NCBI RefSeq assembly: GCF_036785885.1
Contig: NC_092322.1
Coordinates: 12,050,466 to 12,114,465 of the forward strand
DNA: 64,000 nucleotides
Reading direction: 5' to 3'
Source of the DNA: Coffea arabica
Lineage: Eukaryota > Streptophyta > Magnoliopsida > Gentianales > Rubiaceae
In this document: positions 1-64,000 of the stretch, in pieces
How the letters are laid out: each line of letters starts with the position of its first letter
How positions within the stretch are numbered: position 1 is the first letter of the stretch
Notes under the pieces: generated by a model
What the model saw: only the letters and a program-made list of their open reading frames with translations
Told to the model about the DNA's origin: nothing
Database searches by the model: none
Made by a program: the position numbers and the translations under genes

Positions 1-3000
1 GTCAGCCATGATTCAGAAGATAGAAGATCCTGTAGCAAATCCTGTTGCGTATACGGGGCTGGTGATCACTGTAACCCTTTTTGCTGGTATCTTTCAAGCT
101 GCCTTTGGAGCATTCAGGTAAATCAAATTCTTGTGAGTTGGAAACATCCTTGAAGACATCACGAACTTACACTTAGGATGTGGATTCATATTATAGGTTG
201 GGATTTCTGGTTGATCTTCTATCCCATGCTGCCATAGTTGGGTTCATGGCTGGTGCAGCTATCATGATTGGCCTTCAGCAACTGAAGGGACTGCTTGGAA
301 CTACTAAATTTACAAACAAAACTGATATTATCTCTGTCCTAGCAGCTGTTTGGAGATCAGTCCATGATTCTGTAACTTTTTTCTTCCTATGCTTTCTTAT
401 CCTGATTCGTAGAAGATATTCCTTGGCTTATAATATATAAGAGGAAGCTACTTAACTGCTGCATATTTTCTGGCAGTGGAATCCACTGAACTTCATACTT
501 GGTTGTTCATTTCTCAGCTTCATCCTAACAACCAGATTTCTGGCAAGTAACATATTGCAAACAGTAGTTCTATTCTAGTTAAAGTACACCTCTATTTATC
601 TTTCTATATCAATTATTGTGCATATGAACATAATCCCCAAAATTCCACTTGTGCCGTAAATTCAGGGTCGAAAAAAGAAGAAGCTTTTCTGGTTATCAAC
701 CATTGCACCTCTCACATCTGTGGTTTTATCAACACTCATTGTCTTCCTAACGAGAGCTGATAAGCATGGAGTCAAGATAGTGAAGCATATCAAATCTGGG
801 TTGAACCCTATTTCTGTTCACCAGTTACAGTTGAACGGACCACATACTGCTGAAGCTGCCAAAATTGGACTTATTGTTGCAGTTGTTGCACTTGCGGTGC
901 ACATCTTGATAACAACTCTGAGTATTGAATAGCTTATTCTTACGTTCTATAGTTTTACAATGATGTACAATGTCAAACTTCAGGAAGCCATTGCTGTCGG
1001 ACGATCGTTTGCATCAGTGAGAGGATACCACCTTGATGGAAACAAAGAAATGGTGGCAATGGGAGTCATGAATGTTGCGGGATCACTAACTTCTTGCTAT
1101 GTTGCAACAGGTGACCTTTCCCTTGTTGGTTAATAGTCCTACACCTTTCCCTTGTTTTTGCATGTACCAATCTAAAAGTCACAAAACCAACTACCTTCCA
1201 AGTGAGGTAAAAAAATTGTCTAAAGTTTTTTTTTCTCTAATTTAATCGTAAAAAGGTGGAAACACGGAATGAATATTTGCCTTTTGCAAGACCAGGTATA
1301 TTTTTAAAAGTGAGAAATTTAAACCATAATCCAAATTTAGTCAAATTGCAGGCCTTTTTAATTTTTTGGGTAAATTACACTTTACCTCCTGTGATTTAGT
1401 ATTTTTGTACATAACTCCCTTATAGTTTCAAAAACTATACATAACCCCCTCATGATTTGGATTAAAATGTCAAAGTAATGAAATTTATAATCCATAACCG
1501 AGTCATCTAAAATATGAAAAATACTCCTACGTAAAGTTGAAAATCATTTATTAACCACATGGGTGTTATGTGTGTATTTAAAAAATCATAAGGGAGTTAT
1601 ATGGTAAAGTATAAAACTATAAGGAGGTTATATGATAAAATATAAAACTATATGAGGTTAGTGCGCCATATATATAATGTTTATATATTTTGGTCTCTTC
1701 AGATATTTTAATTTTTAAACAAGGGTAATTTCGATATTTTCAAAAGTTCTGCTACGAATGATCATTTTCGCCACTTTGAGATTTTAATTCAAATCATGAG
1801 ACTGGTTATGTATAATTTTTGAAACCATAGGGGGTTATGTACAAAAAAAAAAAAATATTAAACCATAGGGGGATAAAATACAATTTGCCCTTTTTTTTTG
1901 GGTTTAACCTGACATATTGTCTTACGAACTCAACTTCAAGGATTGTCTTTACACATCTAGACCAGATATTTTTATCCAATACTTTCCTGGTAGTTTGCTT
2001 GTCTCTTGCAAACAACCACCTGTATGAGTTTCTTCAAGACATGTTGCCCAATATTCAGTTTCCTAAAACCTCTATGCAGGTTCATTCTCAAGGACTGCTG
2101 TTAACTTTAGTGCTGGCTGTGAAACTGTGGTGTCAAACATTGTAATGGCTGTGACAGTTATCATATCACTGGAATTGTTCACACGACTCTTGTTCTACAC
2201 TCCGATTGCAATCCTTGCTTCAATTATTCTTTCAGCTTTGCCAGGACTGATTGACCTAAATGAGGCTTACAACATATGGAAAGTTGATAAGCTAGACTTC
2301 CTTGCTTGCATTGGAGCATTTCTTGGAGTGTTGTTTGCATCTGTCGAGATCGGCCTACTAGTTGCGGTAACACTTTTGAAATCCTTGTTACTTACAAAAT
2401 TTTGATCTGAGCTTTAGCTATTCATTGTGTTACACCTGGTACGTGTTGTCTGCTTTGTTGGGGCGTTGGATGCCAAGGGTAAAAATCAACTTCTCAAAGG
2501 AAAATTTTGGAATTTCAACTCCTGTGATCCTGGATTTTCACATAAGTTTTACATTTACCTTTCATCCCTAACTTTGGGCCTACTTTCAAAAACACAGTTG
2601 AAGCTTGTGTTCGTTGAATCCTCCACCCAAACTTGTTATCTTTGATTTTTAAGCTCTATATGGTCCCTGATAATGCTACGAAACCTGAGTTGCATTATTA
2701 TCATAAATGATGTTCACCAAATCTTTTCTTGAACAGAAAACTGTCCAATGTTTTTTACCAAGAAAAATGCTGCATTTTAGGAAAAATATTGTTGCTATAC
2801 CATAGTTTTGAACTGAAATTTTGTACAATGTGTCGACAGAAAGATGCAGAGGAAAAGAAAAATTCATCCATCATTTCAAAGAACAAAAATCTGCCTGCAG
2901 ATATAGTGTAGCTAAACCCCATTTTTCTAAGAGGTCTTCCATAATACTTCAATCAGTGTGAGACTCCTAAAGGCATGCAGACGCTACAAATTTTTTACTA

Positions 3001-4661
3001 CATTTATGGCATTTATACTATAGAATTACTGCCCTAATACTTCTACAAATTTATGACCGGCTTTAAGTTGTTTTCAGTAGCTTATGAATTGTTTAGCTTG
3101 TTATGTATCAAAGTCACGCTAAATTTAAAATGACTATATGCCCACATGAATCTGCTGTTAATACTGATGGTCGAAAAGGATTTTTCCCAGAACTCATCCA
3201 TGAGCACTCGAACAGGAACCTGCAGGCAAGCAGGGAAAAGTGACTTAAGAATACTTACTTGATCCTATACTGCAGCTAATTCTTTAAGTTAATCAGTTGA
3301 TGTGTAGATTATGAATTGATGATGTTCTAATTATCAAAGTTTGTTATGCAGGTAGGGGTGTCATTTGTAACGGTAATATTGAGTTCCATCCAGCCAGGGA
3401 CAGAAACTCTCGGGAGGATTCCTGGAACTGATATATTTGTGGATGTAAATCAATATCCGATGGCTGTTGAGATCCCTGGAATTCTTGTTACCAGACTCAA
3501 GTGTGCCTTGCTCTGCTTTGCAAACTCTAATTGCATCAAAGAACGGTACTGCATAAACTCAAGTGAACATCAGCACATATTCATTGCCATATATGTTCAA
3601 GGGTAAAGTCATCCATTTTTTTTCTCTCTGAATTTGGCAAAGGATACTGCAACTGGCAACTGGAAAGCAGGAGGTGGGTGATAAAGGCAATGCCAATGGA
3701 AAGACCCAATTAATAGTATTTGACATGTCAAGTAAGTTCTTTTACAACAGAAGAATCTTTGTTTATGCCAATGGATTTCAGATAAATAGCAAGCTAGATG
3801 TGGAGGAATAGCTGAGGAATCTATAGCATTTGAAAAACTCAACAAGGCTTGGTTTTGTGTTGATTTTTTGGGGCATAAACTTGGTAACAACACCTTAGTG
3901 TTGCAAAAATGGCTTATAAGAAACTTGTATGACGCTGGAAAATGAGCTTATATTATTCATCCATCAACTCACTATTTATAATGTTTACAAAGAAACAAAC
4001 ACACACAATTTCAGCTAACAATTCTTTAAAACATCTCAACAAAAAGCTACTTGATAACATGATCTTCTACCTAACAAATGATACCTAAAATATTTGTTAA
4101 CAAATCAATATGATTATTTTTTGTTAACAAATATCCTAACAAGACTTATTCTTCTACTAACTAAATTATTCTGATATCAAACGCTATCTAATAAAATCTG
4201 TAGGAAAAGTTGGCGTATCTCAACATTTTGATACAAGAGAGATTTAAATATTTCAATTGCATTTAAGTTTTCTGGCTTGCCTTCTAGATTCATAACAATT
4301 CAGCCCTTTTCTTCAAGAAGATTGCTGATTTTTTTTTCTTTTCCTTTTAACTCTTACTGGTGATAGATTTGATGAACATTGACACTACGGGGCTTGCTTC
4401 TCTGAAGGAATTGCATAACAGCCTAGCATCAGAGGGGATAGAAGTAATCGATATCTTTTGTCTAATTTCCAGGGGACAATAAGACCAGGTTCTCATTTTT
4501 TTCTTTGTCTCATAAATTGTTTGCAGTTTGCTGTGACCAATCCAAGGTGGCAAGTCATTCACAAGCTAAGGCTGGCCAACTTTGTGGACAACATTGGAAG
4601 GAGGGTCTTTTTAACTGTTGGAGACGCAATTGATGCGTGTATTACTGCTAAAATCGCCTAA
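1..4661 (+). CDS. SULTR2: Group 2 sulfate transporter (SULTR2-like), 3' part
   Basis: Proton-coupled sulfate transporter of the plasma membrane (SLC26/SulP family). The 5' end lies outside the window. Ten exons are readable: <1-117, 197-371, 477-542, 666-896, 984-1110, 2080-2366, 3352-3545, 3643-3731, 4367-4443, 4527-4661; all joins keep frame and give about 498 residues. The membrane part carries the family blocks [38 protein letters not shown] and [19 protein letters not shown]. The last exons form the cytosolic STAS domain with [34 protein letters not shown] and ALLCFANSN are typical of group 2 (low affinity, vascular) rather than groups 1 or 3. Intron 543-665 begins with GC, and the 969-bp intron 1111-2079 holds a transposon. 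The stop is TAA at 4659-4661. Family is certain; group 2 is from remembered homologues. Confidence 0.93.
1368..1890. mobile_element. Non-autonomous TIR transposon inside a sulfate transporter intron
   Basis: The left end (from GGGTAAATTACACTTTACC) and the reverse complement of the right end (GGGCAAATTGTATTTTATCC) match over about 120 bp, including a shared internal stretch reading TACATAAC. No coding capacity. Flanks are T-rich and match at about 7 of 9 bases, so a 9-bp duplication as made by MULEs is possible but not proven. It lies wholly in the intron between exons ending at 1110 and starting at 2080, which explains that intron's length. Confidence 0.7.
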
Positions 4662-5585
4662 TAAACAAGTTGGAGTTGTGTTGTCTGTCCCAAAAATATC
4701 GTATAAATATAATGGGACGTATAATAAATGTAAATACTTGCTTCTTTCCTTACCAACTAGGACAAGGGAAGAAGAATGCTATGGCTTGTGATGGTGGTGA
4801 TATTCTGTAAGAAACATAAGCATGAAAGCTGTGAAATTCATGTAGTTGTAATATATCATGCTTGGTGTGCTGCAAAAATTGCCTGCCGAGGTCTGTCTTC
4901 TATGAGTAGCTAATTAGATCTGCCAATTCCATTGTACGACTTTTTGATGATGTTTTCTTCTGGTTCTCTTTCTGTCTACTCATGAAACAGATGATCATTT
5001 ACATTGCTCATTATACCAAATCAAATTGAGAAGTGTGCTAAAGCTTGATGCGCTAGAATGTTGTTTACTAATGTATTTACTTGCACATTTTTCATGTTTT
5101 CGGGTACATCAGTGCTCTAAAATCGACAGGTGAGAAGATGATAACGCAAAAGAATACCATATGAACTTATCATTCTAGATTTAAGATGTATACACAACTT
5201 TGTACAGTTTGATGACAAGTAAGAAGAGCTTCCCAAATCTGAAAACCAGATAACCAACTTATTGTAACGTGTATATACAGTTGGTAAATGAGTAAAATCA
5301 CTAATCAGCAAATCAGTTAATAAAAGAATCAAAGAATGTAAGAATCAAATTTCTGTCGTGCAGCCTTTGTTCTGTGGTAGAGAATCTGCTTATTGCATCT
5401 GAGCTTCCATTTGATTCTTTGGAGAATTAATATTTCGTGGCCATGTGAATCAATTGGCATGAGGAACACTGCAGAGGATTGTCCTCCGTCTCTGATCTCG
5501 TTGGCCTTTGACAGACAGACAGAGATAGAACTTTGACATCTGGAGATGCAAACATATGCAAATGACGTGAACCAGCTCCATCATC
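4662..5585. other. Convergent 3' spacer between SULTR2 and NEN4
   Basis: Holds the 3' UTR of the sulfate transporter (several AT-rich stretches able to act as polyadenylation signals after 4700) and the 3' side of the minus-strand exonuclease gene. Only short out-of-context reading frames occur; I see no further gene or repeat. Confidence 0.6.
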
Positions 5586-7050
5586 TCACCGCAGCAGGGA
5601 ATGAGAGTGCCTTAGGAGAACACTGAGAGGCTTGTTTTGCACTTTGCACAACAGATTCCCCACTCTTACTGTCATCTAGGTAGAGCTTTCAATCAGCGAT
5701 ATTGCATGAAGGATAACTAAGGCAAGATTTATAGGATAAAAATTTCAGTCTAACCTTTCCAAGACTTCCTGTTGTATATGGAACTACTCTACGACATCCT
5801 ACAGATGGTGGTGGAGATTTCCTGCTGCTTTCTCCATATGGAAAATTTCCTCTATTGCTTCTTAATGTCATTGTGAAAGAATTATACCGTTTGTCATCCA
5901 TTGCATTTGGAAAACTCGACTCCTGAAGTGTAACTAAATAAGAACCTCGATAATCAAGGACAAAGTGGATGGAATAAAAGTTGGTGTATGTAATGCGTAT
6001 ACCAGGAGACTCCTGCTTCGTGTTGTCATACTGGAATTGCTGTTCCATTTTCCTTGCAGAACATTTGGGAGGGTTGATTCCTGGGAAAGTTGGATAATTT
6101 TTAGGCAGTAAGTAATCACTTATATGATTCTTCTCATTATCAGGCAAGAGAACAATCAAGAAGTTAATGATGTATACCAGGAACAGGACTGTTGCACAAT
6201 GCTTAAGGACTTCCAAATTCATCCGAACATCATCTAGGCTTCTGGAATTTGAAACATACAAAATGTTGAACTTTGCGCTATGAGTTCATTTCCAGATAAA
6301 TCATGTACTGTCTTGTGGTTCTGGTTGCAGAAAGTATGCACTTACCTGTGCTTTTGCTGTCCAAGGCCAAAATAAGTTGCCAATGTTGCCATCTGAAGGA
6401 AAAACATAAACCGGATTTCCAGGGTTGTCATCAAAGTCAAAGATGTTATAACTAAAATGGTTACTATCATCAAGCATGGCAATCTCCGTATTGTGATCAA
6501 GGAATGAAAAATATGACATGCAATGAGGCATACATCAGCAGAACATGTTGTAAGGATTTGATGAATAGCAAGGACTATTGTTTTGAAATGTGAAAAGTAC
6601 CTTCATATTCCCAGCTCTTCTGCCAAACTTCTCTGTCAATACTCTCAATGAATCTATAATCCCAACAGGGACAGGAGCAGGCCTGCCAATCTCAGCAAAA
6701 GCTTCTTTAATGCGAACACAATCAAACCTCTGAATATTATGTCCTGCCCAAATCCTGCCATCAAGAATGCTGAATATCTTATCTGCAACTTCTTCAAATG
6801 AAGGTGCATTTACAACAGCTTCGCGGGTTATCCCATCAGATCGACCAGACCTTTCCGCAACAGCAGACAAGTCCGCTGGCCTAATGAGGGTGCAATAGCT
6901 CTCGAGCTCAATCAGTTTCCTTGGACAAACAACAATAGCACCAAACTCCAATACCCGAAACCTCTGTCCTGCCTTATTAGGAACATTCGTTTCTAAATCA
7001 AAGAAAACAATCTCTGATACTCTTTCGCCACTAAACTTGGAAATTGCCAT
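5586..7050 (-). CDS. NEN4: NEN4-like DEDDh 3'-5' exonuclease
   Basis: DnaQ-type exonuclease of the plant NEN family (NAC45/86-dependent exonuclease-domain proteins), which degrade nuclear DNA during sieve-element enucleation. Six exons on the minus strand: 7050-6601, 6392-6346, 6241-6178, 6080-6003, 5922-5755, 5675-5586; every join keeps frame and gives 298 residues. Catalytic motifs: Exo I DLE (D18, E20), Exo II GHNIQRFD (H104, D110) and Exo III HRSLDD (H165, D170), a complete DEDDh set. The stretch after the nuclease domain (LESTLPNVLQGKW) and the C-terminal LLRHSHSLLR end match my memory of NEN4, not of the longer NEN1/NEN2, which carry an extra C-terminal domain. Start is the first ATG, just before the conserved EIVFFDLET. 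The last small exon is the least certain part. Confidence 0.88.
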
Positions 7051-9470
7051 TTCTAGCTGCCTATAACCAACTCCTTATTCTTCCTGTTTGCAACTTATCG
7101 AATTGAATAGAAATGACATGAGATCATCCTTCTATGTTATATATACTTGAGGCAACCATGCAAAAGCATGGGAATGAAGAAGAATATTCCTGACAAATTA
7201 AGCTAGGTAGATTGTCTTGTAGTTCAAGTAAATTGTTAAGTTTGGATTTTGGACAAAGGTGTCCTTCGCTTCTTGATGATGATCAAGTCCTGGACTCCTA
7301 GTCCCCCCAATCCTAGGTAAAGCAACGAGGCTTAGGTACTGTTATGTAAATCCAGTTACAAACAGAAATCAAGAACTGGGAAGCAATTGCATGGCTGTAT
7401 AGACATTTGCCTTCGGCTGGAAGAGGATTCAGGGATTGGAAATCCTGTTGAGAAAATGAAAAATTGTACGCTGGTACATTCCAAAGAAAGCAGAGTCTTG
7501 CAAGAAAGTCAGTGGCTGATGTCTTACGTTTGTGTAGAGCAAATACCAATACCACCGATGTGGGACACGCATGCAGACATGGCAAAACGGGACACGTTAA
7601 TTCATTCTGACCTGTAAAATTAAAGTGGTCGTCCTTAAATTTTCTTTAATCCAAATTAAATTCAAAAGCAAACTATTTTTTTTTTTAAACTTTTGTTAAT
7701 TGATTATATGTTCTAGGAAACTTGTTTTGTTTTCTTATAAACTTTAAACATATTATTATCCAACTTATTTTATTCTTGCATATACATTGTTTAGGAAATT
7801 AATAAAACAAAAAATTTATAATTATCGAAAAATTTCCTAAAAATAATCCTTCAACACGTGTAAAAGTAACAAAGTTGCAAAGGGGATTGAATAATCCCAA
7901 TAGTACTATTTTGACAAAAAAAAATATTTTTTGAATAACCCGGATCAATATTTGTACTCAGAAGCGGATTACAGATTTTATAAGTCGATTAAATTAAAAA
8001 CTTTCGAAACATTTAATGATTTCATGTCGTGAAGAAATTAAGGGTGCGGTCTTTTTTTTTTCCCAAGCTCACACAAGAAAAAGAAAGAGAGAGGTTAAAT
8101 AAAACTGCTACATTCCAGCAGCAAACTAATTTAATTTTTTTTTCAAACGTAATTAATTAAACTGCAATATCTCTGGGTGTATTAACATAGTGAGGAGGGT
8201 GTGATTTAGGTGTATTTAAGGGACACTTATGAGAAAAATTCATAAATTTAGATCAATTAGGACTAAATTCCTGAGAAAATTAACCACTATAAATGGTCTG
8301 TAGTTATGAGTACATACAAAATTCAAGTTTAAATTAACACCCTATATAAATGATGTTTTCTATAAATGACTAAGCTATTTAAAATTTTAAATGGACTCAT
8401 GTTTATTGTCTTCTATTGTATTTATTCACTTTTTTAATTTGACTTCTTTTACAAGATTAATATACCAGTCGCAATTACTAATTAGAACGAGCACTCGTTA
8501 AGGTAGTATGTTTTTCGAGAAGAATGTTTTTATTTTTTCTGTAAGTGAGACGTCTTGAACCCAAAACCTCTCCTCGACAAGAATGCTATTAGTTTGAAAA
8601 ATGTAATTACGTTCAAGGAGGAAAATAAATGTGAAAGCTTGATGTAAGTTAAATATATTAACGAGTTACCACCAGACATCTGTTTAAAAAAAAAAAAAAT
8701 CCTTACAAACATGCTATGCACATAATAGCAAATATTCCAGATGAATTGAGATTTATCTCAAATAAAGAAAAAAAAATTGAAACACTTGGGCAAAAATCAA
8801 GACTAAGGAGCACAAACGAACCATTGCTCCATTCAGAATGAGTTCTAAAAATTGTTTCTCATTATCGTTTTTGGCAAAATTGTAGATCTGATTTATTATG
8901 GCATGCTAATTCCCACATGGTGAACCACTCTGCTAAATAGTAATCGAAATTTAAGACTTCTGCATTTTTTTTATACATTGTCCCAAAACGATTGAAAATG
9001 GCAACTGTCTGTAACCTGTTCCTGATATCCATAATCTTTGTCGCATCTAAACTAATAAAATGGAAATTATATATCTTACAAATTAAGATCTTCTCTCAAG
9101 AAAAGAAAATTTAAAAAAAAAAAAACATTGTTTTGGTACATAAAACATACAGTTCGCCATACACATGTTAGATCTTTCATCAAACAGACAAAATAAAAAG
9201 CTACTTCATGACTTGCAAAAGCTAAAAGCAAGGGGGAAAGAATCAGCTTTTAATTTATCATAATTTAGGCAGCGTACAAAGACCATTTAAAGGATATGAA
9301 AAGGTCCAGTCAAATACAAATTGTTTCTGTTACACTAAACCAAATAAAGCTGGGTGGAAAAATTACAAGAGGTTCAGAAAAATTATTCTTACAGAGGTCT
9401 ACTTACAGCAACATACAAATTCTGATCACCCAGATATTGTGTTTCAGGATATATGATTGGCAATATAGAT
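7051..9470. other. AT-rich spacer upstream of NEN4 and downstream of PAT
   Basis: Contains the promoter side of NEN4 (7051 onward) and the 3' end of PAT. Strongly A/T-rich with many homopolymer runs; no reading frame with recognisable homology and no clear repeat pair was found. Confidence 0.5.
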
Positions 9471-14689
<5,219 letters not shown>

Positions 14690-15668
14690 TTTGGGAGAGT
14701 TTGGTGGGTTGTATATTAATTACAGCTCCCAACTTGGCAGTTTTCAGTGGACTCTTTGTGCTTAAAACAAAAAAGAAGCCACCAAACTTTTCTTTTACTG
14801 TGTGACTGCGTGTGCCTGATGGAGAAAGAGAGAGCTTTGGGGTTGGTGGGAAGGAAGAGGGGTTTGGTTTGGTGGGGCTCGGAGACTTCTGCCAAGGGGA
14901 CTAGGATCACCGGTGATATGGGGGTTGTTGAACTTCAATTCAAATAAAATTAATATAAATGCTCTTCTCTTTTTTTTTTTTTTGGTTAAAATTTATCAAT
15001 AAATATTTAGCACATTTATTTAAATACTTAATTTATCTTACTTATTTTTTGGTACAAAAATTTATGAGTATAATTATTCTATACTCTTTTTTTTTTTTTG
15101 GTATCTAAATTTGTATCTCTTACAAGGTATATTGGTCATTGACACGTAGAGTAATGCTTTTGGATGAAAAATGTGTAGATTTAATTGTTTACTTTTGATT
15201 CACTGGAAAAATTGGGTGATGTTTTTGGATGAAAAATGTGTAGATCATTATTCTGTTCATTACATGCAAAATCTTACTTGTGCTAAAAACAGCCCAATTA
15301 TATTACTATCTTTTTCATAAGTGATAAGCTTTACCATTGTTAAGAACTTAAATTCCCAAAAATGACCAAATTGTTCTCCTGAAATATTTCCTAGTAAATT
15401 AGCAATCTTAAGCAATTGTGAAATTCTTTGTGAGATACAGGAATTTAGACTGTAATTTGTTTTGATTATTTTCCACTTTTTTGGACTCTTTACCTTTATA
15501 TATATCACAGTACATTGGCTGGTCGTTGATATCAAAACTATTACGCATCCGAGTAGAAAGAAAACCATGACAAACATTAGATGGCCGTCTAGCCCTGTCA
15601 AAGCAGTTCAACTCTTTACTACACCTACGTCTCCAGTATAGAAAGAAAGCACAAATTTCTACTTCCAT
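14690..15668. other. PAT promoter side, no other gene
   Basis: The first about 150 bp are the PAT 5' UTR and promoter side. A block of about 25 bp reading TTTTGGATGAAAAATGTG occurs twice (near 15158 and 15221). No coding region seen. Confidence 0.5.
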
Positions 15669-16140
15669 TTTTTTTTTTTTTTTTTGTTAAAGGTAAAGAA
15701 CATATAACTTCCATTTAAAAAGGACAAATCAGCTGCCAATGCAGAGTCAATAAACAAAGGAGATGAATTCCAAATTGAACTTCCTGCAGAACTGGGCTGC
15801 TTTTCTAACAACTGTGCTATTTTTTTACAAGATCTACGTGACCAGGGCAGCTCCAAGTCCTCAGGACAGGCCGAGACCTTACATCACCCAACAATGCACC
15901 AACCGAAGATTAAGTCCTCAAACTCATCTACTAGAGATTGAATGACCATTGCAGAGTCACCTTCTATTAGCACTTCCGTCCATGATGCAGAGACAAGAGA
16001 GAGAGCTTCCTAGACGGCTCTTCTTGACTCAAAAATTGTGCCAGACTCCAGGCCCTGCAATTCAGCCACCAGGGCAGGCTGATTTTTGGCCAATTTTACA
16101 ATCTTATAGCTGCTCCCGGCTACCCTTTTTCAAAGACAGT
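15669..16140 (-). mobile_element. 5'-truncated LINE remnant, RNase H-like end plus poly(A)
   Basis: On the minus strand the reading EALSLVSASWTEVLIEGD, AMVIQSLVDEF and later SWNS/SSIWNSSPLFID resembles the C-terminal RNase H domain of plant L1-type LINEs. Two in-frame stops are visible (TAG near 16010 and TGA near 15888), so it is dead. On the same strand the homology is followed by an A-run (T-run at 15669-15687 on the plus strand), as expected of the 3' end of a retrotransposed copy. No target-site duplication was recognised. Confidence 0.55.
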
Positions 16141-18196
16141 TAACATAGGAAGGGAGAAAAAATAAGAAAAGGAGCCCCACCCCTCCTCATAGCCATGAGA
16201 ATATCATCTACTACTTCATAATTCATTTTATGGAAATCCTGTCACTGAGCTTTGCTTGGGCATCAAATAAACACCACCAATAAGTGCCACAGTTCACTAA
16301 TCACGATAATGGTACACTGCGATAGGGCACTAACTAAAAAAATTTGTGTCTCTATCATTCTGGTAAAGTGAAGCATTGTTTCACCTTTCACCTTCGCAAA
16401 ATGCAAACTTGGATAGCTTCATATAGCCCTTTTGAACTCAGACTCAAGAAAAATTCAGTAACATGGACAACTTTTTAGCTGTCTAAAAGTAATTCTCCCT
16501 AGTAAAAAGCACAAGTCCTACAGCAGAACAAGTTTCAGTAAAGTTTCATTTGTTGAGACTTGAAATTTCTGTAACCAGTGAATCCAAAAGCAACTAGTTA
16601 TGATCAGTAAAAGTTAGACTATTCCTAGCAGTAAGTGGTTAGCTGCATTTACGTACAATTAAAAAGATGACCTATGTAAGAGAGCCACATTTTTTTCCCC
16701 TGAAGAGTAAACAAGAACTTAATAGCACTAGAAGTTGTACATAGTGCAGAAAACTACATTTTCAGCAACCATTAGCAATCATCATTCACAAAATTCACTA
16801 AAACCTGAAAGAAGCTTAAAATTACTGAAGCAGCAGTAACATCAACAAGACGTGATATTGTACAAGAATGGCAACAACTACAGAACCTCCAGCTGGATGA
16901 AGTAATGTTAAAAATGGGAGAAAAGTAAAAAACCTAAGCTTACAAGTAGTAGGCACTGAATCAATTTATTCTGAGAACGTCTGTCTGTCGACAAATAAAG
17001 GCTAATTTTTAGAACATACTAATTTTTTGAACATAAACGAAGACAAAGCCAACCACAAAGCCAGTTGATTAATTCATTTTGAAGCAGCTACAAGTTTAAA
17101 GAGGGGTATCAATATTATTGAAATTCTAATTCAGGAAATAACAATGTCAAACAAAAATTTGAAGATTAAAATTGTGTCAAATGAATGATCAACAAAGGGA
17201 AGAGCCAGAGAGAAAGTAGTCAAATGGAAAATTATAAACATCATTAGTGCCCTGGCTCATAACTTTTCATTCAAGTAGAACATATATAGCCATTCAAGCT
17301 AATGCGATGTTCATGGCTCATATCATGCCAAAGATTGATGGATAAAGAAACAGCCACACTTGCTCCAATATCTCTTAGCAGAAATGATCAGACTCGTACA
17401 AGTACAATACAATCAGTGTACAACATAGTAAAGCACCAAAAAAAAGCACTCTCTAAGTGTTTTAAGTTTTCTGACAAAATACCAAGAGACTAGATAATTT
17501 CACATGCAGTGGTAATGCAGTAACTCTAAAGCCTTCTGGTGAATGCCAATTAATAAAGTCATCTGTTTAAAACAGGTCTGGAACCCTACCTTCCGAACTA
17601 CATGAAACCCTACCTTCTGAACTACATGAATAACTATGTGAAAACTAACATAATCATGTAACACAAAACGCAATCTGCCATTAAAAGGAGCACAATAAAA
17701 CAAATATTAAGTTCTGCTTCAACACATAAGCGATTGATAACTCAACTCAAGCAACTTTCTAACTGTAGTTACAAAAGTTTCAAACAAAAAAGCCACTCAA
17801 CAATCAACATTAAGCAACCAACAAGAGTCAATGTCTCATTGATGCAAATATTCAGTCATACCATCACAATGCTCTACAAAAAAGGAAGTCATTTTTGCAT
17901 TAGAAGATGAGCCATTATTAACCGAATTCAATTGAGTAAACTTACAGTAGTTACAAATCTTGGAATGAACTACCATTTAAAAATGAGGATTACAGAAGAA
18001 AATTGAGAAACATCACAGGATCACAAGCTTGACTGGCTATCTAAGAACTAAAAGAACTCTTGTAAACAAAGTAAAGCAACAAAATGTGGTTTCAAATCTA
18101 TTGAAAGTCAGCTACTCAACAACAACAAAAAACAAATTGAATATCTATTTCATCTCGAATGTTCAAAGTCAAAGACTTGACCATAAAAAATCTACC
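16141..18196. other. Spacer downstream of the TPR gene
   Basis: About 2 kb, moderately A-rich on the plus strand, with only short scattered reading frames of no recognisable homology. A 15-bp unit reading AACCCTACCTTC(C/T)GAACTACATG is repeated twice around 17581-17630. It includes the 3' UTR of the minus-strand TPR gene. Nothing else supported. Confidence 0.45.
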
Positions 18197-19354
18197 TCAA
18201 GTCCTAGTACATGATGAATCAAAGTCATCTGGTGCAACCCTAGCAATCCAATTACTAAGTGTCTTCTTAATGTCAGCATGATTAACATAAGCCAACTCAT
18301 ACATACTACACAAATTCACCACAAGTGTCTCGTTCAATGCCACGGTAGGCACCCTCTCCAATGCATTCTCCAGAACCTTAATCGAATCAGACAAATCCCT
18401 CAAATACATCAAACAAAGAGCCTTATTGTTAATCGCTACAGCATCCAATCCATCCCTCTCTATACACACCTCATACTCCCTGACGGCGGAAACATAATCC
18501 TTCCCAACTAGATACATCAATGCCTTATTCCTACTAACCAAGTTCCTCAATCCTACATCATCTTCTCCACTCCCCACCATCTTCTCCACTTCCCCAAACG
18601 TCCTCTTCGCCCCCTCCAAATCCCCATATTGCATTTGCACATAACCCAACTTCGACAACATAACTGCATCAACCTCAAATCCCTTCTCATTAGCCAAACC
18701 CCTCATCAAATCCACACAAACCTTAAACTCTTTACCACTCAAATGATAACTAACTATAGTATTCACCACAAAAACCTCCCTTTTTCGCCACAAATCGCCC
18801 GAATTTCCATCCGCGCTACGCCTTTTCTCGCGAACGAAGTCAAGGAGGGTATAAAACCGATCAAGGGACTGCTGTTTATGCCCAATGGTGGATGGCAAAT
18901 GGGCGTGAAGCCAACGAAGAGCAAAGGGTACCATAGAACCCTGTTGATTCGGGTAATGGTGGGGGTAAGTTTCGTACTGGTATTGTGGGCTATTGAGAGG
19001 GTGATCGCCATCGTTTTCGTCGTCCTCCAGGTCGGACTGGAGCTCGTTATTGGCGTCGGTGAAACGGCGTAGTTTGACGAGGCTGAGGAGGTTGAAGGTG
19101 AGGTAGATGAGGTGCTCGTGGGGCTTTGTGAGGAGGGAAAGAGACCGGGCTCGGGCTATTTTGTCGATGATGGTCCGCCAGGAACCCCGGCAAGCGAGGT
19201 CTTGGAGAGATGTGAGGTCGTGGCAGAGGGAATTGAGGGAGTTGTATGGGTTATTTAGTGGGTCGACGAGGTTTTGGGGTGGGGTGATGGGGGTTTGAGG
19301 ATCTGGAGTTGATGGATCAGTGGCGGAGTCCGCGGCGGTGCTGGTGGTGGCCAT
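18197..19354 (-). CDS. TRAPPC12-like tetratricopeptide-repeat protein
   Basis: Single uninterrupted frame of 385 residues ending in TGA. A Pro/Thr-rich N-terminus (residues 1-30) is followed by helical sequence and TPR-like helix pairs from about residue 200 on, e.g. LSKLGYVQMQYGDLEGAKRT, DYVSAVREYEVCIERD and AVAINNKALCLMYLRDLSDS. The layout and these motifs match the C-terminal TPR part of trafficking protein particle complex subunit 12, a TRAPPIII subunit acting in ER-Golgi and autophagy-related trafficking. Plant members of this size are usually intronless, as here. An acidic insert (SDLEDDENDGD, about residues 107-118) looks disordered. Start is the first ATG. The TRAPP assignment rests on remembered similarity, the TPR nature on the sequence. 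Confidence 0.87.
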   Translation of the reverse strand: MATTSTAADSATDPSTPDPQTPITPPQNLVDPLNNPYNSLNSLCHDLTSLQDLACRGSWRTIIDKIARARSLSLLTKPHEHLIYLTFNLLSLVKLRRFTDANNELQSDLEDDENDGDHPLNSPQYQYETYPHHYPNQQGSMVPFALRWLHAHLPSTIGHKQQSLDRFYTLLDFVREKRRSADGNSGDLWRKREVFVVNTIVSYHLSGKEFKVCVDLMRGLANEKGFEVDAVMLSKLGYVQMQYGDLEGAKRTFGEVEKMVGSGEDDVGLRNLVSRNKALMYLVGKDYVSAVREYEVCIERDGLDAVAINNKALCLMYLRDLSDSIKVLENALERVPTVALNETLVVNLCSMYELAYVNHADIKKTLSNWIARVAPDDFDSSCTRT

Positions 19355-19683
19355 GGTGGAGGATTGAAACGATCGCCGGAGAGTAGCTGCAGATTGCCGA
19401 GGAATAGATAATTGAAAATTGGGTTAAATTTGTTGATGTTTTAGATCTCGCTGTTGGATCGGTGATAAAGTTTTGGGTGAAGCCCGGAAAAGGATTTTGG
19501 GCTGAAATCTTGGGTGATGTAGGTTAAGGTTGGCCTTATGAATTGGAATTTAAGAAAAATTGACATATGAACAGTTCAAAATGCAGTCTCAATTTTTCTT
19601 TCTCATTATCATTTTGGTTTTATCATTCCTACAACAGACATGGTTAATAAGTACGCTTTCTTGCAATTGTTGTAGGTTTAAGG

Positions 19684-20343
19684 CAATGTTGTTAAACTCG
19701 GATCAGATAGCAACTCGGCTAAACTATTGGATCAGGGTCAACTGATCGGATCGATCAGATTGTTTTAAAAAATTCACTGATGTCAGCCTAATGTCGTAAT
19801 TATTTTATATTTTTATAAGTTTTAGAAATATCTAAATTAAGTTCTTTGTTATATTAGACCAATCATGCAAGATGTTCCAAAAATATTAGACTTGCAATCA
19901 AATATACACATAATAATTATATATAAAAATGTAAATTCATGGCTAAAATATGTCCATTCTCCAAAATTACTTGAAAAACTAAATTAAAACGATTTAATGT
20001 AAGTTGGAATTACTGATACTACATTGATAAGATGATACAGATGAAAACATCTTAATTTAGAAATCATTCAACAAAGTAAGTGATTTTAGTATTTACACTA
20101 AATGAATGGCGTTTTCTTATTCCTATTAATAAATGAAAGTATTACAATTTAGGTAACTCAAATTATGTTTGAAAAAAAAAGAAAAAAAAGTTTGAGAATC
20201 GAGTCACTGATTTAGCCGATTTTTGACAATTTTTATTAATTTTTTACTAAAACGTTTTTGTGTGACAAACCAGCTCGAAAAGAAGACTGGTTCACGATCG
20301 GGGGCAGCCGAACCGACTGGTCCGAACCGGATCTAACAACACT
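19684..20343. mobile_element. Non-autonomous TIR transposon, probable MULE type
   Basis: Left end CAATGTTGTTAAACTCGGAT and the reverse complement of the right end (AGTGTTGTTAGATCCGGTTC) form imperfect terminal inverted repeats of about 40 bp. Flanks GGTTTAAGG (19675-19683) and AGTTTAATG (20344-20352) agree at 7 of 9 positions, compatible with an old 9-bp duplication. AT-rich interior without coding capacity. Confidence 0.55.
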
Positions 20344-21529
20344 AGTTTAATGTGTAACTTTAGTATTGTTTAATAGATTTGAAAGTAATTTTTATCGACT
20401 TGGGGCTTCTCTTACAAATGGAAGCGCCATCCGGGCGATGGAAATACTGCAACATGAAATTATACACAAGAAATCAAGATTGTAAAGGAAATTTTCATAA
20501 AGGAATTTTTCCAAGCATCTTTAAGCTAATTTCATCTTTATAAACCTCAAATCCATTCGCATCCTTGTGTCAGCTCAGTTGAAAAGACTTGAAAATTGTC
20601 CTATGATGTTTTTATTTATGAACTTTTGTCGGTCGAAAAAGTCTCTTCTCATTTTATTCCAAAAGTGACGAGGAGGATGAGAAAGGAAATAGTAACTTTA
20701 TGTGACTTCAACTCGATGAAACATTTGTGCTACATTGGAACTTGAACAGAATAAGATTTTATCTACGTTGTTCAAATAAAGAGTGCAGCTCCTGGTTCAA
20801 TCTAGACCAGAATTTATTTTCAAATTACCACATAAGTCTTTCATATATATAATTTTTTAAAGAAGAAATGAAGAGTTGTTCCACAGGTACTCCTACTTAC
20901 TTACTTGAGCCCACTCTTATAGTCTTAATCTAAACAATAACTATGGATAATTAAAAAAAACCAACAATTTTACCATAAATCAACTTGATGTCTCATACTA
21001 ATGCAAACAATCTCACACTAAATTTTTTACTAAGATACCAGTAAAGGACTAGACCATTTGTAAGGCATTTGCTGATATTAAAATAATATTCAGCAGAAGT
21101 CTCTTTTCTTTTCTTTTTCCCTTTTTTTCCGGAAAAGTAGTCTTGGAAATACTTTCATGAATGAGGAAGACATGAAAGAAAATAACAATAGGTGTGTTTG
21201 GATATTCAAATTATTTCAAATATGATTTTGGTTGTATTATAAATATATTTTTTCAACTAATTCATATTATTTCAACTGTTTTTTCATGTTACATACCTCA
21301 TTTCATAAAAAAATGTCACAGTAATTATTCTAAATGATATTTCAAATAATATTTCAGAAATTTCCTTTTTACTAAAAATATCATTTCTAGCTCCTAGTGG
21401 ATAGTTATACTGGTTCGTTCTATTTTTTCTTTGATGGAGTCGCGTCTGCTGAACACAAAATTAGAACTTGGCTTCATATAACATATAGGCTAATATTGCC
21501 GAAATAATAGGAGTACATCTAGGGCTGCA
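20344..21529. other. Non-coding spacer
   Basis: No gene seen. A block starting GGTGTGTTTGGATATTCAAA at about 21191 resembles one end of a common plant miniature element, but its partner end is not convincing. Confidence 0.4.
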
Positions 21530-21989
21530 AACGAGTCAAGTCGAGTCGAGTTTTGAGCTAATCGAGTCGAGTCTCGACTAAATTTTACCGAGCTCGAGCT
21601 CAAACTCAAGCTTGACGAGCCGGCAATTTTCGAGCTTGAGCTCGATTCGAATCAAGTCGAGCCGAGCTCGAGCTCGAAAAAAATAAAAAATAATTATTTT
21701 ATTTTTAAAAAATAAATAAAATAATATTTTTTTCTTAATAAATAATAAAATATTAAGGATATATACGTAATTTTACTATGAAAATAAAAAATAAAAAATA
21801 TATATATAATATACGTAATTTTATTATTAAATAAAATATATATATATATATATATATATTCAAGCTCGCGAGCAACGAACTTAATATTCTGAGCTCGAGT
21901 TCGAGCTCGAGTTTGACTCGAGCCGGCTCGAGCTCGACTCGAGCTTGACTCGAGCCGCTCGCGAGCGGCTCGATTCGTTTGCAGCCCTA
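21530..21989. mobile_element. hAT-type miniature element with exact 8-bp duplication
   Basis: Starts TAGGGCTGCAAACGAGTC and ends with its inverted partner GCAGCCCTA. The 8-bp direct repeat AGTACATC flanks it on both sides (21522-21529 and 21990-21997), the size made by hAT transposases. Both arms are built from interspersed TCGAG/GAGCT units and the middle is an AT-rich stretch with an (AT)n run near 21837-21860. No transposase. Confidence 0.85.
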
Positions 21990-22101
21990 AGTACATCTCA
22001 TGGATCGATCATGTAGATTAGAAGTTATCTTTGAATGATCGCCAGTCTGCCTCTATTTTCTAATTAAACACACCACCAATCTATATTCTAGGTTGTTTTT
22101 A

Positions 22102-23104
22102 GGGTTAAATGCAAAAAACCCCCACAACTATATATCGAGTTAGTTTATCTTCTAAACTATAATAATAGACATTTTGCCCCATTGAATAATATGTTTGGAC
22201 AAATCTACCCCTTTTATTTTAAGCATTGTTATTTTTCTTTTTTCCCTATCATTTTCTTTTTAAATTCTTCCTTTTTTTTTTCTTTAAACATTGTTTAAAT
22301 TAGTAGACTGGATTAGTCAAAATTTGTTTATTTCTTAATTTCGTATGTCAATATTTTATAAAAAAAAATCTATGGAATATAAGATTTTTTTTCCAAATGT
22401 TGAAGTCAATGTCATTTAAGAAATTGAACTTTTCAAATATATAATAACAAAATAGAGAAATTGATTAATCAATTATTAGTAGTATCAATAACAAAAAAGA
22501 TGAACTACTATTGTTGTTTATTCTTATTTTTTATTTCACTACAAATAACAATTGCTAACTTTTCTTTTTTATGTGATATATAATATGTTACTTTTATTAT
22601 AAGTAGTTGAGTAACTATGAACTCTTAATTAGTTTATAGGTACTTAAATTGTTGCATTACTAGATTAATACATTTTACAATATAAGCTACATATATTTTG
22701 TAATAGCAAATTTAAAAAGTAGTTTAAAAAATATTAAAATTATTAAGAATGAATTTAACAAATAAACAAATGAAAAAAAGTGTTTTAAAAAAGTAGTTTA
22801 TGACAAATTATTAAGAATGAATTTAACAAATAAACAAATTAAAAAAGTAGTTTAAAAAATATTAAAATTTTTATGTAAGTCTTTTCACATCGGAGAGAGA
22901 TGTTGGCTAGTTCCAAGAGAGAAGGAGAATAAAAGGGAAAAAATGAAAAAAAGCTAATAGAGAAAAAAAAGAGAAAGGATTTAAGATAGTAGGGGTAGTA
23001 TTGTCCAAACATATCATTCAATGGGGCAAAATGTCTATTATTATAGTTTAGGGGGTAAACTGCAACTGAGTGTATAGTTTGTGGGGGTTTTTTGCATTTA
23101 ACCC
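22102..23104. mobile_element. MULE-type non-autonomous element with exact 9-bp duplication
   Basis: 1003 bp. Left end GGGTTAAATGCAAAAAACCC and right end (reverse complement GGGTTAAATGCAAAAAACCC) are the same over the first 20 bases and the inverted repeats extend to about 110 bp (ATTTTGCCCCATTGAA block on both sides). Direct repeat TTGTTTTTA flanks it exactly (22093-22101 and 23105-23113), the 9-bp size of Mutator-like elements. Inside, a block with GAATTTAACAAATAAACAAA is duplicated (near 22748 and 22817). No transposase frame. It ends about 90 bp from the peptide gene's stop codon. Confidence 0.88.
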
Positions 23105-23193
23105 TTGTTTTTATTAAGAACAATCTCATACAAGATTATCTTCGTTTTAAGCAGTAGCCCAAATCTTTGAAATAACCAATTCATGCTTACTCT

Positions 23194-23962
23194 TCAGTCT
23201 TCACCAGGCATGCACCTACCCGAAGGAGAACAATGGTTAATATTAAGAGTGTCACAGAAGAGGGTTTGCCCAGAAACACATGCATAACCACTGCAGGTGG
23301 AATCCAAAGCAGTGATACAAGGAATTCCACACTGATCATCAACTGTCTGAAGTAATCTTCTTGAGATGCCTATCATCATTTTCACTTCCATCCCTTTTAG
23401 AGTTGGCAGTGATAACACATTAATAACTGCAATTTAATACCATTTAACAAAATTTGGTTAGATGAACAAGTACTCCTTTTATATATTTTCCCCCCTTTTT
23501 TATCCTAAGGCAAAGTTTTTTCCCCTTTTAGATGAACAGGTGTGTTTTGATTGAAAATAAGAAAAAAATGTTTGGCCAACTAGTTCCAAGTATAAGCACT
23601 CGTTAAAGGGGTTAATTTTTTTTTTATTATTATAAAAGTCAAGTTGATTGGCAAATGTTTCTTTATGCAGGAGTAATAAATATGAATGTGTGCATTCGCA
23701 TTGTAAGTTAAGTGTAACATAACATCCACTATAAAAATTTTAAAAAAATATATTAGTATAAAACTTTGGTAAGTAATATAATATATGTGAGATAAACAAA
23801 TATTAAAAAGATAAAATAAAGTCGGAAAATGAACTTAATTAAGGAATAATCCCATCAAGAAAATCCAATCTAGTGTTGTGTACATGAGAAAGAGAGAGGC
23901 TTACACATTGGAAGGATGAAGAGGGTGACTACAAGAATGGACTTGATTGAAACCTTCCCCAT
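23194..23962 (-). CDS. Small secreted cysteine-rich (knottin-like) peptide
   Basis: Two exons on the minus strand, 23962-23905 and 23426-23194, join in frame to 96 residues. The N-terminus (MGKVSIKSILVVTLFILPMF) is a classic signal peptide, giving an apoplastic or vacuolar product. After a short propeptide-like stretch (residues about 25-50) the C-terminal 45 residues hold seven cysteines spaced C-x3-C-x7-C-x4-C-x7-C-x7-C-x5-C. The spacing, with an opening CGIPC and a later CSGYAC, resembles plant knottin peptides of the carboxypeptidase-inhibitor/tomato fruit-specific (2A11) kind but does not match them exactly. An odd cysteine number suggests dimerisation or one free thiol. I do not recognise a named gene. 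GT-AG intron of 478 bp; ATGGGGAAG chosen because the ATG 7 bp upstream is out of frame. Confidence 0.68.
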
Positions 23963-25749
23963 CTAGCATGCAACACTATTGGTGATGATGAGCAGCAGGA
24001 AGTTTTTGAATATTGCATGAAGTTATTCTACGTCGACTGGATTTATAGGAAATGAACTCGAACGTAACACTGCTACGCCTAACAGGCATGGTAGATAAAC
24101 CCAAACTTTGCCAAATGCACTCATTTTCCAAAGACAATACAAGAATTAAATGTTTCCACAGCATGCCAAGACTTTGTCAACAATGCATATTAGTGCTTAA
24201 AACAACTAGTTCCTGAGATATCTTTCTCACATTTTAGAAGTACAAGGAGCAATATTGACAGCCATGCTTTGGTAAAGCTTTCTCGTTCATCAACTGGCTG
24301 AAGAATGCATATGAAGGCAGTTGCCCAACAAGTGCATGTTTTTCCCTTGACATAGAATTATTGCCTTTTGAAAGGTTAGACACAGAGAAAGAAAAACAAC
24401 GTCCAAAACAAACCATATATTTCTGTCATTATGGGGAGGTATGGAGAAAATGAAAATTCAAAATACACCTCGTAATAAATTTGTAAATTTAGAGTATCGA
24501 TTTGCATATACCCTTTTAAGCTTCTTGTACTACTACGTATTTTGCCTGTCATATATGCTTATCATTTTAGCTAATATATAAAACAAAGATGTGTAAAAAG
24601 TTAAAAAGGGTGTAAGTATTGCCATGACCTTTATCTATATATTCATGGTTGGACGCCTCCACGTAGTGCTTAATAAGAAACTGTTTGTAGCTAAATTATC
24701 CTAAATTAAAAGACTTGTCAACTGCTCAAAATTACCTATGAAGAGAGAGTTTCATGTTAATATTTTGAAAGGATGAAGTTGATTAAGGGAAATAAATATG
24801 AATATATGTATTCATATATTACTAATCTTAATGCAATTTGGATGTACTAATGAATACTTGCTGATACCGATTATAAAAATCCTCAGACAAAAGGGTTCTA
24901 TCAGTTTACTTAGTTGAGTCTATTTGGAACTCTTTGATAAATAAAAGCACGTCTATGTGAAAGTATTGAAGTAATTCGTGTTGAAGTGGTAATTAATTTT
25001 GTGATTACATGTTACCCTCAAAATCACAATATCAAGGGTCTACCACCTTTGCAGATGAATAATGGATTTGGGAGTGAGGTCGATTGTGTTGCTATTACTA
25101 TGAAGCATGGTCATAAGTAAACAAAATTGTTCGATTGGAAAACATGCCCCGATAAAATATAACGTTTGATAAATTACAATTCAAACGTATGTTCTGTGTT
25201 CTATGCTCACATGAGAGGTTATTTCTTGGCATTATAGTTTTAAATTCATGATACTACATCTTCTTTGGTGGTTCTATATTTTCCTCTTACAACATTATAG
25301 TGTAGGGTTGGTGTGAATAGTTCATCAAATCATCAGCATAGGGTAAAAATTGATCTGTAACGAAAAAAGAATGCAATTTCATTCCTAACTGTGGCCCCTG
25401 TACCACATTGCAGGGTTCACATGATCTGATTTGTGCCTTTGTTTTCTTTTGTTTTGTTATTTTGTATACACTTTTATGGTCAATGAAATACATGATTGGG
25501 TTGAAACAAAAATAATGAAGCAGATCTGAGTAATCTAAAATGTGGCCGGTGTCGTTTGAGTGTGATTGGATTATAGATAAAAGTCATTGGCTTTCTAGTG
25601 TCGTTAAAAGGATTCAAATCAAGCTTTACATAAGTAGCTAGACTAATTTTCCACGTACATATAAATATGGAATTTTATTCCACGTAGTACACGGGTTAGA
25701 ATACACTCATAGGAGGTAGCCAAATTACCTATTTTGGGTTGATTGAGAA
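23963..25749. other. Promoter side of the peptide gene and non-coding spacer
   Basis: No reading frame with homology. The last part contains a 24-bp block (25715-25738) that is repeated directly inside the neighbouring LINE insertion. Confidence 0.45.
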
Positions 25750-26258
25750 TGGGTAGCCAAATTACCTATTTTGGGATTGGAGCAACTATCTCTTTGGATA
25801 ATCAACAAATGATGAGAAGATGGGCTTTACAGGAAAGATGTTCTGGTCATAAACTAATTGATGAACTAACAGCTATTAAACTCCTGATGTGTAAAGCTGC
25901 AGTTCAGAATATGGAGAGGTTAGAAGTTCATGTCCAGGTTAGAAGTTCATGTCCAGAATAAGCAGACGCTCCACCTCATCCAGCAGACGAAATCTCAGGA
26001 TATGCGAGTGGTAACACTGCTGGAGGATATACACAGCCTCAAGTACTTGTTTCGCATGTGTTTCTTTTGCTTAGTTAATAGGGATATTAACCATATTAGT
26101 CATAGAATTAGCGCTCATGCGTTAGACCTTTTTGATGATCAGGAATTTTGGATTCCTCAGTGATAGTTAGCACCGACTGTATAGTTCCCTCAAGTCTTTA
26201 CTTGAAATTGTAAAGTGTTTGTTCATCTATAAAATCACTTATCGTTTCGAAAAAAAAA
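25750..26258 (+). mobile_element. 5'-truncated LINE (RNase H end) with 14-bp target-site duplication
   Basis: The plus strand reads into an RNase H-like C-terminus (ELTAIKLLMCKAAVQNMERL, then LVNRDINHISHRISAHALDL, ending DDQEFWIPQ and a stop at about 26163), as in plant L1-type LINEs. A 3' UTR of about 90 bp and an A-run (to 26258) follow. GGGTTGATTGAGAA flanks it exactly (25736-25749 and 26259-26272). A tandem repeat of GTTAGAAGTTCATGTCCAG (two copies near 25919-25956) shifts the frame, so the open frame is split. Only the last about 500 bp of the element are present. Confidence 0.85.
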
Positions 26259-26398
26259 GGGTTGATTGAGAAGTGAGTAATAGTACATAAAAAGCTAGTA
26301 AATGACTTATTTAGTTATATCACATTAAAAAAAAAAATTCTCAAGCATATAAATACATACATATTTTTAATAGCATGCCAATTAATGAGTGAAAATCA

Positions 26399-26529
26399 AC
26401 CATTAAGGTCGGTCCGGTGACTAGAGGAGGTTTTTTAGAACCCTTTCCGCTGTCAGGTCTAGGGTTCAAATCTTGTGCTTGACAGTTGGGGGTGAAAAAG
26501 ACAGGGGGAGGATGACAAGTTAAAAAACA
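26399..26529 (+). mobile_element. tRNA-related SINE candidate
   Basis: 131 bp with an A-box-like region (GTCCGGTGACTAGAGGAGG) and a B-box-like GGTTCAAATC about 45 bp further on, ending in an A-rich tail. TGAAAATCA occurs directly on both sides (26390-26398, 26530-26538), compatible with a target-site duplication. It does not fold into a tRNA, so a SINE is the better reading. Confidence 0.5.
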
Positions 26530-27059
26530 TGAAAATCATTGCAAAGTGATAATAATTATAAATAAAAATCTCATAACTGTTAATTGTATGGCTATTATTT
26601 ATAAATTCGTCAGTCCAAAGTAATTTAAACCGTGTTAGAATATGATGGGAAGCACATGATTATTATTACTATAATTACATATAAAAGAAATGGAGGAAAT
26701 CGTGATACACGATTGTACATAAAACAAAAGGTCTTTTGTTTGCATCGTAGCTTTCATATTTGTTGTTAACTTTTGTCAGTCAACAATTTGGAAAAGTGCA
26801 TTATTATGGTCTAAAATCACGTGGAACATGATTTTTTTTTTTTTTGAATTTTTCTCCAATATTTGCTAGTCCTTTTACTTATTAAGCACAAGCAAAGCGA
26901 ATAACACAGGAACAAGAACTATTATAATACTATATAATTTAAGAGGATAGGTTGGGTCAGCTGAATACGGCCTAGTCCAGAAGTGCCAATAATTGTGCCA
27001 GAAGTTTATTTAGCGAGTGGCCGGGAGAAGACAGAGGTGAAGTGGGATTATAAGTTATA

Positions 27060-27707
27060 GGGATAATTTCACAAACCTTTGCTAAGATTTCTTGACAGTT
27101 GCACTGACCTATCCTGAAGTTTTAAAAATTTTAATTAGAAGCCTCCCCTATGATAAAATTGAGTCCTAATGCTTACATCATATATGCCTGTGAAATGACT
27201 GTGGTAACCTTATATCCTACAAGGCATTTGGCAATTATGTATATACTTAATCAATTAAATCAGTAATTAATTGAATAAACAGAAATAATCACAATTTAGA
27301 ACTAAAAAGAAATCTAATTTGCCATGAGAAAAGGGTGACAATTCTAAATAATCATAGTTTGGAGCTAAAAAAATTTCTAACCTATGATTACAACTGCAAT
27401 ATTTGATCAACCCATTTCTAGGGTTTGAAAAGGCCATATTTTATTATTCTAGTTAATCATAGTTTGGCTTTGTTTAAATAAAAATTGATGCTTTTATGCT
27501 AGATTAACTAACTAATGTAACATGTGAGGGACAATTCTAAAATCATATTATCTTCTCTCTCTCGGATCCATTTTTAATTTTTTTTTTGAATTGGACTTGA
27601 CTTGTTACAAGCTAACCTGTTGTAGGGTAGGTTTCTAAATTTTTAAAACCTCGAAGGAGGCCAATGCAATTGTTAGAAACATCAGGGGAGGTTACTGAAA
27701 TTATCCC
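27060..27707. mobile_element. MULE-type non-autonomous element
   Basis: 648 bp. Left end GGGATAATTTCACAAACC and the reverse complement of the right end (GGGATAATTTCAGTAACC) begin inverted repeats of about 100 bp. Flanks TAAGTTATA (27051-27059) and TAAGTTATG (27708-27716) agree at 8 of 9 bases, the duplication size of MULEs. No coding capacity. Confidence 0.8.
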
Positions 27708-28633
27708 TAAGTTATGACTTGTAATATAAGTTGTAACTTATAAAGTGTAATTTTACGGATTAGTAAAGTTAGATTTTTTTTTTAAAAAAAAAAAGCTTGT
27801 GAAGTCACTTCTATTACTTTCTTTTCTTGGTAATTAATAAGGCTGCACTGGGCCAAAAGAAAATGCGTGTGGCTTATTGAATCTTTATATTTAAACTTCA
27901 AAAAGTGACTGCAAAATTTAAAATTCCAAAGCTATAAAATCATAAATGTAGCTGTTTCCTTTCTTATAGTCGAAATCATGATCATATCAAAACTAGTTTA
28001 AAAGCAACTATTTTAGGGTATATTATTTAGAAAAGCTCCTAAATTGAATTTTTTTTTTTTTTTTTTGGGAAAAGTTTACCTGCTTTCTTGTATTATGATT
28101 TGTTCAGTTTTTCCAATCAATTCCCTACAATGATCGAAGTTAATCCCAGAGTTTCATTTAATAAATACTGCTTGTTCTCAGTTTTGTAGAATCAACTAGT
28201 TACAGTTTCTTAAAAGGCAACGTCCTGGTAATAACTTGCCATACTAGTAATAGACCAATTATTGTACATGGCATATTTATTAGGCATAGACTTGCTTAAT
28301 ACACCCATTTTAAAAGCATATACATCTTATTGTGTGTGAAAAAAGCATTAGATTTGAGAGATCAATAAAAAAAAATTAGGCTGCTAAATGCATGTGAAAC
28401 ACATTTGGTAGATGAGATAAGATTCAAGCAAGAACTGATTCTATGGTCTGGACACAGTACTGATACTATGTCTATATATAGAGCAATCCAAAAACATGTG
28501 AAAGCCAAGCTGCTTAAGATCAAGGAAACGAATAACTATTCTTTCTTGCCTGAACAGCTTCTGTTGCATTAGTCCACGACCTTCAGAAACTGGTTTTATA
28601 CCTAGTCTGAGTTAAGCCAGTCGAAGCTTAACG
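27708..28633. other. Promoter region of the first ascorbate oxidase gene
   Basis: Non-coding. The distal part is AT-rich; the proximal part carries the TATA box at 28471-28480 and an about 125-bp leader. Confidence 0.5.
28471..28480 (+). promoter_or_regulatory. TATA box of AAO copy 1
   Basis: TCTATATATAGAG lies about 155 bp before the start codon at 28634, a usual TATA-to-ATG distance in plants. Confidence 0.6.
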
Positions 28634-30939
28634 ATGGGAAACATGGTTAAGCCTTTCCTGCAGGGACGAAGGCTCCTTGAAACATTTTTGGTTTTGTGTC
28701 TGTTGGTTTACGTCATGGATCTTCCATCAGCAGCTAAGGCTGCAGGCAAAGTCAATAAACATGTATGGGATGTGAGATACAATTACGTGTCTCCAGATTG
28801 CTATAAGAAGCTGGCTATTACGATCAATGGATTGGTTCCTGGACCAACCATCCATGCAGTCGAAGGGGAAACAGTTGTCGTGCAGGTTACAAATAGTCTG
28901 GTAACTGAAAATGTTGCCATTCATTGGCATGGAATTAGACAGGTCAGTATAATACTATCTTATCCATTCATTAGCTGATGATTTGGCAGTAGGAAGAATT
29001 ACGGTAAAATTTGTCATTGGCAGCATACCAACAACTGTTTTCTGGTTGCAGATTGGAACACCTTGGTCTGATGGAACAGAATCTGTCACACAGTGTGCAA
29101 TCCAACCAGGGGATACCTTTGTATACCAGTTTGTTGTAGATAAAGTAAGCTTCTTTTTCCTTATAATTTTAGTGGAAGAAATGATTGAAAAAATGGACAT
29201 TAAGGACATTGGTTAGACTGCCACTTTACAGCAATTTAATCAATGTCTGATCAGTTTCATCTTAGTATGATATCTTTTTGTGGAATCAAGTTTTCTTTGC
29301 ACTATTTAGTGGTAAGTTTTGAAGTTATATGTTTTTCTCTTTTACTTCTTTTGCAGGCTGGAACATATATGTATCACGCACACTATGGTATGCAACTAGG
29401 AGATGGGATTTATGGCATGATTCGTGTGAAGGCTGCCCATAAAGAACCCTTTTCCTATTCATCTGAGCATGAAATCCTTCTAAGTGATTGGTACCACAAG
29501 AATGCATACGAGCATGCTATTGACCTCTCTTCAGAGCCCTTTGTTTGGGTTGGGGAACCTAATGTAAGATGATGAAGTATACAGTTCATCTTGCTTCTGA
29601 AATATAGTAAAAACATTATTACTTGCAACTATATATGAGGGCTACATGTATTTAGATTGTCTGTAAGCTAATGATTTTCTATTGATGTTGTGTTCCAGTC
29701 AGTTCTCATACAAGGAAGAGCATTTGCTTGCAATGAACCAGGAACTGAAGCTGGCCAATGTAAAGAACCAAATCGAAAATGTTCACCTTTTTCATTGAAC
29801 GTAAGGCCTGGCAGGACAATCCGACTAAGGATTGGAAGCTTGACTGCTTTATCAACATTGAGCTTTGAAATTGAGGTAATTAACCTTGAATATGTCGTTG
29901 CACAAGAATCAACTCTCTGCATATTTCATTGGTTCTGTTTCTTTGATTCATATAGATTTTTCTCATAATGCAGGATCATGAAATGACTGTTGTTGAAGCA
30001 GATGGTAACTATGTGGAACCATTTAAGGTCAAACATCTGTATCTCTACTCGGGTGAAACATATTCAGTCCTAATAAAAACTTCCCCAAAAAAGGATCGTT
30101 CGAGAAACTACTGGATGGTTGCGAAAGTAGTCAGCCGCGAAAGCAGCACCCCAAGTGGATTAGCCATCTTAAACTACAATTTCAATCCTCCTTTGGCTCT
30201 ACCTCCCACTGATCCACCTGCAGGACCTCATTGGAACGACACTTCAGATCGAATTGATCAAAGCGTAGCAGTCAAAGCGCACCATGCTTATCTTAACCCT
30301 CCTCCAAAGAAATCAGACAGGACTATTATTCTGCTCAATACACAAAATAAAATAGAAGGAAAAGTCCGCTGGTCCCTCAACAATGTCTCCCTGAACCTAC
30401 CCCATACGCCATATTTGATTGCCCTGAAGGAGAACTTATCCTATGTTTTGGATCACAAAATTCCTCCAGATAGCTATGATGTTGAAAACTATGATATCCA
30501 TAGCGTTCCCAAGAATACTGAGGCTCACCCCAGTACCGGTGGATTGTATAGATTGAAGTTCAACTCAATTGTGGATGTCATTTTGCAGAATGCAAATACA
30601 ATGACACCTAATGTTAGTGAGACTCATCCATGGCATCTTCATGGCCATGATTTTTGGGTGCTGGGATATGGCAGGGGAAAGTTTAACATGGCAACCGACA
30701 CGGCTAGCTACAACCTGACAAATCCAATCATGAAGAATTCAGTGCCTCTTCATCCTTATGGATGGACTGCACTGAGATTTAGAGCTGATAATCCAGGGGT
30801 TTGGGCTTTCCATTGCCATATTGAGTTTCATTTCTTCTTGGGAATGGCTGTGGTTTTTGAAGAAGGGATTGATCAAGTTGGAGAATTGCCTGATTCTATT
30901 ATGGGATGTGGTGAAACTAAACCGTTTGTTAAGCCATGA
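28634..30939 (+). CDS. AAO: L-ascorbate oxidase-type multicopper oxidase, copy 1
   Basis: Secreted blue copper enzyme that oxidises ascorbate in the cell wall with reduction of O2 to water. Five exons (28634-28942, 29052-29144, 29357-29563, 29699-29875, 29974-30939), all GT-AG, 583 residues. A hydrophobic signal peptide (about residues 14-36) is followed by three cupredoxin domains. Copper motifs are complete: HWHG (H97, H99), HAH (H141, H143), HPWHLHGH (H480, H483, H485) and HCHIEFHFFLGM (H542, C543, H544, H548, M553), so the type 1 site has its axial Met. Trp in FVWVGEP and in VRWSLNN correspond to substrate-contact Trp residues of cucumber ascorbate oxidase, which favours ascorbate oxidase over laccase. 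It is clearly more diverged from copies 2 and 3 than they are from each other. Possible polyadenylation signal AATAAA at 30966. Confidence 0.95.
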
Positions 30940-33877
30940 TTATTCTAGCTTCCATAGGCAGAAAAAATAAAGACAAACAGTATTAGTATTGGCACGGCAC
31001 AAATCCTAGCCCTTTGGAAATTTCTTTTAAATTGACAACCATGCCCTTCACTAGTCAGAGATTGGGTTCATTTTGAAAATGATAAATTTATCATTTTATG
31101 AATAATTTGCTGTGGAACTAAAATAGGTGTTCTGGTATTATAATTAGTCATTAACAAATGACGTACTAAAATAGGTACTCTGGCAATATTACTAGCTAGT
31201 CATCTATGTTTTTTGTGTTCTAACTAGATCTATAAATCAAACCAAGCAACTTGGTATTTGATTTGAACTTGACTCGAATCAGACTCGTTTAAATTTGTTT
31301 GTTTAGGTATCAATCCAAACCCGAACATGATTTCAAGTTCAAAAATATTAATGAACCAATCACAATCTTCATGTTGTCCAATTTGATATATTCAGGAACA
31401 GGCAAATAAATTTAATAAAAATACACCTTTAGTTTTCTTCCTTAACGCTACTTATTTCCTTCCAGTATATTGCTTATCTTCTAAAATAGCAACCATATAA
31501 TACTCTCGTCTTTTGAATAGGTATAATTGATTTTAATCACATTCCTGATTCATCATAATAGATTTGGTGAATATTAGAGAGCAAAAATTAAGAGGAAAAA
31601 AGCAACGAATTAGAGTGAAAATCTCTATATAATACAAAATAAAATTTCAAGTCAAGCTAAACTTTGATTGTATGTACTCAAGTTCGATATTTTAACATGC
31701 CAAATCAAATTTTGTATGAACATACATATGAATTTTTATGCAACATTTTGGACGAATAAATAACATATTAGTACTTACAAAACTAATGATTGTACATTTG
31801 TACTCAGAAAAATGGGTGAACCACTGACCTACAACACGCTTGGTCATCTTTAGGTTTTTGAGCCTACAAGATTTGGGCCTTGAGAAATTAGTTGGGCTAC
31901 AAAATTGTAACAAATTTTAACGTCCATATCCTATGTACAGATAATATTCTGAATTCTTTTATGACCCAATAATGAACTGCTCGCTTCTGATTTAAATTAA
32001 GGTCTGTCTAATGAATTTTATTGGGAACTCGTTAAGATATACTTCAGTTGTTATAATTTTTAAAAAATAGGACTGATGAAGAAAAGTATAGAGAGGCAAC
32101 AGAAGATTATAAGTAATTATTAGTGTGTATATACACATGACAGATTAGATGGAATTTAAGTATGTTAACTATGATCCATTGGACATCCGTGAGAAAAAAC
32201 CTTTAAAATTATACAATGGAGAAAGAGGAAAAAGGACCTGTCATTTTAGGAAAGAAGAAAAAAGAATCTGCATTCTTCTGCAAGCAAACATGAAAATGGA
32301 GGATACTAATTAAGCATATATAGAAAGGATCGAAATCACTCAAAGGGCAAACAAATATACACTAGTTTCAACTGGATTTTAACTGAAAAACCCAATTAGT
32401 CGAAATATATTTTAAACTTATGTAAAAGTTCTATTATCGATTCTGATTAACAGTAACCAAACTGTAAAACAAATATCTGAGAACGATTCTCATTTGTGTG
32501 TTTTCTTCTCCTTCTTTTTTCCTAATTGCCACCAACATTTTTAATTCTTCAGTTTCATTTGATTTCGTTTTGTTCTTAATATTTTCCTCCCATCTGCTAG
32601 TCTTGTCATCACCAATGCTGCCATGGTCACCGCCAGCATTACTGATTACACATTTGGTGTTCGAGGAAAACGATTGAGGGCCCTTAAAAAATGTAAAATA
32701 TTTACGACTTTAGCTATTACCAGTTCCCACGACTTTGCGTTCGGATTGCCATGTTAAGGGCGTTCCTATTTTCAAGGCAAAGAATCTGCGTGATGGATTA
32801 TTCTTTTTGGACAAATGATTGATCGAACGAGTCAAGTTCATCTATAACTAATTGAACACTAATCAAAGGAGACATAGTCCTTGTTTGTTGTCGATTGCTT
32901 TAGATTTGACAAGATCCATTTATAGAAATTGATTATAAAGAATAATCAGAACCGATAAAAGTTACTCGTTGAGTAATTATAAATTTTAGGTTTTTTGGTC
33001 ATTTAAAAATTTTATAATCACAATACAAAAATAACCGAGAACATCACAAAAACCAATTAGTCAAAATCAGAATCTATAATCAGATAAATAATCAATCATT
33101 GAGAGGACATAATAAATGCACCGGGATCAAGCCCTAACCTTTCTTTAATTTCATATCAATTGCCAAATAAATTTTTATCGCACAACATTTTCAGTTCGTC
33201 GGAAAGTTGCTTCTACAAACACAACTATATATATAAACAAAAAAAAAAAAAAAAAAGTTCACCACAAGTTCAAATTACTTAGTATGCTGCTATTGATCCA
33301 CTACTTCTCCCAAGGCCTTCTGCATTTTGTGGCACATTCATCCAAATATTGAACCAAAAACTAAGAAGAAAAGACTTGGAACTAAAAAAAAAAAAAAAAA
33401 AAGTAAATAACTATATAAAGCCTAGTCAACGCAATCCTCAACTTGCACCAATAAGCTACAGTTCACAAGAATACTACTAGTAAACTGAAGAAGAATGCAT
33501 GCTTAGAAGTTAGAAATTGTCTTAAAATATTTTGGGTCTTTGCCCTCGTTCAGGGACTCATTCCATTTTTAGATCTCATCCACCAAGTTTTGTGCTGAAT
33601 GGTGGAATAAATTAAGTACAATCGACGAATACGGCCGTTGGCTTGCTTTGAAGTTTGAACGTGGTGGGTAGAAGTACCTCACACTCAAACTGCATTGAAC
33701 CACTTAATTAACTTGTTTATTTAATTTGCATGCGTTTTGTTTTTGTTAATACGTATCAACACATAATTAGGCTGCAAAAAAAATCTTGTTGGTCAATGCC
33801 AAACCACGTGCAGCAAGAACACCACGAATAGGAGCTATTTCTAGATTACTTGATGCTATCAGTAATATTTCTTGATC
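30940..33877. other. Spacer after AAO copy 1
   Basis: No gene seen. A stretch at about 32878-33108 starts GTCCTTGTTTGTTGTCGATT and ends near TCAATCATTGAGAGGAC; these are weak inverted repeats suggesting a degraded miniature element. The rest is AT-rich with A-runs near 33240 and 33385. Confidence 0.4.
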
Positions 33878-33988
33878 CCCCGCCTGCATTCAAGAGGGTG
33901 CCTTAACTACGCCCATTTGATTCATTCTCATCCCCCTTCCCTTAGCATAGGAGGACGAGTTGTAATTGTTGTATTCGAAAAAAAATAG
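33878..33988 (+). mobile_element. Truncated SINE candidate
   Basis: About 111 bp ending in an A-run, flanked by TTCTTGATC on both sides (33869-33877 and 33989-33997). Its 3' part (CCCCCT..., TAGGA..., ATTGTTGTATTCGAAAA) resembles the 3' part of the SINE at 49955-50177, so it may be a 5'-truncated member of the same family. Confidence 0.45.
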
Positions 33989-34007
33989 TTCTTGATCAAC
34001 AAACTTA

Positions 34008-34155
34008 GGTCCCGATTGGATTGCGTTTTTTTTTTAAAAAAAATTGTTATATTTTTCGTGAACATATTTTTTATCACTTTTTTATCTCACGTATATCAAA
34101 TCGTTGCAGTAATTTTTCTATAAAAAAATTCAGAAAAATGCAATTCAAACCGAGC
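34008..34155. mobile_element. Miniature inverted-repeat element
   Basis: GGTCCCGATTGGATTGCGTT at the left pairs with the reverse complement of the right end (GCTCGGTTTGAATTGCATTT). TA flanks both ends. About 150 bp, non-coding. Superfamily not decided: a TA duplication would fit Tc1/mariner, but hAT with a decayed duplication cannot be excluded. Confidence 0.5.
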
Positions 34156-34653
34156 TAATTGGTAGTAAATGCAGGGAATCCTGACCTGATTTTGGTGTTC
34201 ACGATCAAGTCGACGTCAACCCTTGAAACCAGAGGTTTTACCATTCAACGAGACAAAATGGCACATGTGGACAGCTTGATTAGACCCTTTCAAAGAAAGG
34301 TAAACGAAAGACAACTTCTGAGAGATTGGGATTAATTATATAGTTTGCCGTAATAAGCTGCTGCAAAGTCATTGTTGACTTGAAGATCGTTCTTATCCGT
34401 AAATTGATGAACACGCAATAAACTTACTTTTACACCACCAGCTCCACAGCTTACGCAAGGGTGCTGACGTTAAATCGTGTACGCACTCATGTTGGAATTA
34501 ATTATTGTATTCTTTGTCGTGTTATTTTTGGACAAAAATGATTTAAGTAGTTCATTGATGAAATTGGGTACAACCAATCCACAATTCTTGCATCTTTGGT
34601 GGTGGCATGATTGTATTTTAAATAAGATAGGTTACAACGCAAACAAAGCCTTG

Positions 34654-34744
34654 TATCCCTTCGGCGACATCCAAAAAAATTGAAACGACGCAGAGAAGAT
34701 TAGCATAGCCCTTGTTTGTGTAAGGATGACACGGACAAATCGAG
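34654..34744 (+). pseudogene. U6 snRNA-derived sequence (retro-copy)
   Basis: CCCTTCGGCGACATCC, GAGAAGATTAGCAT and AAGGATGACACGGACAAATC follow each other in the order and spacing of U6 snRNA, covering most of the about 100-nt gene. The central part is changed (CTTGTTTGTGTAAGG instead of CCCTGCGCAAGG). No upstream sequence element or TATA box of plant U6 promoters is seen in the 90 bp before it and no T-run follows, so it is most likely a non-functional copy. Confidence 0.8.
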
Positions 34745-35885
34745 TACTAATAACCCTTTGTAGGCTGTTGAATGCTTTGAAAACCACCAAATAAAACCGT
34801 TATAGAGATGTTGATGGCATAAGGCTTGTGTTTAATATCCATAATTGAGTATGGAATGGTGCTTGCAACCTGCCACGGAATGAAAGATTTTAGTTGATGT
34901 TTTGAAAAGGTAAGTAGCTTGTTGCGGATTGCCATTGATGAAGTCTTTGAACATTAGGATCTATTTCAGCACCTCGTTTGTAAATGACAGGATACCTTCG
35001 CAGCACTAACAAGGTAATGAAATGTTCTGAAAAGGAAAATGGATTAATGGGATCAACTATACCTTATATCATTTATCATGAAAACGCGTGTAAGAACATT
35101 TGAAGATTGATCAGATTTTACGAGGTCAATTCAATTCTCAAACTGTTAGGTAAACCCTACGTAAGACCTTAGTCTTAGTCTATGATGGATCAAGAATTAA
35201 AAGAAACGGTTAATTATAAAAACTCCCCTTAAGGTATATCAATTTTTTGCATTTTGCCTCCTAACATTATTTGTTCTCATTTTATCTCCTGAACCGTCAA
35301 TTGACTCTAATGTTGTGTAATAGTAATGTCAAAAAGATATTTATACATTTAATAGTTAAATGTAGTAATCCCCGTAACTTATTTTGCACTTTGGCACTTA
35401 ACAGCATTTTTTTTTTCCAAATTTGTTTGTTTGTCACTATAATTTGTTAGTGAACTCCAATATTTTATAACATCCAGAACAAATAATGTTTAAAAAATTA
35501 ATATCCCTAACATAGTAATACAAAAATAAAATATTTATAGGTATGGTGCTAATTAAATTTTATCCCATGATTATATTGTTTTTTTAGATTCAGAGAAATA
35601 TATTGTTAATTTCACGTAACAATAGGAAAAAATAACAAAAAATTGTTATTGAAAAATTAATATGTGAAATTATTATTAAAAGTCTAAAAATGCTCGAATA
35701 TTGTCACTTCCTCTTTACGAACGTGCATATGGTTGCATTTTCTTTTAATAGCCAGATATTTTGTTTATTTGGCCGTATCCATTTTATTGTTGGTAATACT
35801 TAAAAAATAGAGAAAATGGTTGATTTGGGATTCAAAGTTTTTGGGGTCATTTTTATAATATGGTATGATTAGATGGTATTAAAAA

Positions 35886-36058
35886 TTGTTTGGATTGCTA
35901 AATTTTTCTAAAAAATTTTTTTGTTGCATCATAAGCATGTTCTCAATCATTCTTTTATTTTTTTTCAACCATCTTTTTATTTTACAAACATCAAATCACA
36001 AAAAGTATTACAGTATTATTCTAATTTTTTTTTCAAATAATCTTCAATCCAAACAAAC
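35886..36058. mobile_element. Miniature inverted-repeat element nested in the MULE
   Basis: TTGTTTGGATTG at the left and its perfect 12-bp inverted copy CAATCCAAACAA at the right bound about 170 bp of AT-rich non-coding DNA inside the larger element. No clear duplication of flanking bases. Confidence 0.5.
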
Positions 36059-36184
36059 CCAATCGATAGACCTTTAATAATATTTTTATAGTTTATTTTT
36101 CACTAATAATTTTTGTTTTTCCCTTTATCTGCAAAATGAGCGGGATATTTTTCCTCCATCTAAAAACCTATAATTATGGAGTAA

Positions 36185-37622
36185 TGACAGGGTGTCGAAG
36201 CCTGTGCAATAATAAAAACCTGCTCAAACTAAAATTAATTTCTATAGATAGTGGTAAGTAGGGTCGAATCCACAAGGACTAGGAGTAATTGTTTCTTTTT
36301 AAATTCCCAATAACAAAGGGGTGTTTTTATGCAGAAGGTGACAATAAAAGAAGTTCAAATAAAATCTAAGAAACTACTAAAAATTAAATAATAAATTACT
36401 AAAATCAAATGAATGATAATTAAGGATCTAGCCAAGGAATAACTTCAGCAATGGTTCACCTAATTGATCATCGATAAGCAAAGGCAATTCCAATTATTTA
36501 CTAATAAATAGGTTATAACTGCCAAACAAGCGATGACAGTCAACCCCTCCTTACTGTGTCGATGATTAAGGTACGCCCGTTAATCACTGCTCTAATTGAG
36601 AAATAATCCTAGGTACGCCCATAGAATTTAATTCCCCAATTACCTTACGTATTAGAGGAGCCCTATTCTAATCAAATAACGCACTACCAGGGTTATTTTA
36701 GATTAAGCCGCGTATTCCCCTGACACGAACCCAATCATGCCAGTCGTCACTATTTTGAGACAATTAAACAATTACGGATTTAACGTACCAATTGACAATA
36801 GATTACCAAATTAACTAATTATCCAGATCCAAGACAATCAATTAATTAAACAATCATAAGCACTGTAATCAGGAAATATGCGAATATCAATAAATAAAAG
36901 AAAAAGATAAAATTAAATCGATCTCATAATTTTAGGTGACCCAAAGCACCCGTTGTCCCTTGACTAGGGTGAGAAAATTAGTTCATAGTTGATGAACAAA
37001 ATCCACAAGAAATTGAAGCAAAAGCTGCGGCCATCAATTCGGAAGTTGGGCGAATTCAATTCGTCTATTTCTTTAAGAAAGCTACAAAAGGTACTTCATA
37101 GTTTTCCTTCGGTCTGGACATCCGCAGGAACCAAACCACTAAAAGACGAAAAAGGAAAAGTCAAAAGCTTTCCAGTCCTTTTCTCATCACATTCACGGAG
37201 AAAACCAAAAGGGAAGAAAGGCATACAAAGGAAAAGTCAAAAAGAAAACAAGCCTAAGTTACTGAACGGAAATTTCAAATTTCTATCTAAATCCTATTCC
37301 AATGCTCTCCTTGCGCAGCGGCCCCCTTCCCGAGAGGAAGAAGAAGACTCCCACTTCAGCCCTTCGTTCCTCCTTTTATTGCTGTTCTCTGCGAATTATC
37401 AAAAAGGACTTGTATCTCCTTGTTCCAAAAATGCCCTGAATGCCTGCTACTTGAACTCTTTCTTGATAACTGTCAAATCGGTACTTATTATGGTATTTTC
37501 GTTCTATTCCCTGAAATATATATAAAATACTAAAAGTGAGTAGAATCTAACAATTAATTCAGATTGGGTCAGGTAATAGGAGAAATTAATAATAAAATAA
37601 ATGATAAAATCGCAACCTATCA
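36185..37622. mobile_element. Solo-LTR-like fossil nested in the MULE
   Basis: 1438 bp starting TGACAGGGTGTCGAAGCC and ending CGCAACCTATCA, i.e. TG...CA ends, with the 5-bp direct repeat AGTAA on both sides (36180-36184 and 37623-37627). No second LTR and no internal retrotransposon region lie next to it, so it reads as a solo LTR left by recombination. Family not assigned. The age cannot be given without a second LTR, but it is younger than the enclosing MULE-type element. Confidence 0.65.
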
Positions 37623-37943
37623 AGTAATATTTAACAAGGCCTATATTCATAGATATACAGTAATTTTCATTATTATGTTAGGGATGCTGCTATTTTTAAA
37701 TATTATCCGTCTTGAGTGGTTTTAGGGACAAACAGACAAATTAAGAGAAAAATGATAGTGAAGTGAAACCCCAAAAGGGATTTATTGAAGTAAAACCCTA
37801 AGGGTATAATTGTCATTTTGATATTTTCGTTATGCGGGATTAGAGTTGACTAACGACTTAGGGAATAAAGTGAAAAAAAAAATGACGTTAGAAGGTAAAG
37901 TGTAAAACTGATTAAACTTAAGGAAAGCTTTTGTAATTAACCC

Positions 37944-39187
37944 TAAAAGAAATTGTAGAGCTCACATAGGGTTCACATGTCAGGCCTACATGTTGTGTCT
38001 AGTATTGACTAAGAATAAGGTTGATCCTATAAGCCCCTAACCTTCGTTTGGTAAAAAGAATAGGCTGAAATGGAAAGGACTTCCAATTTATCCATTCAAT
38101 TCTCGCGTTTTAAAAATTCGAAAGTCCTCTTTCCTTAGAACGTTCATTCCAACTATTTCCTAAAAATGCATTCCTCATACAAAATTTAAGGAAGGTCCTC
38201 TCGAACATCATCTCGATCTAAATAGAATGTGAAGATAATCCTTATGCATCTTTTTAGTGAATCACCAAATCTTAGGATATTTGTTGATTTAATTAATAAA
38301 TGACTGTAGCTTCTTTATAATAAACAATTCTATCTATGTTTAAAATTAATAATTTTTTTCCATACTTTGCTAACAAGCAAAACCTTTAAGATAATCTTTT
38401 TTTTTTTTCATATTTCTATTATTAATTGATTTTGCTGATAAATTGCCTTATCAACGTACAAATACACGCAATCATCTGCCTCTTTGTTTTTACTTTACTC
38501 TCCAACTTAGCCATTTGTCTACAATTTTATGAACCACAACAAGGCCTTTGATCACATTGCCTTGAAGGCACACAAAACGGTATTTTCTGGAGCAAACAGA
38601 ATCTTTACCATTTAAAATGAAGGATTTTGTTCTGACCTCCCTTAAACATGGCCTAGAATATGAAGATGTAGTAAACCGTCTAGATTTTTCTTCTTCCTTT
38701 TATTTTTTGGTAAAAATAAAATAGAAATTCGCTGTCAGGAGGTGACTATTCGTGAAGAGTAACACTTCCAGATAGAATTCCCCCGGAGTAAAAGCCAAGA
38801 AATATGATTACATATGATTATATTACCAAGTTATAACCTGAAAAAGTCAAATCAGTTAACATATTCCACCTGGTAATCCTATCTCACTTATAAACTGAGA
38901 TTGGCTGATAGTATCTGCAGAGGAAATCGGAGGGCTACTTCGTTTTTCTGAACAGATGGAACCTTTTTCATGGTCGCCTCAAGCAAATCAGCAACCTGGC
39001 AGATTAGTATCAGCTATCAAGTCTGAACTCCCTTTCTCTATATTTATGTTCTTCTTGATCATCTCAAGAAATCAGCAAAAAAAAAAAACTTCAGCTTGGG
39101 AAAAGACCTGCAGTCCCAAGTAACTTTTCCTTAATCAAGACATTAGAACTTAAGGGGCTGCTTAAACTTGTTCAGGAGATCAAAGAC
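37944..39187. other. Promoter side of AAO copy 2
   Basis: Non-coding. About the last 100 bp before the start codon are alignable with the leader of copy 3 (shared CTTGATCA(T/G)CTCAAGAAAT). Confidence 0.5.
39039..39046 (+). promoter_or_regulatory. Probable TATA box of AAO copy 2
   Basis: TATATTTA about 145 bp upstream of the start codon, in the same place relative to the shared leader motif as the TATA box of copy 3. Confidence 0.5.
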
Positions 39188-41393
39188 ATGGTTGAGCTTC
39201 TCCAGTGCAGAAGTTTAGCTAAAAACTTGGCTGGATTGAGCCTCCTTTTGTGTTTGGCAGCTATAGCAGTCCCTTCTGTTGAAGCTAAAGTTCGATATCA
39301 TAAATGGGAGGTGAAATATCAGTATAAGTCTCCCGATTGCTACCAGAAACTGGTAATTACCATCAATGGAAGAAGTCCAGGACCAACCATCAATGCTCAG
39401 CAAGGTGACACAGTTATTGTTGAGATCAGAAACAGCTTGCTACTGGAGGATGTTGCTATCCATTGGCATGGAATCCGACAGGTAATTAAGAGCATTATGA
39501 TATATTTATCTTCACTTTGTTCCTTTGAATGCACTGGATTCTTGATGTAAGTATGTAGCTAGATGTTAATATCTATTTTTGTTGATTGGTTGCAGCAAGG
39601 AACACCTTGGGCTGATGGAACAGAAGGGGTCACCCAATGTCCAATTATTCCAGGAGATACGTTTACATACAAGTTCGTAGTAGATAAAGTAAGTCCAACA
39701 GTTGACATAGTTTCTTTACTTGATTGCAACATACTACACTTGCCATAAAGTTTATCCGAATTTTAAAATAGGTAACTGTTATTGCAGCCTGGAACATTTT
39801 TGTATCATGCACATTATGGTATGCAAAGAGGAGCAGGGCTATATGGACTAATTAAGGTCTCACTTCCTGCTGGAGAGTCTGAGCCATTTTCTTATGACTA
39901 TGATCGCAGCATCATCCTTACTGATTGGTACCACAAGAGTACTTATGAACAAATGACTGGGCTCAATTCAATACCCTTTGTTTGGGTTGGGGAACCTCAG
40001 GTTATCTTTTGCTTAAATCTACTGCTAGTTTTGATCAGTTTATGTTCAAATGCTCTAGGCTAATGGTCTCACTCCAATATTTTCAGTCAATTTTGATACA
40101 AGGGAGAGGGAAATTTAACTGTAGTACACCAGGGACTGAAGCTGATCTTTGCAATGCAACAAATCCAGAGTGTTCCCCTTTCTCATTGACAGTTGTTCCT
40201 GGCAAAACATACAGGCTGAGGATCGGAAGCTTGACCGGTCTTTCAGCCTTGAGTTTTGAAATAGAGGTACAAATTACTATAGTTTCTTGCAAATTTTCCT
40301 CTATCAAGAATTTTTAAAGTACCCCTTCACATGCTTAACCAGCTGGACCAAAATTTTTAATTTCCAAAAGCTTATCCCCAGAATAAACAATCAAAGCTGA
40401 GTCAGGCGATACTAATTTATGGATTATTTAATGCAGGGTCACAATATGACTGTTGTTGAAGCTGATGGCCACAACGTCGAGCCGTTTGTGGTCCAAAATC
40501 TTTTCATCTACTCTGGAGAGACATACTCCGTTCTAATCAAGGCTGATCAAGACCCTTCGCGAAATTATTGGGCTAGTGCACATATTGTTAGCAGAAATAG
40601 CAATACTACAAATGGATTAGGCATCATCAATTACTATCCAAATCATCCCAAAAGAAATCCCCCCACGAGTCCCCCGGTTGGACCTCGATGGAACGATACA
40701 GCTCCCAGAATTGCTCAAAGTCAAGCAATCAAAGCTCTCAAAGGCTACATCCATACCCCTCCACAGACAACAGATAGAGTAATTGTTATGCTCAACACAC
40801 AAAACAGGATAGATGGTCATGTCCGTTGGTCTGTCAACAATGTCTCATTTGGCCTTCCTGAGACACCTTACCTCATAGCCCTTAAACAAAATTTTCTACA
40901 TGCTTTCGAGCAAACCCCTCCTCCAGAAGGATACGATGCTGCCAACTACGACATCTATAGTGTTGCCAAGAATGTAAATGCCACGACAAGCAACTCGATT
41001 TATCGGCTCAAGTTCAACTCGACAGTTGATGTAATCTTGCAGAATGCAAACACAATGACTGTGAATAACAGTGAAACACATCCTTGGCATCTTCACGGGC
41101 ATGATTTTTGGGTCCTGGGCTATGGTACAGGCAAGTTTAACATCTCAACTGATCCCAAGAAGTACAACCTTGTCAATCCGATAATGAAGAATACAGTGCC
41201 TGTTCATCCTTATGGCTGGACTGCATTGAGATTCAGAGCTGATAATCCAGGTGCTTGGCTATTCCATTGCCATATTGAAGCTCATTTCTTCCAGGGCATG
41301 GGAGTGATATTTGAAGAAGGGGTGGAGAAGGTAGGAAGATTGCCCACATCTATAATGGGATGCGGTGAAACAAAACGCTTTTTCAAGCCGTAG
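39188..41393 (+). CDS. AAO: L-ascorbate oxidase-type multicopper oxidase, copy 2
   Basis: Same five-exon structure as its neighbours: 39188-39481, 39596-39688, 39788-40000, 40087-40266, 40437-41393; 578 residues. Signal peptide about residues 1-33 ([20 protein letters not shown]), mature start near KVRYHKW. Copper ligands are complete: H92/H94 in HWHG, HAH in [15 protein letters not shown] from H475, and [12 protein letters not shown] with C538, H543, M548. Trp of FVWVGEP and VRWSVNN are kept. Exon 1 differs from copy 3 at roughly one base in eight, but from about the middle of exon 4 to near the end of exon 5 the two copies are almost the same, including intron 4. The 3' UTR has a short tandem repeat of TATGTAGCACAAAAGATTC (near 41420 and 41456). 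Confidence 0.95.
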
Positions 41394-42287
41394 AGAAATA
41401 AAAGAAATACAAGCTGAAGATATGTAGCACAAAAGATTCAAGCCGCTTTTTCTTGTATGTAGCACAAAAGATTCTTGAAATCCCTTATTTTTTTCAATAA
41501 TGTTTTCCCGAAACAAAAGTCTAGACTTTTGGTTTATATTTTTTTTGCATTATTGTTTGATCGGCATTTGCGGCGAAGGACAGTTTCTCTATGCTTTTTA
41601 ACTTCAAAAACTGTTTGATTCTTTAGCGGAAATTCTCTCTTTCTTTGCGCAAATAAAACTTTGATCAAGCTAATAAAGTGGTTAAGCAAGTCAAGTATGT
41701 CAAATACTGTATTTTATTCCCTCCTCCCCTCTAATTTAGGGAGGATTTTCCTTGTTAAGTTCTGGATAATTTTCTCCTAGGCACCATTTTCACATATCAC
41801 AACGGAATCTTTCATCCTATTGTGCTACTCTCTATCCCATTTTTATTATATTATTATTATTTTTCATAAACATCATATTTTAATTCTTTTTTGTTTCTTA
41901 AGATCCAATAACTATTAACAAAATAGTGAAAAAATAAAAAATAAAAGAAAGTCGTGAAAAAGAAAAAAAAAGGGAGTGAATAAACAAAAAATAGTAAGGG
42001 CAATTTTGTCTTAAAATATTAAATATGGAGGCAAAATGCTTATTTAATGAGTTCAGAAGGGGTAAAATGTAACCAAGGTAAAGTTCAAGGGGTTTGGTGC
42101 ATTTAACCCTTAGGCATGAGTCAATGGAGCTTCCCATGCATGATAGGCAACTGCCTGCATGGAGCTTTCCTGGTCGTGACCTGTGATGCTAACACATGAA
42201 TAAAGCCTTCCTTTAGGCACAAGTCGATGGAGAATCTTCCACTTCATCGAGTCTACTTGGTTGTTCTTAGATATTTTTTTTTACGCG
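41394..42287. other. 3' flank of AAO copy 2 with one end of a TIR element
   Basis: The first about 370 bp align with the 3' flank of AAO copy 3, marking the end of the duplicated unit near 41760. At about 41980-42113 there is a sequence ending GGTTTGGTGCATTTAACCCT, the right end typical of the MULE-like elements seen elsewhere here; a matching left end is missing. Two similar blocks containing AGTC(A/G)ATGGAG follow (about 42115 and 42219). Confidence 0.45.
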
Positions 42288-43143
42288 CAGGGGCGGAGCC
42301 AGAAAAATATCTTAGTGGAGGCAAAAATAACAATAAAATTTTTTACCTACTTTTTTTCTAATTTTTAAGCAAAAAAAAAAAAATCTCATGCATAAAATCA
42401 CCATTTCACAAGTTAAAATATTTATCAAATAACCCATTTATTAGTTATTACATTAACTAATCAATTTTCAAATTTCTTTAAAACAGTAATAGCCTCATGC
42501 TCTAGAAATATATTTGCAAACAAATTTAAAATAATAATAATAATAAGAAGTAATTGTTTAGAACCTGATTTTGATGGTCTCCTAAAGTTGGTGAAAAGAG
42601 CTGCAAAATGTGGCGGATCCAAGTTCTAGAAGATCAGTTGATTCTGGTGTAATCTCTAAATAGGATGAAGTGATCAAAAGAAAGAGTAACAAGCTTTGGT
42701 TGTGGAAAAAAAATGGCCCTCCTATTGGGGCGTGGGGACAACCGAGAGTCTGATGAGAAAAGGAAAATTGGGGAGTTGGGACAAAGGAAGTAAATGATAA
42801 TTGGATGAAGTGATAAAAAAAAAAAATAGTTGGCTTGGGTGTGGAAGAAGAGGAGGAACCAGTTATTAAGGGAAATGGGGGACCACAGGAGTAAAGGGAA
42901 CTTGGGGAGTGAGGACCAAAAGGAATGACTGATATAATTGGTACTTGGCCCGTTGGCCTTGTTGGTGGAAAAATGGGAACTAGAGGGGGCAAGTGAATGA
43001 TATAAATTTTGCGATCCATTCATTCACATTTTTTCTAAAAAAATTCTGAAAATATCTTTAAAATTATATCAAAATTATAGATATATTATAGAAATTTAAG
43101 GGACACCGTAGCGGCCCGTGCCCCCACTTTAAATCCGCCCTTG
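42288..43143. mobile_element. hAT-type non-autonomous element with exact 8-bp duplication
   Basis: 856 bp. Left end CAGGGGCGGAGCC and the reverse complement of the right end (CAAGGGCGGATTT) form hAT-like terminal inverted repeats. TTTACGCG flanks it exactly (42280-42287 and 43144-43151). No transposase; a minus-strand frame of 145 codons inside has no recognisable homology and is not called a gene. Confidence 0.88.
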
Positions 43144-44460
43144 TTTACGCGGTTTCACGACACGGAAACTGGAACCCATTTTTGAGCTTTCAAATCATTT
43201 GTCTATAATTAAACATATCATGATATCCCCTCTTTTATTTAATTATTTTCTTTCAATTTCGGCTAATACAACATAGCTTTAGCTAGATCACCCTTTTTCT
43301 TTTAACGCGGTTTAGTGTTTTTCGGCCCCGCAAAAAGTAGAATCTGAGATCTATTTGTAGTTTATTTCTTAGCCAAGGAAGTAGAAAAATGGCCAATCAG
43401 CTTGTCTAGCGTACCGACAATTGGTCAAATCTAAGTAAAAGAAAAAGGTTCAAGCTACAATTCTCGTTGAAATATCATATTCTTGTATTCCTTGTCACGG
43501 CAGAGGGACATCTCCCGTGTTGAATCTTTTACCACCCAAAATGACAAGCCCTGGCGCTTGGCCAATAGCCATTTGGCTTGTTGTCCCCATGACTTTAAGT
43601 CTTCATTGTTGGCGGAAGTTCAAAGGTTCAAATTTTATTTTTCGCTAGTAATTTTTTATGATTTGTCACTTTCAATGATTTCATCGGATGATATTTTCAT
43701 ATCGGTTAAGTCCCTCCTCCTTCTAAAATAAGATAAAGAAAGTTATAGAAATATTGATAAAAAAAAATAAAGTAGATTATAAAAATGTTGACAAAAAAAA
43801 AAAGAAGAGAAAGCCTTGTTTTGACTGGCACAACTTGAATCAAGGACTGTATAAATATAGACACTGATACAATGATAATAAAAATACAATGAACTTTTAC
43901 TCTCATTGAAATTTGTGTTAAACAGCTTTGTCGTATTTTTATATATATTATTGTGCGAATGTCTACATTTATTGTTCCAATATCTAATATTTGTCATGCC
44001 ATTGCCTATGCTGCATGGTACAATTACCATTCACAATTATAGAGATAACTTATCTCTGAAACTTCTTGTCGGAGTTAAAAAAGAAGTTTGCACCACATAG
44101 GATTCTTCGAAAATGTAAAATCCAAGAAATACATAAATAGGGTTGGTTGGAGATGGACTTTACCAAGTCATACCCTTAGGAAGTCAAACAGGGGACGTAT
44201 TCCTCTTGGCAGTGCTGTTCCACTTACAGACGAGACCAAGTTGGCATGTACAGATTGGCATTGCAACGACCAGATCCGTTTCCCCTGCGGGTGCCGGAGG
44301 GGGAAAAAATTTATAATAAATAAGAAATATATAATTAATAAAAATATAATCAATAATTTAGTATAAATATATTAATATAAATATATAATTATTAGCATAA
44401 TTAATAATATTAAATATGTTTTATATGTATATAGGGGACTAGGAAGGGGATGAGACAGGA
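43144..44460. other. Spacer between AAO copies 2 and 3
   Basis: No gene seen; AT-rich, with a stretch of TAATAAATA-like repeats at about 44310-44430. Confidence 0.4.
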
Positions 44461-44970
44461 TCTCCTACCCCTTTTTTTTAGCGGAAGGTAAAAATTACGA
44501 AATTTCTGTTCTCAAATTAGTCTCTATTTCTTCTGTCTCTTCTTTATATAGCTGTCATGTGTCTTTAATTTTTTGATAATCCAAACTCAAACAAATCGAT
44601 AATAATCGGTTAACAAGTTTACTCAAAACCAAAACTTGCAGTCTTTTTCTTCATGCAAACTAGAGTTGAAAAAATTTTGATTAGGGAACCACCGCTTGAT
44701 TTATCCAAAGAAAAAAATAGTTTTAAGTTATTGGAACCGCTTGATTTATCCAAAGGCAAAAAAGTTTTGAATTATCTGTTTTACTTGGTTTTGAGTAAAC
44801 TTGTTAATCAATTATTATTGATTTGTTTGAGTTTGTGTTATTAAAAGATTAGAGACACATGACAACTATATAAAGAAGGAACAGAAAGGATATAAACTAA
44901 TTTGGGGACAGAAAATTCGAAGCCGAAAATTACCCGCATGAACCCCGGGTGAGCACCCTTTTTAATTGCC
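44461..44970. repeat. Long inverted repeat (foldback) upstream of AAO copy 3
   Basis: Left arm about 44480-44632 and right arm about 44783-44940 are inverted copies: CAAACTCAAACAAATC(G/A)ATAATAAT, TTAACAAGTTTACTCAAAAC and TCTTTATATAG(C/T)TGTCATGTGTCT each occur in one arm and inverted in the other. Arm identity by eye is around 85 percent; the loop is about 150 bp and contains a two-copy direct repeat starting CCGCTTGATTTATCCAAAG (about 44692 and 44737). The right arm ends about 290 bp before the start codon of AAO copy 3. It may be a foldback-type transposable element; no certain flanking duplication was found. Confidence 0.75.
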
Positions 44971-45097
44971 ATCCCTCTGTCAGGGGAAATTGGAGGGCAA
45001 TTTCCTTCTTTTGAACGGTTGTATTTTGGAACCTTCGTCTTGGTCGTCGTCTGCAACTTGGTCGTGGTCTTAGCTCTCAAGCTATCAACTGCCTCCC

Positions 45098-45104
45098 TAT
45101 ATAT
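45098..45104 (+). promoter_or_regulatory. TATA box of AAO copy 3
   Basis: CTATATATG about 130 bp upstream of the start codon, followed by the leader motif shared with copy 2. Confidence 0.6.
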
Positions 45105-45229
45105 GTAGTTATTTCTTGATCAGCTCAAGAAATTAGCAAGACAAGCTACCGTCCCGAGCTACATTATTGCTCTAATCAAGACATCAAAACTTGTGGACCG
45201 CTTGAACTTTTTCAAGAGATCATTGAGAC

Positions 45230-47435
45230 ATGGCGGCTGAGCTTCTCCAATGCAGAAGTTTAGCTAAAAACTTGGTGGGCTTGTGTTTGTTTTTGTGTTT
45301 GGCATCTGCAGCGTTTCCTTCTGTTGAAGCTAAAGTTAGATACCATAAGTGGGAGGTGAAATATGAGTACAAGTCTCCTGATTGCTACAAGAAGTTGGTG
45401 ATGACCATCAATGGAAGAAGTCCGGGACCAACCATCAATGCTCAGCAAGGTGATACTATTATAGTTGAGCTCAAGAACAGCTTGCTACTTGAGAATGTTG
45501 CCATCCATTGGCATGGAATCAGACAGGTAATCAAGGAGAAAATCTGACATCTTCCTATATTTCTCTGTTCTCAATATTATGGTTTCTTGATGGTACAAGA
45601 TTTTAATATCTATTCCTATTTATTGAGTGCAGCATGGAACACCTTGGTCTGACGGGACAGAAGGGGTGACACAGTGTCCAATTCTCCCAGGAGATACCTT
45701 TACATACAAGTTCATAGTAGACAGAGTAAGTCCAATGGTTGATATAGTCCCTTGCTTTAATGCTACATGCTTCATTTACCATAGATTTGATCTGATTGGT
45801 AAAATATGTCACTTTTCTTGCAGCCTGGAACATATTTGTATCATGCACATTATGGTATGCAAAGAGAAGCAGGGCTATATGGAATGATTAAGGTTTCACT
45901 TCCTGCTGGAGAGTCTGAGCCTTTTTCTTATGACTATGACCGCAGCATCATCCTTAATGATTGGTACCACAAGAGTGCTTATGAACAAATGACTGGGCTC
46001 AATTCAATACCCTTTGGTTGGGTTGGGGAACCTCAGGTAATTAATGCTTTAATTTAGTATTACAGTTGATCAGTTTTATGCATCAAAAAGCTTGAGGCTA
46101 ATGGTTTTTCTTCAACATTTTCAGTCAATTTTGATACAAGGCAAAGGAAAATTCAACTGCAGCACACCGGGGATCGAAGCCGGTCTTTGCAATGCGACAA
46201 ATCCAGAGTGTTCCCCTTTCTCATTGACAGTTGTTCCTGGCAAAACATACAGGCTGAGGATTGGAAGCTTGACCGGTCTTTCAGCCTTGAGTTTTGAAAT
46301 AGAGGTACAAATTACTACAATTTCTTACAAATTTTCCTGTTATCAAGAATTTTTAAAGTACCCCTTCACATGCTTTACCAGCTGGACCCAAAATTTTTAA
46401 TTTCTAAAAGCCTATCCGCAGAATAAACAATCAAGGCCGACTAGCCAAACACTTATTATCATTAAATATTGAATGTAGGGTCACAATATGACTGTTGTTG
46501 AAGCTGATGGCAACAATGTCGAGCCGTTTGTGGTCCAAAATCTTTTCATCTACTCTGGAGAGACATACTCCGTCCTAATCAAGGCTGATCAAGACCCTTC
46601 GCGAAATTATTGGGCTAGTGCACATATTGTTAGCAGAAATAGCAATACTACCAATGGATTGGGCATCATCAATTACTATCCAAATCATCCCAGAAGAAAT
46701 CCCCCCACGAGTCCCCCGGTTGGACCTCGATGGAACGATACAGCTCCCAGAATTGCTCAAAGTCAAGCAATCAAAGCTCTCAAAGGCTACATCCATACCC
46801 CTCCACAGACAACAGATAGAGTAATTGTTATGCTCAACACACAAAACAGGATAGATGGTCATGTCCGCTGGTCTGTCAACAATGTCTCATTTGGCCTTCC
46901 TGAGACACCTTATCTCATAGCCCTTAAACAAAATTTTCTACATGCTTTCGAGCAAACCCCTCCTCCAGAAGGATACGATGCTGCCAACTACGACATCTAT
47001 AGTGTTGCCAAGAATGTAAATGCCACGACAAGCAACTCGATTTATCGGCTCAAGTTCAACTCGACAGTTGATGTAATCTTGCAGAATGCAAACACAATGA
47101 CTGTGAATAACAGTGAAACACATCCTTGGCATCTTCACGGGCATGATTTTTGGGTCCTGGGCTATGGTACAGGCAAGTTTAACATCTCAACTGATCCCAA
47201 GAAGTACAACCTTGTCAATCCGATAATGAAGAATACAGTGCCTGTTCATCCTTATGGCTGGACTGCATTGAGATTCCGAGCTGACAATCCAGGTGTTTGG
47301 CTATTCCATTGCCATATTGAATCTCATTTCTTTATGGGAATGGGAGTAGTGTTTGAAGAAGGGGTAGAAAAGGTCGGAAGATTGCCCACATCTATAATGG
47401 GATGTGGTGAAACAAAACGCTTTTACAAACCATAG
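45230..47435 (+). CDS. AAO: L-ascorbate oxidase-type multicopper oxidase, copy 3
   Basis: Five exons (45230-45526, 45633-45725, 45824-46036, 46125-46304, 46479-47435), 579 residues, same splice positions and phases as copies 1 and 2. Signal peptide about residues 1-34, mature start KVRYHKW. Copper ligands: H93/H95 in HWHG, HAH in [15 protein letters not shown] from H476, and [12 protein letters not shown] with C539, H544, M549. FGWVGEP replaces the FVWVGEP of the other two copies next to the substrate-contact Trp. Exon 5 shares an identical run of 363 bp with copy 2 (46914-47276 against 40872-41234), then diverges sharply. The duplicated unit continues about 340 bp past the stop. Confidence 0.95.
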
Positions 47436-48075
47436 AGAAAACTTTCGACTGTTGGTCCTTGTTTGTAGCACACAAGATTCTTGAATATTTGTCTTGATTC
47501 TTTTTAAATGTTTTCCCCATACAAAAGTCTAGGCCTTTTTCTTTCTTTTTGTACAGTACAAGAACATTTGACAGGCGTTTGTCTTCATGTCTTGAAGGAC
47601 TATTGTACTCTTTTAAGTCGAAAACTGTTTGATTCTATAGAAGAATTTCCCTCTTTCTGTAAACTAAAAGGACATTTCTGTTAAGCTAAAAAGAAATGTT
47701 TAAGCTAATCAAGTATGTCAAAGACTAAATGTATTCTTTCCTTCCCACTGATTTAGAGAGGTTTCATCTCGTTAATCGTTCTTGTTCCTATGGATTTAAT
47801 GCCATTTTGCAATCAAGTTTTATGATTTAACAGTTTTTACTGCATGCTTAGAAATTTTAGAATTGATCCTTATATCTTTTCTTTACTGTTAGTCAATTGA
47901 CTTTATATTCAGCAAGAAAAAACTGAAGTAATGCAACATAAATTAATGAAGGTTGACAGATACAAAGTGAAAAAAAATGGGAACCATGCAAGCTAAGTAG
48001 CCATGCGAAAAGTTGACTTTTGACCCAAAAAAAAAAAGAAAAAGAAAAAGAAGGTACTCATTAGTATTGATTTTG
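47436..48075. other. 3' flank of AAO copy 3
   Basis: Aligns with the 3' flank of copy 2 to about 47775 (shared AAAACTGTTTGATTCT, CAAGTATGTCAAA). Nothing else recognised. Confidence 0.5.
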
Positions 48076-48806
48076 GGGATAATATCAGAAACCTCTCTTG
48101 AGGCTTTTTCTAATATCACTTGACACCCCTCAAATTCTAAAAATATCACTTATCTCCGCTATTAATTTTAAAAAGACTATATTAATCTTCATTTGATACA
48201 CAATTCACATATCAAATAAATGGAGCTCAAAAATCTTTAAAAAAAAAAAAGAAATGAAAGTCACTTTCTTCTCTTTCCCTTTTCTCCAACATTCTCCCTT
48301 ACTCATTTTTTGGATGACTATGCAATATTTCATTTGTAAATTATAATAAATTGAATTTTATTTATCTTTTACTTTTGATGATTTATTTATTTTGAGTTGA
48401 TTTTTATAATGATCAGTACAATTTTAAAGGTTCAGGCATGAGTTAAGAAGAAGTTGGAAAAAAATATACAGTTGATAAGATATCGGTTTTTGAGTATATA
48501 GAGTTAAATTGGTGCAAGTGTATTGTTTTGAAAATATCTTTTTTATTTTTAAAATTTATATTTTTATGGGCTATAACATTATGATGTAGTAGTACTATTA
48601 GAGATTATTATTTAGGTGATGGTTTTCTTGAAATAAACGAAGTGGTTTAGGGATATTTTTATTTAGCAAGCAAAATGATATTTTAGGATTTTTAAAAATT
48701 TTGTTGTACAAATAACAAAGTAAAGGAGGTAAGTGATATTTTTAAAACCTTAGGGGTGTCAAGTGATATTAAGAGAAACCTTAGGGGATGTTTCTGATAT
48801 TATCCA
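48076..48806. mobile_element. MULE-like non-autonomous TIR element
   Basis: Left end GGGATAATATCAGAAACC and the reverse complement of the right end (TGGATAATATCAGAAACA) begin inverted repeats of about 90 bp, both also containing GTGATATT..CTTAGG-type blocks. About 730 bp, AT-rich, non-coding. Ends resemble those of the element at 27060-27707, suggesting one family. A flanking duplication is not clear. Confidence 0.7.
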
Positions 48807-48996
48807 ACCCTTGTTGTACTTTGAAACTAGATATTTTTAAATATATAATGTGACGAATACTTTTTATTTTTTTATTTTTGAGGAAATTAGAAGAATAATT
48901 TAGTAAACAAAGAAGACTCGTGTAAAATTATTGCATCAAAATACAAATAAAGAAGTTAGTTCATTTCTTCTTATCTTAATTCAAAGCTATGCTACT

Positions 48997-49512
48997 TTCA
49001 CAATTTGCAACTTTTTCATTAGGGAATAGTTAACAAGTTATTGCAAATTTACAACACTAAGATGATGTTATTGAGACTGCTTTTGTACTCAGAATTTCGT
49101 TAGGCTCAGGTTGTGAAACCACATTAGCAGCATGGAGTTTTAGTACCTGTTGGATTAATTCAATTCCAAAAGTAATATTTTCAATACTTGTTGGAAACCT
49201 TTGAGGTGAAACCCGAAATAACTTCTTTAAATCAATCATGAATAAATAAGCATAGTTCTCTTTGTTTATATTGAATATCAATTAAAATATTAAGTCACAA
49301 ATTAATTACTTTATAGGTTATATCATTATGTCCATAAGATTTAGAAATTAGAGCACTTCCAAGAGACTCTAAAGTTTCTCTGACATGAGAGATGTTGATA
49401 GTTCTGTAGAATGATGCCACTGCAGAGGGCAGCCATCATTGGAGCTGCTAATTTGACAGATTTCTTCAACCTGGCTTTAAGGAACTAGAGATGTGGTGAT
49501 ACTCTGTTTCCT
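48997..49512 (-). pseudogene. Decayed copy of the 3' end of a MIKC* MADS-box gene
   Basis: The segment aligns, in order, with the last two exons and last intron of the MADS gene at 58186-61000: TTTGCAACTTTTTC/TTTGCAGCTTCTTC, AACAAGTTATTGCAAATTTA/GACAAGTTGATGCAAATTTA, CACATTAGCAGCA in the intron, then GAGGGCAGCCATCAT/GAGGGCAGTCATGAT and GAGCTGCTAA/AAGCTGCTAA. Many substitutions and small gaps break the frame; the (AT)n run of the live intron is absent. No MADS domain or other 5' exons were found beside it, so it is a partial, dead duplicate about 9.6 kb from the intact gene and in the same orientation. Confidence 0.7.
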
Positions 49513-49954
49513 TTCCCTTTTTTTTTTGTGGGAAAAATACATAGAATCTTCTGATGGATAAGGACTCCTAAAACATAGGAAATAGAAAATGTACTATGAG
49601 AACCATTGGCTAGTACGACAATGACAACATAATGTTGATCTTCACTATATCACAACCGACAGAAGATTGTCATATAAAAGATGCAAAACGGCCTCTATTT
49701 ATTGCAGGCTCTAAATACAACTTATGTGGCAATGTCCTAGGACAGACTTTACATAAGCCACTAGTTTCAAATTTTAGTGTTCACATTACAAGTTAATGCG
49801 ATCATCCGAGTAGCTCATGTAGTGTCAAAAAAAGTGAAACAAACTGCAGTTGTTTTTTTGCATGTTTAAAGGTTAAAAGATACAAAAGCTGCTGCAACTT
49901 AATCACATCAACGGTGAACAAGGAAAATTGAAATATCTTGATAAGGGGTTAGGC

Positions 49955-50177
49955 AACTGCTGAGGTAGGTGGGGGGGGGGGGGTTTCAACCCCCATCTGC
50001 AGCAAAAAAAATTCAGGGGTGGTGCCATAGCAGTGATAGCACCCTTTTAGTCTAATCAAGTTTGCATACTTACTAGTTCCTAACACACAAGCCTCCGTAG
50101 ACTCCCCCTCTCATGTAGATTAATGATAGAATAGGTTATATAATTGTGATCGTTGCTGAGAAAAAAAAAAAAAAAAA
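49955..50177 (+). mobile_element. SINE with 15-bp target-site duplication
   Basis: 223 bp ending in an A-run (50160-50177) and flanked exactly by GATAAGGGGTTAGGC (49940-49954 and 50178-50192). A G-run and GGTTTCAACCCCC near the 5' end lie where a tRNA-derived B box is expected. Size, poly(A) and duplication fit a plant SINE; the exact, undecayed duplication indicates a recent insertion. Confidence 0.8.
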
Positions 50178-50192
50178 GATAAGGGGTTAGGC

Positions 50193-52727
50193 TGTTTCTA
50201 TATCTTTATCCATAAAGGCTCGTATACACAATGAACATTACGTGTATCACTATGATTTGAAAAAGTAACATTAATTGACTTTAATTGTTGATATGCCATC
50301 TAAAAAATGGAAATATTGGTCAATTTATTTCTAATCACGAAAAAGTTTTCAACATTTTTTTCACCGCCCCTGTTTCATTTAGATTCTTTTGTTCGTGACA
50401 TAGTTTTGCCACAAGTAGCAAAGAAAATGAAAACATGAAAAATTAGGTCCGATATGTGTATAATTTTGCAACTACTAGTATGCTTTGTCTTATATATATA
50501 TCTAGCCCTTTAATCATGAAAAATGAATGTTCTTGTTTTTTTGGTTTTTTTTTTCTCTTCTTGTGAAAACAAATAACTTACTTGGAGTAATTACCAAGAG
50601 AATTTTACACTTAGTGTCTGTTTGATAACATAAAAAAGTGCTCAAACTGAATTCATTCGGATATTCAGATGTTTTTGGTGTTTGATAAATAAAATTTTTT
50701 TTGCTGAACTTATTAAGTGATCTTGAATTTGTATGTATTTTTTTTCAGCACAAGAATAACTGAATGCTTAATTTGATAAGAATCAAGAGATTTACTTCAA
50801 CTACTTTATCTTATCTACCAAATCTATCATTGCTTATTAATTACATTCAAACCTAATATTCTCTATCCAAAATCCTTATCTAATTAAACAACCTGACATT
50901 CTCTGTCTAATGGCTTTCTACTTCTATTTTCTCCCTATTTAATGACTTTTTTACAATTTCTCCATGCTCCTCACATCTGTCTACTCCTTATCTTTTTCCA
51001 TCTTTCTACTCTTTCATAATTTTGTCATTTTTTTCCTCCCAATTTTTTTATTGCTACCGTACTCACCGATCTCAATCTCATTATTTCCAATCGATTATTT
51101 GTTGTTTTGCGTCAACATTTTTCCATTGAAGTAATTAAATTTCTATATGATTTGGTGTGAATTTAAAACTTGTTTATTGCAGCTTCCTTTTGCTTATATT
51201 TGGACTTTTCTTATCAAACTCTGATTTAAAAATATATTTTGCACCGATATTTGGACTTTTCCATAATATATATTTCTTCTTTTATAGTACTTTGATTTAA
51301 AAATAAATATTGTCATTTTCATACCTAACAATTTTAAGCTAATTAAATCATAGGTTCTTGTTCAATTTTAAAGGAAATGAAATCACTTCCACAGAACAAC
51401 TTGATCTTACGATTACTCCATATAGGTAAATTTTACTAGCTTCTTGAACATTTTATAAGTCATAATATGCATTGTTCTACCATGTAATCAACAAATCGTA
51501 TAATGGAACAATTTCAAAATATCGACTTGGATAAACAATTATAGCATTGATTTGTCTAATTCTTCTAAGTTATAAATACTGGTGATTATTTGCCAGAGTT
51601 GTTCATGTCCAATAACACTAAATGTAGTTGAAGTGTTGTTACTACCTTTAATTTGTTCATATTTGGCGAAGTGACTTCCATGCTTTTTCATAAAACAAGC
51701 TCATTTTTACCTCTTCAAGTTTCAACAGTTTTCATCTCATCCTTGCAACTTCTTCACAAGTCTCATTTTTGTATAATATAGTTTTACAATTATTATATAC
51801 ACACTATAGATTTATGACAAATTATAGATTATTGAATCAAACTAAATGGTAACAATGACCTTCACCAATACAAAATAACTAAAAGTTGATAAGTTGAAAA
51901 ATGACAAGATGCTAGTTCGCTCTGGTTTAGATTCTTGTTGCTTAGTCGTACGTTAAACTCCCAAAATGGTATTGTATCAATAATAGTTTGTCAGTTTTAA
52001 TATATTTACATATGGGGACTTATATGCAATTGATTTCATTGGGTTTAAATATCATACCAAACTTCTTAGCATTAATTCTTTTACCTATACAAGAAAAGTT
52101 TCAGAACCTTATCTATATTCCATACACATCTCGCGTCGATATGCCATTTTGACCCCAATTACCTTTGGATTGCAATGCTCCCAAATTACCAACCCAAGGC
52201 ACATATTTAGTGCATGCTTTGGGTCAGGAGAACTAAAATTGTAGATGATGATGATGCATTCATTCTTTCAAATCGAAGTGCAACTGCCATTGCTCAAGAC
52301 CCCAACATTGGCCAACTTTTAACACATCTAATGTGGTAATCTCTTAATTATATATCATCAATTAAATTGATCACCGCATCTCAATTAGGAGGTTTAATTT
52401 GTTTATGATCATCTCTGTGTTACATATGAAAGCATCTTTGGTTCCTATTATGCATTAATTTGTGCTTTTAAATTCTTAAAATTACATCGTGTGCATAACT
52501 GCCATCATGTTCTTCCGGCATCATCAGTTGTAAGGTTCATGCGAAATCTGTAAAGCTATAAATTTGGGCAATTCACAATTGTTGTTCTGACAATAGCGCA
52601 GTGAAAGTTGAAAATATATATGCAAATTGAAACTTGGTAATTCAGGATATCCGGGAAATTGTTGTTTAAACATTTATTTTCATTTTGTCATCAATGCATT
52701 CAATTGAACTTTGAATTTGCAAAACAG
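50193..52727. other. Spacer, possible upstream exons not resolved
   Basis: No clear gene. A block starting TGTCTGTTTGATAAC near 50620 looks like one end of a miniature element. Exon-like stretches exist at about 51395-51426 and 52228-52335 (reading TKIVDDDDAFILSNRSATAI between an AG and a GT), which could belong to the gene whose C-terminal exons follow, but their phases do not join directly, so they are not included in a model. Confidence 0.35.
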
Positions 52728-53277
52728 GACCACCTACTAGATCGACCCAATGCTTTATAGAGCTGCCACCATCCAACTTAGACCATCCTAAGGTAATAAG
52801 CATTGCATAAGAACAAATTTTACTTCGAAAAAGTTCCAAATTGTTTATCTAAACGCAACTCTTATAATTAACATTTGCATTATGCATTATTGTTTAAGTA
52901 TTTTGCATGTAATCTATCATAACACAAAATTTTGAGATTGTCATCTTCTACCTCAGGCTTTTCCAAATGAGGAAGGTGATATTCTAGCATTGCCAGAAAG
53001 AATTTCCCGCGATTCATTATTTGAGGACAACACTATTAAGGTTAGTGGCTTTATTTAATTATACATATTTTTTGGCCAAAGAAAGAAATGGTTTCTTCGA
53101 ATGGCCGCTTATTTACTTTTAGCTTTAGCACATATATGACTGAGGGGTACTTAAATTCTTATGTTGTTATTGAACTAGGATGCTTTAGGAGGGATTGAAG
53201 CAATTGAAGACAATGAAATGCCGGAGTCAGGCGACTTACTCATTGATGAGAATTTCAACTTGGATTTTGATAGCTAA
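52728..53277 (+). CDS. C-terminal exons of an unidentified acidic protein (partial)
   Basis: Three exon candidates with GT-AG borders and compatible phases: 52728-52792, 52957-53040 and 53179-53277, ending in TAA. The frame reads IELPPSNLDHPK, AFPNEEGDILALPERISRDS and ends GDLLIDENFNLDFDS; about 82 residues, very rich in Asp/Glu. The first exon is open in only one frame, which then continues through both others, a good sign for coding. The 5' part was not found with confidence; the gene may be a remnant. I do not recognise the family. Confidence 0.45.
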
Positions 53278-53859
53278 CTTGTTTGGCATAATGCTTAGAA
53301 ATTTCAAAAACGAACTTGAATTATACATCTTTTCATCTTCTTTCTCGAATTATTTATGTAGAGGATTGGACAAAATAGTTAGTTAAGCTTCAGTTTATGT
53401 GTTAAAATACCATACATTATTGTTAAGACAAATTTTAAGAGTTGGGACAACTTTCAATTAGCTTGACATGCTTAATTGTTTTGTGTTTTCTATTGATTTT
53501 TTTTTTTATGAAATTACATCTAAATTGAAAGGAAAGATGATTGGAATTCCATTTGCAAAATAAGGTAAAACGTTTTATATATATATATATATTACACAAT
53601 ATGAGTAAGATTATTATGGTTATGGTCCTTGCGTTGAATCGGTTCTAATATTGGTCTTTTAAATTAAATAATTTTTTTAATTTTTGGTCTTTTTGAGTTT
53701 GAATTCTGAATTGTTGATTTTTTTTCCTTGAAAAAGGTTACAAAGATGAAGGTTGTACCATTCTAAATGCATGCCCCAATCATGATATACAAAATGTTTC
53801 ATAGGAAGGTATTTACTAAAAATTTTATTAGTAAAGGAATATCAATGATGCAAAGGAAT

Positions 53860-54300
53860 ATCAAGTTCAGTGCATAGCTATAAATTTTCCTGCTTTCTAT
53901 CCATATTTTTCCATCCTATTATTAGGTCTCGAACATCCTTAAGAATCATATGAACTATATACTCAGGAGAATGCAATGTTTTCTTAAACACCTGTTGATT
54001 TGATTCCTGCTCCACCACAAGTGATACACACTGGCTGCAAATGTCATCCTTTTAACTTGAGAAACATAGTTTTGCTGAGAGCAATGCATGATCATCCATT
54101 GCAATTCTCTATCCCACTCAAGAGTCTGCCTGTAAATCAAACACTTTTGTTGCACTTGTTCCCACACATAGCTGGAATATGGACACAAGAAAAATAGGTG
54201 GCCAAGAGTTTCCATAAATTGATCTTCCTTAAATTGCTTGAGAACTCATAATTGAATCAAGGTGTTTCCTTCCTTAGGTTTCCTCCTAGCTATGTTATAA
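53860..54300 (-). mobile_element. LINE remnant, zinc-binding C-terminal region
   Basis: The minus strand reads METLGHLFFLCPYSSYVWEQ and further VKRMTFAASVYHLWWSRNQ, the pattern of the zf-RVT region found after the reverse transcriptase in plant L1-type LINEs (HLFF.CPY...W and a Trp-rich continuation). Only this part is left; stops follow it and the flanks show neither reverse transcriptase nor a poly(A) tail. Ends are approximate. Confidence 0.7.
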
Positions 54301-54986
54301 ATTGGTGAGAAAATTTTGTCTTAAAGAAAGACAATTAATGAAAGATAAAGATGACTAAAAGGGTTAGAGAATTTGATAGTCCTCTAGGTGTATATAGTTT
54401 GGATGTATGAAGTTCATGATTGTCTATTAGACTTACAACAAATCTATACTATTGCTATAATATTATGGCAGTAAAAGTGCTAAACTTTACCGTCCAGCAT
54501 CCCACTCTTGAAATGATGTCATGTTCTTGAACTATTTTTTAGTGTGATGAAGCTCATAGTGAGTTTATATGATTTTGCTTCTAATTCCAGTTCAAAAATC
54601 CAAACTAAGTCTTCCTTAAATCTTAGTTTTATAAGAGAACTAAAAGTAGAGTCAGTATATCTTTTATCCATTATTAATGCTTTATTTTACAGTTGGGCAA
54701 TGGGGAAGACGTACGCAAACTAGCATTAAAAATGGTAGTTGGAAGTGACCTTAAATTTACAGAAGTTTTGTTCATGCAAGAAATTAATCTTGCCATCCAA
54801 CGTCATACTAGATAGATATGTACAAATTTGCTGAATGCAAAAAAAAAATAACCATAAAAAAAATAAACAAGGAAAACTCCCTAATAAATTCAACTCAAGT
54901 CACTCGTTTTGATCACTCATCCTCCTTGAATCCTCTGGTTTAGCACATTCTCTCTTCTTAATCCTTTTTCGTCGGTCTAGAAAATC

Positions 54987-57027
54987 ATGGCTCCAAAGGT
55001 GATTAAAATCAAAAGTAGTGCAATGATCAAGAAAAGGTAGATTATTTCCTTGTCTTCCTTATGGATCTGAATTCTCTTTTAGTTTTCTTTTGTTTTTTCC
55101 TTCCAATCTCTTTCTCTATTTGGCACATTTAGGTGAGAATTCGATTGGAATTTGCTAATTCCTAACAAGTTTCATTTAAAATGGCAGAAAATTCATCAAA
55201 CATAACATGCTCGAGTCGTCCGGTCGATTTAGTGTTTCAAATTGTTCTTTAAAAAACAAAAATAAAGCCATGCATGAATGAAAATTAATCATAAAAATTA
55301 ATCACCAAAATTTTAGGATTATTACATGCATACACATTTAATTTCTTACTGTAAGCTATAAGTACGTGAATCATAATCTGTCTCAGCTTGATCTTCACTC
55401 CAATCATCAATTGGAATACAGGAACTTCTAATGTAGCTGGTAAAGATCTTGCATTGGATGCACATTAAAAATGGCAAAATTAATTATGGCTGCAAGTGTT
55501 TATCGAAAGCGCTTAATTACATGAAGAAAATTATTCTTAATGGTGTCTATGATGTAAGATAAAAAGGTTTATCTACTTCATATGAGTTTAGTTTCCCAGT
55601 GTTAACTGTCAATTATTTTTTTTTTTTTTTTGTTGTTTACCGTTAATGTTATTGTTCCCTTTTGATTTTTTTTTTTACAGCTCAAATTACAGGGGCATCC
55701 TTAACAACACCAACTACCAGAGTGGAACGAGTTTTCGTGAGGTAAAATGACATCTCTAAATTGATTTGAATAAAATGAACTATCAAAATTATAGATCTCC
55801 AAATTAACCACCTAATGCACTTAGACTAGAGTTTTGCTAGTTAACAAAATAATGTTAGTTCTCACACTTTTCAAAATAATGTACTACTGATTGCTATTAC
55901 TCATTCACATTTTGCACCATGGTTGGTTCATCACAGTGTAAAGGATAAAATTTAGAAATTTACATTTCTTATCAAATGGATCCTAGAGCATTTGCATAAG
56001 TCAATTTTTAACAACTTAGAGAATAGCATGTTTTTCATGGGTTTTTTTTTTTTTTTTTTTTTGGTACTTTTGAATTTGCAGGAGATACTCAACAAATTGT
56101 CGCAGAATCTCATTTGTCGCAGTTGTGCAGCGCTCGCCTGGTTCTCACTTTTTCTTGCTCTCCATCCCTTTCCCTACCCACCTCAATCCACCCTTAGGCT
56201 TGGTTTGGGAATTTAGGATAGAAAAGAAAAGAAGAGATATTTGAAGTTATGCAAGAAAGAAAAGAAAAGAAAAGAAAAGAGGAGAAGGAAAGAGATTTCA
56301 ATATTATTTAGGAGTTTAGAAAAAAAAAACAAAATGATTTCGGACACATATGTTATGAAAATTTCGTTGAGAAAACATTCAAGGGTAGAGTTCGTATGAA
56401 ACAACTCTCAAACAAGTGTCTTTTTTTATTTTTCTCTCCCTTCCCTTTCCTTTCCCCCCAAATCTTCAACTCCCAAACTAAGCCCTAAATCACCCACACC
56501 ATTGGCCTTCTTTCTGGACTATAAAACATGATTTTTTTTCCCCTGATTTATGCATATAACTACTATATCATGGGTTCTCACGGATTTGTTACAACGTTTA
56601 CTAACTCTTTTTTGTTTTTTTTTTTTTAACTGGGGAATCTTTTTGGATGCTGCAAACACAGGCTTGAGGTAATGCAAGGAACCCTCTTAATCACTTAGTC
56701 TTTAGCTTTCTTTTTCATGTATTTAACTATCATCCCATTACTGAAGAATTATTTCCTACTCTTATGCCAGTCATTTGAAGCTGATCTTCAGAAAGTGAGA
56801 CTCGACTTGCAGGCTGTGGAAAGAGCCATCAAGTTAGTAGCCATACAACTAATTTTTACCCATTGTTTCTATTGACAATTAGCTTTGCTAATATAAGTGT
56901 AATGGCCCTTTACTGTATAACACATATTAACCAATATGCTGCTATCTCATTTCTTTCCAGGAGAAGAAACAGGTCATCCAAGGGCATGGCTCAGCTCAAA
57001 CTCAAGCCATTTGTCCACAGCAAGTGA
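54987..57027 (+). CDS. Candidate small basic coiled-coil protein with micro-exons
   Basis: Proposed exons 54987-55036, 55681-55741, 56082-56098, 56662-56668, 56771-56832, 56961-57027, all with GT-AG borders and matching phases, giving 87 residues. The product starts MAPKVIKIKSSAMIKKRSS, continues with a Ser/Asn-rich stretch, then a heptad-like helix (SFEADLQKVRLDLQAVERAI) and a basic tail (KRRNRSSKGMAQLKLKPF). The 17-nt and 7-nt exons are optional: skipping both also keeps frame. A 296-bp miniature element lies in the intron between them. The two 3' exons are the best supported; start and micro-exons are inference. No family recognised; nuclear location would fit the basic ends. Confidence 0.45.
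56194..56488. mobile_element. Miniature inverted-repeat element
   Basis: TTAGGCTTGGTTTGGGAATT at the left pairs with the reverse complement of the right end (TTAGGGCTTAGTTTGGGAGT). The interior is purine-rich on the left and pyrimidine-rich on the right (AAAAGAAAAG against CTTTCCTTTCC), so the element folds back over much of its length. Non-coding. Confidence 0.65.
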
Positions 57028-58185
57028 CAATCGCTTGATGACAAGCTTTCAAGAGCCTAATGAATGTGTTACATTTGGTATCCAATGGTTTGGAGTTTAA
57101 CATTATCTTAACTGAACGTGGACCCTTATGTGTGTTTTCATTTTGTCTCATGCAATAAATATATACTTGGGATTGTTAAATTGATTCATCAGTATCCGAT
57201 ATGATGCTACAAATATCCCTTTCTCGAGGAAACAGAGATGGAAAAATGGTATGCTTAATGAAGAGTTTCAGTATAAGCTTTATCCCTCCCTCCCTCCCTT
57301 GATATTCAGGGGAACTGTGCACAGGAACAAGTTGTGTACAGAAAGGAATAGAATCAAATATGGTGATTCAATTTATTGCATATGTCATATGCATCATCAA
57401 TGCATGAATGGCTTGTCTATACAGATTCATAGAGTCATGAACACAATGAGGGTTGTTTAAATCATATTTACACATAGTGAAGGTTGAAGTGGAAACAACA
57501 ACCTTATTTGATGATATGCAATATTTTTTTTTTCCTTGTAAAGAGTAGAACTAAGATCCATTTGTTGTTGAAAGGATATGCCAAAAGAAGTTAACAAGAT
57601 GTACATTTTCAAAACAAAAACAAGTGTAATGAGGTATTTAGATACTTGTTTATCAATTTTACTTTTACAAAGGTATAAACTTTTAAGAAAAAAAGATGAC
57701 ATTAATGGTACAACATTTGTGGCCAATAAAAAAAAAGTACCAATATTACCTAGTATAGGCAACAATAGTACATTCTTGAGCAACAAAAAGAAATAAAAGC
57801 TTTTATTCATCAATAATTATCACTATAGATGGCATCACCAAATATAGGGAGACAAAAGAAAGAAAGAAAGAAAGAGATATTATGTGCATAGTTATATTGA
57901 TGGATTATCATGTTCTCAGACTAAGAAACAAGTTTAAATATGCCTTCGGAGAAGCAAATTCTATCCGGTTCTACTGAAAAGGGCAAACCATCGCTATCAT
58001 GGTTTGAGCTTGAACCACTTTTACCTTCGCAATTACAGCATTGAACTTTTTCAACATGCTGTTTTTGATTGGAAACGTTATACCATGTATATATATATAT
58101 ATAAAGAAGCTAAAGAAGAAAAGCTACTGTGTTTCTTCTTGCCTAAATCTTTAACAGATAAACCTTTGGAGACAGAAAAAAAAAT
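57028..58185. other. Convergent 3' spacer before the MADS gene
   Basis: No gene seen. Contains short simple repeats: (TCCC)n near 57283-57299, (GAAA)n near 57858-57872 and (AT)n near 58088-58101. The 3' UTR of the MADS gene lies at its right side. Confidence 0.5.
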
Positions 58186-58313
58186 TCATTCCATAGTTTC
58201 GTAATTTGCAGCTTCTTCACTACGCAGCGGTTGACAAGTTGATGCAAATTTAGAATGCTGAGATGGTGGTGTCATGGAGATGGCACTGGTGCTCGAAATC
58301 CCATTCTGGCATA

Positions 58314-58350
<37 letters not shown>

Positions 58351-61000
58351 CACATTAGCAGCAAATCCCCTGTTTTGATACTTCTTGATTTAATCTAATA
58401 CCAGCAAAAGTAATACAAGTTTGATACTTGAGCACAATTTCAGAAACAAGTTCTTAGCTTCACGGGAAAGGTGACAACATAGGATGGATCTCCCTTTTGT
58501 GGGTGCATAACATATTATTTATAATTAATGAATTTTATGATCTTTAATCATGCTCATTTAGAATAGAAGAATGAGGAGATCTTCAACTCCATGGTTTTTC
58601 CATTGTTCATTCATGAAATGATTCTCAGATTCATAACGTCTCAATTAATGGGGGCATTTTTTTTTTTTAATATTTTGCTGGTTGCTAAGGTTTAGAATCT
58701 GTCAAGTTATATACAAGGGTTAATGAAATTGAAGTTCAATCAATTTTGCATCCAATGATACAGAGGAAAAAAATAAACAAATAAAGTTGCTTCATTTGTA
58801 CCCTAAATTCAAGCGATTTTAATGGTGTTAAGCCATAGCTCCATCAACACACATTAGCTATGTTTACTTGTCAGTTTTACAAATGTTTTTGGCCAAGTCA
58901 TGTGAACTTCTTAGATTTTATGGTATTGTCAAATTTGTACCACTGCAATTTCAATGATAGCATAAATGGTTCAAAGAATGAGAGCCCTTACCAGAGAGAC
59001 TGAAGTTTCTTGTGATAAAGGAGGTTGAAATATTTCAACTGAGCCATGCCATTGTGGAGGGCAGTCATGATTCAAGCTGCTAAAGTGATACCCTTCTTCA
59101 TTTTGACTCGTGTGGCACATCGAATTCTGAACTTTTGGTGATGACTGATTCCTAAGAATGGATTATATATCAAAAGTCAAATTCTGCTTACTAACAAGAG
59201 TAGCAAAACAGGATTTGTGTCAAATTGATAGGCAAAAAAGGTCCAAACCTAATAAGAATAAAAGATGCCTCATCAGGTCCAACAGACACACAATTTGAAC
59301 CATTGGTGTCTGTTTTATGGCCATGCTGAGCAAGCCAAGAACTAAATTCCGAGTTCTCAAGAGATCTGTTTCCCTCTACTTGTGCATTGATTATATACTG
59401 AACCACTGAGTTTATTTGCTGCAATCAGCATAACAAAAATTTAAAGGGTATTAAACTTTAGTGGCACTGGTTAAAAGAAGTTGATTGAATCCAAAGAAAG
59501 AAATGATCATCAATATCACGATATGGAATCCAAAAGCATGCAGAATCATATACGAAAAAAACCACCACCAACCACACAACAAAAAGCTGTGGACTTACCT
59601 CAACAGTTTCTTGATAACTTGAAGAGTGGTCGGTCAATAAATGCCTCTAAAACAAGAAATATACCAAAAATGTAAAATCATATATTTTGCATATAGGACT
59701 TGTCAGCCACAATGTAGGAGGAGATAGATAGAGGACTTCTTATGGGAAATGGGATGCTGATTTTACCTTCCTTTTCTCTACAAGGTTCAATGCTTCTGAA
59801 AGGCGCTCTTCAGATGACTCAATTTCGCCTAACGATGTAAATTTTTGTGGGTCTGGTTCCAGTAATCTTCGAATTTAACATAAAAAAAAAAAGAGAGTTA
59901 TTTAGAAACTCTAAGCCTTGATGCCTAAAATTCTTAGATGTATTAAGCTAAATAAATCATAAATTGACAGAATCTAAGTAGTAATTAACTCTCCTTAGAA
60001 TAATCAATTTCCTAACTTGCCTTAGCTGTTCCTTGGCTATTTCAAGTTGATGCTGCAAGTTCATAATTTCTTGTTTATATTCCTAAAGACAAACAAAAAA
60101 AAAAAAAGAAAAAAAAAAGATACTCATTACTATAAAAGCAAGGCCTCAATTAAGGAAGACTGCAGCTAAATTCTAAGCTTCTGAACTCTGCCTTTTTACC
60201 TGTGATTGTGCGCTTAGAACTTCAGAGCTGATCCAAGACAGTACTGACATCAGAATTATCAAACAATACCATCCCAACTGAGAAAGGTATTCATACAAAA
60301 GGAAAATAAAGCAAAAACATTCCATATTAAGGGATTAAAGGATCAGAAAACGACCTTTGAGCTGCAGCATCTTCAGATTTGAGTCTCATTAACGTGCTTA
60401 TTACATACTGCAATATTTAGTAGGTGCAACATTTGAGTTTGAGCTTCTTGTTCTCTCTCGTTCAAATTTATAAGTATCATTGAAAATTAAGATTTGCCTT
60501 ACCTCTTTATCGTGAACAATGCTGCAAATTTGGAAAAGAACATTGCATCGCATTATTGCTCATCAAGGGGGAAAAAGTACAAAAAAGGAACAAGAGAACA
60601 TATTTACCACAACAATAATGAAATGAAGGTAGAAAAATAAATTTTAAAAAAAATACCCTTCTGAATCATGATCCGATTCTCTTTCCTCATCCTTCAGATT
60701 GAAATATTGTAACATTACGTCTTCAATTCTGTAGCCAGCAATTGAGAAAAAAAAATTATAAGTAATTCTCCATTAAGAAAATGCATGCAAATCTCTTGTA
60801 TGAATTACATAATACCTTTTGGTGCCTGAGAAGTAGCTAATGCGGCCAGAAGGAGATACCATGAAAAGGGCTATGTCAATGTCACATAAAACAGCAAGTT
60901 CATAAGCCTTTTTAAGGATTCCATTCCTACGTTTGGAAAATGTTACTTGTCTATTTGTGTTATTTACAATTCTTGATATTGGAAGCTTAACACGTCCCAT
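58186..61000 (-). CDS. MIKC*-type MADS-box transcription factor (AGL66/67/104-like)
   Basis: Eleven exons on the minus strand: 61000-60816, 60728-60657, 60521-60503, 60407-60355, 60227-60200, 60082-60021, 59866-59767, 59646-59599, 59418-59249, 59151-58992, 58305-58186; all joins keep frame, 338 residues. Residues 1-61 are the MADS domain ([49 protein letters not shown]). The I region follows ([19 protein letters not shown]) with short exons of 19, 53 and 28 nt, then a K-like coiled coil ([20 protein letters not shown]) and [12 protein letters not shown], which I recall as the LRRYEPDP motif of the MIKC* S clade. These factors form heterodimers with P-clade partners and control late pollen genes in Arabidopsis. 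Start is the ATG of MGRVKL; an in-frame ATG 30 bp upstream lacks conservation. Intron 59867-60020 has a GC donor. Exon 5 is the least certain. Confidence 0.9.
58313..58345. repeat. (AT)n microsatellite in the last MADS intron
   Basis: About 16 AT units just inside the acceptor side of the last intron (exon ends at 58305). It is missing from the decayed copy at 48997-49512, so it arose or expanded after that duplication. Confidence 0.85.
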
Positions 61001-62349
61001 TGTTAGCCTAATCTGGGGAATATGTTCCACAGCTTCGAAGTCAAGAATTTCAAAAATCGTTCCTAATTGTTATCAATATATCAGAAGGTACAGAATGGGG
61101 GAGAAAGGAGGAGGAAGAAGGGCTATTGAACAAATTGGTTGACCCTGTCGTCTAGGAAAGCTTGGTGGTGATTCTGGAAGATTAATGATACGTGTCATCT
61201 TGAAGGGTGGTGGAGTTTGTTTTGAATTAGTTTTGTAACCGGAAAATACTCACGACTTATGCTACAATGACATGTAACATCTTTACCTCGGGAAGAATAA
61301 GGTATCAATTTGGTGCAATCGGGTGATACAGATTGCAGGTTCTAACTTCTAACATGGGTAGCTGTAGTATGTGTATATATATACATATCAACATTCGAAA
61401 GGTAATTATTAAAACGCTACCAAATTCATGTGTATATCTATAGGATGAAAAGAGTAAAAAAGAACCAATTAAGCCAGCAAAATTACAAATAAAGCAACAG
61501 ATTGATTCAATTCACTGCTAGCAACCAATTTAACAAACAAGAGTAAACCGGGTTGGAAATACACAAAAGAAATGATAATGACAGTCTTGTAAATGGCACT
61601 ATGTGTGATCCGGTTAATAACGCAAAAAGAATCCCATTGTTGATTCAATTTACAGTCACCTATAAGATGGTTTGTGATTTATAATAAAATTTTTCTTATT
61701 GTGTAATTTTGTTAAATTTAGTGATTTTTAGATCAGTTATATTAGTGACATATTTTATGCCTTTTTTATACTAATTTTTTACTATTAGTGCATTTTTTTT
61801 TTGTCAAACAAATTGTATTGGATGATAGCCTAAAATCGTATTATATTGTTGAGAGTCATTAACATTTCCTTTTATTTTAACTCGGCAACTTTCTTGTTAA
61901 AATGGTCTCATATCGGATTTGGGGCAGGAACGATCAATAGAGAAATCGTCAGGAGCGATTTTGTGCATTTTGTACAACATATAATTCAGTTTACACAAGA
62001 TGTAATTTACTTTGCGTAACATATAACTATAAAATAAAACTTTGTGAACCCTACGCATAATGTGAAAAATAATATATAAAATAAAATCTGAACCTTATAT
62101 TTTTTTTTTTTTATCAAATCTTCACCATCAACCTTCTAAACGACTGCTTCTTGCAACCGTTCCTGTCTCAAATCCGCCCCATGACTCCCTCAATTTCTTT
62201 ATCCGTGGAGGGAAAAATGCCTTGCTATTACTTTGCCTTTTTGCTCTTTAATACTGACCATATCCAACACATCCAACAAGGCCCACGCATCACTCGCTAA
62301 AACCATCCACTATCAAAATTGAAATTCAGTTGCAAAGCAGATAGAAAAA
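61001..62349. other. Shared divergent promoter region, MADS and FKBP16-2
   Basis: 1.35 kb between two divergent start codons. No gene or clear transposon. The part next to 62350 is the leader of the immunophilin gene; the 61000-61140 part is the MADS leader. Confidence 0.5.
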
Positions 62350-64000
62350 ATGGCGGTCTCGACACTAACTCCAGCCATTGTGACACCAAATCCCAATTAC
62401 CAAGCCTTCAGACCCAAGCCCACATCTGCTACCTTCAGAGTAACTGCATTAGCATCGTCAAATTCACTGAATTCAACCACTCTTATCAGCAAGAAGCAGA
62501 TATGCCAAGTGGGGTTGGGACTTTTAGCTGCTTCAGTTGTGAGTTCAACACCATTGGATGCAAATGCAACCAGAATTGAGTACTATGCCACCACAGCTGA
62601 TCCCCCTTGCGAGTTCAGTTATGCTCGCTCAGGTCTTGGTTACTGTGATATTGCCGTTGGTTCTGGCCCTGAGGCCCCTCGTGGTGAACTTATCAATGTG
62701 AGTTCTTTACAGTTTAACTTCGGTCTTGTATTGATGTACATGTGAGCTGACTCCTTTTTTTTTTTTTTTTTTTGAGAATGGCTTTGAATTGGAGCTGCTT
62801 CTTGATTTGGTTTCTGATGATTGGTTCAGCACTGATTATTTGGAGAGGGGAGAATTTGACCAAACACTAGAGGGTGATTTTTTTTTTTATTTGAAGGGTG
62901 CTTAAATTCATGCTGGACAATCTATGGTCTGGGGAATTGAGTGAAATAGTAATTCAGAGAGTCCTGACAATGTCAAGTGTTTTTCTCTGCATTGTGTTGC
63001 TAAGAAGATGGGAAAGTCGGTGAAAATGCCTTGGAGAATTAGGGCGCAAGGTTGGGCTAATTCTAATGAGGGGTATTTTCTCTCAATCAATGTGTATGCA
63101 TTAATAGTTAATAGCAAAATTAAGCACCTCATTTTCTTTAATCCTTGAAAGCTAGCCCTTTTCACTTATTTTCTCTGAAAAGATTCATCATGTGTTGGTT
63201 TTCAGTAGCTTCCAGGATAATCAGTAAGGAGCAACGGCCTTTCAAAGTTAAACTCTTAAGAGCATGGTGTCAATAACCATGTTCTCCTTTCTCTACTGGT
63301 CCAAGTGCATTTTTTTTTTCCTTTTTCATTGTGATTGAAATTTTTATTTATCCTTTGGTCTATCATAATTTCTAGTGAAATTATCATAAAAGAGAGAAGG
63401 GACAAAAAGTAGAACTGATAAATATCTACCATTTTCTCACTGTAATGTTGCTTTTTCCGACAGGTTCACTACACTGCAAGGTTTGATGATGGGATAGTTT
63501 TTGATAGTAGCTACAAACGTGGTAGACCCCTAACTATGCGCATTGGTGTGGGCAAGGTTTGCAAATTCTTTCCTTCTCAAGTATAATTGATGCATCTTTC
63601 TGCTTTATTACATTGCTTCTGTTGATGCATAATAAGAAAGCCTGGTAGTGCTGTTGTTAAGCATTACCTGCATATATTTCAGAAGAACAAATTACATGCA
63701 GATGGTACGTATAAATTATTTTACTGCTGACTGATGCCCATATGCACTTCAGCATGCATAGAAGGAAATAAAGGTGCTCCATAGCACCTACTGCATTGAT
63801 CAAGTGTGTAACATTGTACGGTTTAGTTAGGGATTTTGTGTCAGTGGCATAGCTATGTTTGCAAGGTCTTTTACCAGTTAGTTTGCAAGGAAAATAAACC
63901 AGAGTTTAACTTCTTGGCTTAGGCATAAAGGCTATAGCTTAGCAACTCACTAAGATACATGATTCACATAGAAACAACAGGCATTAAGAAGAGTCACCAT
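62350..64000 (+). CDS. FKBP16-2: Thylakoid-lumen FKBP-type immunophilin FKBP16-2 / PnsL4, 5' part
   Basis: FKBP-fold protein of the thylakoid lumen; in Arabidopsis (from memory At4g39710) it is PnsL4, a lumenal subunit of the chloroplast NDH complex. Two exons are inside the window: 62350-62697 and 63464-63556; the rest lies beyond 64000. The N-terminus has a Ser/Thr/Pro-rich transit peptide, then a lumenal signal with a hydrophobic core (VGLGLLAASVVSS) ending DANA, a likely processing site. Lysines (SKKQ) stand where a twin arginine would be, so Sec-type import is as likely as Tat. The mature part begins EYYATTADPPCEFSYARSGL and continues LGYCD, GELINVHYTARFDDG and FDSSYKRGRPLTMRIGVGK. RIEYYATTADPPCE and RPLTMRIGVGK fit FKBP16-2 better than FKBP13. 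Confidence 0.9.

Follow-up and report, generated by a model that had tools for sequence, protein, structure and literature searches.

In Coffea, gene conversion has been described among the clustered copies of the SH3-CNL resistance genes, as far as the accessible part of the report goes (PMC3113787). Ectopic gene conversion has likewise been described among the tandem HMA4 genes of Arabidopsis halleri, again according to the part of the source that is available (PMC3749932). Here we describe a pair of neighboring genes of Coffea arabica that are nearly identical over part of their length and strongly diverged on either side of it, in the same pattern in both subgenomes. We consider it very likely that this patch arose by interlocus (ectopic, nonallelic) gene conversion between tandem, same-strand genes predicted to encode L-ascorbate oxidase (AAO). 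A literature search for ascorbate oxidase together with gene conversion, or together with Coffea tandem genes, returned no title on this locus, and the only match for ascorbate oxidase with gene conversion concerned a fungus; most subscription journals lay outside the scope of both searches.

Tandem genes predicted to encode L-ascorbate oxidase

The window is the whole stretch of Coffea arabica DNA that was analyzed, 64,000 nucleotides in length (C13:12050466-12114465). A and B are used below as plain labels for C13 and C14, respectively, and not as parental assignments. C13 and C14 behave as homoeologues, with collinear stretches that are 89 to 99% identical and are accompanied by insertions, and a genome search located the family matches on pairs of large contigs. 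The genes under study are as follows.

28766-30935, + strand: AAO copy 1, a diverged third tandem copy (limits of the BLAST match, no gene model)
39188-41393, + strand: AAO copy 2, 578 amino acids (open frame, splice sites, TIGR03388 match)
39188-39481, 39596-39688, 39788-40000, 40087-40266, and 40437-41393, + strand: exons of AAO copy 2 (introns GT-AG)
45230-47435, + strand: AAO copy 3, 579 amino acids (open frame, introns GT-AG)
45230-45526, 45633-45725, 45824-46036, 46125-46304, and 46479-47435, + strand: exons of AAO copy 3

Copies 2 and 3 have five exons each and lie in tandem on the same strand, approximately 6 kb apart. The full-length copy 2 protein scores 954.4 bits against the NCBIfam model TIGR03388, L-ascorbate oxidase (cut-off, 614.8), and 1aoz ranks first among the PDB matches to its exon 5; judged by these matches of copy 2, copies 2 and 3 are taken to be tandem L-ascorbate oxidase genes. 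Both homoeologous copies on C14 are open, with a terminal stop only. Copy 1, whose exon 5 is open and encodes a protein sequence 68% identical to that of copy 2, was used as a distant comparison sequence. A search of the genome with the exon 5 protein yielded 76 places. Three each on C13 and C14 are 68 to 100% identical, a C1/C2 pair is at 52%, and the others are at 46% or less.

Several other features were observed around the locus. One methyltransferase exon in the window (140 residues aligned) is nearly identical to structures 2eg5 and 2efj, the xanthosine and 3,7-dimethylxanthine methyltransferases, which we take to be from Coffea canephora. The segment 42287-43141 is missing from the homoeologous position on C14. 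At least 39 further copies of 42300-43130 occur in the genome at 87 to 92% identity, with 40 of 733 first-look candidates scored; it is a dispersed repeat and probably a transposable element. Between copies 2 and 3, an inverted repeat at 44498-44919, with arms of about 135 bases that are 86% alike, is present on both C13 and C14 and looks like a foldback element. At the threshold used, 36185-37623, 51876-52666, and 53591-54617 have no match in the 30 kb of C14 compared, and they are likely insertions or losses between the subgenomes. A tandem repeat in direct orientation, of about 153 bases and with 97% identity, lies at 14201-14506. A C14 stretch (L007, 3715-4892) with inverted arms that are about 303 bases long and 96% alike is not represented at the corresponding position of the window and is probably an inserted element.

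A homogenized mosaic in copies 2 and 3

Copies 2 and 3 within the window were aligned with MAFFT, and their differences were recounted. The preliminary description had reported differences at about one base in eight in exon 1, about 11 changes in the first 75 bases of exon 4, one in the rest of that exon, 8 in the first 435 bases of exon 5, none over the 363 bases of 40872-41234, and about 18 in the last 159 bases of the coding sequence. The corresponding recounts were 40/294, 12, 1, 8/435, 0/363, and 18/159, in good agreement with those figures. Intron 4 had been called alignable; only its first 128 bases are nearly identical (8 differences), and its last 42 (40395-40436) are at background divergence. 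Because of these 42 bases the left side of the patch is stepped, so that of the two sharp edges originally proposed, the right edge, at 41234/41235, stands, but the left one gives way to steps around an unconverted intron 4 island. The converted stretch is a mosaic consisting of 40159-40394, the 42-base island, and 40437-41234; its pieces and surroundings are listed below, with shared differences being copy 2/copy 3 differences found in both subgenomes.

39788-40000, + strand: exon 3, a possible further old tract (synonymous divergence [dS] of 0.08-0.11, versus about 0.5 in exons 1 and 2)
40159-40394, + strand: converted piece, covering the tail of exon 4 and 128 bases at the start of intron 4 (7 shared differences in 236 bases)
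40395-40436, + strand: unconverted island, 3' end of intron 4 (17/42 differences)
40437-40651, + strand: converted piece, start of exon 5 (4 shared differences in 215 bases)
40652-41234, + strand: converted piece (0 shared differences in 583 bases, 13 other variable sites)
41235-41393, + strand: diverged right flank, exon 5 tail (dS of 0.47-0.55)
46197-47276, + strand: copy 3 partner of 40159-41234
46694-47276, + strand: copy 3 partner of 40652-41234

The dS between copies 2 and 3 on C13 was 0.49 in exon 1, 0.51 in exon 2, 0.08 in exon 3, 1.04 in the exon 4 head (16 sites), 0.04 in the exon 4 tail, 0.09 in 40437-40651, 0.02 in 40652-41234, and 0.47 in the exon 5 tail. The 213 differences over 2196 aligned columns were permuted 20,000 times. 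Uniform divergence along the duplicated unit, which the preliminary description had named as the outcome that would speak against conversion, was rejected (0/20,000): the difference-free run of 363 bases compares with a longest run of 146 in the permutations, the fewest differences in 583 bases were 2 (permutation minimum, 29), and the longest run without a synonymous difference was 121 codons (permutation maximum, 117). The residues coded by 40652-41234 are identical in the two C13 proteins, with 0 amino acid changes, including within a 10-residue motif; differences persist in the N-terminal part of the copies and in their C-terminal HCHIE region. Both the 10-residue motif and the HCHIE motif presumably bind copper.

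The left limit of 40652-41234 (cut 40651/40652) was picked after looking at the data. A Fisher test across this cut gave 0.005 when all sites were used and 0.07 when the sites were limited to introns and third codon positions, and the best change-point model treats 40435-41288 as one segment; an interpretation of 40437-41234 as being of two ages is suggestive only. The same test of 40159-40394 against the rest gave 0.03 on intron and third-codon sites and 0.004 on all sites. More than one conversion event is suggested by the comparison of the older pieces with 40652-41234 (Fisher, 0.005). Exon 3 of the two copies is a possible older conversion tract, its dS being low at 3.5/46 sites versus 40/101 in exons 1 and 2 plus the exon 4 head (Fisher, 9e-5, from rounded counts and a comparison chosen after looking). 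It was not accepted as a firm further tract: its dN of 0.040 was not clearly low beside the 0.078 of exon 1 and the 0.073 of exon 2, and by BIC the seven-segment model that includes this tract (818.7) was tied with a five-segment model (818.1).

The same mosaic in the second subgenome

Over the same stretches, the C14 copy pair showed 40 differences in exon 1, 11 in the exon 4 head, 2 in the rest of exon 4, 13 in the first 435 bases of exon 5, 4 in the 363-base stretch, and 17 in the last 159 bases. Since the C14 copies differ at 4 sites within it, the complete 363-base identity on C13 is partly due to chance. On C14, with 222 differences over 2195 columns, the longest difference-free run was 120 (p 0.0002) and the fewest differences in 583 bases were 11 (permutation minimum, 31); the longest run without a synonymous difference, 61 codons, was only marginal (p 0.045).

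All four copies were compared over the 2195 columns of 39188-41393 in which each is present. Sites grouping the sequences by paralogue numbered 170 outside the mosaic, 7 in 40159-40394, 16 in the island at 40395-40436, 4 in 40437-40651, and 0 in 40652-41234, and the other variable sites in these same segments numbered 15, 6, 1, 4, and 13, respectively. On intron and third-codon sites, 40652-41234 was distinguished from the upstream sequence (Fisher, 3.8e-20) and from the tail (1.7e-8). The genealogy in 40652-41234 is unlike that of its flanks, with 0/13 variable sites grouping by paralogue, and the differences shared by both subgenomes end at 40651 on the left and resume at 41235 on the right. 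Sites that group by subgenome (A2=A3, B2=B3) or are crossed were absent from the 2195 columns of 39188-41393; one A2=A3 versus B2=B3 site falls within 41500-41599, where the 3' flank aligns poorly.

The homoeologues of copy 2 differ at 11/1034 sites inside the tract and 11/1161 outside, those of copy 3 differ at 12/1034 and 5/1161, and the homoeologue dS of the two copies is 0.00 to 0.07 by segment. Private changes in 40652-41234 are unevenly distributed, with 2/13 in subgenome A and 11/13 in subgenome B (p 0.02). The C14 copy 2 (L008, about 1199-3404) carries 8/13 of the private changes in the stretch matching 40652-41234 (p 0.006, uncorrected), 6 of which alter amino acids, and this copy is perhaps under relaxed constraint.

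Age of the patch

The conversion had been described as recent. This is not supported, because the same patch, with the same edges, is common to both subgenomes, which puts the conversion at roughly the time when the parent species split or earlier. Between-copy dS reaches about 0.5 in exons 1 and 2, roughly 1.0 in the short head of exon 4, and 0.47 to 0.55 in the tail. Values of 0.04 to 0.11 apply to exon 3, to the tail of exon 4, and to 40437-40651, and values of 0.02 to 0.03 apply to 40652-41234. Dates were obtained from a simple clock model, with the time since the parent lineages split as the unit. The segment 40652-41234 alone dates to 1.0 (0.8 to 1.3) split times, a value biased towards the split since the absence of shared differences is what defined the segment. 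Taken as one event, 40437-41234 dates to 1.45 (1.15 to 2.25) and all converted pieces date to 1.95 (1.45 to 2.9) split times; 40159-40394 alone gives 3.35 split times (1.8 to the grid edge at 5). The best date lies at or before the split in all versions, and thus the conversion is older than Arabica. The available portion of the genome report places the split of the parent species at 4 to 6 million years ago (PMC11018527). The excess of private changes in B over A, with 8 in the C14 copy 2 alone, strains the clock, and a later conversion in A is accordingly possible.

Gene conversion and its alternatives

The attribution of the patch to gene conversion between copies 2 and 3, made in the preliminary description, is well supported, because silent and intronic sites, and not amino acids alone, are homogenized, the flanks are diverged, and the C14 pair provides an internal control. 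Diverged paralogous sequence flanks the homogenized stretch on either side. Unequal crossing-over needs two exchanges to leave both flanks diverged. We propose that a break in one copy may have been repaired from the other copy as the template, the flanks not being exchanged. This would have taken place in the ancestor shared by both parent species, close to the time at which they split or earlier and perhaps repeatedly, after which the copies would have drifted apart independently. Copy 1 proved too distant to polarize the donor, as, of 68 fixed upstream differences, it agrees with copy 2 at 27 and with copy 3 at 25, and GC content at third positions, examined for donor direction, gave no clear signal. 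Within 40437-41234, copy 1 has the same base at 6/17 private changes, against 3.2 expected (p 0.08), a weak hint of further exchange in which copy 1 would have donated short patches.

It is very unlikely that each parent lineage underwent a conversion of its own once the two had split. The date of 40652-41234 alone does reach slightly below the split (0.8), and subgenome A has few private changes; however, A2=A3 versus B2=B3 sites are lacking in 39188-41393, the right edge and the island are identical in both subgenomes, and the pieces dated together give older ages. Templating by cDNA was rejected as a general explanation because intron sequence is included, the piece 40159-40394 running 128 bases into intron 4 from the very start of that intron. 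Similarity in exon 3 and in the first part of exon 5 extends to the exon borders, whereas introns 1 to 3 and the last part of intron 4 differ. We see a slim chance that part of the mosaic was templated by spliced RNA or cDNA, with 40159-40394 as a separate DNA-templated event; diverged introns that halted ordinary conversion account for the same borders more simply.

Strong constraint or a mutational cold spot in exon 5, acting with no exchange, is highly improbable. Exon 5 does match multicopper oxidase domains, but the homoeologues differ as much inside the tract as outside, synonymous and intronic sites are affected, and the exon 5 tail is diverged. Copy 1, moreover, is about equally different inside the tract, its exon distances to copies 2 and 3 being 0.305 and 0.302 in 40652-41234, 0.326 and 0.321 in 40437-40651, and 0.320 and 0.323 upstream; it is somewhat nearer to them in the exon 4 tail (0.259 and 0.250) and nearest in the unconverted tail (0.233 and 0.226). 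Constraint and a cold spot are disfavored because homoeologue divergence does not dip in the tract and the copy 1 distance in exon 5 up to 41234 is about the same as upstream. An assembly collapse or chimeric contig that placed one sequence in both genes would fit the 363-base identity in one subgenome, but it is scarcely credible, because the second chromosome has the same mosaic and edges with private differences (13 in 40652-41234) and, according to the available part of its report, the published C. arabica assembly was built from HiFi reads (PMC11018527). Conversion in one lineage followed by homoeologous exchange to the other subgenome is equally far-fetched: the accessible portions of two papers do describe homoeologous exchange and conversion between subgenomes for C. 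arabica (PMC11018527, PMC3113787), but homoeologue divergence in the tract is not lowered.

Comparison with known systems

Gene conversion between copies 2 and 3 makes the AAO patch a new example of a well-known, ordinary process. The two subgenomes serve as a built-in control, by which conversion can be told from constraint and placed against the species split. The age of the duplication, if taken from exon 5, would be far too young, with a dS of 0.02 at 40652-41234 versus about 0.5 in exons 1 and 2. Like the SH3-CNL genes, the AAO pair shows conversion of clustered coffee paralogues over similar lengths (1258 and 977 bases there, 1076 here), but the SH3-CNL case, in the available part of its description, concerns resistance genes under positive selection with some inter-subgenome events (PMC3113787), whereas the AAO pair concerns an enzyme gene with a mosaic common to both subgenomes. 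As in the HMA4 genes, coding parts of tandem copies have been homogenized and other parts remain different; conversion among the HMA4 genes is, as far as the accessible text goes, recurrent within the species and linked to adaptation (PMC3749932), whereas in the AAO pair it is old and comprises few events.
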